From Streptomyces sp. NBC_00683 (GTDB lineage: Bacteria > Actinomycetota > Actinomycetes > Streptomycetales > Streptomycetaceae): a stretch of 64,000 bases of DNA. Location of the stretch: NCBI RefSeq assembly GCF_036226745.1, contig NZ_CP109013.1, positions 310,001 through 374,000 on the forward strand, in the 5' to 3' direction. Positions 1-64,000 of this stretch are shown in pieces. A model generated the notes under the pieces. That model saw only the letters and a program-made list of their open reading frames with translations, had not been told where the DNA came from and made no database searches. Each line of letters starts with the position of its first letter. Positions within the stretch are counted from its first letter, which is position 1. Position numbers and translations under genes: made by a program.

Positions 1-101
1 GGACCGGCCGCGGCGCCCTGCGGCAGGCCCAGGAGCAACCCGATGGCGGCGGTCGCTGCCACCATCGATCTGCGCAGGGCACCACATCCCCGGACGCTCA
101 T
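1..101 (-). CDS. N-terminus of a secreted protein (cut by the window edge)
   Basis: Only the first 33 codons lie in the window, reading leftward from an ATG at 99-101. The visible peptide begins MSVRGCGALRRSMVAATA and continues with a hydrophobic stretch ending in an AAAG-like signal peptidase site, so the product is exported. An AAGGAG ribosome site sits about 6 bases before the ATG, which makes the start credible. The mature domain is outside the window, so its function cannot be given. Confidence 0.65.
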   Translation of the reverse strand, partial: MSVRGCGALRRSMVAATAAIGLLLGLPQGAAAG

Positions 102-392
102 CCGGCACTCCTTCGATCGACGCACCCGGCAGGCGGGCAGAGTAGGGCGCACCCAGTGGATGGCCAGTACACCTCAAGGGTCAAGAGGGAAGGGGAAGTG
201 TTATTGGTGCCACCAATGGCAGGGCCCCATGAGGTCGAAGTCCGCACATCACAGCGGGACATGAGCCTGTTGACGTGGGCATGCAATGTCGGTTGAAGTG
301 GCTCCCAACACGCACCGGAACGTCGTGCCGCAGTCCTACCCGGATCGTCGGCCGACACCATTTGATTCGACGCCGACGAGGGGACACCACCG

Positions 393-1970
393 ATGTACCG
401 ACGCCCGCGATCATGGAGACACACCACCTCGCTCGTACTCAGTACCGCCGTCGCCGTCCTGTTCACCGGTACGGGCGGGCCTTCCGCCGCCGCGGCGCCC
501 GCCGCGCACGACACCGTCGGCCGGTCCTTCGCCCGGGCAGGCGCCGAGTTCGACGTCCCCCGCGATCTGCTCGTGGCGATCGGGTACGGCGAGAGCCGAC
601 TCGACTCCCACGACGGCAAGCCCAGTCACGCGAACGGGTACGGCGTGATGCACCTGGTCAGCAACCCCCGCTCGCACACCCTGGAGCGGGCCGCCGAGCT
701 GACGGGCGCGGCACCGGACGCGCTGCGGCACAGCACCGCGGCCAACATCCGTGGCGCCGCCGCCGTCCTGCGCTCGTACGCCGACCGGCTGGGACTGGAC
801 GCGGAGGACCGCGACGACGCCGGCGCCTGGTACCCGGCGGTGGCCGAGTACAGCGGCAGCGCGGACGACCGCACGGCCCGGCTCTACGCGGACTCCGTCT
901 ACGACTTCCTCACGAACGGCGTCCGTGCCACGGCGACCCCGGGCGAGACCGTCGCCGTACGCCCGCAGGCCGTACGTCCCGAGCGGGGTCGCTACGCGGA
1001 CGTGCCCGCCCTGGACGAGGGGGGCTCGGCCACCGTGGGGCCCCTGAGCACCGACTACCCGCCCGCACTGTGGGTGGCCGCGAACAGCGGGAACTACACC
1101 GTGGGCCGGTCCGCCGCGATCTCCGCCGTCGTCATCCACGTCACCCAGGGGTCGTACGCCGGGTCCATCAGCTGGTTCCAGAACCCGAGCTCGAACGTCA
1201 GCGCGCACTACGTGATCCGTTCGTCCGACGGGCAGGTCACCCAGACCGTCCGCGACAAGGACACCGCCTACCACGCGCGTTCGGGCAACGCCTACAGCGT
1301 CGGCATCGAGCACGAGGGGTACGTCGACAACCCTGCCTGGTTCACCGACGCCATGTACCGGTCGTCCGCCACCCTCACGCGTTACCTGGCCGACAAGTAC
1401 GGCATCCCCAAGGACCGGGCGCACATCGTCGGGCACTCCGAGGTCCCGAACAACGACCACACCGACCCGGGGCCGAACTGGAACTGGACCTACTACATGC
1501 AGCTCGTCGGGGGCAGCACAGGCGTGCCGGTCAACCTCGACTTCCCGGCCTACGACACGCTCCGCAGCGGGTCCACCGGCCCCCAGGTCGCGGCGGCGCA
1601 GACACTGCTCAACGCACAGGGGTTCGCCGCCGGTACCGCGGACGGCATCTTCGGCACGAAGACCGAAACCGCCGTGAAGGCCTTCCAGAGTGCGCGCGGT
1701 CTGTCGTCCGACGGGGTCATCGGCCGTCAGTCCTGGACCGCGCTGCTCTCGGCCGGGACCAAGCCCGTCCTGCAGGAGGGGTCCTCGGGCGCCGACGTCA
1801 AGCGGCTCCAGCGGTCGCTGACGGCCGCACTGGGCCGGACCGTAGGGATCGACGGCAGCTTCGGCCCCAGCACTGCGCAGGCGGTCAGGGACTTCCAGAG
1901 CAGCCGGTCGTTGACGGTGGACGGCATCGTGGGCTCGGCGACCTGGACGGCTCTGCAGGCCGGTCGGTGA
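393..1970 (+). CDS. Secreted zinc N-acetylmuramoyl-L-alanine amidase with two peptidoglycan-binding domains
   Basis: Predicted to cut the amide between muramic acid and the peptide stem in the cell wall. Residues 1-35 are a signal peptide. Residues about 41-170 resemble a lysozyme/transglycosylase-like helical region (IGYGESRLDS), possibly only a wall-binding relic. Residues about 243-370 are an Amidase_2 domain with likely zinc ligands H249, H356 and D358 (HTDPG). Two PG_binding_1 repeats follow at about 388-452 and 460-522, each with the D-G-x-F/V-G pattern. The ATG is 9 bases after GAGGGG. It is a single gene followed by a strong hairpin, convergent with the next gene. The family assignment is firm; the role (wall turnover or attack on other bacteria) is inference. 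Confidence 0.88.
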   Translation: MYRRPRSWRHTTSLVLSTAVAVLFTGTGGPSAAAAPAAHDTVGRSFARAGAEFDVPRDLLVAIGYGESRLDSHDGKPSHANGYGVMHLVSNPRSHTLERAAELTGAAPDALRHSTAANIRGAAAVLRSYADRLGLDAEDRDDAGAWYPAVAEYSGSADDRTARLYADSVYDFLTNGVRATATPGETVAVRPQAVRPERGRYADVPALDEGGSATVGPLSTDYPPALWVAANSGNYTVGRSAAISAVVIHVTQGSYAGSISWFQNPSSNVSAHYVIRSSDGQVTQTVRDKDTAYHARSGNAYSVGIEHEGYVDNPAWFTDAMYRSSATLTRYLADKYGIPKDRAHIVGHSEVPNNDHTDPGPNWNWTYYMQLVGGSTGVPVNLDFPAYDTLRSGSTGPQVAAAQTLLNAQGFAAGTADGIFGTKTETAVKAFQSARGLSSDGVIGRQSWTALLSAGTKPVLQEGSSGADVKRLQRSLTAALGRTVGIDGSFGPSTAQAVRDFQSSRSLTVDGIVGSATWTALQAGR

Positions 1971-1979
1971 GGTGAACGC

Positions 1980-2016
1980 GCGAGCCGGGGGGCCGGACGC
2001 CGGCCACCCGGCTCGC
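1980..2016. terminator. Strong hairpin between convergent genes
   Basis: Two 17-base arms (1980-1996 and 2000-2016, beginning GCGAGCCGGG and ending CCCGGCTCGC) pair with one mismatch around an ACG loop. It lies 9 bases after the amidase stop and before the end of the convergent glycosidase gene, so it probably terminates both. There is no U-run, as is usual in Streptomyces. Confidence 0.7.
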
Positions 2017-2162
2017 AGGGGTTCGATCCGGATGGGCCGGCAGCGTTGCGGCCGGACTGCAACCGTGAATGCCGACGCGCTCGGTGTGAGGGCAGGGTCC
2101 GGCCGCACCGTGGTGGCGACGGTCGGGCCCTGCCGGTCGTACGGCACACGGCTGCGCTGTGA

Positions 2163-4337
2163 TCAGCTGTAGACGCCGAACTCGTGCAGCGAGTAGCCCC
2201 AGTCCGTACCTCGTGCCTTCAGCTGGAGACGTACGTGCCGGGCGGTGGTGGGGGCGTCGATCGTGTCGATGTCCCCGTTGCCCGCCGTGGTCGTGTGGAT
2301 CGTGCGCCAGTTGGTGCCGTCGTCGGAGACCTGCACGTCATAGGACCTGGCGTAGGCGGGGTCCCAGACCAGCTGGATCTTGCGGAACGCGGTCGGCGCC
2401 CCGAGATCGACCTGGATCCACTGCGGGTCGCTCCAGTCGCTGGCCCAGCGCGTCTCCGTCTTCCCGTCCGTCGCGAGGGCGGCCGGGCACGGGCAGTCAC
2501 CGTAGGACGCCTGGGAGGAGGAGGCGGTGGTGGTCTTGTTCAACGCGACGTTGGTGCCGTCGACGGGAGGTGCGACGACCTTGACCGACTTCGTGTCGAT
2601 CCCGGCGTTGCCGCGACCGTCCTCGGCTTGGATGTACACCTTCCACACGCCGAGCTTCTCGGGCGCGGTGACGGCGAAGGTGCCGTTGCCTGTGGACCGC
2701 CACTGGGCCTCGACGAGCCGCTTGTCGCCGCTGGCGTAGTTGCCGCTGAGGAAGATCTTGTACGTCACCGGGTCGCCGTCAGGGTCCCGTACGTCCGCAC
2801 GGACGGTGAACTCCTTGCCCGCCGGGGCAGCGGATGCCGGTGTGACACCCATGTTGGTGATGACGGGCGGTGTGTTGTCGCCGCTCGTCGACCCGGCGTA
2901 CGCCTTCTTCACCGCGTAGTACGACAGGCGCTTCAGGCCGTCGGGCAACAGGTTGAACCAGACGCCGCCGAAGTCGTGCTCCAGTCCGTAGTGGAACAGC
3001 GTGGCACCGAGCGCCACTCCCTGGTGTCCGGTGACGCAGCCCCACGCCTTGGTGTAACCGTCGGCCTTCTGTACGTCGGTGGGCTCGTCGGGTACTCCGT
3101 TGGCGTCGTCAGGGACCTCCCACTCGCCGGCCGGTCCGCCCTCGGTTATGATGTAGGGCTTGGTGTAGCCGCCCTGCTCCCAGGCGCCGCGGACGCCGCA
3201 GATGTCGCCGTAGGAGTTCATCGAGTAGAGGTCGAGGTCGGGGGCGTTGCGCTTGTAGTAGGGCCAGGCGCCCGTCCACGCGTCGGTGGAGGTGACCGGG
3301 TGGTCCGCGTCGATGGAGTGGATCTTCTTGGCGACGTCGTTGACGAAGGATGTGTAGGCGTTGCGCTGGTTCTCCAGCTCGGTGCCGCTGTAGCAGTTCT
3401 GGAGGCCGAGCACCGATTCGTTGCCGACGTTCCACATCAGGACACCGGGATGGCTCTTGTAGGCCTCGACCCACTTGGCGAACTCGGTGAGCGAGTTGCT
3501 CTTGTACGCCGTGTCGGTGACGTAGTTGACGCAGCCGCCGCTGCCGGGGCCGCCGCCGGGCTGGAGCCAGAATCCGCTGACGACCCGGATGCCGTTGGCG
3601 GCAGCCTCGTCGAGCAGGGGCTTGGTCGTGCCGTCGGTGCCCCAGGTCCGGATGGTGTTCACGCCCATGGACTTCAGGTCGGGCATGTAGCGGGCCGCGT
3701 CGGCGACGGACGGCCCCCAGGTGAGCCCCTTGACCTGGTAGGGCTTGCCGCCGACGGTGAGCTGCCAGTTGCCCTGCGAGCCGGTCACGGCGACCGCGCC
3801 CCCGCCGGCGGGCGGCGGGCCGTCGCCGTTGCCGTAGACCTGGAACTCCCACAGCGAGTAGCCGTAACCACCGGTTCGAGCGGTGCCGAGCATCCGGACG
3901 TACCGGCCGGAGCCGGAGACGGCTACGTCGTCGGTGCCGCCGTCACTTCCGGTGACCGTCTTCAGGGCGCGCCAGTCGGTGCCGTTGTCGGAGACCTGGA
4001 GCTCGTAGTTCTTGGCGTGCGCCGCTTCCCAGGTGAGTACGACTCGGCTCAGGTCCTGCTTGCTGCCGAGGTCGACCTGGATCCACTGGGGGTCGCTCCA
4101 TTGGCTGGCCCAGCGGGTCCCGGTGAGGTTGCCGTCCACCGCTGCTGACGCCCCGTACGCCTCGCCCTCCTGGGACGAGGCCGTGGCGGGTCTGCCCTGG
4201 GACAGCAAGGTCTCGGCGGCCTGGGCGGGAGGGGCGGCGGTGAGGGTGAGCGACGACGCGAGCAGCGCGCCGAGGGCTATGAGGGGCACGCCGGCGCGGC
4301 GGCGTACCGGCGTCGGGTGTGAGAAGAGTTGTGACAC
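2163..4337 (-). CDS. Secreted glycoside hydrolase (clan GH-A-like) with two discoidin domains
   Basis: An extracellular polysaccharide-degrading enzyme of unknown substrate, 724 residues. After a signal peptide (about 1-41) come an F5/8 type C (discoidin) domain (about 42-170), a TIM-barrel region (about 190-480), an Ig-like module (about 490-590) and a second F5/8 domain to the end. The barrel carries WNVGNES with E307 as likely acid/base and IITEGG with E399 as likely nucleophile, the GH2/GH5 arrangement. The GTG start at 4335-4337 is chosen because AGGAG lies 5 bases upstream and a good signal peptide follows; upstream in-frame codons are less credible. Discoidin domains usually bind glycans. 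The next gene upstream shares a similar N-terminal discoidin domain, so both may act on related material. The exact GH family is not certain. Confidence 0.75.
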   Translation of the reverse strand: MSQLFSHPTPVRRRAGVPLIALGALLASSLTLTAAPPAQAAETLLSQGRPATASSQEGEAYGASAAVDGNLTGTRWASQWSDPQWIQVDLGSKQDLSRVVLTWEAAHAKNYELQVSDNGTDWRALKTVTGSDGGTDDVAVSGSGRYVRMLGTARTGGYGYSLWEFQVYGNGDGPPPAGGGAVAVTGSQGNWQLTVGGKPYQVKGLTWGPSVADAARYMPDLKSMGVNTIRTWGTDGTTKPLLDEAAANGIRVVSGFWLQPGGGPGSGGCVNYVTDTAYKSNSLTEFAKWVEAYKSHPGVLMWNVGNESVLGLQNCYSGTELENQRNAYTSFVNDVAKKIHSIDADHPVTSTDAWTGAWPYYKRNAPDLDLYSMNSYGDICGVRGAWEQGGYTKPYIITEGGPAGEWEVPDDANGVPDEPTDVQKADGYTKAWGCVTGHQGVALGATLFHYGLEHDFGGVWFNLLPDGLKRLSYYAVKKAYAGSTSGDNTPPVITNMGVTPASAAPAGKEFTVRADVRDPDGDPVTYKIFLSGNYASGDKRLVEAQWRSTGNGTFAVTAPEKLGVWKVYIQAEDGRGNAGIDTKSVKVVAPPVDGTNVALNKTTTASSSQASYGDCPCPAALATDGKTETRWASDWSDPQWIQVDLGAPTAFRKIQLVWDPAYARSYDVQVSDDGTNWRTIHTTTAGNGDIDTIDAPTTARHVRLQLKARGTDWGYSLHEFGVYS

Positions 4338-4524
4338 ATCGACTCCTGACAGGTCGGGGGTTCCGGGTGGCGGGAGGTGCGTGACGAGGATCCCCGCGCC
4401 ACCCGGTGTGCGGGGAGGTCTGCCCGTCCGTTCCGCGGGGCGGGACATCTGGCTTCTCGCGCGTGTCCGTGCGCCCCTCCGGACCGGGTGGCGGGAACGG
4501 ACCCCGGCCCGGAGGGCGTTGCGT

Positions 4525-4556
4525 CCGGTCCGCTCCGGTGGGCCGGAGCGGACCGG
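4525..4556. terminator. Perfect hairpin after the beta-helix gene
   Basis: Arms CCGGTCCGCTCCGG (4525-4538) and its exact complement (4543-4556) flank a TGGG loop. It lies 7 bases beyond the stop of the gene at 4564-6753 and upstream of the next leftward gene, so it should stop transcription between them. Confidence 0.7.
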
Positions 4557-4563
4557 TGGGTCA

Positions 4564-6753
<2,190 letters not shown>

Positions 6754-6783
6754 CAGGGTGCTCCTTGAAGAAACGAACCGGCG

Positions 6784-6829
6784 GGAGAGCGCTCTCCGGA
6801 ACCTTGCCGCGCCCTACCTGCGCGGTCAA
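6784..6829 (-). promoter_or_regulatory. Putative promoter overlapped by a LacI-type operator
   Basis: Reading leftward, TTGACC (6829-6824), a 17-base gap and CAAGGT (6806-6801) form a plausible though weak -35/-10 pair. Three bases later stands the perfect palindrome GGAGAGCGCTCTCC (6797-6784), where transcription should start. This resembles operators of LacI-family sugar repressors such as CebR (core GAGCGCTC). The same GAGAGCGCTCTC core is at 54220-54231 before a GH76 gene. Confidence 0.6.
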
Positions 6830-7046
6830 GAACCCTGACACGACTTTTCTTTTACCTTTTATTAAGACGGGATCTTTGTCCGCCCGCGCGACCGGCCGCC
6901 GCCTCCGGCCACACCGCGGGTCCGGCGCTCCACGGTGGCCGGACAGCCCGAATCCCGTGCGCAACGATCCGCCGCGATCACTGTGCGGCTGACACCCGCG
7001 AGCAGGGTTCGGCGGTCCGCCGGCTCGCGGGCGACCGCCTTCGCTG

Positions 7047-7712
7047 TCAGCCCGTTCCGCAGCGCTCGCGGAGGAGCTCGACTCCGTCGCCCTCCAGGTC
7101 GTCGACGTACGCCTCGCGCCCGGTCATGGCCATCGTCAGAGCCAAGGTGCTACCGGACACGAGCGCCCCGGATCCGGTCTTGAAGGGACCGTCATTCGCG
7201 ACGAGTCGCAAGCCGCCGATGCGCCCCTTGGCAACGACCACGAGATCCGATCCCTGGTAGTACTCAGCCACCCGCGTGACCGTCTGAATCGGGTAGTCGC
7301 GGCGAACGCCCAGCGGACGCCGGATGTCTTCCGCGTGCACGATCGTCTCGCCGAGCATGGCCACTACGGGAAGGGGAGGCTTGCTTCTGCTGGGGACAAC
7401 ACGCCGGAACCGGTCAAGTGTCTCGGCCGGACTCGCACCGAGCTGTTCGGCCAGCCGCATCGCCACCTGCTTGTCGAAGTCGAATCGGCAGCGGATCACA
7501 CCCGCCAGCCAGCGCACCGAATTGAGACTCGCCGCCGCAGTGAGGTGAGCCAGCACCTCACGCACCGACAGTCCGCTGCACAGTGACGGCATCGCCCACT
7601 GATCGTCGGACAGATCCTCAAGATCAACCAGCAACGCGGCGCGCTCGGCGCGGATGAGTGGCCAGACCTCAGCACCCGGGCCGCGATCTGCTGCCGGATT
7701 CGAACCAGTCAT
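7047..7712 (-). CDS. Maleylpyruvate isomerase-type mycothiol-dependent enzyme (DinB-like fold)
   Basis: A 221-residue soluble protein of the actinobacterial TIGR03083-like family, four-helix DinB-like metalloenzymes thought to use mycothiol. Visible family features are a helical N-terminus with HLTAAA and the motif ETIVHAEDIRRPLG in the middle, supplying likely metal-binding histidines. The ATG at 7710-7712 follows AGGAGG by 9 bases, and the longer upstream frame lacks family similarity. Its substrate is unknown. It lies 159 bases after a TetR gene read in the same direction; a common role is not shown. Confidence 0.7.
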   Translation of the reverse strand: MTGSNPAADRGPGAEVWPLIRAERAALLVDLEDLSDDQWAMPSLCSGLSVREVLAHLTAAASLNSVRWLAGVIRCRFDFDKQVAMRLAEQLGASPAETLDRFRRVVPSRSKPPLPVVAMLGETIVHAEDIRRPLGVRRDYPIQTVTRVAEYYQGSDLVVVAKGRIGGLRLVANDGPFKTGSGALVSGSTLALTMAMTGREAYVDDLEGDGVELLRERCGTG

Positions 7713-7871
7713 ACGGACGAGCCTCCTGTTGCGAGTTGCGCCCTGCCCTGCCTGCCCTGCACCGAAGCACGTGGGTGTCCGGCAGAGCATTCGATGAACA
7801 GACTCTCGCCCTCGAACAGAGTCATCACCAAGTGACACTCCTTCCTGCTCACCAACCGCAAACGACGGCGA

Positions 7872-8510
7872 TCAGGCCTGGTGACGGGCTGCCCGGTCCT
7901 TGATCCCGCCGAGGACGGTATCGAGCATCCGGTCGAACTCCGCCAGGGATCCGAAGTCGGCCATGAGGGGGGTGAGAGCGGCCATGGCCGGGTACGTGGC
8001 GGCCTCGAACGCGGGCACGGCGCCGGGCTCGTCGCTGGTGCGCGCCAGCAGGTGCCCGTTGAGGAAGCTGAACAGCACCATGGGCGCGTCCGCGACCACC
8101 TGGTCGGGCAGGTCGGCCTCACGCATCACGGTGACCAGTTCCTCCAGGGCGGAGATGGCGACCGGTGAGGTCTGGGCGCGCGCCACCAGCAGTGGGAACA
8201 CCCGGGGGTGCCGGTAGGCCATGTCGCGGTAGCCGTGCGCCGTCCGGAGGGCGATCTCCTCCCACCCGTGGGACGCTTCATCGTCCGCGGCAACCGCCAC
8301 CTCGGCGAGGACCGCCTCGGACATCGCGTCCAGCAGCGCCGCCTTGCCCTTGATGTGGTGGTGGACCGACATCGGGTCGACCCCGAGCTCCTGCGCGAGC
8401 CGCCGTACCCCGAAGCGCTCCAGGCCGTCACGGTCGACCAGTGCGATGGCGGCGGCGGCGATGCGCTCCCGGTCGAGCCCCGCCGAGGTACCTCGGGTCC
8501 GTCTGGCCAC
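7872..8510 (-). CDS. TetR/AcrR family regulator
   Basis: A 212-residue repressor: N-terminal helix-turn-helix (about residues 10-60, DRERIAAAAIALVDRDG then FGVRRLAQELGVDPMSVHHH) and a C-terminal ligand-binding helical domain of the TetR_C type. The GTG at 8508-8510 is preferred because GGAG lies 5 bases upstream; a TTG seven codons earlier would leave no ribosome site. It is divergent from the esterase operon at 8621, and the inverted repeats at 8534-8578 between them are its probable operators, so it likely represses itself and the esterase genes. Confidence 0.85.
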   Translation of the reverse strand: MARRTRGTSAGLDRERIAAAAIALVDRDGLERFGVRRLAQELGVDPMSVHHHIKGKAALLDAMSEAVLAEVAVAADDEASHGWEEIALRTAHGYRDMAYRHPRVFPLLVARAQTSPVAISALEELVTVMREADLPDQVVADAPMVLFSFLNGHLLARTSDEPGAVPAFEAATYPAMAALTPLMADFGSLAEFDRMLDTVLGGIKDRAARHQA

Positions 8511-8533
8511 GTCCACTCCTTTGCTTGCCAAAT

Positions 8534-8578
8534 CTACACCGTAGAAATTATCGTACGGAGCGCAAACCTACGGTGTAG
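8534..8578. promoter_or_regulatory. Paired inverted-repeat operator for the TetR regulator
   Basis: CTACACCGTAG (8534-8544) and its exact reverse complement CTACGGTGTAG (8568-8578) lie in the divergent intergenic space. Each arm is itself an imperfect palindrome, typical of TetR dimers binding two sites. The position covers the likely promoters of both the TetR gene and the esterase operon. Confidence 0.65.
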
Positions 8579-8620
8579 GTTTCAAAATCACCGGTCCACA
8601 GGCACGACCAAGGAGGAGAC

Positions 8621-9583
8621 ATGAGTGAGGTCACTGCCATTGAGCGGCCGCCGGAGCCGGACTGGGCGGCGATGACGGCTGAGCAACTGGTCGCCTACCG
8701 CGACGCGGAGAACCGCTGGCGCGCGTCCGGTGCGGCGCGGGCGATCCTCGGGGATCCGGATCCCGGCACCGCGATCCGTTGGCAGACGGTGGCGCTGCCC
8801 GGCCGCGAGCTCCCGGTCCGCGTGTACCGGCCCGCCCCCGCGCGTGACGGCGAGGACACCGACCGGGCTGAGCTGCCACTCGTGCTGCACGTGCACGGAG
8901 GCAGTTTCGTGGGCACGGCGGTGCAGTGCGATTGGGCCAACAGCCATCTCGCCGCTCAACTGCCCGCACTCGTCGTCTCGGTGGAGCACCGCCTCCTCGA
9001 CCAGGGAACGCCGCTGTCGGATGCCGTCGACGACGGCTGGGACGTACTCCAGCATGTGGTGCAGCACGCCTCGCAGTGGGGCATCGACCCGACGCGCACG
9101 GCCGTGTTCGGCGAGAGTTGCGGCGCGTTGATCAGTGCCCTGGTGGCGATCCGGGCCAGAGAGACCGCCCTGATGCTCAGGGCGCAGGTACTGGTCAACC
9201 CTGCCGTCGATGTGACCGAGGCGATGTTCGACTACGCCTCGATCGCCGAGTACGGGTACAGCCCTACCCGTGCCCTGCCTCAACTGCGCTTCTTCCAGAG
9301 GCTCTCCGTTCCACCGGGAACCGACGCCCGTGCGCTCTCGCCGTTGTACGCCGACAATCTGAGCGGGCTGGCCCCGGCTCTCGTGGTGGTGCCGACCCAG
9401 GACGCGGTGGCCGATCACGGCCGCAGCTACGCCGAACGACTGCGGGCAGCCGGGACACCGGCACGTCTCACCGAGTACCCCGGAGCGCGGCACGCGTTCC
9501 TCACCTTGCCGGGCGTGGAACACCAGGCCGAGGCAGCGCGGGCGGAGGTTCTCGGGTTCCTCCGAGCCTCGCTCACCGCGTGA
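8621..9583 (+). CDS. Alpha/beta hydrolase (hormone-sensitive-lipase-like esterase)
   Basis: 320 residues, cytoplasmic. The HGGSF oxyanion motif (92-96), GESCG nucleophile elbow with S166, and downstream PTQDAVADHG and GARHAF supply the expected acid and histidine of the catalytic triad. This combination marks the HSL/family IV esterases, which hydrolyse small carboxyl esters. The ATG follows AAGGAGGA closely. First gene of a likely operon with the membrane protein at 9607 and possibly the reductase at 10187, divergent from the TetR gene whose operators lie just upstream, so it is probably induced by the TetR ligand. Confidence 0.85.
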   Translation: MSEVTAIERPPEPDWAAMTAEQLVAYRDAENRWRASGAARAILGDPDPGTAIRWQTVALPGRELPVRVYRPAPARDGEDTDRAELPLVLHVHGGSFVGTAVQCDWANSHLAAQLPALVVSVEHRLLDQGTPLSDAVDDGWDVLQHVVQHASQWGIDPTRTAVFGESCGALISALVAIRARETALMLRAQVLVNPAVDVTEAMFDYASIAEYGYSPTRALPQLRFFQRLSVPPGTDARALSPLYADNLSGLAPALVVVPTQDAVADHGRSYAERLRAAGTPARLTEYPGARHAFLTLPGVEHQAEAARAEVLGFLRASLTA

Positions 9584-9606
9584 CCGGAAGGGAGAATTGC
9601 ACTCCG

Positions 9607-10065
9607 ATGACGAAGACTCGCCACGAACGACGGGCAATCGGCGCGATGCACACGGGACTTGGGCTCACCGTCGCCGCGACGGCCCTCCCGCACATAGACC
9701 GTGCCACTACCCATCTGCTGGCCGACCACATCCGGGCCGGCTATCCCGCCTACACCCAGACGCTGGTCGACTCGGCCGTCACCACCTATCTGGTCCTGCT
9801 GACCGTCATCGGAGCCCTCGGTGTCATCGCCTGGCTCTGGACGGCCTGGGCCGTCAAGGCGGGCACGCGCTGGGCCCGCTCAGCCGCAACCGTGATGTTC
9901 GTGCTCTGCGCAGGCGTCGGGCTGACCGGGCTGCTCACCATGGACACCTCCGGCGAGACCGGCCTGCCGCCGTCACTGGGGTGGGCCGGGATGGCTCCCT
10001 GCCTCGCAGCGCTCCTCGCGGTCACGTTCCTTCGGAGGCGACCGGGGGTGTCGGGGCGGGGCTGA
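9607..10065 (+). CDS. Small four-helix integral membrane protein
   Basis: 152 residues with about four hydrophobic segments (around 17-35, 58-82, 90-112 and 122-143). No enzymatic motif is visible and I do not recognise the family. It starts 23 bases after the esterase stop, behind a GGAAGGGAG-like ribosome site, so it is probably co-transcribed with that gene and under the same TetR control. Confidence 0.7.
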   Translation: MTKTRHERRAIGAMHTGLGLTVAATALPHIDRATTHLLADHIRAGYPAYTQTLVDSAVTTYLVLLTVIGALGVIAWLWTAWAVKAGTRWARSAATVMFVLCAGVGLTGLLTMDTSGETGLPPSLGWAGMAPCLAALLAVTFLRRRPGVSGRG

Positions 10066-10186
10066 GAACACCGCAGTGCCCTCGACGCGGACTCCGGACA
10101 AGGCCCGACGTCATCACGGACCCGGGCCCGATGTCGTGGGCCCGGGCCAATGGTTCACGACCAGCACGCACCATGGAGGGAGAACA

Positions 10187-10954
10187 GTGAAGCGCATCGG
10201 CATCATCGGAGTGGGCGAGATCGGCCGGGCCCTCGTGACGGGCCTCTGCGACGGGGGCGACAAGGAGCCAGAGGTGTTCCTCTCCCCCCGGGGAACCCGG
10301 ACGGCAGCGGAGCTGTCCGCGCGCTACGGGAACGTACAGGTCTGCGCCGACAACCAGGAGGTGGTGGACCGCTCCGAGCTGGTGATCATCGCCGTACGCC
10401 GCCAGGACCTGCACGAGGCACTCGCCGACCTGAGGGTGGACGGCGACAAGCTGGTGGTCAACGCGATGGCCGGCGTCGGCAGCGACCACTTGCGCCGGCT
10501 ACTCGCCACCGACGCCCCGCTGGTACGGGCCATCCCCCTGCCCGCCGTTCGCGAACGCCGCTCCGTCACGGTGACATGTCCCTCGCACCCCGCGGTGAAC
10601 TCCCTCTTCGAGCACCTGGGCGGGGTGCTGCCCGTCGCGGACGAGGCGGCCTTCAACGTCTTTTCCGCGCTGACAGGGACGCTGTCCACCCATTACTCGT
10701 ACCTCGCCACGCTCACGTCGTGGGCTGTCGGCCAGGGCATCGCCTCCGACGACGCCGACCGCTACATCCGCGGACTCTTCCAGGGCGTGGGCCGCTCCCT
10801 GACCGACGAGACCCGCTCCCTGCACCAACTCGCCGCCGATTACGAGACCCCGAACGGAAACAACGAACGCATCCGCACCACGTGGTTCGGCCCGGCCAAC
10901 TCCGAAGCCCTTCACGGGGCTCTCGATGGCCTCGTCGCCGATCTGGACTCCTGA
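10187..10954 (+). CDS. NAD(P)-binding reductase of the pyrroline-5-carboxylate reductase type
   Basis: 255 residues. The N-terminus IGIIGVGEIGRALVTGL is a Rossmann dinucleotide-binding loop, followed by strands ending VIIAVRRQDL and VVNAMAGV, as in ProC-like enzymes. The C-terminal helical half (ALTGTLSTHYSYLATL) is more divergent than in true ProC, so proline synthesis should not be assumed. The GTG at 10187-10189 lies just after a GGAGGGAG ribosome site. It is in line with the esterase operon with a 121-base gap. Confidence 0.7.
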   Translation: MKRIGIIGVGEIGRALVTGLCDGGDKEPEVFLSPRGTRTAAELSARYGNVQVCADNQEVVDRSELVIIAVRRQDLHEALADLRVDGDKLVVNAMAGVGSDHLRRLLATDAPLVRAIPLPAVRERRSVTVTCPSHPAVNSLFEHLGGVLPVADEAAFNVFSALTGTLSTHYSYLATLTSWAVGQGIASDDADRYIRGLFQGVGRSLTDETRSLHQLAADYETPNGNNERIRTTWFGPANSEALHGALDGLVADLDS

Positions 10955-11051
10955 GAGGGCCGGATTCCGGGCTGGTTCACCCGCGCTGCTGCACCGCGCC
11001 CGCCGCACGACGCCGGCCGCTGGAGGACCGGTTTGCGCTCCCGCGTCCTGC

Positions 11052-12227
11052 CTACCGATTGCGCAACAACGCGCAGACGAAGTTCTCCTCCACGGTCCGC
11101 AGCCGCTCCAGTAGTTCCGGCTTGTTCAGCTTGTTGACCTGGGTGGTGAGGGAGACCGTCAACGACCGCTTCCCGTCCGGGGTGGCTGCGATCAGCTGTG
11201 TGTAGCCGGGGAAGTTGCCCGTGTGGCCGTACACCACTCCGCAGCGGGTGGTGTACCGGAAGAGGGCCAGACCGGCTTCGTTCCTTCCGGGACCCGCGGG
11301 TTCGGATGCGCCGTTCACCCAGTTGAGCTGCTGTCGGCGTGTCCGGTCGGAGATCAGCCTTCCGCCGGCGTAACCGCGGATGAAGGCCGTCATGTCCTTC
11401 GGCGTCGAGATGATGCCGCCCGATGCCCACACGCCCGACGCACTCAGTGCCTCGCTGACGTCCTCGGGCGGGTCGGGAGGGGTGACGTCGTAGCCGTGCA
11501 TGTACGGCTCGGGCATCCGGTAACCCCGCGGCAGGCTCGTGTTGTGCAGGTCCAACGGGCGGTACACGAGCTGGGTGAGCAGTTCCTCGTAGCGGCGGCC
11601 TGTCACCGCCTCCGACATCAGCGCCACGGCGATGTTGTCGGAGTTGGAGTACGCGTACCGGGACCCCGGACGGAACACCAACGGCTCGTCGGCCACGAAG
11701 TCGAGCAGTCGGCGGGAGTCGAAGTGGCGACGCGGGTTCTCGGCCAGCAGGGCCAGGAACTCCGGGTCCGTGGTGTAGTCCGGGAGTCCGCTGGTGTGGT
11801 TCAGGAGCTGGCGCAGCGTGACCCGATGCCATGCGCGCGGTAGCCGGGGAAGCACCTTGCCGATGGTGTCGCTCAGCCGCAGCTTCCCGCGGTCGACGAG
11901 CTGGAGGGAGACCGCGCCGCTGTACGCCTTGGCCGTGCTGGCGATGCGCATGTGGTCGGTGACCTCGATCGGACGGTCGGTGCCGACCTCGGCGACGCCG
12001 GCCCGGTAGACCTCGGTGCGGGACTCGCGCTTGAGGACGGCAATCACTCCGGGCGGTCCGCCGGGCGCTGTGGTGAGTTCTTGCAACTGGCGTCGCAGTG
12101 CGCGGTTGTCGTCGGCGGGGACGTCCGCGGCGGCTTGGGCCGGGGCGTGCACCAGCCCGGCCATGCAGGCAGCGGCCAGCAGGGCGACAAGGGGGAGGCG
12201 GACCTGCGGGGAGCCGGGAACTGGCAC
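11052..12227 (-). CDS. Secreted beta-lactamase-fold serine hydrolase (D-Ala-D-Ala carboxypeptidase type)
   Basis: 391 residues with a signal peptide (about 1-33). The three active-site motifs of the class C beta-lactamase/DD-peptidase family are present: S97-T-A-K100, Y193-S-N195 and H335-T-G337, plus the family signature LLNHTSGLPDY. It probably trims D-Ala from peptidoglycan stems or hydrolyses related D-peptides or esters outside the cell. GTG start with GAGGAG 7 bases upstream. A single gene; C-terminal residues are basic without a sorting signal. Confidence 0.85.
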   Translation of the reverse strand: MPVPGSPQVRLPLVALLAAACMAGLVHAPAQAAADVPADDNRALRRQLQELTTAPGGPPGVIAVLKRESRTEVYRAGVAEVGTDRPIEVTDHMRIASTAKAYSGAVSLQLVDRGKLRLSDTIGKVLPRLPRAWHRVTLRQLLNHTSGLPDYTTDPEFLALLAENPRRHFDSRRLLDFVADEPLVFRPGSRYAYSNSDNIAVALMSEAVTGRRYEELLTQLVYRPLDLHNTSLPRGYRMPEPYMHGYDVTPPDPPEDVSEALSASGVWASGGIISTPKDMTAFIRGYAGGRLISDRTRRQQLNWVNGASEPAGPGRNEAGLALFRYTTRCGVVYGHTGNFPGYTQLIAATPDGKRSLTVSLTTQVNKLNKPELLERLRTVEENFVCALLRNR

Positions 12228-12489
12228 GGAAGGACTCCTCAGACGTGAGCGCGGTGGGACGTCCAGCTTCACCCGCCGGTCAGGAATCTGCGCGTGGCCT
12301 TGCTCCAACCAGCCGACACCGGTACACGGCGCCACCGGGGCTCGGTACGGCAACTCTTCCGTGATGCCGTACCGATCACGTGGTCCGCACTCGTGTCCGC
12401 CACCCGGCGGTGGACCGACCGCTCGGTGTGCAGGCAGGACTGCAATCCGAGGTGTCCCCGGCTCCGGGACGTACGGGGAGAAGGAGAGC

Positions 12490-13371
12490 TCAGCGGGTGT
12501 GCGCGTCCAAGGCGTCGATGATCTCCGGCCAGAGCTCGCGCGGACGGTCGTGCCCCATGTCGGGGAGCAGCAGGAGTTCCGCTCCGGGGATCAGGTCGGC
12601 CGTGCGCCTTCCGCCGCTGGGGTCGATCAGCGTGTCGTCCAGGCCATGGATCACCAGGGTCGGCACTCGAAGCTTGCGGAGTGCGTCGGCGCGTGAGCCG
12701 GCGAGAATCATCGCTCCGAGTTGCCGCCCGGCTCCGGCTGGGTAGTAGGCGCGGTCGTAGCTATCGGCAGCCAGTTCGCGAAAAGGTGCGGGGTTGCCGT
12801 AACGCTTGGAAGCCCACGTCAGTTCTTTTTCCGCCGCTGCGACGTACCCCTCGCGATCGGGTGGCTTCGGGCTGGAGAGCACTGCTTGGGCCTCGGCACT
12901 GGACCGGCCGTAGTCGGGCTCGCCGGTCGAGGACATCATCGACGTCAGGGTCAGCACGCGCGCCGGTTGGTTGACGGCCATCGTCTGGGCGATCATGCCG
13001 CCCATCGAGGATCCGACCACGTGAGCTCGTTCGACTCCGAGCGCGGTGAGCAGGCCGAGACCGTCGTCGGCCATGTCCGTCAGTGTGTAGGGCACCATCG
13101 CCAGGGCGGACGCGATATCTCCCGAGCTCACCGTGCTGATGAGCCGACCCGTGTCGACGGGGTGCTCGTCGAACTTGGTGGACAGCCCGCAGTCACGGTT
13201 GTCGTACCGGATCACGTAGCGTCCACGCTCTGCGAGTGCACGGCAGAATTCCTCGTGCCAGGCGATCATCTGGGCGCTGAAACCCATCACCAGCAGGACA
13301 GCCGGATCCGCTGGATCACCGAAGGTCTCGTACTGGATCGACACTCCGGGCGCGGCTTCAATCATCGGCAT
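12490..13371 (-). CDS. Alpha/beta hydrolase
   Basis: 293 residues, cytoplasmic. GSSMGG carries the nucleophile serine, GLDDTLID the acid and MGHDRP the histidine. The domain resembles the 3-oxoadipate enol-lactonase/haloperoxidase-like branch, but the substrate is unknown. The ATG at 13369-13371 has no convincing Shine-Dalgarno sequence; instead a perfect 21-base inverted repeat covers the start codon (13370-13390). The alternative ATG two codons in would give nearly the same protein. It is divergent from the membrane protein at 13620. Confidence 0.78.
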   Translation of the reverse strand: MPMIEAAPGVSIQYETFGDPADPAVLLVMGFSAQMIAWHEEFCRALAERGRYVIRYDNRDCGLSTKFDEHPVDTGRLISTVSSGDIASALAMVPYTLTDMADDGLGLLTALGVERAHVVGSSMGGMIAQTMAVNQPARVLTLTSMMSSTGEPDYGRSSAEAQAVLSSPKPPDREGYVAAAEKELTWASKRYGNPAPFRELAADSYDRAYYPAGAGRQLGAMILAGSRADALRKLRVPTLVIHGLDDTLIDPSGGRRTADLIPGAELLLLPDMGHDRPRELWPEIIDALDAHTR

Positions 13372-13390
13372 GCTGGGAGTGTCCCAGCAT
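13370..13390. repeat. Perfect inverted repeat across a start codon
   Basis: ATGCTGGGA (13370-13378), GTG spacer, TCCCAGCAT (13382-13390). It overlaps the first bases of the hydrolase gene read leftward, so it could be an operator or an mRNA hairpin that hides the start. Confidence 0.5.
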
Positions 13391-13619
13391 CGTCCGTCTG
13401 CGCGCACCCGGGTATCGGCGATGACGGGCCCGTTCGACAGCGGCGGATGCAGCCCGCCATGTCTTTTCGAGACCCGCGGTGTCCTCGTGCACTTCCAGCA
13501 GTGCTGCCAAGGCCGGGGGACGTCCGGGGAACCGTGCCCAGTCCGCCCGGCGTCCTTGCCGGGAACGGACCCGGAACGGACAGAAGGCTCGCCCCTTGCC
13601 CGCACAGCGCGACCGCACC

Positions 13620-14579
13620 ATGCCACCGACGAGGACGAGCACGAACCGGCGACTCGGCCTCACCGCCACGACGTTCGGCGTCCTGCGGCGGCACCGGGGA
13701 ACTCTGGCAGGTGCGGCGCTACGCGTCGCAGGCCTCTGTGGACTGGCCGGACTCCTGATGACGGCCGCGATATTCGCGCTCGCCTGGCCCGTCTTCACCC
13801 GTATGCGGAACCAACGTATCTGGTACCACCACGTCGAGGACCCTTACCTGCACGACAGCACCGGCCTGGTACTCGTCGCCCTCTGTACGCTCCCGCTCTT
13901 CCTGCTCCTCCTCGGCATCGGTAGCGCGGCCCTGCAGACCGTCTGCTCCCGGGCGGTCGCATCGGGGGCTCAAGCCCTCTCAGGAGGAGACCGGTCACGT
14001 GCCGCGGCCCCCGCGCGGCTGCGACCGGTGCTTGCCGTGTACACGCTGCGCGGCTTGATCGTATGGCCCTTTCCGCTGCTCGTCGGAGTCGTGGCGAACA
14101 GTCTCACCGGCACCCAGCTCGATACTCCGGAGCCCCTGGAACGCGGGTCGTGGCCCCACACACTCGTCGAGGCCTCCCCCGCGGTTGCCATGGTCGCCGC
14201 TGTGCTGCTGCGCCTCGCGCTCGCACTCGCCCCGGCCGCCGCGGCCGATGGTCTCGGCCCCCGCGCGGCCCTGCGCCGGTCCTGGTCGCTGACGTGGACG
14301 CGCGCGGGAGGGGTCCGCGTCCTCGCCCTTGCGCTGCCTCTGGCCGCGCTGACCGCCGGGGTGCTCCGGCTGGTGGTGCAGCTCGCCCTGCCCCTGCGCC
14401 CCCTCGTCCGATCCCTGCTCGAACAGGCCACGGGAAACTTCTTCGCCGCGTATTACGCCGGCATTCTCGCCCCCGTCATCGTCGGGATCCTGGTCACGGC
14501 GGCCGCGACCCTTCCCCTCACATTTACGGCCTTCGCGACCCTCCACGACCGTCTGCGGTCGCCCCGCACCGCTTCCTGA
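13620..14579 (+). CDS. Multipass membrane protein of unknown function
   Basis: 319 residues with about six hydrophobic segments (around 25-50, 80-105, 140-165, 190-215, 235-260, 285-310). The loop GPRAALRRSWSLTW is typical of actinobacterial glycerophosphoryl-diester-phosphodiesterase-associated or DUF-type membrane proteins, but I do not recognise a named family with certainty. The ATG at 13620 has only a weak ribosome site (about 15 bases from CAGAAGG), so the exact start is uncertain. It is convergent with the lipoprotein gene at 14690. Confidence 0.6.
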   Translation: MPPTRTSTNRRLGLTATTFGVLRRHRGTLAGAALRVAGLCGLAGLLMTAAIFALAWPVFTRMRNQRIWYHHVEDPYLHDSTGLVLVALCTLPLFLLLLGIGSAALQTVCSRAVASGAQALSGGDRSRAAAPARLRPVLAVYTLRGLIVWPFPLLVGVVANSLTGTQLDTPEPLERGSWPHTLVEASPAVAMVAAVLLRLALALAPAAAADGLGPRAALRRSWSLTWTRAGGVRVLALALPLAALTAGVLRLVVQLALPLRPLVRSLLEQATGNFFAAYYAGILAPVIVGILVTAAATLPLTFTAFATLHDRLRSPRTAS

Positions 14580-14621
14580 CGTGCCGGGGCACGGCGGACT
14601 GACTTCATCGTCGGGCGCAGC

Positions 14622-14659
14622 CGGACGGCCGCCGGACGGTGTGCGCACGGGGCCGTCCG
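14622..14659. terminator. Probable bidirectional terminator
   Basis: CGGACGGCC (14622-14630) pairs with GGCCGTCCG (14651-14659) across a 20-base loop that can itself fold. It lies between the convergent membrane-protein and lipoprotein genes. Confidence 0.45.
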
Positions 14660-14689
14660 TCAGACGACTCCGCGTCCGATGCGTCGGGT

Positions 14690-15250
14690 TCAGTCGGTGA
14701 TGTACCAATCGTTCTTGAGGTACTCCAGGGTGTAGCTGCCGAGGTCGTTCTCGGAGAAGGAGGCGGAGGACCTGACGGCTTCGACCGGCATTTCGATCTT
14801 GGCGGGCGTGCGCACGACGATGCGCTGCGGGTCGACCGTCGCGGTTTTCAGTGCCTCCTTCTGCGCGGGCGAGATCATCTGGAACACCGCGGCGTACGTC
14901 GACGTACACGGACCGAGGCCCTGGTCCTGTGCCTTCTTCGCAGCGGGTCCGGCCACATCGCAGACCGTGTCGATGTCCTCACGGCCCAGGGCGTGGAGGT
15001 ACTGCTCGTACCGCTGGATCGCGCCCTCCTGCGTCCTGGGCGCGGGCTGGTCGCCGGTCGGCCCGGCCGACGGCTTCTCGGTCCGAGCGGACACGGAGGG
15101 CGTGGGCGACGGTTCGTCGGACCGCGTGGACGCGGACGGCTGCGGAGGCTTCGCGCCCGTGTCCTCCTTCGCCTCGTCCGGACCGCACGCGCACGCCACC
15201 AGCGCCACACAGGTCGATACCAGCACGCTCACCATCGTCCGCGCTCTCAT
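14690..15250 (-). CDS. Lipoprotein with Ser/Pro/Thr-rich linker
   Basis: 186 residues. The signal ends at a lipobox (ALVAC), so the protein is anchored outside the membrane. Residues about 28-75 are a low-complexity P/S/T/E linker, and the folded part (about 75-186) includes QEGAIQRYEQYLHALGREDIDTVCDVAGPA, the pattern of small NTF2-like extracytoplasmic modules. The ATG follows GGAGAGG. No function can be assigned. Divergent from nadE. Confidence 0.7.
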   Translation of the reverse strand: MRARTMVSVLVSTCVALVACACGPDEAKEDTGAKPPQPSASTRSDEPSPTPSVSARTEKPSAGPTGDQPAPRTQEGAIQRYEQYLHALGREDIDTVCDVAGPAAKKAQDQGLGPCTSTYAAVFQMISPAQKEALKTATVDPQRIVVRTPAKIEMPVEAVRSSASFSENDLGSYTLEYLKNDWYITD

Positions 15251-15523
15251 GCGGTCCTCTCCACGCCAGCCGACAACACGTCAGGAAGTCACGCAGGATC
15301 GGGGGGAACGGTTCCAGAGCTGGACGCCCACAGGGACCGCACCGGAATCACGTCGGGGCGGGGCTTCGCCCACCGGCCTGTGGAGGGCGCGGACGGTCTC
15401 GTCGCCGGGCGCATGCCTCGCGGGCTGGAGACCGATGAGTGTGCGGGCCGGTGGACACGTGGGTCGGCGATTGAAGCTAGGGTGCCGCGACAGCACCATC
15501 GTGAACCGGAACAAGGAGCAGAC

Positions 15524-16354
15524 GTGAGCGAGCCGGCGTCCATCGCCCTGCAGCAGAAGATCGCCCAGGAACTACAGGTCGCGGAGACCTTCGAGGCCGA
15601 GCGGGAGATCGAACGCCGGGTAGCCTTCCTCGCCGAGCGGCTGACGTCGACCGGTCTGCGCTCCCTGGTCCTCGGCATCAGTGGCGGCGTCGACTCCACG
15701 ACCACCGGTCGTCTGTGCCAGCTCGCCGTCGAGCGGGCCCGCGCCGCCGGGCACGAGGCGCGTTTCTACGCGATGCGGCTGCCCTACGGGACCCAGGCCG
15801 ACGAGCACGACGCGCAGCTCGCGCTGTCCTTCATCCGCCCCGACCAGGTGCTGACCGTGGACATCAAGCCCGCGAGCGACGCCGCGATCGAGGCCTCGCT
15901 GGCCGCCGGCGTGAGCTTCCGCGACGCCCACCACCAGGACTTCGTGCACGGCAACATCAAGGCCCGGCAGCGCATGATCGCCCAGTACGCGGTGGCCGGT
16001 GCGCATGACGGGCTGGTCGTGGGCACCGACCACGCCGCCGAGGCCGTCTCCGGCTTCTTCACCAAGTTCGGCGACGGCGCCGCCGACCTGGTCCCGCTGA
16101 CCGGCCTGACCAAGCGCCGGGTGCGCGCCGTCGCGGACACCCTGGGCGCGCCCGCCGAGCTGGTGTGGAAGCTCCCGACGGCTGACCTGGAGACCCTCGA
16201 CCCGGGCAAGGCCGACGAGGACGCGCTCGGGGTCACCTACGACGACATCGACGACTTCCTGGAGGGCAAGCCGGTGGACGAGCGGGCCTTCGCAACGATC
16301 ACCAAGCGCTACCGTCTCACCGAGCACAAGCGCCAGCTGCCTGTAGCCCCCTGA
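15524..16354 (+). CDS. nadE: Ammonia-dependent NAD+ synthetase
   Basis: 276 residues, the length of single-domain NadE. It amidates deamido-NAD with ammonia and ATP, the last step of NAD synthesis. SGGVDSTT (residues 48-55) is the P-loop of the ATP pyrophosphatase fold; GTDHAAEAVSGFFTKFGDGAADL and LTKRRVRAVADTLGAP are NadE signatures. GTG start with AAGGAG 5 bases upstream. Monocistronic, convergent with the HAD gene at 16440. Confidence 0.95.
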   Translation: MSEPASIALQQKIAQELQVAETFEAEREIERRVAFLAERLTSTGLRSLVLGISGGVDSTTTGRLCQLAVERARAAGHEARFYAMRLPYGTQADEHDAQLALSFIRPDQVLTVDIKPASDAAIEASLAAGVSFRDAHHQDFVHGNIKARQRMIAQYAVAGAHDGLVVGTDHAAEAVSGFFTKFGDGAADLVPLTGLTKRRVRAVADTLGAPAELVWKLPTADLETLDPGKADEDALGVTYDDIDDFLEGKPVDERAFATITKRYRLTEHKRQLPVAP

Positions 16355-16439
16355 CAAGGCTGCGCTCATCCTGGACAGCTCCACCGGTCCCGGACCTGGC
16401 CGACCCGTCGGGCGGCTCACATCCGGGTGGGGAGTCCCG

Positions 16440-17170
16440 TCAGGCGCTCGTGCGTGACAGGCGGCCGGGGAGGTCGGTGAGCCGTTCGATGCGGAGCACC
16501 GCCTCGTCCGCCACCGGCGACGGTCCACCGGTGATGAAGTCGACGCCGCGGTCCAGCCAGATGCCGGTGAGCCCGGCGAGGGCGGCCGCGTTCACGTCGC
16601 TTTCCAACATGTCGCCCACGTTGACCGCCTGCGCGGGGTCTGTCCGCATCCACCGGCAGGCGGCCGCGTAGGCGACGGGCTTGGCCACACCGAGCTGGGT
16701 CGGGGTCAGGACGGCTTCGAAGTAGTCCAGGAGGCCGAAGCGGGCGATCTTGGCACGCTGCTGCTCCGGGTCCCCGTTGGTGAGAACGGCGAGTCGCGGT
16801 CCCCGGGGAAGCCGTTTCAGGTTCTCCAGGCAGGGCTGAACATCGGGATAGCTCCGCCAGGAGTTCTCGAACACCGGGAGGTAGCGCTGGGCGATCCAGG
16901 CGTCCAGAAGGCCGGGACTTTCCGGAACCGGCTCGCCCAGCGCCGGCAGGAAGGAACGGATCCTGCGTCGGTGGTGCTCGGAGAAGGAGCACTGACCGGC
17001 CAGGTACTCCCCCATGTGGCGGCCCTCGAGCGTCCACCACAACGTCGCCAGGTCGTCCGGTGAAGCCGTGGCGTTCGGTGCGTCCTGGACGATCTGGCCA
17101 ATCGCTTCCACACCGCCCTTCGGTGGTCGACGAGGGTGCCGTCCAGATCGAAGAAGACCACATCCGCCAT
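16440..17170 (-). pseudogene. HAD-superfamily phosphatase, apparently frameshifted near codon 19
   Basis: The product begins MADVVFFDLDGTLVDHRRA, the catalytic DxD motif of HAD phosphatases, from the ATG at 17168-17170. That frame then loses family similarity, and from about 17108 leftward another frame carries the rest: cap helices, AVLTNGDPEQQ (motif II), GVAKPVAYAAA (motif III lysine) and VNVGDMLESDVNAA (motif IV). One extra base near 17108-17120, close to a CCC run at 17116-17118, would join them into a normal protein of about 243 residues. Either the gene is broken or the sequence has a one-base error. An internal ATG at 17111 would yield a protein without the nucleophile aspartate. Confidence 0.65.
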
Positions 17171-17530
17171 TGGGTGATCATCTCGCGGCGCCTGTCCCTG
17201 ACACCAGAGGTGTCGCAGCACCATGTATTCCTTGCGCCGCAGTCACCGGCCGGCCGGCCCGGTGCTCCTTGCTCTCCGAAGCCGATCTGGCTGTCGGCAC
17301 GGGAGTGCGCGCTCGACCTCGGCGAAGTCTCCTTTGGCGGCCAACACCGCGCTCAGCACTCGGCCTTACCCAACCTTACCCACGCAATGCAGTTGAGTAG
17401 GCGTACCCACTCCTCCCCAGGTATCCGCACCCCTCCGTCACGCTCACCCACGACATACCGTGTCGTCGTCCGGGCCACATCACGACACGAGGCGATTGGC
17501 ATCATGGACGCTGCAGAAAGGACTGACAGA
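17171..17530. other. Intergenic region between divergent HAD and lipoprotein genes
   Basis: No gene is supported here. It holds a tandem pair of the 9-mer CCTTACCCA (17364-17372 and 17374-17382) with a related CGTACCCACT about 20 bases on, which could be activator sites, but nothing firm can be said. Confidence 0.35.
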
Positions 17531-17944
17531 GTGATACGACGTGGGCGAATGCGGTTGTTGCCGGCCATCACGGCAGCGGCGCTGGTGCTCCCCGTCTCGG
17601 CGTGTTCGTCCGGTGCCGCCAAGTGCGAAGAGGCCCTCACCGAGGTGACGATGTCCGTCCCCGGCGTTGCCTCCGCGGAGTGGGACTGCAGCAACAGTTT
17701 CGGCGGCGGCTGGCAGCGTGCTGACGTGGCGATCGAGGCAGCCACTGAGGACGAAGCCATCGCGGTGGTGGACGCGGCCCTTCGGGCCTACGCCGCATCG
17801 CCCGACCTCGAGGACCGTTGGGGGACCCCGCAGGAATATGTGACCGAGGACGGGTCGATCACCGTCAGCGCAGGCGACGTCGGGTTCCCCGCAGTGCCGA
17901 ACGTGGGCGAGGCGCGCGAGCACTACGGCATAACGCCCGGCTGA
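17531..17944 (+). CDS. Small lipoprotein of unknown function
   Basis: 137 residues starting at a GTG with AAAGGA 8 bases upstream; an ATG at 17504 in the same frame has a poorer site. The N-terminus is a lipoprotein signal (LPVSAC). The mature part (EEALTEVTMSVPGVASAEWDCS and a VAIEAATEDEAIAVVDAALRAYA helix) looks like the small two-layer extracytoplasmic domain often found in actinobacterial lipoproteins. Function unknown. Convergent with the lipase-like gene at 18153. Confidence 0.65.
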   Translation: MIRRGRMRLLPAITAAALVLPVSACSSGAAKCEEALTEVTMSVPGVASAEWDCSNSFGGGWQRADVAIEAATEDEAIAVVDAALRAYAASPDLEDRWGTPQEYVTEDGSITVSAGDVGFPAVPNVGEAREHYGITPG

Positions 17945-18152
17945 CACTGTCCATCCCTCCGGTCGCCGACCCGGGGCTGTTCGTGATTTCCTCAATGCCC
18001 CCTGCCTGCACGGCGAAGGGCCCCGGCGGGGAGCCTGTCCCGACCGGAGCCGTTTCACTGGTGCGGCACGGCCAGGGCAGCTGATCGGTCCGGTGTCCGC
18101 CACGTATGCGGCACCTTCTTCTTGCTGCCGACGCCGACCGTGCCGAGCCCGG

Positions 18153-19358
18153 TCAGGAGGGGAGTTGCCCCACGATCCACGCCCCCAGTTCGGGCGTCAT
18201 CGACGTGTGCGCCCCGCTCTTGCGCGCGAACAGGAAGTCGTCCAGGCCGCTCTGCTCCGCGGGAAGCTTGCCGAGGTCGGCAAACGGGTTCGCCTCCGGT
18301 GTCGACAGGTCGAAGTCGGCGATGTCGACCGCGCTGCCGGAGGGGACGAAGCACGTCGACGGGTAGTGCGCGGTGCTGGGTGCGCCGAGTGCGCTGAGCA
18401 GCTGGGCCACGAGGTCGAAGTTGTTGAGCGTGCCGCCGGGGGCGCCGTCCAGCTCGGGAATGGTGTCGGTGTGGATGCGGATCGGGTCCGTGCCGGTCTT
18501 GGCCAGATCCGCGACCAGCGCACCCCTGCCGGACGGCTGGGTGTAGAGCTCCGTGCCGCTGAGGTCTCCTTCGGCGGACAGGGCGACCTCGCCGGGCTTG
18601 ATGCCGTTGCCCGTGCCCTGGCCGTCGCCGTTGGCGACGCCGATGAGCCGGGGGATCCTCGGCCAGCCGCCGAGCCTGTCCAGCTGACTCAGGAAGTCCT
18701 TGCGGTCCTGGTGCACATCGGGCTCGCCCTGCACGGTGCTGGTGTGCCAGCGCAGCATCTGCTTCGCGGCCGGGCTGCTCACCAGGCCCAGCATCCGCGA
18801 GTCGCCCAGCAGGAACGGGATCAGCTTCTGGATGCCGACCGGCAGCCACGCCCCTCGGTGCGGGGTGTCGAACGAGACGTAGAGCGCCGTCCGGTGGTCC
18901 ATCTTCTGGCGTTCGAGATTGGCCAGCGCGTACCGGGCGATCAGCCCGCCCATACTGAACCCGCCGACCGTCAGCGGCGCGCTGCCCTCCTGCCGGGAGA
19001 TGGCGGTGAAGATGGCCTCGGTCAACACCGAAGCGTTGTCGATGATCGACCTCGTACGGTCCTCGTAGCCGATCAGCACGAGGTCGTGGCCGCTCTCGTG
19101 CAGGGCGGAGATGAATTTGTAGTCCGGCGAACCGTCGCCCTCCAGGCCGAAGTAGAGCTCGTTCTTCGAGCTCGGCAGGCTGGAGAAGCCGTCGGAGAGG
19201 ATCACCGGACGCTCGATCGCCGACCGGCCCGGAACGCGGTAGACCCACGCGGTGCCACCGTCACGGAGCTCCCAGGTCTCATCGGGCTCCGGCGCCTCGG
19301 GGTACGCCCGGTTGCGCGGGTCGAGATCGCCCCAGACGTTCACGACGGATGCTGACAT
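18153..19358 (-). CDS. Alpha/beta hydrolase, lipase-like
   Basis: 401 residues without a signal peptide. GGFSMGGLIARYAL is a lipase nucleophile elbow, and FDTPHRGAWLP is the strand seen in PGAP1-like and triacylglycerol lipase-like proteins. The cap and C-terminal half are rich in D/P/G loops. The ATG follows AGGAGG by 5 bases. An imperfect AGTGA-N8-TCACT repeat lies 39 bases upstream of the start and may be a regulator site. The substrate is unknown. Confidence 0.7.
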   Translation of the reverse strand: MSASVVNVWGDLDPRNRAYPEAPEPDETWELRDGGTAWVYRVPGRSAIERPVILSDGFSSLPSSKNELYFGLEGDGSPDYKFISALHESGHDLVLIGYEDRTRSIIDNASVLTEAIFTAISRQEGSAPLTVGGFSMGGLIARYALANLERQKMDHRTALYVSFDTPHRGAWLPVGIQKLIPFLLGDSRMLGLVSSPAAKQMLRWHTSTVQGEPDVHQDRKDFLSQLDRLGGWPRIPRLIGVANGDGQGTGNGIKPGEVALSAEGDLSGTELYTQPSGRGALVADLAKTGTDPIRIHTDTIPELDGAPGGTLNNFDLVAQLLSALGAPSTAHYPSTCFVPSGSAVDIADFDLSTPEANPFADLGKLPAEQSGLDDFLFARKSGAHTSMTPELGAWIVGQLPS

Positions 19359-19793
19359 GCATGCCTCCTGTTGCCAAGCTGCCGACGGATACCAATAGTG
19401 ATCGGCAGGTCACTAAAAGTAGTGGAAGTGAAAGAGGGGAATCCGCATTCGGGGAGCATTTGGCCGTAAAACGATACTTAGGCGAAAAACAACTGCACTA
19501 CCCGCAATGCTGCTCTTTGTTCGAACTCCAGCGGCAGGTCGCCGACTCCGCCGAGCGCCGGTACCCATGGCGGCCGGCGACGCCGGAAGCACCGTTCACG
19601 GAGCGCAAGTTCGCACCGACCCTGGCACCGCGTCCTTGGACCGACAAGGGCGCGGTGGGCACACCGCAGGAGACCCTCAACCTGTCTTGCGGCGAACACC
19701 TGGTGGTGGACCAGGCCTTCGGAGCCGCGACCGCCGCGTTGCGCCGCGCCGCGGCCCCTGCCGACACCACCGCGGACGGCGACTACGGTCCGG
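19359..19793. other. Intergenic region without a supported gene
   Basis: Beyond the palindrome at 19397-19414 this 435-base stretch contains open frames on both strands, but none has a ribosome site or recognisable protein features, and codon bias is less regular than in neighbours. It may be an eroded gene. Confidence 0.35.
19397..19414. promoter_or_regulatory. Imperfect palindrome upstream of the lipase-like gene
   Basis: AGTGATCGGCAGGTCACT; 14 of 18 positions are symmetric. The placement 39 bases before the start codon at 19358 fits a TetR- or MarR-type operator. No cognate regulator lies next to it. Confidence 0.4.
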
Positions 19794-20327
19794 CTAGGGG
19801 GCGGGCGTGCCGGTCAGTTTTCTTTCCCAGAACACTTCGTCGCGCCATGCGCCCTCGGCGTAGAAGTGGTCGTGGGCGATGCCCCAGGAACGGAATCCGT
19901 GCTTGCGCAGGATCGCCTGGGACGCGAGGTTCTCCAGTTGGGTGTGTGCTTCCAGCCGGTGCAGGTTCAGCTCGTCCTCGGCGATCCGCAGCGCGAGCCC
20001 GACGGCACGGCTCGTGTGTCCGAGGCCCTGGTGGAGAGTGGAGACCCAGTAGCCGAGGAACCCCTTCTGGAACGGGCCGCGCAGGATCGAGCTGATGCTG
20101 ACCTGCCCGATGACGGTCTCGTCGGAGACCACGACGCCGGGCCACGCGAGTCCGTCGCCATGGGCGGCCAGGAGGGATTCGATGGCCGCGGCCTGCCCGT
20201 CGGGTGTGTAGAACTCCGCGGGCCTCGCGGGCAGCCAGCGCGCATACGCCTGTTTGTCCCGAGTGTGCAGGTCGGCGAGTACGGGGCCGTCGGAGGGCTC
20301 GATCAAGCGAATCAGCGTGGAGCTCAT
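19794..20327 (-). CDS. GNAT acetyltransferase (RimJ/RimL type)
   Basis: 177 residues. It should transfer acetyl from acetyl-CoA to an amine, as in ribosomal-protein N-terminal acetyltransferases. The GNAT motif A region is TLHQGLGHTSRAVGLAL and the motif B region LHRLEAHTQLENLASQAILRKHGF is characteristic of the RimJ/L branch. The ATG at 20325-20327 has a weak ribosome site (GTGGAAC). Single gene. Confidence 0.82.
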   Translation of the reverse strand: MSSTLIRLIEPSDGPVLADLHTRDKQAYARWLPARPAEFYTPDGQAAAIESLLAAHGDGLAWPGVVVSDETVIGQVSISSILRGPFQKGFLGYWVSTLHQGLGHTSRAVGLALRIAEDELNLHRLEAHTQLENLASQAILRKHGFRSWGIAHDHFYAEGAWRDEVFWERKLTGTPAP

Positions 20328-20514
20328 GGGTGTTCCACTGTCTTGTCGGCTGCGGTGGTCGACCGGTTGCGCGGGAGCCTTACGAATGCCACGCTCCATG
20401 ATCGGCCCAAGAATACGACGCCGTCGGCCCGGCCGCTTCGGCAAGGCCCGCCGGCAGAGTGCTCGGTGTGCCCGACCACCCCCCGCTCCCCGACCACCCC
20501 TGCTCCCGGCTGCT

Positions 20515-21096
20515 TCAACGCGAGGTCGCTCCGGAGGCGGTCGGTGCGAGTGCGGACTGGGGGTCGCACCGCATGGGAGTACGTGTGCCGTCCGTGCCCC
20601 GCAGCGTCACCGTCACAGTGCCATCGGTGCTCTCCGCGAACGCCACCGTGCAGACGAGCTGCAGCTCGGCGGGCCGGGTGAGCCCGTCGAGCGGGGCCTC
20701 CAGGGTGACGTCCACCCCGTCGTCGGTCACCTCTGTCGTCGCCTGGGTGCCTGGGGCGGGCAGCGATGCCTCGTTGACCATGCCCGCCAGCTTCTCCGCC
20801 TCGTTCGGGCCGGCCAGCAGCGCGGTCATGGTCTTCTCCGTGGGAGGCCGCGCGGCCTCCCCACTGCTGTCCTGGCCCATCTCGTCCCCGGTGAATTCGC
20901 TCTCGCCGACTGTCCGGGGGACGGGCATCAGCACGGAGTCGTGGGAGAAGAACAGAAGCATCCGGACCTGACGGGCGGGGAGCACGTCGATGGTCGCGGC
21001 GCCCCCGGCAGCGATGACGTCCGTCTCCTGGATGCCGCAGGCTGCGAGCGGGAGCCAGGCCGCGAGCAATGCCGCCGTGCGCAGGAGCGCCCTCAT
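20515..21096 (-). CDS. Lipoprotein, GerMN-like, of the two-component operon
   Basis: 193 residues; signal with lipobox LAAC, then a strand-rich domain (VRMLLFFSHDSVLMPVPRTV ... TMTALLAGPNEAEKL ... VDVTLEAPLDG) resembling GerMN/sporulation-associated extracellular domains. Its ATG overlaps the kinase stop by 4 bases (ATGA), so it is translated with the sensor kinase. A periplasm-side lipoprotein coupled to a kinase suggests a role in signal sensing, as for CseA or LpqB, but this is inference. Confidence 0.7.
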   Translation of the reverse strand: MRALLRTAALLAAWLPLAACGIQETDVIAAGGAATIDVLPARQVRMLLFFSHDSVLMPVPRTVGESEFTGDEMGQDSSGEAARPPTEKTMTALLAGPNEAEKLAGMVNEASLPAPGTQATTEVTDDGVDVTLEAPLDGLTRPAELQLVCTVAFAESTDGTVTVTLRGTDGTRTPMRCDPQSALAPTASGATSR

Positions 21097-22664
21097 CCCA
21101 CTGCCCTCTCCGTGTCGTCGGTCGACGGATCCCCTGCCCAGGCCCGTTGCCCTGCCTCGTCGCTGCGGGATCCGTCCATGCCGTTGTCCCGTTCGTGGCC
21201 GGTGGACCCGTCGAGGGGGATCTCGACCGTGAAGACGGCGCCGCCGTCCGGACCGTTCCCGGCACGGACCGTGCCGCCGTGCAGCCGGACGTTCTCCTGG
21301 GTGATCGCCAGGCCGAGACCGCTGCCCGCCGACCGGGTGCGGGCCGCGTCGGCCTTGTAGAAGCGGTCGAAGATGTGGGGCAGTACCTCCGGCCGTATGC
21401 CGGGCCCGCTGTCGGCGACCTCGAGGACCAGGGTTCCCGCCCCGTCGGCGGCCGTCCGCGTGCTCAGGCGGACCGTTACGGGCTCCGAGCCGTGCCGCAG
21501 GGCGTTGCCCACGAGATTGGCGACGACGACGTCGAACCGGCGCGGATCGAGACGGGCCCGGATCCCGTCCGGCAGTTCGGTGCGTACGCGGTCGTCCCAG
21601 CGCCGGTGCAGGAGCGTCCTGCCGATGGTCTCCGCGGCGTCGACCTCGTCGGTGTTCAGCTCGGCCGCGCGTGCGTCGAAGCGGGAGATCTCCATCAGGT
21701 CCTCCACCAGGACAGCCAGTTTGCCGGTCTCCGCGCTGATCAGCCGGACGGCCTGGGCCGTGTCCGGGTCGAGGCCGTCCGCGTCCTCGTCCAGCACCTC
21801 GGTGACGGCGAGCATCCCGGCGAGCGGGGTGCGCAGTTCGTGCGAGACGTCGGAGGCGAACCGGCGGGCTCGGGCCTCCGCCTGTTGCAGTTCGTCGACC
21901 GACTTCTCGAGCTGCCCCGCCGACTCGTTGAACGTACGGGCCAGATCCGCCAGTTCGTCGCTCCCCGAGACCTTGATCCGCGCGTCGAGCCGGCCACTGC
22001 CCATGGAACGGGCCGCTCTGCGCAGCTCGCGAACCGGGCGCAGCACACTGCGCGCGGCGATCAGCGCGGGCACCAGGGCGATGGCGAGGCCGGGCAGAGC
22101 GCCGTCGCGCGCGGCGGTGACCAGGGCGTCGACATTGGCCTGCTCCTCGCTCATCTGCATCACGGCGAACATGACCAGCCCCGTCGGCACGGTGCCGCCC
22201 CCGCCGGTCCTCGTCAGGACCGGCACTCCGATCGTGAGGTACGGGACACCGTCCTTCACGACCCTCTCGAAGCTGCCGTGCGAGGTCGTCAGGGTGGTGC
22301 GGCGCAGCTCGGAGGTGATGACGGAGGAGGTGGGTCTGGTGCTCGAAGAGACCCGCAGCGAGCCGTACTCGGCGAAGACGATCCACGGGTGCGGCTTCGC
22401 CTTGCTCGCGAGGACGAACAGCAGCTCACGCAGCATCACCGGATCGACGGGAAGTGAGGGTGCGAGCGTCTCCACCTGTTCGCGGAAGGACACGACCGCG
22501 GTGTCCTGGGCGCTGACGAGGACGGCGCTGCGCGCCTCGCGGTAGGTGAGTGCCGCGGTCGTCCCCGCGCTGACGGCGGCCACGAGCAGGAACGCGAGGA
22601 CGAGGCGTGTGCGCAACCCGAAGGTGGCGATCCGGCGCAGGCGACTCTTGCGGCGGGTGTTCAC
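21093..22664 (-). CDS. Membrane sensor histidine kinase
   Basis: 523 residues. A first membrane segment (about 20-40), an extracellular sensor region (about 45-160), a second segment (about 190-207), HAMP (about 207-260), HisKA with phospho-acceptor H275 in SDVSHELRTPL, and a HATPase domain with N-box NLVGNALRHG, DSGPGI and GSGLGLAI. All catalytic boxes are intact. It overlaps the response regulator by 4 bases and the lipoprotein by 4 bases, forming one translation unit. Confidence 0.92.
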   Translation of the reverse strand: MNTRRKSRLRRIATFGLRTRLVLAFLLVAAVSAGTTAALTYREARSAVLVSAQDTAVVSFREQVETLAPSLPVDPVMLRELLFVLASKAKPHPWIVFAEYGSLRVSSSTRPTSSVITSELRRTTLTTSHGSFERVVKDGVPYLTIGVPVLTRTGGGGTVPTGLVMFAVMQMSEEQANVDALVTAARDGALPGLAIALVPALIAARSVLRPVRELRRAARSMGSGRLDARIKVSGSDELADLARTFNESAGQLEKSVDELQQAEARARRFASDVSHELRTPLAGMLAVTEVLDEDADGLDPDTAQAVRLISAETGKLAVLVEDLMEISRFDARAAELNTDEVDAAETIGRTLLHRRWDDRVRTELPDGIRARLDPRRFDVVVANLVGNALRHGSEPVTVRLSTRTAADGAGTLVLEVADSGPGIRPEVLPHIFDRFYKADAARTRSAGSGLGLAITQENVRLHGGTVRAGNGPDGGAVFTVEIPLDGSTGHERDNGMDGSRSDEAGQRAWAGDPSTDDTERAVG

Positions 22665-23344
22665 AGGGGTCCGAAGCGGTAGCCGAAGCCCCGCAGGGTC
22701 TGTATGTAGCGCGGGCTGCCGGGGGTGTCCTCGATCTTGTTGCGCAGCCTGCGGACGCAGGCGTCGACGAGGCGGGCGTCGCCGTGGTAGCTGTGCTCCC
22801 AGACGTGCTCAAGGAGTTGCTGCCGGCTGAACACCTGCTCCGGGGCGGCCGTCAGATGGAGAAGCAGTTTCATCTCGGAGGGCGCCAGGGCGATGCGTTC
22901 ACCGGACTTGGCGACGGTGAGACCTGCGCGGTCGACGGCGAGGTCTCCGTGGAACTCGACGGCGGGACGGCCGCTGTCCGGGGCCTCCATCCTGCGCAGC
23001 ACGGCGCGGATGCGGGCCTCGATCACTTCGGTGCGGGCCGGTTTGACGATGTAGTCGTCGGCGCCGGCCTCGAGGCCGATGACGACGTCGAAGTCGTCGC
23101 CGCGGGCGGTGAGCATGATGATGGGCAGCTGGCTGTCCTCCCGCACGAGGCGGCAGACCTGCACACCGTTCATGCCGGGCAGCATCAGGTCCAGCAGGAG
23201 CAGGTCGGGCCGGAACTCGCGGAGTGCGGCCAGTCCGGCCTCGCCGGTGGCGGCCGTGCGGACCTCGTGGCCGCGGCGGCGCAGTCCCAGCTCGACACCC
23301 TCGCGTACGGAGGGGTCGTCTTCGATCAGGAGCACGCGGGGCAT
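22661..23344 (-). CDS. OmpR/PhoB-type response regulator
   Basis: 227 residues. Receiver domain (1-115) with acidic D9/D10, phospho-acceptor D52 and K101; winged-helix DNA-binding domain (about 135-225) with the OmpR signature VDACVRRLRNKIEDTPGSPRYIQTLRGFGYRF. The ATG at 23342-23344 gives the canonical N-terminus MPRVLLIEDD; upstream codons are spurious. First gene of the operon with the kinase and lipoprotein. The target genes are unknown; the adjacent envelope genes are candidates. Confidence 0.93.
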   Translation of the reverse strand: MPRVLLIEDDPSVREGVELGLRRRGHEVRTAATGEAGLAALREFRPDLLLLDLMLPGMNGVQVCRLVREDSQLPIIMLTARGDDFDVVIGLEAGADDYIVKPARTEVIEARIRAVLRRMEAPDSGRPAVEFHGDLAVDRAGLTVAKSGERIALAPSEMKLLLHLTAAPEQVFSRQQLLEHVWEHSYHGDARLVDACVRRLRNKIEDTPGSPRYIQTLRGFGYRFGPL

Positions 23345-23423
23345 GTGCGGGGCGTCCCTGGGGGTCGTGGTGAATGGGTCAGGAGGGTTCACGCGCTCGG
23401 AGCGCTTCACGGTTCCGCGGGTC

Positions 23424-25085
23424 TCAGCGCCGGAGGCGGAGCCGGGCGGCCGCGCCGGTGACGAGGGAGTCGACCTCGGCGAGGCGTAGAGGGCGGGCGA
23501 GAAGCACGAAGACCGCGGCGACGGTGAGCGCGCCGGCTCCGGCGGCGACGGCGGGCCCTGCGGGGGCCGTCAGCCGGGTGGCGCCGAGGCCGAGGAGGGT
23601 GGCCGGCACTGCCGCGACGAGCATCCCGGCCTGGGCGGCGACGGTGGCGGAGCGCCACAGCCGTGGCCGGGGCGGTGCCGCGCCGGGGACCTTGCCGGGC
23701 GTCAGGCGGCGGTGCAGCACCAGTGCGGTCAGGGCCCAGCCGGCGAACAGCGCCAGCGAGTAGCCGCCTGCCATACCGGTGACCGCCCAGCGCGCCGGCA
23801 GGAGTTGGTACGACGCCCACGACAGCCCCGCGTTGAGGCCCGCGATCATCAGGTTCAGCAGGAACGGGGTGCGCGTGTCGGACAGGGCGTAGAAGGAGCG
23901 GGACAGCACGTACTGGCCGGAGAAGGCGATCAGTCCGGGGGCGAAGGCCATCAGGATCCCGGCGAGAACGGCGATGTCCTCCGGTCCTGTTCTGCCGTAC
24001 TGGAAGACCAGCGCCGTCGCGGGGTGTGCCAGGGCGAGCAGTGCGCACGCGGCGGGCACTATCAGGGCTCCGCTCGTGCGCAGCGCGTATCCGGCGTCCC
24101 GCCGGACCGCTGCCGTGTCGCCGTCGGCAGCCGACCGGCTCATCCGCGGCATCAGCGCCGTCACCAGGGAGACCGTGACGATGCCGTGCGGGACCATCCA
24201 CAGCGTGTACGCGTTGTTGTACGCGCTGAACCCCGCGCCCTCGATGTGCTCGGCGGCGGCGCGGGCACCGGCGGACGTGGCGAGCCGGGTGGTGACCCAG
24301 TAGGCGGCCTGGTTGCTGAGCACCAACAGCACGAGCCAGCCCGCGGAACGCAGTGGCCGGGTCAGGCCGCTGCCGCGCCAGTCGAACCGGGGCCGGAACC
24401 GGAACCCGGTGGCCCGCAGCGACGGCAGCAGGGCGAGCGCCTGGACGACGATGCCGGCCGTGGTGCCCCAGCCGAGAAGGGCACGCTCCCCCGGTGTCAG
24501 GTCTCCGCCCGCACCGGTCGCCAGGTACAGGCCGAACACGGCGATGACCACGACGTTGTTGAGGACCGGTGTCCACATCATGGCTCCGAAGCGGCCACGC
24601 GCGTTGAGTACTTGCCCGAGCAGGGTGAACAGGCCGAGGAAGAAGATCTGCGGCAGGCAGTACCGGGCCAGCGAAACCGTCATCGTGTGCTGGTCCGGCG
24701 GGTAGTCGGAGTAGAACCCGACGATCGCCGGCGCCGCCCACACCGCCGTGCCTGTGAGGAGGAGCAGGGCCAGCACGCACAGGGTGAGCAGCCGGTCGGT
24801 GTAGGCCGCGCCCCCGTCCGCGTGCTCCTTCGCCGCCCTGACCAGCTCCGGCAGGAAAACGGCGTTGAGGGCGCCCCCGAGCAGCAGGATGTAGACGATG
24901 GTGGGGACCGAGTTGCCCACCGCGTACCCGTCGGCGACGATCCCGAGGCCGAGTGCCGCGGCGACGACCGCGGACCGCAGGAATCCGGTGGCGCGTGAGA
25001 CGACCGACCCGGCCGCCATGATCGCGCCGCTGCGCAACGCGGAAGGCTGCTTCGCCGTCGGCCCGGCTGTCGCGGTGGTACTCAT
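23424..25085 (-). CDS. murJ: MurJ/MviN-type lipid II flippase
   Basis: 553 residues with about 14 transmembrane helices, the MurJ fold. It should flip lipid-linked peptidoglycan precursor to the outer face. Family features: N-terminal SGAIMAAGSVVSRATGFLRS, GALNAVFLPELVRA and the central SRSFYALSDTRTPF. Its ATG overlaps the stop of the FemAB-type gene by 4 bases, so the two are co-translated. In Streptomyces the housekeeping murJ is normally near the replication origin, so this may be a paralogue; that cannot be settled from this window. Confidence 0.85.
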   Translation of the reverse strand: MSTTATAGPTAKQPSALRSGAIMAAGSVVSRATGFLRSAVVAAALGLGIVADGYAVGNSVPTIVYILLLGGALNAVFLPELVRAAKEHADGGAAYTDRLLTLCVLALLLLTGTAVWAAPAIVGFYSDYPPDQHTMTVSLARYCLPQIFFLGLFTLLGQVLNARGRFGAMMWTPVLNNVVVIAVFGLYLATGAGGDLTPGERALLGWGTTAGIVVQALALLPSLRATGFRFRPRFDWRGSGLTRPLRSAGWLVLLVLSNQAAYWVTTRLATSAGARAAAEHIEGAGFSAYNNAYTLWMVPHGIVTVSLVTALMPRMSRSAADGDTAAVRRDAGYALRTSGALIVPAACALLALAHPATALVFQYGRTGPEDIAVLAGILMAFAPGLIAFSGQYVLSRSFYALSDTRTPFLLNLMIAGLNAGLSWASYQLLPARWAVTGMAGGYSLALFAGWALTALVLHRRLTPGKVPGAAPPRPRLWRSATVAAQAGMLVAAVPATLLGLGATRLTAPAGPAVAAGAGALTVAAVFVLLARPLRLAEVDSLVTGAAARLRLRR

Positions 25086-26254
25086 CGTCGCGCCAGATAG
25101 GTCTGGAACGCGCGGTACAGCGCGTGATTGGCCGTGCCGTCCAACGGTCTCTCCCACTCCCCCAGGGTTTCGACGACCTCACCACCGGTGCCGAGCTTCC
25201 AGCGCAGCAGCCCGTACGGACGGTCGTCGGGGTCGAGGGTGGAGGGTACCCCGCGCATGTCGTAGACGTCGGCGCCGAGTGCCTGGGCGTCCAGCAGCAT
25301 GCGCCACTGCAGGAGGTTGGAGGGCCGCACCTCACGGCGGTGGTCGGCGGAGGCGCCGGTCTGGTACCAGATCCGGCGGCCGAAGCGGATCATGGTGTGG
25401 GCAGCGAGTACCTCACCCTCGTGACGGGCGAGGTAGAGCTGCATGCGGCCCGGTTCCTCCGCGTTGAGGGCCGCGTACTGACGCTCGTAGTACTCCAGGG
25501 ACCGGCCGAGGCGGAAGCCGTCGCGTTCCTCGGTGATGCGCAGCAGCCGGTAGAACTCCGGCAGGTCCGCCGCGCTGCCGACGACCACCTCGACGCCCGA
25601 CTTCTGCGCCCGGCGGACGTTGCGCCTCCACTCCTGGTTGAGCCCCGCCCACAGGTCGTCCGTCGTGCGCCCGGTGAGCGGTATCCGGAAGACGTGGCGT
25701 GGCTGCGCGTCCTCGTCGTCCTCGCCGCCGCACCGTTTCCAGCCCCGGGCCCGGAGCCGTTCCGCGACGGCCGTGCCCAGCGGATCCACCTCGCTCGCGA
25801 GGACGTCGGAGAGCCTGCGGCCGGGCCCGGTCCCCGATTTGAGCCGTGCTCCGTTCCAGCGGCGGTACGCCGGCGAGGGGCCGATCCGTACGGCGAACAC
25901 TCCCGACGCGCGCAGGTGTCTCAGCAGCGGGTCGAGCCAGCCGTCGATGCCCGGGTCGGCCCAGTCGGCGACCGGTCCTTCCGGCAGGTAGGCGAAGTAC
26001 TTGCGGGTTCCGGGGAGTTGACGCAGCAGGACGAGCGCGACGCCGGTCAGCCGGCCGGCCGCGGGGTCCGGTCCCCAGCCCACCAGCTGGGAACGCCAGC
26101 CGTCCTTGACCTGCGCCCACGAGGGGCACTGCAGGAATCCTGCGCCGAGGTCGGAGCCCGCGCCGGAGCGCAGGAACGAGCGGTACTTCTCGGCGGTGAT
26201 GAGCCCCAACGGGGATTCCGGGCCGCGGGCAGCCGTCACGAGCAGTGCTGACAC
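25082..26254 (-). CDS. FemAB-type peptidyltransferase (peptidoglycan bridge formation)
   Basis: 390 residues with duplicated GNAT-like folds as in FemX/FemA, enzymes that add amino acids from aminoacyl-tRNA to the lipid II stem peptide. Family motifs include LFHxx-like FAYLPEGPVADW, LNQEWRRNVRRAQKSGVEV, and LLQWRMLLDAQALGADVYDMRGVP. GTG start with GAGAGG 8 bases upstream. First gene of the operon with murJ, fitting a lipid II modification and export pair. Confidence 0.85.
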   Translation of the reverse strand: MSALLVTAARGPESPLGLITAEKYRSFLRSGAGSDLGAGFLQCPSWAQVKDGWRSQLVGWGPDPAAGRLTGVALVLLRQLPGTRKYFAYLPEGPVADWADPGIDGWLDPLLRHLRASGVFAVRIGPSPAYRRWNGARLKSGTGPGRRLSDVLASEVDPLGTAVAERLRARGWKRCGGEDDEDAQPRHVFRIPLTGRTTDDLWAGLNQEWRRNVRRAQKSGVEVVVGSAADLPEFYRLLRITEERDGFRLGRSLEYYERQYAALNAEEPGRMQLYLARHEGEVLAAHTMIRFGRRIWYQTGASADHRREVRPSNLLQWRMLLDAQALGADVYDMRGVPSTLDPDDRPYGLLRWKLGTGGEVVETLGEWERPLDGTANHALYRAFQTYLARR

Positions 26255-26444
26255 GGTGTGAGCCTCTCTGTGGGAGTGCACAGGATGCTCACAGCCGTCC
26301 GTGACCGCTCCGCGCGGCGAATGTGACCGGACGATGACCGTTGTCCTGCAGTGGCCGTCACATGGCCGCAGCGCCGCTCACCTGGGCTTTCCTGGTTCTA
26401 CTGTCTCGGTATCCACATCCGAACCACCATGGACGGAGACTCCG

Positions 26445-27638
26445 TTGAGCCGTATATGTGTGCGCACCGCGGCGGTCGCGGTACTGCTGGCCCCGCTCGC
26501 TGCCTGCTCCTCCGGAGCAGGCTCCGGCTCCGCTGCGCAGGACGCCAAGGGCGGCGGCACCAGCGCCGCGGAAGACCGCCCCGCGACGGTGACCGTGACG
26601 CCGAAGGGCAACGGTGTACCGGCCGGCGGCACGGTCAGGGTGACCGCGGCGGGTGGCACGCTCACCTCGGTCGCCGTCACGGACGACGAGGGGCGCGCAC
26701 TCGCCGGCAAGGTGGCCGCCGATGGGGCGACGTGGGTCTCGATACGCAAGGCGGCCCCCGGCACCTCGTACACGGTCACCGCCACGACGACCACGAAGGC
26801 CGGGACGAAGAGCACGATCACGTCCGTGTTCGCCACGGCCGAGGCCGACAAGGTCAACAAGGTCGACTGGCGGCCGGGTACGAAGGCGGTCGTCGGCATC
26901 GCCCAGCCGGTCTCGCTGGTCTTCGACAACCCGGTCACCGACAAGGCGGCCGTCGAGCGGCAGTTGAAGCTGACCACGTCGAATCCCACCGAGGGCTCCT
27001 GGTCCTGGCTGGAGGACTGGTCCGGCCGTGACCGGATCGACTGGCGGCCCAAGGAGTACTGGCAGCCCGGCACGAAGGTCACGCTGAGCGCCGAGCTGAA
27101 CGGCACGGACTCAGGTGACGGCGGGTGGTTCGTCCGCGACTACTCGACCGCCTTCACCGTCGGTGGGGGCCAGATAGTCAAGGTCGACCTCGACCGCAAG
27201 CAGCTCACCCTGGAAAGGAACGGGCAGGCGGTGCGGAGCATCCCCGTCTCCGGCGGTACCCCCGGCGGCGACAAACGCTCCTGGCGCGGGACTGCCGTCC
27301 TGATGGCCAAGGAGGGCACGATCAACATGAACTCCGAGACCGTCGGCCTCGGCGACGCCTACGACAAGATGGTCGACCGCTCCATGCGGCTGACCTGGTC
27401 CGGCATGTACGCGCACGCGGCGCCGTGGAACGACAAGTGGTTCGGCAACGCGAACATGAGCTCCGGCTGCATCGGCATGAGCGACACGAACGCCGCCTGG
27501 CTCTACGCCCAGGTCCGGCCCGGCGACCCGTTCGAGATCACCGGCAAGAACACCAAGGGCATCGTCGCCCCGGGCAACGGCTTCGGCGACTGGAACGTGC
27601 CGTGGGCCGAGTGGCAGGCGAAGAGCGCGCTGCGCTGA
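26445..27638 (+). CDS. L,D-transpeptidase lipoprotein (YkuD with Ig-like domains)
   Basis: 397 residues starting at TTG (26445) with GGAG 6 bases upstream. Lipobox LAAC at 18-21 anchors it outside the cell. Two Ig-like domains (about 45-135 and 140-240) precede a YkuD domain (about 245-375) with H324 and the S340-G-C342 catalytic cysteine. This is the LdtMt2-like architecture that forms 3-3 crosslinks in peptidoglycan and resists most penicillins. Divergent from the murJ/FemAB operon. Confidence 0.9.
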   Translation: MSRICVRTAAVAVLLAPLAACSSGAGSGSAAQDAKGGGTSAAEDRPATVTVTPKGNGVPAGGTVRVTAAGGTLTSVAVTDDEGRALAGKVAADGATWVSIRKAAPGTSYTVTATTTTKAGTKSTITSVFATAEADKVNKVDWRPGTKAVVGIAQPVSLVFDNPVTDKAAVERQLKLTTSNPTEGSWSWLEDWSGRDRIDWRPKEYWQPGTKVTLSAELNGTDSGDGGWFVRDYSTAFTVGGGQIVKVDLDRKQLTLERNGQAVRSIPVSGGTPGGDKRSWRGTAVLMAKEGTINMNSETVGLGDAYDKMVDRSMRLTWSGMYAHAAPWNDKWFGNANMSSGCIGMSDTNAAWLYAQVRPGDPFEITGKNTKGIVAPGNGFGDWNVPWAEWQAKSALR

Positions 27639-27659
27639 CGCCGGTGATCTCCCCGGCGC

Positions 27660-27971
27660 TCACAGCTCCCACACGACGGGCAGGCCGGCCTCAGTTCCCT
27701 GGGCCGAGTAGTCGTGCACGACGTCGAGGAGTCCGGCCATCCGCGCCTGCCAGGCGATGTTGACCGGCAGCGTCTCCAGCGAGGCAAGCAGCGCGGCGTA
27801 GTCCTCGCACTCCAGGAGGTGGAAGAGGTCGGTGCCGCTGCGCCAGATCGTCCAGGAGGTGGCGCCGCCGGAGCGGATCGCCGCCGTCAGTTCCTCGGGG
27901 ACTTCGCGGTGCGCCGCGTCGTACTCGTCGATCCGGTCGGCGCGGACCTTGGTGTGCAGCGCGATCCTCAT
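27660..27971 (-). CDS. L-rhamnose/L-fucose mutarotase family protein
   Basis: 103 residues, the size of RhaM-family mutarotases, which interconvert alpha and beta forms of 6-deoxy sugars. The sequence starts MRIALHTKVRADRIDEYDAAHREVPEEL, and has a central FHLLECEDY strand and a WQARM segment as in that family. Its start overlaps the upstream aldo/keto reductase stop by 4 bases. As last gene of the L-fucose operon it would supply the anomer used by the dehydrogenase; fucose specificity is inferred from context. Confidence 0.82.
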   Translation of the reverse strand: MRIALHTKVRADRIDEYDAAHREVPEELTAAIRSGGATSWTIWRSGTDLFHLLECEDYAALLASLETLPVNIAWQARMAGLLDVVHDYSAQGTEAGLPVVWEL

Positions 27972-29008
27972 GACGGCTCCTCGGTCGTACGGGCCTCGGC
28001 GTCCGCGTCTGCCCGGTTCTCCCACTCCGCCTCTGGGACCGGGACGTGCTCCGGCAGCAGGCCGTCGGCCCGCAGTTCGGCCCAGAGCGCGTCGGGGACG
28101 GTGCGCGCCAGCATGTCGGCGGCGTCGTGGACCTCGTGCGCCGATCGGGTACCGACGAGGATGCCGGCCACCGCCGGATGCCCGAAGGGGAACCGCAGGG
28201 CGGCGGCGCGCAGGGGAACGCCGTGCCGGTCCGCGACGGCCTTCATGCGCAGCGCGCGGTCCAGGACCTCCGGGGACGCGGCCGCGTAGTTGAAGGTGGC
28301 ACCCGGCTTCGGGTCGGCGAGGAGCCCCGAGTTGAAGACTCCGCCGACGACGACACTCTTGCCGCGCGCGTCGGCCTCCGGGAGGAGCTCGTCGAGACCG
28401 CCCTGGTCCAGGAGGGTGTAGCGGCCGGCGCACAGCACCACGTCGACGTCGGTCTCGCGGACGAAACGGGTCAGCATCTCCGCCTGGTTCATGCCCGCAC
28501 CGATCGCGCCGACCACACCTTCGGCGCGGAGCCGCTCCAGCGCCGGATAGGCCTCCTTGAAGGCCTGCTCCTCGTGGTCGTCCGGATCGTGGAGGTACAC
28601 GACGTCGATCCGGTCGAGGCCGAGTCGCTCCAGGCTCGCCTCGATGCTGCGCCGTACGCCGTCGGCGCTGAAGTCCCAGATACGACGATGGGTGGCGGGC
28701 ACGGCGAATCCGTTGGCGAGGTCGTCGCCCGCCGCCGCCGTCCGCTCCAGGCGGCGGCCCACCTTGGTCGAGACGACGTACTCGTCACGTGGCCTGATGC
28801 TCAGTGCCGCGCCGATCCGGTGCTCGGACAGGCCGAGGCCGTAGTGCGGGGCGGTGTCGAAGTAGCGGATGCCGGTGTCCCAGGCGGCGTCGACGGCAGC
28901 CGTCGCCTGGACGTCGTCCACCGCCGAGAAGAGGTTGCCGATCGCCGCCGCCCCGAAGGCCAGTTCGGTGACGGCGATATCGCTCGTGCCGAGCGTGCTG
29001 CCTCGCAT
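27968..29008 (-). CDS. Aldo/keto reductase, probable L-fucose dehydrogenase
   Basis: 346 residues, a complete AKR barrel with catalytic tetrad D51, Y56, K82 and H140 (YFDTAPHYG, VSTKVGR, VYLHDPDD). Members of this branch (D-threo-aldose 1-dehydrogenase) oxidise L-fucose to L-fucono-lactone with NAD(P)+. It stands between the mutarotase and the SDR in a five-gene operon whose other members match the later steps of oxidative L-fucose breakdown, which supports that substrate. Confidence 0.85.
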   Translation of the reverse strand: MRGSTLGTSDIAVTELAFGAAAIGNLFSAVDDVQATAAVDAAWDTGIRYFDTAPHYGLGLSEHRIGAALSIRPRDEYVVSTKVGRRLERTAAAGDDLANGFAVPATHRRIWDFSADGVRRSIEASLERLGLDRIDVVYLHDPDDHEEQAFKEAYPALERLRAEGVVGAIGAGMNQAEMLTRFVRETDVDVVLCAGRYTLLDQGGLDELLPEADARGKSVVVGGVFNSGLLADPKPGATFNYAAASPEVLDRALRMKAVADRHGVPLRAAALRFPFGHPAVAGILVGTRSAHEVHDAADMLARTVPDALWAELRADGLLPEHVPVPEAEWENRADADAEARTTEEPS

Positions 29009-29022
29009 GTGCGGGCCGCCTC

Positions 29023-29778
29023 TCAGTTCTGGACCGGTCGGAGGCGCAGGCCCTGCATGCCCCCGTCTACGGCGAGCGAGGTTCCGGTGACGGATCCGGC
29101 GGCCGGGCTCGCCAGGTACACGATCGCAGCTGCCACTTCATCGGCCGTCACCAGGCGGCCCATGGGCTGTCGGGCGTCGAGCGCCGCCCGTTCGGCCACC
29201 GGGTCGTCCGCGGCGTCCAGGAGCCGGCCGACCCAGGGGGTGTCGGCGGTGCCCGGATTCACACAGTTGACCCGTATTCCTTCGCGTACGTGATCTGCGG
29301 CCATGGCGAGGGTCAGGGAGAGGACGGCACCCTTGCTCGCGCTGTACAGGGCGCGTTGCGGCAGGCCGGCGGTTGCGGCGATCGAGCAGGTGTTGACGAT
29401 CGCGGCCTCCGCCGATGACCGCAGATACGGCAGGGCGGCGCGGGTGGTGCGGACGATCCCGAGGACGTTGACGTCCAGTACGCGGTGCCACTGCGCGTCG
29501 TCGTTGTCCTCGACGGTGCCGGCGGCGCCGATACCGGCGTTGTTGACCAGGATGTCGATCCCGCCGAGATCCTCGGCGGCGGCCGCGACGGCGGTGCGTA
29601 CCGCGTCGTCGTCGCTGACGTCCGCGCGGTAGCCGCGCAGCGGCTTGTCGACGGCGCCGGGGTCGAGGTCGAGCACGGCCACGCGGGCGCCGCGCTCGGC
29701 GAGCAGCCTGGCGGTGGCCAGACCGATGCCCGACGCTCCTCCGGTGACGACGGCCTTGAGCCCGATCAGCTCACTCAT
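29023..29778 (-). CDS. SDR oxidoreductase, probable 2-keto-3-deoxy-L-fuconate dehydrogenase
   Basis: 251 residues, classical [11 protein letters not shown] (12-19), NNAG (79-82), S132, Y145 and K149. In the non-phosphorylated L-fucose pathway a SDR oxidises 2-keto-3-deoxy-L-fuconate to the 2,4-diketo acid; position between the fuconate dehydratase and the fucose dehydrogenase fits that step. The ATG overlaps the stop of the dehydratase by 4 bases. Function is inferred from family and context. Confidence 0.82.
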
Positions 29779-31160
29779 GCCAGGACCTCCTTGTGCACAG
29801 TCTTGGATACGGCGTTGTATGCGGCCTGCCCAGCACCCTGGGCCGCTCGGTCCGCGGCCCAGAACCGGCCGTCCGGGTAGCTGAACTCAGCGATCGAGGC
29901 GGCGTGCATCTCGGCCGAGAAGCCCGGGGCGTCGGGAGCCCGGTAGTGTCCCTCGCGTATCTGCACGGGGGCGAGGAAGTGCTCGTGCAGATGGTCGACG
30001 AACTCGATGACCCGGTTCTCGGTCGAGCCGGACAGGGCCACGTAGTCGAACATCGACAGGTGCTGGACGAGTTCGCACAGGCCCACGCCGCCCGCGTGCG
30101 GACAGACCGGCACGCCGAACTTCGCGGCGAGCAGCAGGATCGCAAGGTTCTCGTTGACACCGCCGACGCGTGCGGCGTCGATCTGCAGGACGTCGATGGC
30201 GTCGGCCTGGAGCAGCTGCTTGAAGATGATGCGGTTCTGGACGTGCTCGCCGGTGGCGACCTTGACGGGTGCCACGCCCTTGCGTACCGACGCATGGCCG
30301 AGCACGTCGTCGGGGCTGGTGGGTTCCTCGATCCAGTACGGGTCGAACTCGGTGAGCGCCCTGGTCCATTCGATCGCCTCGCCGACGTTCCAGCGCTGGT
30401 TGGCGTCGATGGCGATGCGGATGTCGGGGCCGACGGCGGCGCGGGCCGCACGGCAGCGGCGGACGTCGTCCGCCAGATCCGCGCCGACCTTCAGTTTGAT
30501 CTGGGTGAAGCCGTCGGCGACGGCCTGCTGCGCGAGCCGTGTGAGCTTCTCGTCGGAGTAGCCGAGCCAGCCGGGCGAGGTGGTGTAGCCGGGGTATCCG
30601 CGTTCGAGCAGATCGCTCTCGCGGCCGGCGGCTCCCTCGCGGCCCCGGCGCAGCAGCGTCAGCGCGTCCTCGGGGGTCAGCGCGTCGACGATGTAGCGGA
30701 AGTCGACCTGGGAGACGAGCCATTCGGGCTCGGCGTCCGCCAGGAACCTCCACAGCGGCTTGCTCGCGCGCTTGGCCGCCAGGTCCCACACCGCGTTGAC
30801 GACGGCGCCGATGGCCATGTGCATCACGCCCTTCTCGGGGCCGAGCCAGCGCAACTGACTGTCCCCGATCAGGTCGCGGTTCAGGGATCCCGGATCGGCG
30901 CACAGTGCGTCGGCCGACCGGCCGACGATGTGCGGGCGCAGCGCGTCGATCGCGGCGACCTGGACATCGTTGCCGCGCCCGATGGTGAAGCTGAAGCCGT
31001 GGCCCTCCTGGCCGTCGCCCGCATCGGTGCGGAGCACCACATAGGCGGCGGAGTAGTCGGGGTCCGGGTTCATGGCGTCCGAGCCGTCCAGTTCCCGGGA
31101 GGTGGGGAAGCGGATGTCGTACGTGTCGACTGCGATGATTCTCGGGGCAGTTGAGGTCAC
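29775..31160 (-). CDS. L-fuconate dehydratase (enolase superfamily)
   Basis: 461 residues. It removes water from L-fuconate to give 2-keto-3-deoxy-L-fuconate, using Mg2+. The catalytic set is visible: K222-L-K224, metal ligands D252 (with N254), E278 and E305, and H355 in CPHAGGVG. The long N-terminal capping domain with [20 protein letters not shown] is typical of FucD rather than mandelate racemase. GTG start with GAGAGG 7 bases upstream, 11 bases after the stop of the FAH-type gene. Confidence 0.92.
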
Positions 31161-31171
31161 GTTCGGGCCTC

Positions 31172-32023
31172 TCAGGCTTGTGCGAAGGTCTGGCGCTGGC
31201 TGCCGAGGCCGTCGATGTCGAGCTCGACGGTGTCGCCGGGGCGCAGGTACGGGTTGCCGGGCAGGCCGAGGGCGACGCCCGCGGGGGTGCCGGTGTTGAT
31301 GACGTCGCCCGGCTCGAGCACCATGTAGTTGCTCAGGTACGCGACGAGGAAAGCGACCTGGAAGATCATGTCGCGGGTGCTGCCTCGCTGGCGCTTCACG
31401 CCGTTGACGGTCAGCCGCAGGGCGAGGTCCTGCGGGTCGTCGATCTCGTCGGCGGTGACGAGCCAGGGGCCGAGCGGGTTGAAGGTCTCGCAGGACTTCC
31501 CGAGGTCCCACTGCGGGGAGTAGTCGAGCTGGAACTCGCGCTCGGAGACGTCGTGACTGACGGCGTACCCGGCGATGTGACCGAGTGCCTGCTGCGGGCT
31601 CTCCAGGTAGCGGGCCCGCGTGCCGATGACGACGCCGAGCTCGACCTCCCAGTCGGTCCTCGACGAGCCGCGCGGTATGAGTACCTCGTCGTACGGGCCG
31701 ATGACGGTGCCGGGGTCCTTCATGAAGACGACGGGCCGTGCGGGAATCTGAGCGCCCGTCTCGGCCGCGTGGTCGCGGTAGTTGAGGCCGACGCAGACGA
31801 CCTTGCCCGGCCGGGCGACAGGGGCTCCGATGCGTACCCCCTCGGCGTCCAGTGCGGGCAGCTCGCCGGACGCGAGTGCCGCGCGGGCACGGTCGATTCC
31901 GTTCGAGGCAAAGAAGGCACCGTCGATGTCCGGGGTGACGGAGGACAGGTCGAGCACCCGACCGTCGCCGGTGCGGACGGCCGGGCGCTCTTCACCGGGA
32001 GCACCGAGACGCAGCAGTTTCAC
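31172..32023 (-). CDS. Fumarylacetoacetase-fold hydrolase, probable 2,4-diketo-3-deoxy-L-fuconate hydrolase
   Basis: 283 residues. [24 protein letters not shown] (metal ligands E126 and E128) and SHDVSER (D158) define the FAH C-terminal catalytic domain. In the oxidative L-fucose route this enzyme splits the diketo acid to pyruvate and L-lactate. GTG start with AAGGA 7 bases upstream; an in-frame upstream ATG would extend into the palindrome region. First gene of the five-gene operon, 47 bases from the perfect palindrome at 32071-32084. Confidence 0.87.
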
Positions 32024-32070
32024 GTGTTTGTCCTTGCGATCTAGGCAGGTTGCGGGGCCACAGCGAACGA

Positions 32071-32084
32071 GATGAATATTCATC
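32071..32084. promoter_or_regulatory. Perfect palindrome upstream of the fucose catabolic operon
   Basis: GATGAATATTCATC, fully symmetric over 14 bases, A/T-rich against a 70% GC background, 47 bases before the FAH-type start codon. A good candidate operator for the catabolic operon; which regulator binds is unknown. Confidence 0.55.
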
Positions 32085-32303
32085 GGATCTTTCTTCTCAG
32101 TCAAGCCCCAAAACGGGCCAGGTGACCGCCAGGATCCCGGGAATGACCCGATCACAGCTCCAGGTCCGCACCGCAGGGCCTCACCAACCCACTTACTCCG
32201 CTCGCCGGTTGAGCGGAAGCGCCAGTGCTCGACAGCCATCGGACGTCTCCCTGCCTCCCCCACGGCCACTGCCGGGATATCAGACCTCGTAGGGTGAAAA
32301 CCG

Positions 32304-32315
32304 ACCACCAGTGGT
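32304..32315. promoter_or_regulatory. Small palindrome upstream of the first fucosidase
   Basis: ACCAC-CA-GTGGT lies 47 bases before the fucosidase ATG. Part of it (ACCAGTG) recurs just upstream of the AraC gene near 34448-34454. It could be a site for that AraC regulator; evidence is thin. Confidence 0.35.
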
Positions 32316-32362
32316 GACTACGCCCCACGCGCGGAAGCCGGCTCCCTGCCTAGCGTGAGCAC

Positions 32363-33634
32363 ATGCCGATGCAGCCCTGGTTCTCCGATGCCAAGTTGGG
32401 CATCTTCATCCACTACGGGATCTACGCCGTCGACGGCGTTCCCGAGTCCTGGTCCTTCTACTCGGGCAAGGTCCCCCACGAGCAGTACATGAAGCAGCTC
32501 GACGGCTTCACCGCCTCGAACTACGACCCGAAGGCGTGGGCCGAGGTGTTCGCGAAGGCCGGCGCGAAGTACGCGGTGCTCACCGCCCGGCACCATGACG
32601 GGGTGGCTCTGTGGGACACCGGGCAGGGTGATCTGAACGTCGTGAAGCACACCCCGGCCGCCCGTGACCTGATCGCCGGTTACGCCGAGGCACTGCGGGA
32701 GCAGGGCCTCAAGGTGGGCCTGTACTACTCCCACTCGGACTGGAACCACCCCGACTACGCGAGCGTGGTGCACCCCGACCCGCCGAACGACGACGTGGGC
32801 ACCAACCGCTATGTGACGCCGAAGGACGGTGTCGAGGACCCCGAGGCCTGGGCGCGCTTCCTCTCGTACCGCAACGCCCAGGTCGGCGAGCTCGTCTCGC
32901 GCTACCGCCCCGACCTGCTGTGGTTCGACGGCGAGTGGGAGCGCAGCGAGGACCAGTGGAAGATGCGGGAGCTCTCCGAGGAGATCCTCGCGGGCAACCC
33001 CGACACCGTCCTCAACGCGCGCATGCTGAGCTACGGCGACTACGCCACACCCGAGCAGGGTGTTCCGCTGCGGGCCCCCGACGGGCCGTGGGAGCTGTGC
33101 CTGACGGTCAACGACTCCTGGGGCTACCAGCACCAGGACGACAACCAGAAGTCGGTCGGCAAGCTGGTGCGCTACTTCGCGGAGACCATCGGCATGGGCG
33201 GCAATCTGCTGCTCGACGTGGGCCCGCAGGAGGACGGCACCATCCCTGCCGCCCAGGTCGAGCGCCTCGAGGGCCTCGGTGGCTGGATCGACAAGCACCG
33301 CGGTGCCGTGTACGGAACCGTGGCCGGCCTGCCCGCCGGTCACCACTACGGTCCGAGCACACTGTCCGCCGACCGCCGCACCCTGTATCTGGTCTGCTTC
33401 GACACCCCGCGCGAAACCATCGGGCTGCGCGGCCTGCGGACGCCGGTCAAGCGCGTGAGCGTGGTCGGCACGGGCACCGAGCTGCCCCACCAGGTCATCG
33501 GCGGTCTCGGCGAAGTGCCCGGCGTCACCTGGATCGACGCCCCGGTGAGCGCCGATGTCGACGCGTACGCGACCGTTCTGGCCGTGGAACTCGACGGTGA
33601 ACTGGACCTCTACCGGGGCGCGGGCCGCGACTGA
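32363..33634 (+). CDS. GH29 alpha-L-fucosidase (first copy)
   Basis: 423 residues, no signal peptide, so it should act in the cytoplasm on imported fucosylated oligosaccharides. GH29 hallmarks: N-terminal WFSDAKLGIFIHYGIYAVDGV, TARHHDG (75-80) and LLWFDG with nucleophile D189. The ribosome site is weak. It is divergent from the fucose catabolic operon that would consume the released L-fucose and ends 2 bases before the convergent AraC gene. A same-length paralogue is at 43173. Confidence 0.92.
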   Translation: MPMQPWFSDAKLGIFIHYGIYAVDGVPESWSFYSGKVPHEQYMKQLDGFTASNYDPKAWAEVFAKAGAKYAVLTARHHDGVALWDTGQGDLNVVKHTPAARDLIAGYAEALREQGLKVGLYYSHSDWNHPDYASVVHPDPPNDDVGTNRYVTPKDGVEDPEAWARFLSYRNAQVGELVSRYRPDLLWFDGEWERSEDQWKMRELSEEILAGNPDTVLNARMLSYGDYATPEQGVPLRAPDGPWELCLTVNDSWGYQHQDDNQKSVGKLVRYFAETIGMGGNLLLDVGPQEDGTIPAAQVERLEGLGGWIDKHRGAVYGTVAGLPAGHHYGPSTLSADRRTLYLVCFDTPRETIGLRGLRTPVKRVSVVGTGTELPHQVIGGLGEVPGVTWIDAPVSADVDAYATVLAVELDGELDLYRGAGRD

Positions 33635-33636
33635 GG

Positions 33637-34437
33637 TCAGCCGCTGGCGGCGCGGATCGCGCGCGGGGACGCGCCCAGTTCGCGCCGGCATGCCTTGTTG
33701 AAGGCCTGCAGATCGCCGATACCGACCAGGGCCGCCACGGCGGGGATCGACAGCGTCGACTCCCGGAGCAGGTGCCTGGCCCGCTCCATCCTGCGCCGGC
33801 GGATGTACGCCACCACCGTGCCGCCGGTCTCGGCCCGGAACAGCCGGATGAGGTGGTTGTGCGAGATCCCGGCGGCCGCGGCCACCTCGGGCACGGTCAG
33901 CGGTCCCGCCAGGTGGGACTCGATGTGCGCCACGGCCGCGGCTGCCGCGGCGTGCCCCCGCTCCTCCACCCCGCCCGCCGGCGCCGCAAGGCCGGCGACC
34001 CGCCACAGCGCGGCCCACACCTCGGCCGCGGCCCGGGCGGGGTTGCGCGGGGCCGCCGCGACGGCCTGTTGCAGCAGGTCGGTGAGGATCGGCGTCTCGG
34101 CGCCGGCGTCCTGCATGACCGGAACGGTCAACGGATTGCCGGAATGCGGGAGTTCGAAGTGCACGTAGAGGTGCTCCGACCGCCCGCCGTAACGGAACTC
34201 CACGACCGCCCCGGGCGGCACGAGGCTCACCCGGCCGGGCCGGATGGCATGAACCACACCGTCGACGGTCAGTTCGGCGGCGTACCGGTACAGGTGCAGC
34301 TGCCAGAGGTCCGGAAGCCGGAAGACGTCCCGCAGGCCGGTGGTCCCGTGCACTCCGACGCCAAGGTTCGCCACCCGGGGCGGCAGGTCCAGGCAGAACT
34401 GGACGTGGGAGGCGTTCGGCTCGGTCGTACTCACCAT
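33637..34437 (-). CDS. AraC-family regulator
   Basis: 266 residues: an N-terminal cupin-like sugar-sensing region (about 1-110, with IRPGRVSLVPPGAVVEF) and a C-terminal double HTH (about 165-262, ISHNHLIRLFRAETGGT and IGDLQAFNKACRRELGASPRAIR). Such proteins usually activate sugar genes. Located between the fucosidase and the secreted-enzyme genes, it probably senses fucose or a fucoside. The start codon context (ATGGTG) has no good Shine-Dalgarno sequence, so either ATG or the following GTG may be used. Confidence 0.85.
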   Translation of the reverse strand: MVSTTEPNASHVQFCLDLPPRVANLGVGVHGTTGLRDVFRLPDLWQLHLYRYAAELTVDGVVHAIRPGRVSLVPPGAVVEFRYGGRSEHLYVHFELPHSGNPLTVPVMQDAGAETPILTDLLQQAVAAAPRNPARAAAEVWAALWRVAGLAAPAGGVEERGHAAAAAAVAHIESHLAGPLTVPEVAAAAGISHNHLIRLFRAETGGTVVAYIRRRRMERARHLLRESTLSIPAVAALVGIGDLQAFNKACRRELGASPRAIRAASG

Positions 34438-34531
34438 GAAAATCTACCAGTGACGGAGACACGGTGAGCGCCGACGACTCGCCGGCATCGGTCCGTCCCG
34501 TCGTCGCCCGGCCGTCCCGGGCCCGAGCGAC

Positions 34532-34574
34532 GATCCACGGGCTCCGCCCTCGCAAGGGGCGGAGCCCGTGGATC
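34532..34574. terminator. Long hairpin terminator
   Basis: Arm GATCCACGGGCTCCGCCC (34532-34549) pairs perfectly over 18 bases with 34557-34574. It lies 22 bases past the stop of the secreted protein gene at 34597, so it ends that transcript. Confidence 0.75.
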
Positions 34575-34596
34575 CATGTGCGGGTCATGCCTCACT

Positions 34597-35778
34597 TCAC
34601 TTGACGATCACCGCCCAGCGGGTGTCGCTGAGGCCCGTGCGGATGTGGAGCAGTGCGGTGCCTGCCGTCTGCGTCGCGGCGATCGTCATCGGGAGGGTGG
34701 TGTTCCAGGTGGCGCCCGGGGCCAGGGACGGCACGTTCCAGTACTGCCAGCTGCCGGAGAAGCCCGTGGTCCCGGTGAAGCTCTGCATCTGCGTGGCGGC
34801 CGTGGTCGTGGTCGAGGTGTTGGTGATCGTGACCGGGATGCTGGTCGTGGTGCCGCGGTTCACGATGCAGCTGCCGCTCGGCATCGTCGCCGAGGCCCTC
34901 AACGGGCCGGTGCTGCCGGTCCCGGTGATGACACCCATCTCGTACGAGTGCTGCGATATCCAGGCGCAGGCGTTGGCGTCCCGGATGCTCGGCTCCCAGA
35001 CGACGACGCCGTCCGTCTTGGCCTTCACCGCGGCGAACATGTGCGCCCAGGTGTTGCCCGGCACGAAGGTCTCGGAGGGGAAGGCGGTCGGGCTGACGTA
35101 CGGGTAGATGGGGTGGCTCGGAGCCATCGCGCGGTCACGGGCGACGGAGGCGTCGAGGTTGCTGTCCCAACTGGCGAGTGACTGACCGTCGTTGAAGTAG
35201 GCGCGTGGTGCGAAGCAGTTGAGCAGGTTGTCCGTGTGCAGTTGCTTGATCAGGGCCTGGTTCTGGGTCAGCCAGTCGTAGCCGTAGTGGCAGATGGGGG
35301 CCTGAGGTGCGGCGTTGCGGGTCCAGGTGAGGAGCTGTCGCCACAGGTTGTAGGCGTTGGTGGCCGTCTGACCTGTCGCCACCTGGGTGAGTTCGATCGC
35401 CTCGAAGTCGAGTACGACGGGCGCCGTCGCCACCCCGCCGAACTGGTTGGCGCCCATGTACTCCTTGACCTTGGCCTCGTACGTGGCCTGGCTCGGCAGC
35501 GCACCGCCGTTGGAGTAGCACCCGCCGGTGTCGCAGGTGTAGGCGAACACGTCGTACACGACGGTGGAGCGGGTGGAACCGTACTGCACCAGGTCGGGCC
35601 GGTTGGCGCCGCGCTCGTTGACGTAGACCGGGTAACTCGCGGCGTCGGCCGCCGGTTCGTCGGCCGCGGCGGGGCTGCTGACGACCGGCACAGCGGCCAT
35701 CAGTGCCGCCGCGAGGACCGCCAGTCTGCGCAGCAGTCCTCGCGGGCGGGGGGAAAGGGAGAGTGTGCGGCTCTGCAT
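34597..35778 (-). CDS. Secreted protein, possible glycoside hydrolase barrel with C-terminal Ig-like domain
   Basis: 393 residues with signal peptide (about 1-39). The region about 48-290 reads as an alpha/beta barrel: PVYVNERG, TVVYDVFAY, APVVLDFEAIE (D124, E126, E129 in a D-x-E arrangement like that of hyaluronidase-type barrels), ICHYGYDW, YPYVSPTAF and GVVVWEPS. Residues about 300-393 form an Ig-like sandwich. I do not recognise the family. ATG with AGGAG 5 bases upstream; terminator hairpins bracket the gene. Neighbours suggest action on a fucosylated polysaccharide outside the cell, but this is inference. Confidence 0.6.
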   Translation of the reverse strand: MQSRTLSLSPRPRGLLRRLAVLAAALMAAVPVVSSPAAADEPAADAASYPVYVNERGANRPDLVQYGSTRSTVVYDVFAYTCDTGGCYSNGGALPSQATYEAKVKEYMGANQFGGVATAPVVLDFEAIELTQVATGQTATNAYNLWRQLLTWTRNAAPQAPICHYGYDWLTQNQALIKQLHTDNLLNCFAPRAYFNDGQSLASWDSNLDASVARDRAMAPSHPIYPYVSPTAFPSETFVPGNTWAHMFAAVKAKTDGVVVWEPSIRDANACAWISQHSYEMGVITGTGSTGPLRASATMPSGSCIVNRGTTTSIPVTITNTSTTTTAATQMQSFTGTTGFSGSWQYWNVPSLAPGATWNTTLPMTIAATQTAGTALLHIRTGLSDTRWAVIVK

Positions 35779-35802
35779 CGTGTCTCCTGGGGTCGGAAAG
35801 GG

Positions 35803-35833
35803 CACCGGCCCGCCGCCGTCCGGCGGGCCGGTG
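35803..35833. terminator. Hairpin terminator after the GH16 gene
   Basis: CACCGGCCCGCC (35803-35814) and its exact complement (35822-35833) flank a 7-base loop, 43 bases downstream of the GH16 stop and just before the next gene's ribosome site. Confidence 0.65.
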
Positions 35834-35875
35834 GGTTCATGTGTGGGCCCGGGGCCCGGGCCTGTGCGACAGGGG

Positions 35876-36754
35876 CTACTGCCAGACGCGGATGTAGTCG
35901 ACGTACATGTTCGAGCGGTGGTCGAGGGGGGCGTCGTAGATCGAGCCGGCGGCCCATTCGGCGGACTCGCTGGAGATCACCGGGAACATCGGGACCTGGC
36001 TGATCAGCTTCGGATCGGTGATGTCCCGTACGACCACGCCGTCGTACCGGTAGATGATCCGGTCCGGCCGCCATTCGACCGCGTACGTGTGGTAGCCGCT
36101 GTGCAGGCCGGGGGCGTTCGCCGTCACTCCGGAGGACTTGTGGTCGGCGCCGTAGCCGTCGTAGTGGATCGTGTTGCCGTAGGTGTCGTCGGCGTGGAAG
36201 CTCTCGACCACGTCGTACTCGCCGCCGTCGCGGGCGGTGCCGTCCACCCCGCTGATGCCGCCGGGCGGCATCAGCCACAGGGCACCGAAGAGGTCGTTGT
36301 TGGGCGGCAGTTGGGCGCGCCATTCGACGGTGCCGTAGGTGAACTCGAACTTCCCCCGGCCCTCGATCTGGCCCGTGGCGTACTCGGTGGAGCTCAGCTT
36401 CGACAGTGAGATCCACAGGTTGCCGCCGTTGACGGAGCCGGGGTTGGGGTTGACCTTGACGTTCGACGGCTTCCACCAGCTGTCGAAGTACTGTCCGTCG
36501 CGGCGCATCGAGTCGACGGCGGACCACTTGGACGTGTCGAGCGAGGTGCCCAGGAACTCGTCGCTGAACACGAGCGTGCCGTGAGAGCTCCCGCCGTTGG
36601 GGCGGACGCCGGCAGGGGTGTGGGGGTCGACCACAGCTGCCGCGGCGGCCTGGGCCGGTCCGGGGGCCAGGGTCGCGGCGCAGAGCAGTGCGGCGACTGC
36701 GGCAGTGAGGCGTGCGCGGCGGGCATGGGGGGTGTGCTGCTGGCGCTTGGCCAT
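35876..36754 (-). CDS. Secreted GH16 endo-glycosidase
   Basis: 292 residues: signal peptide (about 1-36) and a single GH16 jelly-roll domain. The catalytic E-x-D-x-x-E signature is GGEYDVVESF, with E179 as nucleophile, D181, and E184 as acid/base. GH16 members cut internal beta-1,3 or beta-1,4 links in laminarin, agar, carrageenan, xyloglucan and others; this sequence does not show which. ATG with AAGGAG 8 bases upstream. It follows the transporter operon, separated by a terminator-like hairpin, and probably generates oligosaccharides for that importer. Confidence 0.85.
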   Translation of the reverse strand: MAKRQQHTPHARRARLTAAVAALLCAATLAPGPAQAAAAAVVDPHTPAGVRPNGGSSHGTLVFSDEFLGTSLDTSKWSAVDSMRRDGQYFDSWWKPSNVKVNPNPGSVNGGNLWISLSKLSSTEYATGQIEGRGKFEFTYGTVEWRAQLPPNNDLFGALWLMPPGGISGVDGTARDGGEYDVVESFHADDTYGNTIHYDGYGADHKSSGVTANAPGLHSGYHTYAVEWRPDRIIYRYDGVVVRDITDPKLISQVPMFPVISSESAEWAAGSIYDAPLDHRSNMYVDYIRVWQ

Positions 36755-36921
36755 TCTTCCGACTCCTTTGTCGTGGAATGCCTGCGTCGTCGTTGTCGGG
36801 GTTGTCGGCAACGAGTGGCGGCTCGTGCACGTGCCTTGACGTGGGGATCATGGCGAGTGCATGTCACATCTGGCGGCGTCCCGCCGCCCAGACATGCTGG
36901 GGTCCGTGGTGCGTGTCGGCC

Positions 36922-36956
36922 GGGCCCTCCCCCATGGAAGCCCGGGGGGAGGGCCC
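36922..36956. terminator. Hairpin between binding protein and GH16 genes
   Basis: GGGCCCTCCCCC (36922-36933) and its complement (36945-36956) with an 11-base loop, 16 bases beyond the binding-protein stop. It either ends the transporter transcript or reduces read-through into GH16. Confidence 0.65.
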
Positions 36957-36971
36957 TGCCGGAGGTGCGGG

Positions 36972-38660
36972 TCAGGCCTGGGCTGCTGCGTGCGCCTTGG
37001 CGTACTCGTCGGCGGCCTGGTCGCCGCCCTTGGCCTTCCAGTCCTTGATCGTCGTGTCCCAGCTGGAGAGGGGTCTGCGGCCCATGATGATCGCCTTCAT
37101 GGCGTCCTCCCTGAGCAGCTGCAATTCGTTCAGCTTGGCGTTCATGGTCTTGGAGAGCAGACCCACCGACGGGTCCGCGATGCCGACCTCGGCGATCTCG
37201 GTCTGGAAGGCGTGACGGCGCTCGACGAGGTCGGCCGCGGCCGGGACGGAGGCCGGCAGGAAGAGCACCTGCTGCGAGCAGGCCATGAAGGCGATGCCGA
37301 GGGTGTCCTTGTTGTCGCCGTTGAGCGCCGTCTCGTTCAGCGCCGGGCTGCCGTCGGCGGAACGCTCGAAGTGGGTGCCCTCGACGCCGTAGGTGATGAG
37401 CTCGTACTCCTTGGTGCCGAACGGGGCGGCCATGTAGTCGAGCACCCGCAGGAGGAGCTTGATGCGGTCCTTGGAGGCCTTCTTCAGGACGGTGGTGTAG
37501 TCGGCGCCCGGGGAGAACCAGTGTCCTGGCCGGGCTCCGTTGGAGGGCTTGAACGGACGGACGGTCTCGAGCGTGAAACCATCCTTGATGGCGACGGCGT
37601 TGCCGGTGAAGTCGACGTTGGCCCTGGATACGGTGGCCGTGATGCCGGTCTGGAAGTCGATGCCGAGCGAGGCGTCGTGCGACAGCGGGTCCGCGCGGTA
37701 GACGCCGGCCTGCTTCCACTTCGCGAGCTGCTCGAGACCGGCCCTGAACTCATCGGTTTCGATGTAGGAGTTGAACTGTCCGTCCTTCACCGACCACGCG
37801 TTGGGCGAACCGAAGGCGGGCATGATCGAGTTGAAGCCGAACGCACCGAGACCGGCCACACCCATGCCCCACTGCTTGCGGCCGGAGAGCTGCTGGAGGC
37901 CCTTGGTGAAGTCGTCGACCGCGATCCCGCCGATCTCCGGCACCCAGATTCCGGCCTGCTTCAATCGCTCCAGGTTCGCGGAGAGCGAGTGGCCGATACG
38001 TGCCCGCTCGACCGGTATCCGGTAGATCCTGCCGCCGATGCGACCGGCGGCCTTCCAGGCGTACGTGGGGACGGCGGCGAGGTTGGGGTACGTCTTCACG
38101 GCGTCGCCCGAGAGGAACTCGGTGAGGTCCTGGCACTTTGCGGCGATCAGCTCGGTCGGGTTGGGCAGGTTGGCCGACACGCACATGATGTCCGGCAGTT
38201 CCCCGCCGGCGACCAGCGTCGCGAACTTCTGCTGGCTCTCCATCGCGGGGATCACGACCAGGTCCAGGTCGACGCCGAGCTCCTTGTTCAGCGCCTGCCA
38301 GAGCTTGTGCTTCGCCTTCGCGGTGGGCGGCGCACCCCAGGTGATCGTCCACACCTTCACCTTGGAGCCGTCGCCGGGCTTCTCGGCGACCGACTGCTTC
38401 AGCTCCTTCGGGTACGAGAAGAAGGCCGGCTGCACACCCTTGTCACTCGGGGCGAGGTCGGGCTTCGGGGCGTCCGGCTGGGGTATGTACGTCGGCCACG
38501 GCGCGAGCTTCTTGCCGTCGTTGGTGAGGGCGTTGCCGCCGTCGGACGTGGAGCAGGCGGAGAGCGGGAAGCCCGTGGCGGCCAGCGCGGTGCCGATGCC
38601 GATCGTGCGCAGGACGGATCTGCGGGAGATGCCGGAGGACATGGGGAACCGATCCTTCAT
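36972..38660 (-). CDS. Oligosaccharide ABC transporter binding lipoprotein (LplA/LipO type)
   Basis: 562 residues. SRRSVLRTIGIGTALAATG is a twin-arginine signal followed by lipobox LSAC, so the protein may be exported folded and lipid-anchored. The large size and sequence pattern (VKVWTITWG, ELPDIMCVSANLPNPTELIA, IYRIPVERAR) fit the family of binding proteins for complex oligosaccharides that pair with LplB/YtcP permeases. An ATG six codons downstream (38642) has a comparable ribosome site. Third gene of the operon after the two permeases. The ligand is probably a fucosylated oligosaccharide, by context. Confidence 0.87.
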   Translation of the reverse strand: MKDRFPMSSGISRRSVLRTIGIGTALAATGFPLSACSTSDGGNALTNDGKKLAPWPTYIPQPDAPKPDLAPSDKGVQPAFFSYPKELKQSVAEKPGDGSKVKVWTITWGAPPTAKAKHKLWQALNKELGVDLDLVVIPAMESQQKFATLVAGGELPDIMCVSANLPNPTELIAAKCQDLTEFLSGDAVKTYPNLAAVPTYAWKAAGRIGGRIYRIPVERARIGHSLSANLERLKQAGIWVPEIGGIAVDDFTKGLQQLSGRKQWGMGVAGLGAFGFNSIMPAFGSPNAWSVKDGQFNSYIETDEFRAGLEQLAKWKQAGVYRADPLSHDASLGIDFQTGITATVSRANVDFTGNAVAIKDGFTLETVRPFKPSNGARPGHWFSPGADYTTVLKKASKDRIKLLLRVLDYMAAPFGTKEYELITYGVEGTHFERSADGSPALNETALNGDNKDTLGIAFMACSQQVLFLPASVPAAADLVERRHAFQTEIAEVGIADPSVGLLSKTMNAKLNELQLLREDAMKAIIMGRRPLSSWDTTIKDWKAKGGDQAADEYAKAHAAAQA

Positions 38661-38717
38661 GAGGGGTCCCTGAACAGGGACGGGTGAATCAGTGCGGAGG
38701 TGGTGCGGAGGTCGCGC

Positions 38718-39632
38718 TCAGCTCTTGACGGCGCCGGTCAGGACGCCCTTGGTGAAGTAGCGCTGGATGAAGGGGTAGACACACAGGATCGGCACGGTGG
38801 CCAGCACCACGACCGCCATGTTCACGGTCTGCGGGGCGAACTGGATCTGCTCGCTGACACCGCCCTGGACCGAGATCAGCGAGTTCTGGCTCTGCACCAC
38901 ATAGGTGCGCATCCAGGTCTGCAGCGGCCACATCGTCGCCTGGTCGGTGTAGAGGATCGCGCGGAAGAAGTCGTTCCAGTAGCCCACGGCGTAGAACAGG
39001 CCGACCACCGCGATCACCGCCTTCGACAGCGGAAGGACGATCGTGACCAGGGTGCGCAGCTCACCCGCGCCGTCGATCTTCGCCGACTCGAAGAGCTCGG
39101 CCGGGATGCCCTGGAAGAAGCCGCGCATCACGACCAGGTTGAACGCGTTGATCAGTACGGGCAGGAACAGCGCCCAGTAGGTGTTGCGCATGCCCATGCC
39201 GTTGACCACCAGGAAGCTGGGGATCATGCCGGCTGGGAAGAGGAAGGTGAACAGGATGAGCAGCATGACGGGCTTGCCGCCCACGACTCCCGGCCGGGCC
39301 AGGGCGTAGGCCAGCATGATCGTGCACACCAGGCTGAACGTCGTACCGATGACCGTGACGCCTCCGGAGACCAGCATCGCCCGGGTGATCTGGCCACCCG
39401 AGAAGATCAAGTCGTAGGCGTTGGTGGTCCACCGGTCGGGCCACAGCGCATAGCCGCCATTGGCGATCACCTGCTTGTCGGGGGCGAAACTGGTCGCCAG
39501 CACCACCCAGAACGGGACGATCACCACCAGTACCGTGAAGACCAGGGTCAGGCCCTTGAATCCCTGGGTGATCGGCCTGGGCTCCTCCATCCAGGCGGGT
39601 CGCTCGGCGCGCTGCATCACATCGGCGCTCAT
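38718..39632 (-). CDS. Sugar ABC transporter permease (YtcP type)
   Basis: 304 residues with six transmembrane segments and the EAA-like loop AELFESAKIDGAGELRTLVTIVLPLSKA that contacts the ATPase. Pairs with the permease encoded just upstream; the ATG shares one base with that gene's stop (TGATG). No ATP-binding gene is present, so a shared ATPase of the MsiK kind is presumed. Confidence 0.9.
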   Translation of the reverse strand: MSADVMQRAERPAWMEEPRPITQGFKGLTLVFTVLVVIVPFWVVLATSFAPDKQVIANGGYALWPDRWTTNAYDLIFSGGQITRAMLVSGGVTVIGTTFSLVCTIMLAYALARPGVVGGKPVMLLILFTFLFPAGMIPSFLVVNGMGMRNTYWALFLPVLINAFNLVVMRGFFQGIPAELFESAKIDGAGELRTLVTIVLPLSKAVIAVVGLFYAVGYWNDFFRAILYTDQATMWPLQTWMRTYVVQSQNSLISVQGGVSEQIQFAPQTVNMAVVVLATVPILCVYPFIQRYFTKGVLTGAVKS

Positions 39633-40615
39633 CAGCGGTACACCCCCTGCTCGCCCATCCTGTGAGCGATCTTGTTCGCGGTGAAGACGAGACAGGCGCC
39701 GATGACGCCCTTGAACAGCGCGGCCGCTGCGGCCACGCCCCAGTTCTGGTCACGTATGCCGTGGTAGAAGACATAGGTGTCGATGACCTCGGCCACGTCG
39801 GGGCCGAACGCGTCGCGCTGGAGCAGGATCTGCTCGAAGCCGACCGACAGGATGTCGCCGAGCCGCAGGATCAGCAGCAGGAAGATCACCGCCCGCAGCG
39901 AAGGCAGCGTGATGTGCCAGAAGCGCCGCCAGGGACCGGCTCCGTCGAGCGCCGAGGCCTCGTAGAGCCCCTCGTCGATCTGGGCGAGCGCGGCGAGGAA
40001 GATGATGGTGCCCCAGCCGCATTCCTTCCAGATCAGCTCCATGACCATGAGCGGCTTGAACAGATCGGGGTTGCCGATGACATCGACCAGGTGGCCGTCG
40101 GAGCCGCCGAGCGTGCCGTTGATGACTCCGTCCGCGCCGATCACCTGCTGGAACAGGGCGACCACGATCACCCACGAGATGAAGTGGGGCAGATACACCA
40201 CGCTCTGCACGAACCTGCGCACCCGCCCCTGCATCAGGCTGTGCAGGAGCAGTGCGAGTGCCAGCGGGATCGGGAAGTAGAACACCAACTGCACCAGGGA
40301 CAGAACCACGGTGTTCAGGGCCGCGTCCCAGAACGCCGCCTCGCCGAACAGGGTCCGGAAGTTCGCGAATCCCACCCATGGGCTGTCCACCACACCCAGG
40401 AACGGCATGTAGTCCTTGAACGCGATGACGTTCCCGAACAACGCGCCGTACTGGAAGATCAGGAAGAAGACCACCCCCGGCGCCATCAGCAACAGCAGCG
40501 CCCGGTCCCGGTGCAGGCGGTGGCGCAGCGCACTCTTCGGCCGCTCCGCCTTCCCGGGTGGCTTCGAGACGACCGCTATCGGTTGCGCCTCCGGCCCCTT
40601 CGTCGTCACCGACAT
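39632..40615 (-). CDS. Sugar ABC transporter permease (LplB type)
   Basis: 327 residues, six transmembrane segments, coupling loop EGLYEASALDGAGPWRRFWHITLPSLRA. The ATG at 40613-40615 (AAGGGG 6 bases upstream) is preferred to longer in-frame starts. First gene of the permease-permease-binding protein operon. About 200 bases upstream is one copy of the 28-base operator, so it is likely repressed by the DeoR/LacI-type regulator encoded next to it. Confidence 0.9.
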   Translation of the reverse strand: MSVTTKGPEAQPIAVVSKPPGKAERPKSALRHRLHRDRALLLLMAPGVVFFLIFQYGALFGNVIAFKDYMPFLGVVDSPWVGFANFRTLFGEAAFWDAALNTVVLSLVQLVFYFPIPLALALLLHSLMQGRVRRFVQSVVYLPHFISWVIVVALFQQVIGADGVINGTLGGSDGHLVDVIGNPDLFKPLMVMELIWKECGWGTIIFLAALAQIDEGLYEASALDGAGPWRRFWHITLPSLRAVIFLLLILRLGDILSVGFEQILLQRDAFGPDVAEVIDTYVFYHGIRDQNWGVAAAAALFKGVIGACLVFTANKIAHRMGEQGVYR

Positions 40616-40818
40616 GGAGATCCCCTTCTCGCTGCGCGCCCGACCGTGACCACACCCGGCCGGTGCGCGCCGATCGTCGCGGCAGGCGCGGATCGTCACG
40701 GGGTGGTCGGGTGGTCGGGCAATGAACTCGGCCTCAGAGATCCGATGTCTCGGCGCTCCGGGCGACGCTCCGAATAGTGGCGAGCGTTCCGATCGCAGTC
40801 AAGGGGGTGGGATCGATG

Positions 40819-40846
40819 TTTCGATCCTTCGATCATAACGATCGAA
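40819..40846. promoter_or_regulatory. 28-base operator, copy A (transporter side)
   Basis: Pattern TTTCGATC-n-TTCGATC-nTnA-CGATCGAA. It is identical to copy B at 42064-42091 at 25 of 28 positions. TTCGATC and GATCGAA form an inverted repeat with 5 bases between, preceded by an extra direct copy of TTCGATC. It lies between the regulator stop and the transporter operon. Confidence 0.8.
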
Positions 40847-40850
40847 TTAA

Positions 40851-41987
40851 CTAGCCCGTAGGCCCTGCGCCACAGGATCGCCGCACGCGCAGTTCGGGCA
40901 ACAGCGCGAGGTGCCTGCGGGCGGTGGTCCGTCCGGGGGCGTCGGCCGCCTCCCGGATCCGCCGGAGGAGCAGGTGCACGGCCGCCTGGCCGACTTCGTA
41001 CTTCGGGGGCGCCACGGCTGTCAGCGGGAGATCCGAGAGGGCCGCCACCTCGTCGTCGTAGGCGACGATCGCCACGTCCTCGGGCACCTTGAGCTGCGGC
41101 TCCATGGCGCGCAGCTGCTGCACCAGGAGGATCGCGTCGGTGTCGCTGAGCACCAGCGCCGCGGTCACCTTCCCCTCCGCGACCGCCTCGGCCAGCTGCA
41201 CGGCGGCCGCCTCGACACGGCTCATGTCCAGGGCACCCAGGTAGAGGTCGATGGGATCGATCGGCGGCTCGGCGATTCCGATGGTCCGCAGTGCGGTCTC
41301 ATAGCCGTCCCGCACCTGCACACCCGTCGCGCTCGCGCCCGCGACGAGCGCGATGTTCCGGTGCCCGAGTGATGCCAGGTGCCGCACCGCGAGGCCCGCG
41401 CCAGCGTAGTGGTCCGAGCAGACGTGGTCGAACTCGGCGGCCCGCGTTCCCGGCACCGGCCGGCGTTCGAGCAGCACCGTCGGTACCCCGAAGTCGAGGT
41501 CGGGCGCGTCCTGCTCGGCGCCGTCCGACATCCAGCCGGGAGTGAGCAGCAGTCCGGCCACTCCGGATTCGAGCAGTCGGCGGGCCTGCACCTCGTCCTG
41601 GCCGGGGACATACCCCGAGAAGCCGAGCACGAGACGGCCTCCGGCCTCCTGCACGGCATCCCTGACGCCTCGCACGATCTCGCCGAAGTAGTGCTGGGAC
41701 TGGGGGACGACCAGCCCGATGGCAGGCCCCTCGCCTGCGGCGACGGGTGCGGGAGCGGTGATCGGGTTCTGCAGCGGACCCCGCCCGGCCGACACGGGGG
41801 CACCCGGCCACGAGACCGCGCCGCGAACACGGTCCAGCCGTCCGGCCGACGACAGCACCTCGACGTCGCGGCGCACGGTCACGGTGGACATGCCCAAGTG
41901 ATCGGCCAGATCGGTGACGCGCAGGGTCCCGTGTTCGCGCACGAGTTCAAGGATCCGCTCGTGGCGTTCGCCGACCGTGTATCGCAC
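40851..41987 (-). CDS. Chimeric regulator: DeoR-type HTH with LacI-type sugar sensor
   Basis: 378 residues. Residues 1-60 are a DeoR winged HTH (RHERILELVREHG, TVTVRRDVEVLSSAGRLDRVRG), while about 85-370 are the periplasmic-binding-protein fold of LacI/GalR regulators (IGLVVPQSQHYFGEIVRGV, GVAGLLLTPG, HRNIALVAG, VAIVAYDDEVAALSDLPLTAV). It should bind DNA unless a sugar ligand is present. GTG start with AGGAG 5 bases upstream. Flanked on both sides by copies of the same 28-base site, which are its probable operators, implying self-regulation and control of the transporter and fucosidase/lyase genes. Confidence 0.85.
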   Translation of the reverse strand: MRYTVGERHERILELVREHGTLRVTDLADHLGMSTVTVRRDVEVLSSAGRLDRVRGAVSWPGAPVSAGRGPLQNPITAPAPVAAGEGPAIGLVVPQSQHYFGEIVRGVRDAVQEAGGRLVLGFSGYVPGQDEVQARRLLESGVAGLLLTPGWMSDGAEQDAPDLDFGVPTVLLERRPVPGTRAAEFDHVCSDHYAGAGLAVRHLASLGHRNIALVAGASATGVQVRDGYETALRTIGIAEPPIDPIDLYLGALDMSRVEAAAVQLAEAVAEGKVTAALVLSDTDAILLVQQLRAMEPQLKVPEDVAIVAYDDEVAALSDLPLTAVAPPKYEVGQAAVHLLLRRIREAADAPGRTTARRHLALLPELRVRRSCGAGPTG

Positions 41988-42063
41988 ACCTGCTCCTGGG
42001 TTCGTACGGCTGCTTCGTTGCCTGAGCAGCCTACTCCGGCGATCGCTCAGCGCATTTTCGGAT

Positions 42064-42091
42064 TTTCGATCGTTCGATCTTGACGATCGAA
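42064..42091. promoter_or_regulatory. 28-base operator, copy B (fucosidase side)
   Basis: Same TTTCGATC-n-TTCGATC-nTnA-CGATCGAA pattern as copy A with three differences. Here TTCGATCG and CGATCGAA are a perfect 8-base inverted pair. It ends 23 bases before the ATG of the dehydrogenase and lies 76 bases from the regulator start, so it can serve both divergent genes. Confidence 0.8.
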
Positions 42092-42114
42092 ACGCCCATC
42101 CCTACTGTCGCAGC

Positions 42115-43176
42115 ATGACCGCGCTGACCACGGACTCGGAAGAGTCCCCACCGCCGGCCGCGGAATCCCGCCGCCGCCCCCGCGTGCTGCTGGCGATGGA
42201 GCCCTCGCTCGCCCCCTCGCTCCTCAGTGAGCGGACGCGGCGCCGGCTCGCACAGGTCGCCGACTGCGACCCCGATTTCGTGGCGTACGACTTCTCCGAC
42301 GACACGGCGGTGGCCGCGCTCGGAGCGGCCGAGGTCCTGCTGACCTTCTGGGGCTGCCCCGTCCTCGACGAGGAGGTTCTGGCCGCGGCGCCCCGGCTGC
42401 GCGCGGTCGTGCACGCCGCCGGGACCGTAAAGGGCCATGTCACAGCCGACTGCTGGGAACGTGGGATCACCGTGTCGTCGGCAGCCGCGGCCAACGCCCT
42501 GCCGGTGGCCGAGTACACCGTGGCCGCCATCCTGTTCTCCAACAAGCGGATCCTGGAGGTGCGCGAGGCGTACCGCCGCGTCCGCACCGAGCACGACTGG
42601 CGTGCGGCCTTCCCCGAGGTCGGCAACTACCGCCGCACCGTCGGCATCATCGGGGCCTCGCGCATCGGCCGCCGTGTCGTCGAGTTGCTCGCTCCGTACG
42701 CGCTCGACATCGTCGTCCACGATCCGTACCTCTCGGACGCCGAGGCCGCACATCTCGGTGTGCGCACCGTCGGACTCGACGAACTGTGCGAGACGTCCGA
42801 TGTCATCAGTCTGCACGCGCCGGAACTTCCCACCACCCGCCATCTGCTCGATCGCCGCAGGCTCGGCCTGATGCGCGACGGAGCCACCGTCATCAACACC
42901 TCGCGCGGCTCGCTCCTCGACCAGGCCTCGCTCACCGAGGAGTTGGTGGCCGGACGGCTGCACGCGGTCATCGATGTCACCGAGCCCGAGGTGCTGCCCG
43001 CCGACTCCCCTCTCTACGACCTGCCCAATGTCCTGCTCACCCCGCACTACGCCGGATCGTTCGGCAACGAACTGCAGCGCATGGCGGACTCCGCCGTGGA
43101 GGAGGTCGCCCGGTTCGCCGCCGGACTGCCCTTCGCACACCCGGTCAGCCGCACGGAACTGGAGCACACGGCGTGA
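42115..43176 (+). CDS. D-2-hydroxyacid dehydrogenase family protein
   Basis: 353 residues. Two Rossmann-like domains as in phosphoglycerate/hydroxypyruvate dehydrogenases: NAD-binding GIIGASRIGR, substrate/catalytic region INTSRGSLLDQASL (Arg), DVTEPEVLPADSPLY (Glu) and LLTPHYAGS (His). It should reduce or oxidise a 2-keto/2-hydroxy acid with NAD(P)H. First gene behind operator copy B, and its stop overlaps the fucosidase start by 4 bases, so it belongs to glycan breakdown; which acid it handles is unknown. The start is the ATG just after the operator. Confidence 0.85.
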   Translation: MTALTTDSEESPPPAAESRRRPRVLLAMEPSLAPSLLSERTRRRLAQVADCDPDFVAYDFSDDTAVAALGAAEVLLTFWGCPVLDEEVLAAAPRLRAVVHAAGTVKGHVTADCWERGITVSSAAAANALPVAEYTVAAILFSNKRILEVREAYRRVRTEHDWRAAFPEVGNYRRTVGIIGASRIGRRVVELLAPYALDIVVHDPYLSDAEAAHLGVRTVGLDELCETSDVISLHAPELPTTRHLLDRRRLGLMRDGATVINTSRGSLLDQASLTEELVAGRLHAVIDVTEPEVLPADSPLYDLPNVLLTPHYAGSFGNELQRMADSAVEEVARFAAGLPFAHPVSRTELEHTA

Positions 43177-44444
43177 CCATGCAGCCCTGGTTCTCCGAGG
43201 CCAAGCTCGGAATCTTCGTCCACTGGGGGATCTACGCGGTCGACGGAGTCGGCGAGTCGTGGTCGTTCTTCGGCGGGGACGTCCCGTACGAGACGTACAT
43301 GGCTCAGCTGAACGGCTTCACCGCCTCCCGCTATCGCCCCGACGACTGGGCGAAGCTCTTCCGTAAGGCCGGTGCCAAGTACGCCGTACTGACCACCAAG
43401 CACCATGACGGCGTCGCACTCTGGGACACCGCGTGCACGGATCTCTCGGTGCCCCGGCGCAGTCCGGTGGCCCGCGACCTCGTCGGCCCGTTCGCGGACG
43501 CGCTTCGCCGGCACGACCTGCGCGTCGGTCTGTACTTCTCGCACAACGACTGGAGCCACCCCGACTACCCGAGTGTCCGGCCGTCGAAGCTGCACAGGCC
43601 CTGGGTCGACAACCGCTATGCGATGCCCGCACCGGGTGACGAGGACCCCGAGCGCTGGGAGCGCTATCTCGAGGTGGTGCACCGCGGCCAGATACGCGAG
43701 CTGATCGAGGGCTACCGGCCGGATCTGCTGTGGTTCGACGGCGCGTGGGAGCGGGACGAACGGCAGTGGCGGATGAAGGAACTCCGCGAGGAAATACTCG
43801 CTTCGAGTCCCGAAACCGTCCTCAACGGACGCATGCTCGGCCACGGCGACTTCGCGACGGCCGAACTCGGGGTGCCGATCACGCGGCCCGAGGGACCCTG
43901 GGAACTCTGCTACACGATCAACGACCTGTGGGGCTACCAGCCGCAGGACACCCGGCACAAGAGCGTGCGCGAGCTGGTGCGGGTCTTCGCAGAGACCATC
44001 GGCCACGGCGGCAACCTGCTGCTCAACACGGGCCCCAGGGAGGACGGCACGATCCGTCCCGAGCACGCGCAGCGCCTCGAAGGGCTCGGCCGGTGGATCA
44101 GCCGCAACCAGGAGGCCGTGTATCCGACGGAGGCGGGCCTGCCGTACGGGCACCACTACGGCCCGTCCATGCTCTCCAAGGACCGCCGCACGCTCTTCCT
44201 CGTCTGCTTCGACACGCCTCGCGTCTTCGTCGAACTCCGCGGAGTGCACAACACCGTGAAGAGGATCTCCGTCCTCGGGACGGGCCAGGAACTCGGGCAC
44301 CGGGTCGTCGGCGGATTCCCGAGCCGCCGCGTCCCCGGCGTGGTCCGCATCGAGGTACCGACCGTCTCCGACCCGTACGCCACCGTGCTGGCCATCGAAC
44401 TCGACGGGGAGCTCGACCTGTACACGGGCAGCGGCGAGGGCTGA
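43173..44444 (+). CDS. GH29 alpha-L-fucosidase (second copy)
   Basis: 423 residues, same length as the copy at 32363 and colinear with it from WFSEAKLGIFVHWGIYAVDG to the end. HHDG (77-80) and LLWFDG with D189 are retained. No signal peptide, so cytoplasmic. The GTG at 43173 gives a 4-base overlap with the preceding stop, a GGAG 8 bases upstream and the same N-terminal length as the paralogue; an ATG two codons later is possible. Probably translated together with the dehydrogenase and controlled by operator copy B. Confidence 0.92.
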   Translation: MTMQPWFSEAKLGIFVHWGIYAVDGVGESWSFFGGDVPYETYMAQLNGFTASRYRPDDWAKLFRKAGAKYAVLTTKHHDGVALWDTACTDLSVPRRSPVARDLVGPFADALRRHDLRVGLYFSHNDWSHPDYPSVRPSKLHRPWVDNRYAMPAPGDEDPERWERYLEVVHRGQIRELIEGYRPDLLWFDGAWERDERQWRMKELREEILASSPETVLNGRMLGHGDFATAELGVPITRPEGPWELCYTINDLWGYQPQDTRHKSVRELVRVFAETIGHGGNLLLNTGPREDGTIRPEHAQRLEGLGRWISRNQEAVYPTEAGLPYGHHYGPSMLSKDRRTLFLVCFDTPRVFVELRGVHNTVKRISVLGTGQELGHRVVGGFPSRRVPGVVRIEVPTVSDPYATVLAIELDGELDLYTGSGEG

Positions 44445-44535
44445 CCCGAGATCCGGCACGGCTCCGGCGTCCGCCGACGCCGCTCCTTCCCACCGCAATG
44501 CCCCGTACACCCGCCACGACCTCAATGGAGAGATC

Positions 44536-47397
44536 ATGCCCAGAGCCATACCCTCCCGCGTCAGCCGGGCCGCCGTCGCCGGCGCGGCCATGGCGGGAGC
44601 ACTCGCCGTATCCCTTCCTGCGCCGCACGCCTATGCGGCCGAATCCCTGGTCGTCAACGGTGACTTCGAGCAGGTCGCGGCCGACGGCGGCATCGTCGGG
44701 TGGCCGCAGAGCGAGAACCGCGACAGCGGCCGCGCCACCGTCATCGATGGTGCGGGCCCCGACGGCAGCCGGGCCCTCGCGCTCGACCTCGGCAGCGCAG
44801 CGGACAAGGCCGCGGTCGGCCAGGACATCCCGGTCGCCGACAACACCGGACTCCAGGCGTACCGGATCAGCTTCGACGAACGCGCCGTCGGCCTTTCCGG
44901 CTACGGCGGCGACCTGTGGGCCCGCGGTTTCGGCCATGACGCCCTCGTCGGCCGGATCTCCGGCACCACGGGCTGGCGCAAGGCGAATGCGGTTGTCCTG
45001 GCCCGGCCCGGGACCAAGGCCGTCAACCTGCTGCTCGCCCTCGAGCAGTCCACCGGACGGATGCTGATCGACAACGTCAGGGTCGAGCACATCGACGGCA
45101 ACGCCGTCGGTGCCAACGTCCAGCCGACCGGTGCCGTCCAGCTCTCCTGGTACTTCGCCGCGGTCGGGGGAACCCCCGCCTCGTACCAGGTGCACCGCTC
45201 CACCCGCGCGGACTTCACTCCGGGGAGCAAGACCCTGATCCGGGAAGTCCCCGACGCGTGGACCGCCGAGGACGGTTCCGCCCGGCCGGGCAGCCGCTAC
45301 ACGTACAAGGTCGTCGCGCTGGCCGCCGACGGCTCGACGCTGGGCACCACCGCCCCGGAGACCGTCACCACCCCGTCGGTGTTCCTCGACGAGCAGCGGA
45401 TCGATGTGCTGACGGCCACGGAGGACAGGGAGGGCGCCCGCCTGGCCTGGCGCCTGAAGGCCGGCAGCAAGGCTCCGCTGACGGTGTACGCAGGCGGCTC
45501 GGAGGTCGCCGACGGGAAGCTCCACAAGGCCCGCAAGGTCGGTACCTTCCACGCCACCACTGGCGGCGTCACGCTGTCGGACAGTGCCTGCGGGGGCGCC
45601 ACCGGCTTCGCCGTCACCGGCAAGGACGGCAAGGTCCTGGCCACTGCGAGCCTGGCCGGTCTGCAGCATCCACGGATGGGAGTGACCGACAGCAAGCTCG
45701 CCGACGTGCGCAGCGCCATCCAGCAGGACGGCGCGCCCAGATCCACGTACAACGGCCTGGTGAGCCGCGTCGCCAAGGGCCTGCCCGCCTACAACTACCG
45801 CCCGGGCGAGGCACAGGCGTCCTGGGCGCAGGACGCCGCCCTCCTCTACCAGGTCAGCCAGGACCCGGCGTACGCGCAGACCGCCTACGACGCGCTGATC
45901 GAGTCCGGCCGGACCATGCCGTTCGTCAACGGCACCGCATACGCAGGGGCGGCAGCACTGGAGACCGCCAACGCCGCGGCTCCGCTGGCGGCCGCCTACG
46001 ACTGGGCCTACCCGGCATGGACCCCCGAGCAGCGCACCGAGGCGCAGAAGGTGCTGCAGCGCGTCGCCGCCTACCTGGAGGTCTCGTACCACCCGAACTT
46101 CGATCTGCCGGTCAAGCAGAGCAACTGGACGGCGGTGGTCCGCGGCGGCGAACTGGCGCTGCGCCTCGCGGTGCGCGGCGACGGCCCGTTCGACCTGCAG
46201 GAGTACCGGATCCCGCAGCTCATCGACGCGATGGGCAGGCACCTGGACACCGCCTACTCGGAGACCGGCTGGGACCAGGAGGGCCTGGACTACTTCAGCT
46301 ACGGGCTCGGCGTCGGCGGCCCCGGCGTGACCGGCTCGATCGACTCGGGCATCGGTGCGCTCAAGGCGAAGTGGCAGCGTCCGGGGTTCGCCAGCCTCCT
46401 GCTGCACAGCAGCTCGCTGCAGCCGGACAAGGCCCGCCTGCAATGGGGGGTCGGCACCACCACGGGTGCGCTCCCCCTGCCGGGCCTGATCTTCACCCAG
46501 GTGCCCGCCGACCAGCAGGCGGCGTGGCTGTGGCAGTACGAGAAGTCGGGCGGTGGAGGCGGAGCCTACGAACTGCTCAACTACCCGTACGGTGTCACTC
46601 CGCAGGACCCGGACGAGGCCCCCGCCGCGGTGCGTCAGGCCCTGCTCGACGACCACGGCGGCTCGTACCTGTTCCGCAACCGGTACCAGGACAAGGACGA
46701 CGTCCTGGTCGGCGCGCAGAACCGCAACGACAACCACATCGGCTGGGGCGGCTTCGACACCTTCGCCCTCTCCCTGGTCAGCCATGACGTGACCTGGGCG
46801 CAGCAGCCGGCCAAGAACTACGCCAAGCGGGAGCTGTTCTCCAAGCCGCTCATCGACGGCTTCCCGGAGAAGCGCAGCACGGACTCCATCGCGGGCAAGG
46901 GCCAGACGCTCGAGTCCCGTGGCTACCCGGGCCAGGGCGGCGGCTTCGTCTCCTTCGACAGCCGCCTCAACTACGAGGTGACGAAGGCACGTCGGGACCT
47001 GGCGGTGGACATGCGCCCGGCCGTCGGTGCGGACTCCGTCGTCGCTGTCCACGACTCCTTCGCGGACAGTGCCTCGCACACGTACGCCTGGCAGCTCGCA
47101 CCCGAGGCAGGCACCGCGATCACCTTCGGCGAGGAGGAGTCCGGCGCACGGACTTTCCTGTTCAAGAAGGGCGACAGCTGGCTGAAGGGCTGGGTGCTGA
47201 GTCCGGAGGGCGCCGAACTGTCCACGGAGAAGGGCGCGTTCAAGGTCTCCCGGACGGGCAAGGACGCCGACTTCAGGATCGTCCTCGCCGTCGGCAGGGG
47301 CACTCCGCCCACCGCCACCGCATCGGGCGGCGAACTCACCCTGGGCGCCACCACCTACGACCTGGACAACCTGCGGGACTTCGACCCTTCGCGGTAG
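44536..47397 (+). CDS. Large secreted protein resembling a polysaccharide lyase
   Basis: 953 residues. Signal peptide (about 1-34), a CBM-like sandwich (about 36-190, LVVNGDFEQVA start), one or two FN3-like modules (about 195-370), a mainly helical region (about 380-640) and a strand-rich C-terminal half (about 640-953). Helical toroid plus beta-sandwich is the layout of alginate/heparinase/chondroitin-type lyases. Possible active-site segments are KQSNWTAVVRGGELALRLA (N530), SETGWDQEGLDYFSYG (about 573-590) and HSSS (about 625). I cannot match it to a named family. It follows the fucosidase by 91 bases with GGAGAGAT before the ATG and may be in the same operon. Substrate unknown; a uronic-acid-containing fucosylated glycan is inference. 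Confidence 0.6.
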   Translation: MPRAIPSRVSRAAVAGAAMAGALAVSLPAPHAYAAESLVVNGDFEQVAADGGIVGWPQSENRDSGRATVIDGAGPDGSRALALDLGSAADKAAVGQDIPVADNTGLQAYRISFDERAVGLSGYGGDLWARGFGHDALVGRISGTTGWRKANAVVLARPGTKAVNLLLALEQSTGRMLIDNVRVEHIDGNAVGANVQPTGAVQLSWYFAAVGGTPASYQVHRSTRADFTPGSKTLIREVPDAWTAEDGSARPGSRYTYKVVALAADGSTLGTTAPETVTTPSVFLDEQRIDVLTATEDREGARLAWRLKAGSKAPLTVYAGGSEVADGKLHKARKVGTFHATTGGVTLSDSACGGATGFAVTGKDGKVLATASLAGLQHPRMGVTDSKLADVRSAIQQDGAPRSTYNGLVSRVAKGLPAYNYRPGEAQASWAQDAALLYQVSQDPAYAQTAYDALIESGRTMPFVNGTAYAGAAALETANAAAPLAAAYDWAYPAWTPEQRTEAQKVLQRVAAYLEVSYHPNFDLPVKQSNWTAVVRGGELALRLAVRGDGPFDLQEYRIPQLIDAMGRHLDTAYSETGWDQEGLDYFSYGLGVGGPGVTGSIDSGIGALKAKWQRPGFASLLLHSSSLQPDKARLQWGVGTTTGALPLPGLIFTQVPADQQAAWLWQYEKSGGGGGAYELLNYPYGVTPQDPDEAPAAVRQALLDDHGGSYLFRNRYQDKDDVLVGAQNRNDNHIGWGGFDTFALSLVSHDVTWAQQPAKNYAKRELFSKPLIDGFPEKRSTDSIAGKGQTLESRGYPGQGGGFVSFDSRLNYEVTKARRDLAVDMRPAVGADSVVAVHDSFADSASHTYAWQLAPEAGTAITFGEEESGARTFLFKKGDSWLKGWVLSPEGAELSTEKGAFKVSRTGKDADFRIVLAVGRGTPPTATASGGELTLGATTYDLDNLRDFDPSR

Positions 47398-47414
47398 TGG
47401 CTCCGGACGCACCG

Positions 47415-47447
47415 CGGCGGCGAGGACCTGCCCGGTCCTCGCCGCCG
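47415..47447. terminator. Hairpin terminator after the lyase-like gene
   Basis: CGGCGGCGAGGACC (47415-47428) and its exact complement (47434-47447), loop TGCCC, 18 bases after the stop. Confidence 0.75.
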
Positions 47448-47547
47448 GTCCTCGGAGCGAGCGCATGGCGAGCGCTTCGAGTTCAACCGTTGCACACCAC
47501 CGCACCGGCGCTGCCCGCCACGCAGCGCCTGTCTTCGGGGTGCCAGG

Positions 47548-47670
47548 TCAGCTGCTGCGTCGGGCAAGGCTGTAGATGAGGATCAGGACAGCCGCCGCCA
47601 TCACCAGCACGTGCAGCCATGCGGGAGCAGCTGAGGCGTCGGCAGCTGCGGTCGTCGTGAACGGGGTCAT
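47548..47670 (-). CDS. 40-residue single-span membrane peptide
   Basis: Begins MTPFTTTAAADASAAPAW, then a hydrophobic helix (about 18-34) and ends in a basic ARRSS tail. The ATG at 47668-47670 has GAAGGAG 10 bases upstream. It is encoded 58 bases after another tiny membrane protein in the same direction. No function is known; the good ribosome site and helix make it credible. Confidence 0.6.
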   Translation of the reverse strand: MTPFTTTAAADASAAPAWLHVLVMAAAVLILIYSLARRSS

Positions 47671-47728
47671 CGCGCGCTCTCTCCTTCTCTGCGAGTGTCC
47701 GAGGCGGACTGCAACCGGTCAGGCGGTG

Positions 47729-47902
47729 TCACCGTCGGCGGCCTGTTCTCCACCCGTTGCCGATGCCTGCGACATGCAGGGCCAACAGGCCCAGGCCCAG
47801 CAGCATGACGTTCACCGAGGCGAAGACCTCGTTCGTCGCTATGTCGGCAGCGTTGATCAGAAAGGCGATGAAGAACAGCACCGCCGCAGCTATGGCCAGC
47901 AT
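47729..47902 (-). CDS. 57-residue membrane protein with two hydrophobic helices
   Basis: Starts MLAIAAAVLFFIAFLINAAD, has a second hydrophobic segment (VNVMLLGLGLLALHVAGI) and a basic tail WRTGRRR. The ATG at 47900-47902 follows AAGGAG by 7 bases, a strong site. Small proteins of this kind are common in Streptomyces and often stress-induced, but the function here is unknown. Probably an operon with the 40-residue peptide. Confidence 0.72.
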   Translation of the reverse strand: MLAIAAAVLFFIAFLINAADIATNEVFASVNVMLLGLGLLALHVAGIGNGWRTGRRR

Positions 47903-48362
47903 GATGTGACTCCTTCCGTTGGTTGGAACACGTGTGCCCCCGAAGGCAGAAAACAGACCTGGGGAGGGCGATCGCGAAGGAAGTCGATCCGCACCGGCGA
48001 ATATCCGGGCCGGGCAGATCCCCTGGAGGCGCGTCACGCACCGGGAGGGTCGATGAGGACCTTGGCGTGCCTCGGGATCGGCCGGCGTGGCGAACGCGCC
48101 CGCGACGCCGTCCAGTCCCACCCGGCCGGACCCGGCCACCGGCCGAGGGCGCCCGCTCCGCCGCTTTGTCTCTCCACAAGAGAAAGTTGCGACTCGGTGT
48201 GTCAAAGGGGTATCTGGCCGGAGAAAAAGCCATTACCTTCCTGATCTGAACCGGACAACAAGGACCGAGTGCCCTCCCCTCCCCCTGGGGGCACCCGGCC
48301 TCCCGGCGCGACGGCGCGCGCCTGTGCTCCACCTTGACCCCGTCACCACACGGAGGATTCGC
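47903..48362. other. Divergent intergenic region (460 bases)
   Basis: Lies between the small membrane protein genes and the secreted dehydrogenase-like gene. Open frames exist but none has a ribosome site or family features. It should contain promoters for both directions; I could not assign them. Confidence 0.4.
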
Positions 48363-51185
48363 GTGCACAGGAGACTCACCCGAGCTCTCGCGGCGTTGGC
48401 CTGCACCTTGCTCGCCGCCGCGGGCACCCTCACCGCCCAGCAGAGACCGGCCGAAGCCGCGCCTGCGGCAGCCGACGAGTTCCAGCAGGTCACCCTTGCC
48501 AAAGGGGTGGCCGAGACCGGTGAGCCGATGACGCTCGCCGTCCTGCCCGACAGGTCCGTCCTGCACACCTCACGGGACGGCACCCTGCGCCTCACCGACG
48601 CCGCCGGTACCACCAAGGTCGCCGGCCGGCTCGACGTCTACTCGCACGACGAAGAGGGCCTCCAGGGCATCGGCGTCGACCCGGGCTTCACCGGCAACCG
48701 CTTCGTGTACCTCTACTACGCCCCGAAGCTCTCGACTCCCACCGGGGACGCCCCCGCGAACGGTTCATCAGCCGACTTCACGCCGTTCGACGGCGTCAAC
48801 CGGCTCTCACGTTTCGTTCTCAGGACCGACGGCACCCTGGACACCGTGTCCGAGACGAAGGTCCTCGACGTCCCCGCCAGCCGCGGCCTGTGTTGTCATG
48901 TCGGCGGCGACATTGACTTCGACGCCCAGGGCAACCTGTACCTCTCCACGGGCGACGACAGCAATCCCTTCGCCTCCGACGGGTACGCCCCCCTCGACGA
49001 GCGACCGAACCGCAACCCCGCCTACGACGCCCAGCGTTCGGCGGGCAACACCAACGACCTGCGCGGCAAGGTGCTGCGCATCAAGGTGAACGCGGCGGGC
49101 GGCTACTCCATCCCGTCGGGCAACCTGTTCGCTCCGGGAACCGCGAGGACGAGGCCCGAGATCTACGCCATGGGCTTCCGCAACCCCTTCCGGATGTCCG
49201 TCGACAAGCCCACCGGGACCGTCTACCTCGGTGACTACGGCCCCGACGCCGGCACCGCGAACGCAGGCCGCGGACCTGCCGGGCAGGTCGAGTTCAACCG
49301 GATCACCAAGGCGGGCAACTACGGCTGGCCCTACTGCGTCGGCAAGAACAGCGCCTACGTCGACTACGACTTCGCCACCTCGACGTCCGGGGCAGCCTTC
49401 TCCTGCTCGGCCCCCAGGAACACCTCGCCGAACAACACCGGCCTGACGGACCTCCCTCCGGCCCAGCCCGCCTGGATCCCCTACGACGGCGGCTCGGTCC
49501 CCGAGTTCGGCAGTGGTTCCGAGTCACCCATGGGCGGGCCCGTCTACCACTACGACGCGGCCTCGACCTCGACGGTCAAGTTCCCCGAGCACTTCGACGG
49601 CGACTTCTTCGCCGGTGAGTTCGGCCGCAAGTGGATCAAACGCATCGAGCAGGGCGCCGACGGAGCCGTCCAGTCGATCAACGCCTTCCCCTGGCAGGGC
49701 ACCCAGATCATGGACATGGCCTTCGGCCCTGACGGTGCGCTGTACGTCCTCGACTACGGCACCGGCTACTTCAACGGCGACGCCAACAGCGCCGTGTACC
49801 GCATCGAGTACGTCACCGGGGAACGGGCCCCGCTCGCCAAGGCGGCCGCCGACCGCACCTCCGGCAAGGCCCCCCTCACCGTGAAGTTCTCGTCCGCCGG
49901 CACCTCCGACCCCGACGGCGACCCCCTCACCTACGCCTGGAAGTTCGGTGACGGCGGCACTTCCACCGCGGCCGACCCCTCGCACACCTACACCACCAAC
50001 GGCCGCTACACCGCGGAACTGACGGTCTCCGACGGCACCGGCAAGACCGCGAACGCCTCAGTGATCATCACCGTCGGCAACACGGCGCCCAGTGTCACCC
50101 TGGAACTGCCCACCGACGGCACCATCATCGACATGGGCGCCGCAGTCCCCTTCAAGGTCACCGTCACCGACCCCGAGGACAGTGCGATCGACTGCTCCAG
50201 GGTCAAGGTCAACTTCATCATCGGACACGACAGCCACGGCCACCTGCAGACATCCGCCACGGGCTGTTCGGGCACCCTCAAGACCATCGCCGACGGTGAG
50301 CACGACCCCAACGCGAACATCTTCGGCGTCTGGGACGCCGAGTACACCGACGGAGGAGCGAACGGACAGCCCGCGCTGACCACCCACGACCAGAACCTCA
50401 GCCAGGGCAGCCAGCGCCAGGCCGAGCACTTCGGGGACTCCGCCGGTGTCACGATCGTCGACAAGACGGCGGCACACGGAGGCAAGGCGGTCGGCTACAT
50501 CGAGAACGGCGACTGGATCTCGTTCAAGCCGTACCTCCTCACCAACGCCACCAAGCTGACCGCCCGCATCGCCTCCGGCGCCGCGGGAGGGACCCTGGAA
50601 GTACGGGCCGGCTCACCCACAGGCACCTTGCTCGGATCGACGGCCGTCCCCGCCACCGGGGGCTGGGAATCCTTCCAGGACGTGTCCGCGAACCTCACCA
50701 ACCGTCCTGCCGGCACCACCACCCTCCACCTCGTCTTCAAGGGGGGCAGCGGATCCCTCTTCGATGTCGACGACTTCACCTTCACGACCGACGGCACCCA
50801 GGCACGGACCGGCCCGATCACGGGCATCGACGGCAAGTGCGTCGATGTGGCGGCCGGAGCCAGTGCGGACGGCACGCAGATCCAGCTGTACGGCTGCAAC
50901 GGGACGGCCGCCCAGCAGTGGACGGTCGGCACGGACGGGACTCTGCGCGCGCTCGGCAAATGCCTGGACATCAGCGGGGGCGGCACTGCCGACGGGACGA
51001 AGATCCAGCTGTACGGATGCAACAACACCGGAGCCCAGAAGTGGGCGCCGCAGTCGGACGGCACCCTGAAGAACCCGGTGTCGGGCAAGTGCATGGACGC
51101 GGCCGGAGCGTCCTCCGCCGACCGCACCAAGCTCCACCTGTGGACCTGTGGTTCCGGTGCCAACCAGAAGTGGATCCTGCCATGA
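48363..51185 (+). CDS. Secreted glucose/sorbosone dehydrogenase-fold protein with PKD, CBM6-like and ricin-type domains
   Basis: 940 residues from a GTG with GGAGG 6 bases upstream. Signal peptide (about 1-35); a six-bladed propeller of the PQQ-dependent glucose/sorbosone dehydrogenase family (about 40-485, EEGLQGIGVDPGF, GFRNPFRMSVD, VYHYD); PKD (about 492-573); a segment about 575-670; a CBM6-like domain (about 680-800, RQAEHF start); and a ricin B-type lectin (about 815-940) with QQW/QKW repeats. It likely oxidises sugars bound to an insoluble glycan, if PQQ is used. Its stop overlaps the start of the next gene (ATGA), so the two products are made together. Confidence 0.82.
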   Translation: MHRRLTRALAALACTLLAAAGTLTAQQRPAEAAPAAADEFQQVTLAKGVAETGEPMTLAVLPDRSVLHTSRDGTLRLTDAAGTTKVAGRLDVYSHDEEGLQGIGVDPGFTGNRFVYLYYAPKLSTPTGDAPANGSSADFTPFDGVNRLSRFVLRTDGTLDTVSETKVLDVPASRGLCCHVGGDIDFDAQGNLYLSTGDDSNPFASDGYAPLDERPNRNPAYDAQRSAGNTNDLRGKVLRIKVNAAGGYSIPSGNLFAPGTARTRPEIYAMGFRNPFRMSVDKPTGTVYLGDYGPDAGTANAGRGPAGQVEFNRITKAGNYGWPYCVGKNSAYVDYDFATSTSGAAFSCSAPRNTSPNNTGLTDLPPAQPAWIPYDGGSVPEFGSGSESPMGGPVYHYDAASTSTVKFPEHFDGDFFAGEFGRKWIKRIEQGADGAVQSINAFPWQGTQIMDMAFGPDGALYVLDYGTGYFNGDANSAVYRIEYVTGERAPLAKAAADRTSGKAPLTVKFSSAGTSDPDGDPLTYAWKFGDGGTSTAADPSHTYTTNGRYTAELTVSDGTGKTANASVIITVGNTAPSVTLELPTDGTIIDMGAAVPFKVTVTDPEDSAIDCSRVKVNFIIGHDSHGHLQTSATGCSGTLKTIADGEHDPNANIFGVWDAEYTDGGANGQPALTTHDQNLSQGSQRQAEHFGDSAGVTIVDKTAAHGGKAVGYIENGDWISFKPYLLTNATKLTARIASGAAGGTLEVRAGSPTGTLLGSTAVPATGGWESFQDVSANLTNRPAGTTTLHLVFKGGSGSLFDVDDFTFTTDGTQARTGPITGIDGKCVDVAAGASADGTQIQLYGCNGTAAQQWTVGTDGTLRALGKCLDISGGGTADGTKIQLYGCNNTGAQKWAPQSDGTLKNPVSGKCMDAAGASSADRTKLHLWTCGSGANQKWILP

Positions 51186-52939
51186 GCCGACGACACAAGC
51201 GCCTCGCCATCTGGGCCGCGAGCGCTCTCCTGGGCGCCGCCGCCCTGCCCACGGCGGTCTCCACCGCCGCCGAACCCGAGCCCGGAACGCCCGCCCACCT
51301 CCCCTCCCCCGCGGCGGCCGACCCGGCGTACGACGTGCTGGTCTTCTCCAGGACCACCGGCTTCCGCCACTCCTCCATCGACGAAGGCGTCACTGCCTTA
51401 CGCGAGCTGGGCGCCGCCAACAACTTCACCGTCACCGCGACCGAGGACGCGGCTGCTTTCAACCCCGCCGGCCTGGCCGGCTACGAGGCTGTGGTCTTCC
51501 TCTCCACCACCGGCGACGTCCTCAATGCCTCTCAGCAGACCGCCTTCGAGGGGTACATCAACGCCGGTGGCGGCTACGTCGGCATCCACGCGGCGGCCGA
51601 CACCGAGTACGACTGGGCCTGGTACGGCGGTCTTGCCGGTGCTCTGTTCCGGTCCCACCCGCAGATCCAGCCGGCCACGGTGACCGTGGAGGACCGTGCT
51701 CACGACGCCACCTCGCACCTCGGCCGGACCTGGCAGCGGACCGACGAGTGGTACGACTACCGCACCAACCCGCGAACGACCGCACACGTCCTGGCATCGC
51801 TCGACGAGTCCACGTACAGCGGCGGCGCGATGGGCGGCGACCACCCGATCGCCTGGTGCAAGGACTACGAGGGCGGTCGTGCCTTCTACACAGGCGGCGG
51901 CCACACGGAGGACTCCTACACCGATCCCGCCTTCCGCCGCCATCTGCTCGGGGGCATCCGCTGGGCCGCGCGCCTGACGGAGGCCGACTGCCGACCGGAG
52001 ACGGGCTACACGTCCCTCTACGGCCCCTCCGGCAGCCAAGGGTGGAAGCAGGCCGGACCTGGATCCTTCAGCGACTCCGACGCCACTCTCACCTCCCAAG
52101 GCGGCCTCGGTCTGTTCTGGTACGAGGCCAAGGAGTACAAGTCGTACTCACTGAAGCTCGACTGGCGGCAGGCCGGTGACGACAACTCCGGCGTCTTCGT
52201 GGGCTTCCCGGCCTCCGACGACCCGTGGTCGGCCGTCAACAACGGCTACGAGATCCAGATCGACGCGACGGACTCCCCGGACCGCACCACGGGATCCGTC
52301 TACGGCTTCAAATCGGCTGACCTGCCCGCCCGCGACGCGGCGCTCAACCCGCCGGGAGAGTGGAACACCTACGAGATCCGGGTCGAGGGCGAACGACTCC
52401 AGGTCTTCCTCAACGGCCGCAAGATCAATGACTTCACCCAGACCGATCCCGCCCGCAGCCTCCAGCAGGGCCACATCGGCCTGCAGAACCACGGCGCCGG
52501 CGACGACGTCTCCTTCCGCAACATCCGCATCAAGGAACTGGGAGCCTCGACCGGACCCCGCGAGGGTGCCATCACCGGTATCGGTGCCAAGTGCCTCGAC
52601 GTCGCGAGCGGCGCGAGTGCCGACGGCACGCAGATCCAGTTGTGGACCTGCAACCGTTCGGCAGCCCAGAAGTGGACGGTCGTCGCGGACGACACGCTGC
52701 GGGCCTTGGGCAAGTGCATGGACATCAGTGGTGGCGGATCGGCCGACGGCACGAAGGTCCAGCTCTACACCTGCAACGGCACCGGCGCCCAGAAGTGGGT
52801 ACCTCAGGCCAACGGCACGCTGAGGAACCCACAGTCGGGCAAGTGCCTCGACGCGTCAGGAACCTCCTCGGCGGACGGAACCAAGGTCCACCTCTGGTCA
52901 TGCCACACCGGTGCCAACCAGAAGTGGGTTCTGCCCTGA
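51182..52939 (+). CDS. Secreted ThuA plus DUF1080 protein with ricin-type lectin tail
   Basis: 585 residues. Signal peptide (about 1-28); ThuA-like glutamine-amidotransferase-fold domain (about 48-265, VLVFSRTTGFRH, GYVGIHAAADTEYDW, MGGDHPIAW, GRAFYTGGGH); DUF1080, known as 3-keto-disaccharide hydrolase (about 275-455, GWKQAGPGSF, SGVFVGFP); ricin-type lectin (about 462-585) nearly colinear with that of the upstream protein. ThuA and DUF1080 families are tied to 3-keto sugars, so with the co-translated dehydrogenase-like partner this may be an extracellular oxidise-then-cleave system. The catalytic role of ThuA here is not established. Confidence 0.82.
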   Translation: MSRRHKRLAIWAASALLGAAALPTAVSTAAEPEPGTPAHLPSPAAADPAYDVLVFSRTTGFRHSSIDEGVTALRELGAANNFTVTATEDAAAFNPAGLAGYEAVVFLSTTGDVLNASQQTAFEGYINAGGGYVGIHAAADTEYDWAWYGGLAGALFRSHPQIQPATVTVEDRAHDATSHLGRTWQRTDEWYDYRTNPRTTAHVLASLDESTYSGGAMGGDHPIAWCKDYEGGRAFYTGGGHTEDSYTDPAFRRHLLGGIRWAARLTEADCRPETGYTSLYGPSGSQGWKQAGPGSFSDSDATLTSQGGLGLFWYEAKEYKSYSLKLDWRQAGDDNSGVFVGFPASDDPWSAVNNGYEIQIDATDSPDRTTGSVYGFKSADLPARDAALNPPGEWNTYEIRVEGERLQVFLNGRKINDFTQTDPARSLQQGHIGLQNHGAGDDVSFRNIRIKELGASTGPREGAITGIGAKCLDVASGASADGTQIQLWTCNRSAAQKWTVVADDTLRALGKCMDISGGGSADGTKVQLYTCNGTGAQKWVPQANGTLRNPQSGKCLDASGTSSADGTKVHLWSCHTGANQKWVLP

Positions 52940-52952
52940 GCAACCCCTCGAC

Positions 52953-52985
52953 TCCGTCGGCACCGCGGGAGGCGGCGCCGACGGA
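52953..52985. terminator. Possible terminator after the ThuA gene
   Basis: TCCGTCGGC (52953-52961) pairs with GCCGACGGA (52977-52985) across a 15-base loop, 14 bases after the stop. Confidence 0.45.
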
Positions 52986-53232
52986 ACCGGCCGCGACACC
53001 GGGCCGGTGACGGCGGCGGGCGCATGACGCCGAAGCGCCCCGCCGCCGTTCCTCCACGTTCCAGGGCGGCATCAGGACGAGGGTGGTCAGGCCGGGATTC
53101 AACGACAACGCCAACGCTCAACGTGCCCGACCGATCATCAGGTGTCGCACCGGCCACATCGTTGTTCGAGCAGGTCGCGCTTGATTCTCCCGCCATGCCC
53201 CACTGCTGTTCCACCGGCCTTTGAGGCGGGAC

Positions 53233-53847
53233 CTACGGTGCCGACTCCCCGGCCCCGTCGTGACTCGAGGCGGCAGCGGATACAGGGACGGGGCTGTAAT
53301 AGACGGAGCGTCCCTGCTTGAAGCGCTCCAGCAGCCCATTGGCGACCCCCTGCTCAAGCGTGTTGCGCACCACCGCGACCTGGGGCTTGCGCTGGGGGTG
53401 CGACTCGGTCAGGGCGGCAGCCACCTCGGCGGCAGACCTCGGTTCCCGCTGACCGGCGAGGTATCCGGTGACCAACTCACGCCACGTAGGCTCGCCGGAG
53501 CCCTTGGACGCCGCGGCCCCGTCGGCGGGAACCTCCTGGACCGCCTGGGACTTCGGCGCGCGTCCCTTCTTCTCCGACGCAGGCTTGCTCTTGGGGCGGC
53601 GGGCTGCGGGAACGGACGCCTCCTTGCGGTCCTTGCCCTTGCGCTCCTCCGGCTTTCCGGAACCGCTCAGCACGTCCTGCATCTTGACCAGGACCTGCTC
53701 ACCCTCCTCCAGCTGGATGAGCTCGTCCTGCAGACGGGTCAACTCGGCACGCGCCCGGTCCTGTTCCTTCCGGTTCGCCGCAAGATCCTCTGTGATCCGC
53801 TGCGTGTAGTCCGCGCTGATGGTGGACGTAGGAGTGTTTTCGGACAT
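53233..53847 (-). CDS. Coiled-coil protein with C-terminal winged-helix-like domain
   Basis: 204 residues. About 10-60 is a charged heptad-rich coiled coil (DLAANRKEQDRARAELTRLQ), about 65-115 a K/P/A-rich linker, and about 118-190 a small domain with the pattern of a winged helix (TWRELVTGYLAGQ, SAAEVAAAL, RNTLEQGVANGLLERFKQG, VYYSP). It could be a DNA-binding or regulatory protein; related genes are common in Streptomyces without known function. The ATG has GAGG 5 bases upstream. Confidence 0.65.
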   Translation of the reverse strand: MSENTPTSTISADYTQRITEDLAANRKEQDRARAELTRLQDELIQLEEGEQVLVKMQDVLSGSGKPEERKGKDRKEASVPAARRPKSKPASEKKGRAPKSQAVQEVPADGAAASKGSGEPTWRELVTGYLAGQREPRSAAEVAAALTESHPQRKPQVAVVRNTLEQGVANGLLERFKQGRSVYYSPVPVSAAASSHDGAGESAP

Positions 53848-54283
53848 GCAGTCCTCGGCTTTCGCTGTGTCTCAAACGCCTATCAAGGCTGATGCTACCG
53901 ACCACAGCGACGGCAACGGCCCAGGAGATACCAATCCACCACGGAAGATGGCTTTTGCGGCGCGCGCTCACAGGGCTCCGCATCCACCGGGAGGGCAGAC
54001 CTTGACGCCTTACAGCTCCCCGGCGTTGGCGCGAAACTGTGCACACGACGTCGACGCACCATCGTGGTGGCGCGAGGCTCCCCACCTCGTGACGTGCAGT
54101 CGTCCACCTGCTCGGACAGCTCCACCGGCGCATGAACTCGCCCTCACGAAAAGGCCGTTCGACGCCTTCTCCCACGGCGCCCGATCCATTGACGTGGCCA
54201 TGACGTTTGGCTAGCTTCGGAGAGCGCTCTCATGCTGGACGGCGCACCCCCCACTGCGACCAGATGTTTCAGGAGCCTCCTCC
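53848..54283. other. Intergenic region upstream of GH76
   Basis: 436 bases with no supported gene. The right end holds the promoter/operator listed at 54189-54231; the left part should hold the promoter of the leftward coiled-coil gene. Confidence 0.45.
54189..54231 (+). promoter_or_regulatory. GH76 promoter with LacI-type operator
   Basis: TTGACG (54189-54194), 17-base spacer, TAGCTT (54212-54217), then the operator GGAGAGCGCTCTC (54219-54231) over the expected transcription start. The layout and palindrome match those upstream of the beta-helix gene (6784-6829), suggesting one shared repressor. Confidence 0.65.
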
Positions 54284-55732
54284 ATGAAGCCACCGAGAAC
54301 GGCATCCATCGCTCTCCTCGCCACGCTGACAACGTTATCGACGCTCCTCGTAGGCGGGATGTCGTCCACCGCCGCCGCGGCACCGACGGTCGTGTGCAAC
54401 AAGTACTGCGACGCGCGGGATCCGGGACTGAGTCCCCAGGACCGTATCCCCGTGACTGCCACGGTCTCCTCGCGGTCGATCGCGCTGCACTTCGACGACG
54501 CCGACGCGATGGGGTGGGCGTCCATCGACAACGGCGGACCGAACGACCAAGTCTGGTTGGACCGATCCATGGACGGCGGCCGGACCTGGGCGTCGGGAAG
54601 CCGTCTCGGCGACACCGCGGTGCCCGCCGGAGGGCGCGGCTGGCGCACCCAGATGTACAACGTCGACGACTGGAACACCCAGGGCGTCGGCGCTCTTCGG
54701 GCCTGCGGGCAGCCTGCCGGAGGCGCCATCGCGTGTACCCCCTGGGCACGCACCACCTGGAACGCGGGCAGCAGAAGCACCGCTGCGGCCACCGCCCTGA
54801 TGATGTCGTTCGACCGGGGCACCAAACTCTTCGGCGGCAACGGCTGGTGGACCAGCGCCAATGCGCTGACCGCGATCATCGACAACATCCGTATCAGCGG
54901 CATGGGCAGCTACACCTACGCCATCGCCGAAACGTACGAGAGGAACCTCAACGCGCAGGGAGGACAGTTCCGGAACGAGTACCTCGATGACACCGGTTGG
55001 TGGGGTCTGGCCTGGATCGCCGCGTACGACCTGACCGGCGACCGCCGTTACCTCGACACCGCGCGGGCCGACGCGGACCACATGTACGCCAACTGGAACA
55101 GCACCTGTGGCGGTGGGGTCCGGTGGAACACGAACGGCAACTACAAGAACGCCATCACCAACGAGCTCTTCCTCCAGCTCACTTCCGCCCTGCACAACCG
55201 CATCCCGGGCGACATCGTCTACCTGGAGCGGGCAAGGAACGAATGGAGCTGGTTCCAGCGGAGCGGCATGATCAACGGTGACCGCATGATCAACGACGGT
55301 CTCAACGACTCCTGCGCCAACAACGGTCAGCCCACCTGGACGTACAACCAGGGCGTCATCCTGGGCGCGTTGGCGGAATTCCACAAGGCCACCGGCGACT
55401 CCGGCCTCCTGACCACCGCACGCGGACTGGCCGACGCCTCCTCGGTCCGGCTCCAGACCGATGGCGTACTGCGCGAACCCGGCGAGGGCGACAGTTGCAC
55501 GGGAGACGGCCCGAGCTTCAAGGGTGCCTACGTCCGCGGCCTCGGCACCCTGAACCGCCAGCTGTCCGACCGCCCTTATGCCGCCGCCCTCACCCGCTGG
55601 GCGAACAGCGCCTACGACCGTAACCGCAACGCGCTCGACCAGTACGGCCCGCACTGGACCGGGGGCAGCGCCACCACCGACTACGGCTGCCAGCAGAGCG
55701 TTCTGGACCTCCTCAATGCCGCTACGGGCTGA
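54284..55732 (+). CDS. Secreted GH76 alpha-1,6-mannanase
   Basis: 482 residues. Signal peptide (about 1-33), an N-terminal region about 34-150, then the (alpha/alpha)6 GH76 domain. The paired catalytic aspartates are in YLDDTGWWGLAW; other family features are GVRWNTNGNYKNAITNELFLQL and PTWTYNQGVILGAL. GH76 enzymes cut alpha-1,6-mannan, for example of fungal cell walls. The ATG has GGAG 8 bases upstream. Monocistronic, behind a LacI-type operator, so it is probably induced by mannan-derived sugars. Confidence 0.88.
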   Translation: MKPPRTASIALLATLTTLSTLLVGGMSSTAAAAPTVVCNKYCDARDPGLSPQDRIPVTATVSSRSIALHFDDADAMGWASIDNGGPNDQVWLDRSMDGGRTWASGSRLGDTAVPAGGRGWRTQMYNVDDWNTQGVGALRACGQPAGGAIACTPWARTTWNAGSRSTAAATALMMSFDRGTKLFGGNGWWTSANALTAIIDNIRISGMGSYTYAIAETYERNLNAQGGQFRNEYLDDTGWWGLAWIAAYDLTGDRRYLDTARADADHMYANWNSTCGGGVRWNTNGNYKNAITNELFLQLTSALHNRIPGDIVYLERARNEWSWFQRSGMINGDRMINDGLNDSCANNGQPTWTYNQGVILGALAEFHKATGDSGLLTTARGLADASSVRLQTDGVLREPGEGDSCTGDGPSFKGAYVRGLGTLNRQLSDRPYAAALTRWANSAYDRNRNALDQYGPHWTGGSATTDYGCQQSVLDLLNAATG

Positions 55733-55909
55733 GAAGCCGAGGAGTGAACTGACGGCGTGCGGGGGCCGCGTGGGAGACACTCGGCTTTCCGCACCTTGAG
55801 GGATGCGCACGGCGGGATCCGGGTCGCGGGATCGGTCCTCCGATCAAATGGCCTGATCGCTGAGGACCTTGGCGTGTTCGCATCGCCACCACGGCACTAG
55901 AGTGAGACG

Positions 55910-56452
55910 GTGACCTCCCTGCCGGAAGACCTGCCGTCACTGATCAGCGAAGACGACCGCGACACGGCCGTGCGGCGCCTGCAGGAGGCGTACACCGAAG
56001 GGCACCTCTCTCACGAGGATCTGGACGAACGCCTCCACCAGGTGCTCACCGCCAGGACACGCGGCGACCTCGTGTCGCCTCTGGCCTCGCTCCCGGAGGA
56101 GAAGGCAGCCACCACGTCCACGATTGCCGCCGCCGGCGGACGGATCCGGCGGCGCGGCGCATGGCGGGTACCTCGGACCCTCAAGGTCGAATCCGCATTC
56201 GGAAGTGTGTCCCTGGACCTGACCCGGGCGGTCATCGAGCATTCGGTGGTGGACATCGAGTTGCAGCTCGGCACCGGCAAGGCCAGGATCACGGTGCCTC
56301 GCGACGCGATCGTCGATGTGGAGGGTCTGCACACCGGGTGGAAAGACACGCGCTACAAGGCCCGGCGGCGCTCCCGCCTCGGCGGGCCGAGTATCCGGAT
56401 CTCCGGGACCATGGGTTTCGGGCGGTTGAAGATCCGCCACGCGTGGCGCTGA
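55910..56452 (+). CDS. DUF1707 protein with LiaF-like C-terminal domain
   Basis: 180 residues. The N-terminal DUF1707 motif (ISEDDRDTAVRRLQEAYTEGHLSHEDLDERL) is a short SHOCT-like helical module; residues about 90-180 are a strand-rich region (FGSVSLDLTRA, VDIELQLGTGKARITVP) like the C-terminal domain of LiaF/YvqF, linked to envelope stress in Firmicutes. No transmembrane segment is seen. The GTG start has only a weak ribosome site. Convergent with the next gene. Confidence 0.72.
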   Translation: MTSLPEDLPSLISEDDRDTAVRRLQEAYTEGHLSHEDLDERLHQVLTARTRGDLVSPLASLPEEKAATTSTIAAAGGRIRRRGAWRVPRTLKVESAFGSVSLDLTRAVIEHSVVDIELQLGTGKARITVPRDAIVDVEGLHTGWKDTRYKARRRSRLGGPSIRISGTMGFGRLKIRHAWR

Positions 56453-56502
56453 GTTCCACCACAAGACCCGGCGGCGTTCCCGCTTCGCCACGAGCCCCTG
56501 GT

Positions 56503-57501
56503 TCACGCGTTCGGGCCGGCACCCCCTGAGGCCGCTTCCGTTCGGTGGATATCAGCGATGCGATCGACGCCGAAGCCGCTGATCAGGAGGCGTTCCTTGC
56601 GGTTTCCGGTGAGGAGCTGGCTCCAGTCGACGAATCCGCCGTCGGCGACTTCCAGGTACTGGTCTTCAACACTGGTGTAGATCTTGAAGCACATGCCCGT
56701 GTAGTAGCCGCGTCCGGTCGTCCTTTCGGGGTCCTCGACCACACTGATTGCTGGTAGGGCGGCGAGGTCACCACGTACCCGTTCGATGACCGGCCGGCTC
56801 GCGTCCTCCAGACAGGTGAGCCGGACCTGCGTGTACTGCGCGCCGGCGGCGGCCAACGCCGCAGCCGCGAACCTCAGGTGTTCGGCCAACTGCTGGTGTT
56901 CGAAGGACCGGTTGCCCGTGTCTCGGCCGGCGGTCACCAGGCCGAAGATCTGGAAATGGGCGAGCATGCCGGGATCGCCGAAGTGCTGTGCCCGAGCGAC
57001 TCTCTGACTGGCTGCCAGCCGGACCAGCGCTGGTGAACGAGGAGCGGCGGCCAGGGCCAGGGAACGTCGCAGGGATGCCTCCAGAGCCAAGGCGTTCGTC
57101 GGGTCGGCGGCGACCTCGCTGCCGCGAACCGTTGCGATCACCTTGCGCGGATCGACGGTCGCGACGGACGAATGAGCTGCCAGAGGCAGGACAGGGGCCA
57201 GCACGAGCATCTCGAACGCGTCGGGCAATGCGGACAACAACGCGTCTTCGGTGCGACGGAGTGCGGTGAAGCTGGTCGGTGCCGGTGCGACGAACCGATC
57301 GCTGCGGTAGCGCCGCATCACTTCCGCAGGCGAGAGCCGGTCCGCCCGCCGCCGGAACACCTCGAGCAGCAAGGTGGTCAGGTCACCACCGGACACACCA
57401 CTGCTCAACAGGTCCAACAGCTCCGGGCCGCCGAGCCGTCCCAGTACGCGCCGCAAGGCCGGGTTGGCAGAAATGTCTCGACCGGGGTCATCACGCCTCA
57501 T
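56503..57501 (-). CDS. Class II synthetase-like (HisRS/HisZ-like) protein of unknown function
   Basis: 332 residues. I do not recognise a named family, but several stretches recall the class II aminoacyl-tRNA synthetase core of HisRS: ERTTGRGYYTGMCFKIY (compare the YYTG-x-x-F segment), EVADGGFVDW in place of GGRYD, and LLISGFGVDRI as a degenerate motif 3. No anticodon-binding domain follows, as in HisZ. It is more likely a paralogue with another role than a tRNA synthetase. The ATG starts MRRDDPGRDI; neighbours give no clue. Confidence 0.5.
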   Translation of the reverse strand: MRRDDPGRDISANPALRRVLGRLGGPELLDLLSSGVSGGDLTTLLLEVFRRRADRLSPAEVMRRYRSDRFVAPAPTSFTALRRTEDALLSALPDAFEMLVLAPVLPLAAHSSVATVDPRKVIATVRGSEVAADPTNALALEASLRRSLALAAAPRSPALVRLAASQRVARAQHFGDPGMLAHFQIFGLVTAGRDTGNRSFEHQQLAEHLRFAAAALAAAGAQYTQVRLTCLEDASRPVIERVRGDLAALPAISVVEDPERTTGRGYYTGMCFKIYTSVEDQYLEVADGGFVDWSQLLTGNRKERLLISGFGVDRIADIHRTEAASGGAGPNA

Positions 57502-57600
57502 GAGGAGCGAGTATCGACCCCACGGATTCTGGTGTGCCAGGGGTTTTCCGGCATGCCGACACGGTCAAGCCCCTGGGTGCCGTTGCCTGGGCAGCGCGAG

Positions 57601-58149
57601 CTACCCAGGTCGGAGCCCGACGACGGCCCAGGTGCGGCGCCCGTCGGTACCGGTGTCCGTCCCGCATCCGGTGACCGCGGGGTGGGCGGTGATCCGGTGC
57701 AGAACATCGTCCCCACCGTCCTCGTGACCTGAGGTCAGGGTCGTGCTGTGGGAGAGGGCGAGAATGCACGCCTGCCCGTCCTGGTCGGACAGATGGACGG
57801 TGATACGGGTTCCGGGGTCGGTGGTCGCCGCGTCGACAAGGAGTGTCACGACCGCCTCCACGGCCGTCACCGTGCCCGTGGTCGGCAGGTAGCCCCACTT
57901 CTGCAGCTGGCCGACCACCGCTACCCGGGCCTTCCCCGCAGCCCACGGTGCCGACTCCAGCACCCAGTTCGCACCCCGCCGGTTCACCATGCCCACGCCG
58001 CGCCGCCCGGATCGCGCCGGCATCCGCCCCTCGGCCAGGTCCTCACTCGGACCCGCAGTCTCCGGGCGGGGCGGGGAGACCGGCCGCTTCGGCGGGGGTG
58101 GGGTCCGCGGTGGATAGTCCGGCGTGTGGTCGGTGGCCGGTGTTGTCAT
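57601..58149 (-). CDS. Degenerate GHKL/HATPase-like protein
   Basis: 182 residues. A proline-rich N-terminus (about 1-35) precedes a domain resembling the anti-sigma-factor-type ATPases abundant in Streptomyces. The helix expected to carry the N-box reads VTAVEAVVTLLVDAA, lacking the usual E-x-x-x-N, and the G-box is not evident, so ATP binding is doubtful. No sigma factor or phosphatase gene adjoins it. Confidence 0.5.
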   Translation of the reverse strand: MTTPATDHTPDYPPRTPPPPKRPVSPPRPETAGPSEDLAEGRMPARSGRRGVGMVNRRGANWVLESAPWAAGKARVAVVGQLQKWGYLPTTGTVTAVEAVVTLLVDAATTDPGTRITVHLSDQDGQACILALSHSTTLTSGHEDGGDDVLHRITAHPAVTGCGTDTGTDGRRTWAVVGLRPG

Positions 58150-58397
58150 CTGTGGCTCCCCGAGGGTGTGGGCAGAACGTCACCGTCCTGACCTGATGGT
58201 AGATCCAGGCGGGTGACGGGGTGAGGTGTTCGGCGGGACGGGCCTTGCAGGGGTTGGCTGGGCGGGTGGCTCATGTACCCCGCGTCGGTCGGTCCCGGAC
58301 CGGGACGGAAACGACCTCGGGCCGGGAGCAAGGGATCTGCCCCCTCGGGGTGACTCGGGAGTAACCTGCTGGCTTCGCCACACGAAGGGGTCTCGCG

Positions 58398-59162
58398 ATG
58401 CCGGTCCGGATCGAACGCAAGGAGCACGTCACCACCGTCGTCCTCTCCCGGCCTGAGGTCCGCAACGCGGTGGACGGCCCGACGGCGACCGAACTCGCCG
58501 ACGCATTCCGGGCGTTCGAGGAGGACGAAACAGCGCGGGTGGCGGTCCTGTGGGGCGAGGGCGGCACGTTCTGCGCGGGCGCGGACCTCAAGGCGCTCGC
58601 CACGGAGCGCGGCAACCACGTCACGGAGGACGGCGACGGGCCGATGGGTCCGACGCGGATGCGGCTGTCCAAGCCGGTGATCGCGGCGGTGGCAGGCCAT
58701 GCCGTCGCCGGCGGTCTGGAGCTGGCACTCTGGTGCGATCTGCGGGTCGCCGAGGAGGACGCGGTCTTCGGCGTCTTCTGCCGTCGCTGGGGCGTACCGC
58801 TCATCGATGGCGGCACCGTACGTCTCCCCCGCCTCATCGGCACCAGCCGCGCGATGGACATGATCCTGACCGGCCGCCCGGTCACCGCCTCCGAGGCGTA
58901 CGAGATGGGACTCGCGAACCGTGTCGTCCCACCGGGCCGGGCACGTGTGGAGGCCGAGGCCCTGGCCGCCTCGATCGCCGGCTTCCCGCAGGCCTGCCTC
59001 CGGGCCGACCGGAGTTCCGTCCTCGACCAGGAAGGCCTCGACGAACAGGCCGCCGTCCAGGTCGAACTCCGCCACGGGACGCGCGTGCTGGGCGAGAGCA
59101 TGGAGGGCGCGGCGCGGTTCTCGGCCGGGGCGGGACGGCACGGGTCCTTCGGCGAACGCTGA
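58398..59162 (+). CDS. Enoyl-CoA hydratase/isomerase (crotonase)
   Basis: 254 residues with the crotonase fold. VLSRPEVRNAVDGPTA, the oxyanion segments GTFCAGADLKAL and AAVAGHAVAGGLELAL, and the trimerisation helix are clear. The glutamate position after RRWGVPLIDGGTVRLPRLIG fits hydratase/isomerase members. It acts on a CoA-ester; whether in fatty acid degradation is not shown. ATG with AAGGGG 7 bases upstream. Single gene. Confidence 0.88.
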   Translation: MPVRIERKEHVTTVVLSRPEVRNAVDGPTATELADAFRAFEEDETARVAVLWGEGGTFCAGADLKALATERGNHVTEDGDGPMGPTRMRLSKPVIAAVAGHAVAGGLELALWCDLRVAEEDAVFGVFCRRWGVPLIDGGTVRLPRLIGTSRAMDMILTGRPVTASEAYEMGLANRVVPPGRARVEAEALAASIAGFPQACLRADRSSVLDQEGLDEQAAVQVELRHGTRVLGESMEGAARFSAGAGRHGSFGER

Positions 59163-59255
59163 TGCGGCGCACGACCGACGACACCCCATGCCCGCTCGTG
59201 AATGCCGAGGACCGGCGGGCCGCACGGGTGACGGCCGGCCGGTCACCTCATGGGT

Positions 59256-59299
59256 TCCAGCAGCTGCGGAATTCCTCTCGGGGTTCCGCAGCTGCTGGA
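59256..59299. terminator. Strong bidirectional hairpin between convergent genes
   Basis: TCCAGCAGCTGCGGAA (59256-59271) and its exact complement (59284-59299), 16 paired bases with a 12-base loop. It lies between the crotonase and the convergent phospholipase gene, as expected of a shared terminator. Confidence 0.7.
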
Positions 59300-59399
59300 T
59301 CAACACGCCAGCGGCCAGGTGTGACGGAACGACGACACACACCACGCCCACGACCTTCCGGACCTGGAACGGCGGCTGGTGCGCAACCTGAAGGACCGC

Positions 59400-61460
59400 T
59401 CAGACCGTCCTGATCGCCGGGTCGGAGACGCCCGGAGCGCCGGTCTCCACGTGACCGGCGAAGCGGCGCAGGAAGCCGGCGTCGGCGTCGGAGACGACCT
59501 TGACGTCGTACCAGCGGGCGGTGGCACGCAGGTCGACCGTGTGGGAGACGGTCGCACCGGGGTTGACCTTGAAGGTCTGAGCCGCGCCGCCGTACGCGTT
59601 GGTCACCGTGAGGTTGACCGCGGCCGAGGCGGAGTTGGTCATGCTGAGCGTCAGGTTGCCACCGGCCGCCACGTGACGGGCGGTGACCTCGGGGCCGGCC
59701 TTCTTCGCCGGGCCCTTCCAGGTGCGCACGAAGCCGTTCGGGCCCCAGACCGTGAGATCGATCTGGTTGCCGGTGGAGCTGCTGGTGCTCCAGGTGTCCG
59801 AGAGGGTCTTGCCCGCCTCGACGGTGTAGGGCCAGGGGCCGTCCGTACGGTTGCCCGAGGTGCTGTGGAAGTGGGCGCCCAGGGTGGGGCCGCCGGCGAA
59901 GGTCAGGGTGAACTTGCCGGTGGAGACGGTGGCCCGGCCATCCACGTACGGGCTGTAGCCGAGGGCGCGGGTCGGCTTGGAGCCCGCCTCCTGCTTCGGG
60001 AGGGTGCCCGTGGCCGGCGGGGTCGGGTGGTAGGACGGGTGGCGGTCCTTGTCCGGCGGCACGTACCCGGCCGTGGAGGGCAGCGCGGCGGGGGCCGCGT
60101 CCGCACGGGCGAAGTCGAAGGCCGACGTCAGGTCCCCGCATACGGCGCGGCGCCACGGCGAGATGTTGGGCTCCTGCACCCCGAAGCGCTTCTCCATGAA
60201 GCGGATCACCGAGGTGTGGTCGAAGGTCTCGGAGCAGACGTAGCCGCCCTTGCTCCACGGCGAGACGACGATCATCGGCACGCGCGGACCGAGCCCGTAG
60301 GGGCCCGCCGCGTAACCCCCGCCGCCCTTGTACAGGTCCTTCGACACGTCTGCCGTGGAGAGGCCCCAGGCGGAGGAGGCCGGAGGGTACGGCGGAACGA
60401 CGTGGTCGAAGAAGCCGTCGTTCTCGTCGTAGGTGATGAACAGGGCGGTCTTGGCCCAGACTTCAGGGTTCGCCGTCAGCGCGTCCAGGACCTGCGAGAT
60501 GTACCAGGCACCGAAGTTCGTCGGCCAGTTCGAGTGCTCGCTGAAGGCCTCGGGGGCGGCGATCCAGGAGACCTTCGGGAGGGTCCCGTTGACCACGTCC
60601 GCGCGCAGCCGGTCGAAGTACCCGTCGCCCGCCTTGGCGTTCGTGCCGGTGCGGGCCTTCTCGTACAGGGCGCTTCCGGGCTGCGCATTGCGGTAGTTGT
60701 TGAAGTACAGCAGCGAGTTGTCGCCGTAGTTGCCGCGGAAGGCGTCGTTGATCCAGCCCCAGGACCCGGCGGCGTTCAGGCCGTCGCCGATGTCCTGGTA
60801 GACCTTCCAGGAGACCCCTGCCGACTCCAGCCGCTCGGGATAGGTCTTCCAGCCGTAGCCGGCCTCCTGGTTTCCGAGGACCGGTCCACCGCCCGTGCCG
60901 TCGTTGCCGGTGTGGCCCGACCAGAGGTAGTAGCGGTTGGGGTCGGTGGCTCCGATGAAGGAGCAGTGGTAGGCGTCGCACACGGTGAAGGCATCGGCGA
61001 GGGCGTAGTGGAACGGGATGTCGTTCCGTGTCATGTGCGACATGGTCGTGGCGGTCTTCGCCGGTACCCACTTGTCGTACTTGCCGTTGTTGTAGGCCTG
61101 GTGGCCGCCGGCCCAGTCGTGGTCCAGCCCCTCCAGGAACTGCATCCCGAGGTCCGCCACCTGGGGGTTGAAGGGGAGGATGTCCTTCGTCCCGTTGGAC
61201 TGGTGGAAGACGGACTTGCCGTTGTCCTGGAGCACGGGCCGGGGGTCCCCGAAGCCTCGTACCCCCTTCATGGCCCCGAAGTAGTGGTCGAAGGAACGGT
61301 TCTCCTGCATCAGGACGACGACGTGCTCGATGTCCTGGATCGTTCCTGTGCTGCCCTGCGCCGGAATGGCGGCGGCCCTCGCGATGCTCTCGTTCAGCAT
61401 GGCGAAGGCCGCGGTGCCTCCGGCGATCTGCAGGAACCTGCGACGGTCAAGCTCTGTCAT
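59400..61460 (-). CDS. Tat-exported phosphocholine-type phospholipase C
   Basis: 686 residues. DRRRFLQIAGG is a twin-arginine signal. The phosphoesterase (phospholipase C/acid phosphatase) domain spans about 42-450 with VLMQENRSFDHYFG near its start, LDHDWAGGHQAYNNG, and FITYDENDGFFDHVVPP and DHTSVIRFMEKRFG near its end. Two DUF756-type C-terminal domains (about 500-685) complete the architecture of PlcN/PlcH-like enzymes, which release phosphocholine or headgroups from phospholipids, often under phosphate limitation. ATG with AGAGG 9 bases upstream. No Pho box was identified. Confidence 0.9.
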   Translation of the reverse strand: MTELDRRRFLQIAGGTAAFAMLNESIARAAAIPAQGSTGTIQDIEHVVVLMQENRSFDHYFGAMKGVRGFGDPRPVLQDNGKSVFHQSNGTKDILPFNPQVADLGMQFLEGLDHDWAGGHQAYNNGKYDKWVPAKTATTMSHMTRNDIPFHYALADAFTVCDAYHCSFIGATDPNRYYLWSGHTGNDGTGGGPVLGNQEAGYGWKTYPERLESAGVSWKVYQDIGDGLNAAGSWGWINDAFRGNYGDNSLLYFNNYRNAQPGSALYEKARTGTNAKAGDGYFDRLRADVVNGTLPKVSWIAAPEAFSEHSNWPTNFGAWYISQVLDALTANPEVWAKTALFITYDENDGFFDHVVPPYPPASSAWGLSTADVSKDLYKGGGGYAAGPYGLGPRVPMIVVSPWSKGGYVCSETFDHTSVIRFMEKRFGVQEPNISPWRRAVCGDLTSAFDFARADAAPAALPSTAGYVPPDKDRHPSYHPTPPATGTLPKQEAGSKPTRALGYSPYVDGRATVSTGKFTLTFAGGPTLGAHFHSTSGNRTDGPWPYTVEAGKTLSDTWSTSSSTGNQIDLTVWGPNGFVRTWKGPAKKAGPEVTARHVAAGGNLTLSMTNSASAAVNLTVTNAYGGAAQTFKVNPGATVSHTVDLRATARWYDVKVVSDADAGFLRRFAGHVETGAPGVSDPAIRTV

Positions 61461-61872
61461 GGGTGACGACCTCTGGGTTATGGGGGGTATCGGGGGCGCC
61501 CCAAGGACAGCGGTCCCGGGGTACCGGGCGGGGGTGGGTTCGTGACACCACGGCGTACACCTGGAGAACGAAAGCCTCCCTTGCGGCACGGACCTGCCCA
61601 CGCCGACGACTGGTGGGAGGGTACGGGCAAGACCTCCGCGCACAACAGGCCCCGGTAGCACGCTCTTTGCGCAGAGGTCAGTTCCCGCCACGCGTACTCG
61701 AACCGTGCGGACGGTAAGGGGAAACCGTGGCCGAGCCGCGCCGACGGTTGAGGTTTCGTGGGGTGCCTCCGCAGTCCGGCGGCAACTTGTACCGGCAGGG
61801 AACCACGGCCGCGGGCGGGCTCGTGTCCTGGTACGGGTGGAAGAGCAACCGGGCCGGGCTCGCGGGGGAATC
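61461..61872. other. Divergent intergenic region (412 bases)
   Basis: Between the leftward phospholipase and the rightward TraB-like gene. Frames here lack ribosome sites. If the TraB-like gene used a far upstream ATG (61705), part of this stretch would be coding, but that extension has no domain-like character. Confidence 0.4.
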
Positions 61873-62574
61873 ATGCAGATCATCGAGGTGACCGGGTACG
61901 CCGTCCGATCTGCTGTGATCACCATGAGACGGAAAGGGACACCACTTGAATTCGTGATCTTCCCGATGGTGCATGTGGCTTCGCCGACGTTCTACTCCCA
62001 GGTCCGGCTCAGGCTCAGGGAATGCGACCTCATAGTCATGGAGGGAATCCGAGGGAGGTCGGTCGGAGTGAGCACACTAACGCTCGCCTACCGGTTCGCC
62101 CCACGTCGGCGGCGCAACGGTCTGCAGGAGCAGCGCGCGGAGCTGTTGCTTCCCGAGGGGGTGGAGGTCATCAACCCGGATGTGACCGCGGCGGAGGCGG
62201 TCGCGGACCTGAAGACACTGCCGCGGGGGATGTACTTGATGCTCATGGTCACGGCTCCCGTGATGGGCCTGGTGTTCGCGCTGCGCGGTCCGCGCGCCTT
62301 CCTCGATGAAGACCTGGTGGTCGAGGATCTGCCGTCGACGCTGCGGGCGGAACTGGCAGCCGACGACCCCGTGATGCACGCGATCTCGGATCGACGCGAC
62401 CAGCGGTTGCTCGAAGCGCTCGGCGAGATCTACACGGAGCGCGGCGACGAGCCGATCCGGGTGGCCATCGTCTACGGAGCCGGTCACGTCCCGGCGATCG
62501 TGTCGGGACTGAGGGACCGATACGGGTACCGGCCACGTGAAGCGGAATGGGTAACCGTCCTCATCCCTGCGTAG
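61873..62574 (+). CDS. TraB/GumN-like protein
   Basis: 233 residues. FVIFPMVHVASPTFYSQV near the start and VAIVYGAGHVPAIVSGL near the end correspond to the two histidine-bearing GxH-type motifs of the TraB/PrgY/GumN superfamily (putative metal-dependent proteases). A hydrophobic segment (MYLMLMVTAPVMGLVFAL, about 116-133) may anchor it to the membrane. The ATG at 61873 has a GGGGGAA site. Function unknown. Confidence 0.62.
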   Translation: MQIIEVTGYAVRSAVITMRRKGTPLEFVIFPMVHVASPTFYSQVRLRLRECDLIVMEGIRGRSVGVSTLTLAYRFAPRRRRNGLQEQRAELLLPEGVEVINPDVTAAEAVADLKTLPRGMYLMLMVTAPVMGLVFALRGPRAFLDEDLVVEDLPSTLRAELAADDPVMHAISDRRDQRLLEALGEIYTERGDEPIRVAIVYGAGHVPAIVSGLRDRYGYRPREAEWVTVLIPA

Positions 62575-62713
62575 ATCAACGGGCGAAACGGTTCTGCGCG
62601 ATCCGGCGGGTTCGTGATCACGGTGACTCCGAGGCGGGCGAGCGGCCGGCCGGCGTCGCGCGCGTCGCACCCGAGGCCGGCGGCGATGCGTTTCACCCCC
62701 GCCTCGGGGCACC

Positions 62714-62971
62714 TCATCCGCCCGCGGCGCCCTCTGCCTCCTTGACCTCCTCGGCCTCCTCGACCTCCTCGGCCTCCCAGCGCAGCAGGTCGCCCGGCTG
62801 ACACTTGAGCACCTCGCAGAGCGCGGCAAGCGTCGCGAAGCGCACCGCCTTGGCGCGGCCGTTCTTGAGTACCGCCAGGTTGGCGGGAGTGATCCCGACG
62901 CGGTCCGCTAGCTCACCCACGGACATCTTCCGCCGGGCCAGCATCACGTCGATGTCGACGGCGATCGGCAT
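62714..62971 (-). CDS. XRE-family HTH regulator, partner of DUF2975 protein
   Basis: 85 residues. A Cro/C1-type HTH (about 5-65, MSVGELADRVGITPANLAVLKNGRAKAVRFATLAALC) followed by an acidic tail. This size and the LK-x-GRAKAVRF motif are typical of the YozG-like regulators encoded next to DUF2975 membrane proteins. ATG with GAGG upstream; the ATG shares one base with the DUF2975 stop (TGATG). It probably binds the palindrome at 63493-63513 and controls its own operon. Confidence 0.88.
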   Translation of the reverse strand: MPIAVDIDVMLARRKMSVGELADRVGITPANLAVLKNGRAKAVRFATLAALCEVLKCQPGDLLRWEAEEVEEAEEVKEAEGAAGG

Positions 62972-63462
62972 CAGATCACCTCGTTCAACTCGGCCTGCAT
63001 CTGCGCCGCTTCGACGTCGCGCGCGACCGCCTGGGCGAGCAGCATCCGCAGCACGAGCACGATGAGCGCGACGCCCAGGATGGCCACACCCACCCCGCCC
63101 ATGATGACGGTGACGCCCGGGTCTTCCCGCTGGCCAGGCGCATTGATGGCCGTGACCGCGAACCACAGGAGGGCAGCCGCCACGATCGCGCCGATCACGC
63201 CGTCCACGTACCGGAAGGCGGTATGGGAGAACACGGTCCCGCGTCGCACCATCGCCACCAGCCGCCATACGCAGACCAGGGCGACCTGGGCCGACACCAT
63301 GCCGAGGACGGTGATCAGGCGCAGCGGGGTCAGTGGGAGCGACCCGTCCTCCGGGTCGTTCCCGCTGACCAACACCCACACCATCGATGCCTGTACGAAC
63401 ACGGTGCCGAGGAGCACCACCGCAAGCACGGCGCGCAGCGCACGCACTGCAAGCTTTCCCAT
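62971..63462 (-). CDS. DUF2975 membrane protein
   Basis: 163 residues with four transmembrane segments (about 8-30, 46-68, 90-112, 122-145) and the DUF2975 features RRGTVFSHTAFRYVDGVIG. Its molecular role is unknown; it commonly occurs with a small XRE regulator as here. ATG with GAAGGA upstream; translationally coupled to that regulator. Confidence 0.85.
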   Translation of the reverse strand: MGKLAVRALRAVLAVVLLGTVFVQASMVWVLVSGNDPEDGSLPLTPLRLITVLGMVSAQVALVCVWRLVAMVRRGTVFSHTAFRYVDGVIGAIVAAALLWFAVTAINAPGQREDPGVTVIMGGVGVAILGVALIVLVLRMLLAQAVARDVEAAQMQAELNEVI

Positions 63463-63492
63463 GACCCATCCTTCCATCGAATGACGATGGCA

Positions 63493-63513
63493 ATCTATCG
63501 AATATCGATAGAT
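63493..63513. promoter_or_regulatory. Operator-like palindrome before the DUF2975/XRE operon
   Basis: ATCTATCGA-ATA-TCGATAGAT, a perfect inverted repeat 31 bases upstream of the DUF2975 start. Its A/T-richness and position suggest autoregulation by the XRE protein. Confidence 0.65.
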
Positions 63514-63667
63514 GAAACAAGAGCTGGGACGGACCCACCGGGACGCCCACTCGCAGCGCCGGCGACTGAGCACTTCCCTTGACCACTGAGCTCTCATGGG
63601 TGGCCGCGAGGAACCAAGGAGTTGACGACCGACGACTGGTGTCAGTGGTGGCACGTACGGTCAGCAC

Positions 63668-64000
63668 ATGGTTGATCAGTGGGCAGGGATCCGCGAACGA
63701 GTCGGCGCATTGGGCGCTCAGCCGGCGAGCAGTGAAGTGTTCGGGTCTCTCGGACACCAGTGGACCCTGGAGGAGCCGCTCACCGAAAGCGATCTCGCCG
63801 ACCTCGAAGAGCAGATAGGCGCAAGGCTGCCCGAGGAATACCGGACCTTCCTCCGCCAGGTCGCCGCGGGCGGCGCCGGCCCCACTTACGGCCTCTTCCC
63901 GGTGCGGCGCGTACAGGGCCGGTGGCGCTGGGAAGGCGACGGTGCCGATCTGGCCGACCTCGACACCATCGCCCAGCCATTCCCCGACCAGGGCCCGGCC
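63668..64000 (+). CDS. SUKH (SMI1/KNR4) family protein, truncated by the window edge
   Basis: The first 111 codons run into the window end with no stop. LTESDLADLEEQIGARLPEEYRTFLRQVAAGGAGPTYGLFPV is the SMI1/KNR4 (SUKH) core. Such proteins serve as immunity factors against contact-dependent toxins in many bacteria, or have housekeeping roles. No toxin gene is visible, but downstream sequence is missing. The ATG at 63668 lacks a clear ribosome site. Confidence 0.75.
   Translation, partial: MVDQWAGIRERVGALGAQPASSEVFGSLGHQWTLEEPLTESDLADLEEQIGARLPEEYRTFLRQVAAGGAGPTYGLFPVRRVQGRWRWEGDGADLADLDTIAQPFPDQGPA

What the first reader, a model, noticed from the sequence alone, without database searches (positions are those of the whole stretch)
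40819..42091. Near-identical 28-bp operator on both sides of the chimeric regulator
Copies at 40819-40846 and 42064-42091 share 25 of 28 bases, each with a TTCGATC/GATCGAA inverted repeat and an extra direct TTCGATC. One precedes the transporter operon; the other lies between the regulator and the dehydrogenase/fucosidase/lyase genes. This defines a regulon directly from sequence.
Basis: seen in the sequence. Interest (0 to 1): 0.8.

Follow-up and report, generated by a model that had tools for sequence, protein, structure and literature searches.

The report
Paired operators flanking a sugar-cluster repressor
Two almost identical short DNA control sites, found nowhere else in this bacterium's genome, sit on either side of a sugar-sensing regulator gene and very probably let it switch a neighbouring transporter and a set of fucose-glycan-degrading enzymes on and off together.

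Summary
The sites match at 25 of 28 bases; 2,000 dinucleotide shuffles of the two intergenic regions reached at most 22. The 27-bp tripartite motif, at up to 3 mismatches, occurs twice in the 8.52-Mb genome, only here.

The regulator joins a DeoR-type HTH to a LacI-type sugar-binding domain. Two relatives with orthologous clusters keep such sites at equivalent places; a third syntenic relative, G008, does not.

Refinement: the 28-mer is not the whole unit. At the dehydrogenase promoter it covers a putative -35 box. At the transporter promoter it is the upstream part of a five-GATC array reaching past the putative -35 box. Across 33 family loci, TTGAC with at least two GATC nearby occurs in 48 of 66 flanks, against a shuffle mean of 2.7; many of these loci are close relatives.

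So this is one member of a widespread Streptomyces repressor family with a shared half-site core. In this genome the motif marks this cluster alone. Binding, inducer and looping are untested. Interest is moderate.

The parts
40819..40846 (.). Site 1: tripartite operator (TTCGATC-1-TTCGATC-5-GATCGAA), about -52 to -79 from the predicted transporter start
   Evidence: sequence; only two hits in window and genome; distance is my estimate from the putative -10 box
40790..40846 (-). Extended compound control element of the transporter promoter: five GATC at -41, -32, -24, -12 and +8 relative to the start of TTGAC
   Evidence: positions; G204 and G327
40774..40802 (-). Putative transporter promoter: TTGACT (40802-40797), 17 bp, CACTAT (40779-40774)
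   Evidence: TTGAC and 17-bp spacing also in G204 and G327 (sequences, counted by eye); 8 of 12 consensus bases by my count, below the threshold, which found none
42064..42091 (.). Site 2: tripartite operator, about -51 to -24 from the predicted dehydrogenase start; covers the putative -35 box
42080..42108 (+). Putative dehydrogenase-operon promoter: TTGACG (42080-42085), 17 bp, TACTGT (42103-42108); six bases to the ATG, so a leaderless transcript is predicted
   Evidence: same spacing in G204 and G327 (counted by eye); not called by the consensus scan
40851..41987 (-). Regulator, 378 aa: N-terminal HTH_DeoR (residues 8-58) + C-terminal Peripla_BP_3 (201-372)
39632..40615 (-). ABC transporter permease 1
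   Evidence: BPD_transp_1; best match UgpA, below its cut-off
38718..39632 (-). ABC transporter permease 2
   Evidence: BPD_transp_1; best match UgpE, below its cut-off
36972..38660 (-). Lipoprotein-like solute-binding protein, 562 aa
   Evidence: SBP_bac_8, 26.7 bits, just under cut-off 27; N-terminus
42115..43176 (+). D-2-hydroxyacid dehydrogenase, 353 aa
   Evidence: 2-Hacid_dh_C
43179..44444 (+). GH29 alpha-L-fucosidase, 421 aa, no visible signal peptide
   Evidence: Alpha_L_fucos; N-terminus
44536..47397 (+). 953-aa secreted-type protein with heparinase-II/PL17-like fold and N-terminal carbohydrate-binding-module-like fold; candidate polysaccharide lyase

Best explanation
The two sites are operators of the DeoR-HTH/LacI-ligand-domain regulator encoded between them. 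Without its sugar ligand the regulator binds the GATC-core half-sites at both places. At site 2 it covers the -35 box of the dehydrogenase-fucosidase-lyase operon; at site 1 it binds an array that runs from upstream of the -35 box into the -35/-10 spacer of the transporter operon. It blocks both, and probably its own gene, which diverges from site 2. A fucosylated, perhaps uronic-acid-containing oligosaccharide or a breakdown product taken up by the transporter releases it. Shown from sequence: the sites, their uniqueness, their conservation with gene order in two relatives, the domain make-up, the family-wide half-site enrichment. Inferred: binding, repression, operon limits, promoter boxes, ligand. 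In this genome the motif marks this cluster only.
For: Sites and chance level. Only two copies in 8.52 Mb; 13 of 20 weaker palindromes fetched, all 13 within ORFs. Of 392 same-genus genomes, 4 have the 27-mer at up to 3 mismatches: own (2 sites), G204 (2), G327 (1), G176 (1); none of 12 window proteins matched G176's 3-kb stretch. 5 of 392 have the regulator at E<=1e-95: own, G204, G327, G008, G275. So 3 of 5 with the regulator have the motif, against 1 of 387 without (2 of 4 if the own genome is left out; G176 has a 43% relative elsewhere). Synteny of regulator, two permeases, SBP, fucosidase and lyase in G204, G327 and G008. Promoter-proximal alignment with TTGAC. A further G327 copy at L057:7028-7046 lies upstream of a PL8 lyase gene. 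Half-site enrichment in the family. In C. bescii, sites of LacI- and DeoR-family regulators within 5' UTRs or overlapping promoter elements were taken as repressor sites (PMC8579813, passages seen).
Against: No binding or expression data. G008 has the syntenic cluster and a near-identical recognition helix (ISTVTARRDVDVL against ISTVTARRDAETL in G204) but no such operator, so motif and protein do not track perfectly. G275 (51% identity) has the regulator without the other cluster genes in its 20-kb stretch. Some copies in relatives are imperfect: dehydrogenase/fucosidase-side palindromes have 1 mismatch in G204 and 2 in G327, and G327's transporter-side array has altered half-sites. The sigma-70 consensus scan called no promoter. 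Three other relatives aligning over nearly the whole regulator are encoded in the same genome and could bind.
Confidence: 0.82

Rival explanations
1. The sites belong to another regulator, either one of the three full-length relatives elsewhere in the genome or the AraC-type regulator at 33637-34437.
For: Relatives at G000:C1:707908, 7190103 and 1207045 align over nearly the whole regulator, and two of them have GATC/TTGAC arrays by their own genes.
Against: The 27-mer at up to 3 mismatches is absent from the flanks of these relatives and goes with this regulator's orthologues across the genus; the relatives have differently spaced arrays.
Confidence: 0.08
2. Mixed mode: site 2 represses by occlusion, while site 1, upstream of the transporter -35 box, acts mainly as an activator site or as a loop partner for site 2 (centres 1,245 bp apart).
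For: The site 1 palindrome lies outside the putative core promoter, whereas site 2 covers the putative -35 box; LacI-type proteins can loop (recalled).
Against: The conserved array at site 1 continues to a GATC between -35 and -10, which fits occlusion as well. Looping was not tested.
Confidence: 0.25
3. Chance similarity or a dispersed repeat without regulatory role.
For: One genome without the cluster near the hit (G176) has a 3-mismatch match, so chance hits seem to occur at about one in 392 genomes.
Against: 25 of 28 identity beyond 2,000 shuffles, two copies 1.2 kb apart and nowhere else, conservation in relatives.
Confidence: 0.02

Closest known systems
LacI/GalR-family local sugar repressors
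   Same: C-terminal sugar-binding domain (Peripla_BP_3, Peripla_BP_1), gene next to ABC transporter and glycosidase genes, palindromic sites near putative promoters
   Different: No LacI-type HTH among the Pfam matches; the HTH is DeoR-type; the operator has an extra direct half-site and lies in multi-site arrays
DeoR/GlpR-family repressors
   Same: DeoR-type HTH; tandem half-sites. Predicted DeoR-type RhaR motifs have two imperfect direct repeats of 10-11 bp periodicity (PMC3870299, passages seen)
   Different: No classical DeoR C-terminal sensor domain among the Pfam matches; within the 28-mer the GATC cores are 8 and 9 bp apart and one half-site is inverted
AraR of Bacillus subtilis (GntR-type HTH on a LacI-type domain; recalled). 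The solved arabinose repressor 3tb6 matches the ligand domain by sequence
   Same: A foreign HTH joined to a LacI-type sugar domain
   Different: GntR rather than DeoR HTH; different operator (recalled)

Membership tests
LacI/GalR family | C-terminal periplasmic-binding-protein-like ligand domain | tested here: met
   PF13377 88.2 bits, PF00532 45.1 bits
LacI/GalR family | N-terminal LacI-type HTH (PF00356, recalled accession) | tested here: not met
   Not among the 7 Pfam families matched at E<=0.001; HTH_DeoR matched instead
DeoR/GlpR family | N-terminal DeoR-type HTH | tested here: met
   PF08220 52.4 bits, cut-off 21
DeoR/GlpR family | C-terminal DeoR sensor domain (PF00455, recalled accession) | tested here: not met
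   Not among the 7 Pfam families matched at E<=0.001; the C-terminal matches are LacI-type
Streptomyces DeoR-LacI chimera group (my grouping) | Same two-domain make-up | tested here: met
   680 proteins at E<=1e-60 among 7,996 scored; of the 120 listed I counted 2 short ones (P0036, P0038) lacking PF08220 or PF13377
Streptomyces DeoR-LacI chimera group (my grouping) | At least two GATC near TTGAC in the gene flanks | tested here: met
   Both flanks here (L022); 48 of 66 flanks over 33 loci, none in 4 loci
Operator of this regulator | Direct binding by the purified protein | not testable with these tools
   none

The most novel reading that the evidence does not exclude
Streptomyces DeoR-LacI chimeras form a large repressor family that reads one common half-site (GATC core, TTCGATC/TGATC) with very similar recognition helices, and tells its own promoters from those of paralogues by the spacing and orientation of half-sites on a grid anchored to the TTGAC box rather than by half-site sequence; many of the genes are bracketed by such arrays, so the local cluster is controlled from both sides.
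Probability: 0.35. Interest if true: 0.6.

Novelty: new member of a known kind. Interest (0 to 1): 0.4.

Why it matters
It gives a concrete, testable operator and target set for a class of hybrid sugar regulators that is common in the genus: 77 of 199 sampled same-genus genomes have a relative at E<=1e-60. It also raises a clear question: how full-length relatives in one genome, with similar recognition helices and GATC-core arrays, avoid cross-talk. The controlled cluster holds a candidate polysaccharide lyase with no Pfam match above its cut-off.

Tried and rejected
Palindrome with a 4-base gap: my first pattern was mis-spaced and found nothing; the correct gap is 5. A named-organism scan of genome contigs with the single regulator sequence returned one distant 28% hit and no orthologue. 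A 395-genome relatives search, overlapping the earlier sets, found 3 genomes at E<=1e-100 and no new orthologue. The consensus promoter/terminator scan of 40600-42150 found none; the promoter boxes rest on conservation and spacing only. The weaker genome-wide palindromes were taken as chance after all 13 fetched places lay within ORFs; 7 further two-mismatch places were not fetched. G176's 3-mismatch hit was set aside as chance because none of 12 window proteins matched its 3-kb stretch; only that stretch was looked at. Reading six other intergenic stretches of the cluster (fucosidase-lyase, permease-SBP, SBP-GH16, GH16-402 aa, 402 aa-AraC, upstream of fucosidase 2) showed no such array, at most two GATC each. 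A PDB sequence search with the 953-aa protein found nothing at E<=0.001.

Literature: (search listings and abstract starts) showed no paper that I recognised as describing this motif or a Streptomyces DeoR-LacI chimera. Passages were read only in PMC3870299 and PMC8579813. This covers only the held open-licence library, and not every listed paper was opened.

Limits of the family count: the 33 loci are the matches for which loci were returned (30, 3 more), include this locus and its orthologues, and several are near-identical in their flanks, so 48 of 66 is not 48 independent cases; 4 of 33 loci (L023, L025, L027, L044) have no such element. The element classes were defined by me from the sequences; one class requires TTCGATCA somewhere in the element, so its GATC content is partly built in, though not its position. 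In one search seven of the 33 loci were displayed on the wrong strand; the k-mer counts are strand-collapsed, and strand was checked. The expected counts come from the regulator coding sequences and count positions, not flanks.

Full report
What was checked. Between the intergenic regions 40616-40850 and 41988-42114 the best 28-base ungapped match is 25, and 2,000 pairs of dinucleotide-preserving shuffles gave 15 to 22. The 27-mer TTCGATCNTTCGATCNNNACGATCGAA with up to 3 mismatches hits only these two places in the window and in the 8,519,659-base genome, with no hit for the reversed control. The bare palindrome is much less specific: in the window at up to 3 mismatches it is not above shuffles, and genome-wide there are 2 exact, 2 one-mismatch and 18 two-mismatch places. 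13 of these 20 weaker places were returned as loci, and all 13 lie within ORFs of 182 aa or more; long ORFs are common by chance in GC-rich DNA, so this is support, not proof. It is the tripartite arrangement that marks the site.

The genes. The regulator (40851-41987, minus) has an HTH_DeoR domain at residues 8-58 and Peripla_BP_3 at 201-372. Beyond it on the same strand are two BPD_transp_1 permeases and a lipoprotein-like solute-binding protein. Divergent from it are a D-2-hydroxyacid dehydrogenase, a GH29 alpha-L-fucosidase without a visible signal peptide, and a 953-aa secreted-type protein. No ATPase was seen among the proteins scanned; Streptomyces transporters of this type often share one ATPase (recalled). 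Protein names place the genome in Streptomyces: the nearest regulator listed, 97% identical, is from Streptomyces sp. NPDC058463.

Conservation. Of 392 same-genus genomes, 5 have the regulator at E<=1e-95: own, G204 (66%), G327 (62%), G008 (61%), G275 (51%). G204, G327 and G008 have the permease, SBP, fucosidase and lyase genes around it. The dehydrogenase aligns over 330 of 353 residues in G327, is a short remnant in G204 (47 residues aligned) and was not detected in the G008 stretch; in G275's 20-kb stretch only the regulator matched. The 27-mer occurs in 4 of 392 genomes: own (2), G204 (2), G327 (1), G176 (1). G176's hit has 3 mismatches and none of 12 window proteins matched its 3-kb stretch; that genome has a 43% regulator relative elsewhere. 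Thus 3 of 5 genomes with the regulator at that threshold have the motif, against 1 of 387 without. In G204 both sites sit in the same two intergenic regions, 1.3 kb apart. In G327 the dehydrogenase-side copy has two palindrome mismatches, the transporter side has the array with altered half-sites, and an extra good copy (L057:7028-7046) precedes a polysaccharide lyase family 8 gene, so the regulon may have grown there. G008 has TCTTGACGATGGAAA at the fucosidase side but no GATCGAA array, although its recognition helix is nearly that of G204. This counts against a simple one-motif rule and is unexplained.

Architecture. Alignment shows that the 28-mer is part of promoter-anchored elements. Dehydrogenase side: GATC at -12, -4 and +5 relative to TTGAC, and TACTGT 17 bp after the hexamer; a wider window adds a GATC at -39 here. 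G204 has -16, -12, -4, +5, +9, +17 and G327 -39, -16, -8, -4, +17. TACTGT ends six bases before the ATG at 42115, so the usual start distance falls on the ATG and a leaderless message is predicted (inference; six bases also in G327, eight in G204, counted). Transporter side, read on the minus strand: GATC at -41, -32, -24, -12 and +8, and CACTAT 17 bp after the hexamer. G204 has -40, -31, -23, -12, +8, +32 and G327 -43, -39, -30, -22, -10, +8. These -10 boxes fall below the threshold of the consensus scan, which called nothing.

The family. Of 199 same-genus genomes, 77 have a relative at E<=1e-60. In the flanks of 33 family loci, besides GC-rich words, the commonest 7-mers are TCGATCA (49 of 66 flanks, 8.1 expected at the coding rate), GATCGAA (37, 0.9) and TCTTGAC (35, 0.3). 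TTGAC with two or more GATC from 45 bases before to 40 after occurs in 48 of 66 flanks: both flanks in 19 loci, one in 10, none in 4; 100 shuffles gave a mean of 2.71 and a maximum of 7. Many loci are close relatives, so this is not 48 independent cases. Element classes, drawn by me, differ in GATC spacing but keep offsets within a class: -31 and -20 in 13 of 13 elements of one class; -40, -20 and +9 in 13, 14 and 14 of 15 of another. The own genome has four regulators that align over nearly the whole query, this one included; two of the other three show GATC/TTGAC arrays with other spacings, the third has two GATC without TTGAC. Recognition helices are similar (STVTVRRDVE, SAVTLRRDVE, SVVTLRRDVE; the fourth, SRATVRRDLL, differs more). 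From this comes the most novel reading: specificity by spacing. It is not tested here, and G008 shows that near-identical helices can go with different flanks.

Verdict. It is a new member of a known kind, with a family-level pattern worth testing. Interest 0.4.

Noticed in passing
window 44536-47397 (+): 953-aa protein named 'hypothetical' or 'fibronectin type-III domain-containing' in sources; 22 proteins at E<=1e-40 among 7,993 scored, all with Streptomyces names; no Pfam hit at E<=0.001, weak Hepar_II_III_C in 7 of 22 relatives, no PDB sequence match; model matches PL17/heparinase II/GAG-lyase folds plus a CBM-like domain. Candidate new polysaccharide lyase family.
   Followed up: partly
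L057:7028-7046: In relative G327 an extra operator copy precedes a polysaccharide lyase family 8 gene (within L057:7100-9541), an apparent added regulon member.
   Followed up: partly
L052:9179-9319: In relative G204 only a short dehydrogenase remnant (47 residues aligned, 55% identity) lies between operator and fucosidase; none was detected in the G008 stretch. The dehydrogenase may be dispensable in this cluster.
   Followed up: partly
L058:9660-9920 and 11056-11300: G008 keeps the cluster and a near-identical recognition helix but lacks the GATCGAA operators; the transporter-side sequence instead has AAGTCTT repeats. Unexplained.
   Followed up: no
window 42103-42117: Putative -10 box ends six bases before the dehydrogenase ATG, so a leaderless transcript is predicted; the same distance in G327, eight bases in G204.
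   Followed up: no
window 32363-34437: A second GH29 fucosidase gene and a convergent AraC-type regulator gene lie in the same region; the 213 bases upstream of that fucosidase hold no such operator array.
   Followed up: no
window 34597-35805 (-): 402-aa secreted-type protein with no Pfam hit at E<=0.001; conserved in the clusters of G204 (85%) and G008 (65%). Function unknown.
   Followed up: no
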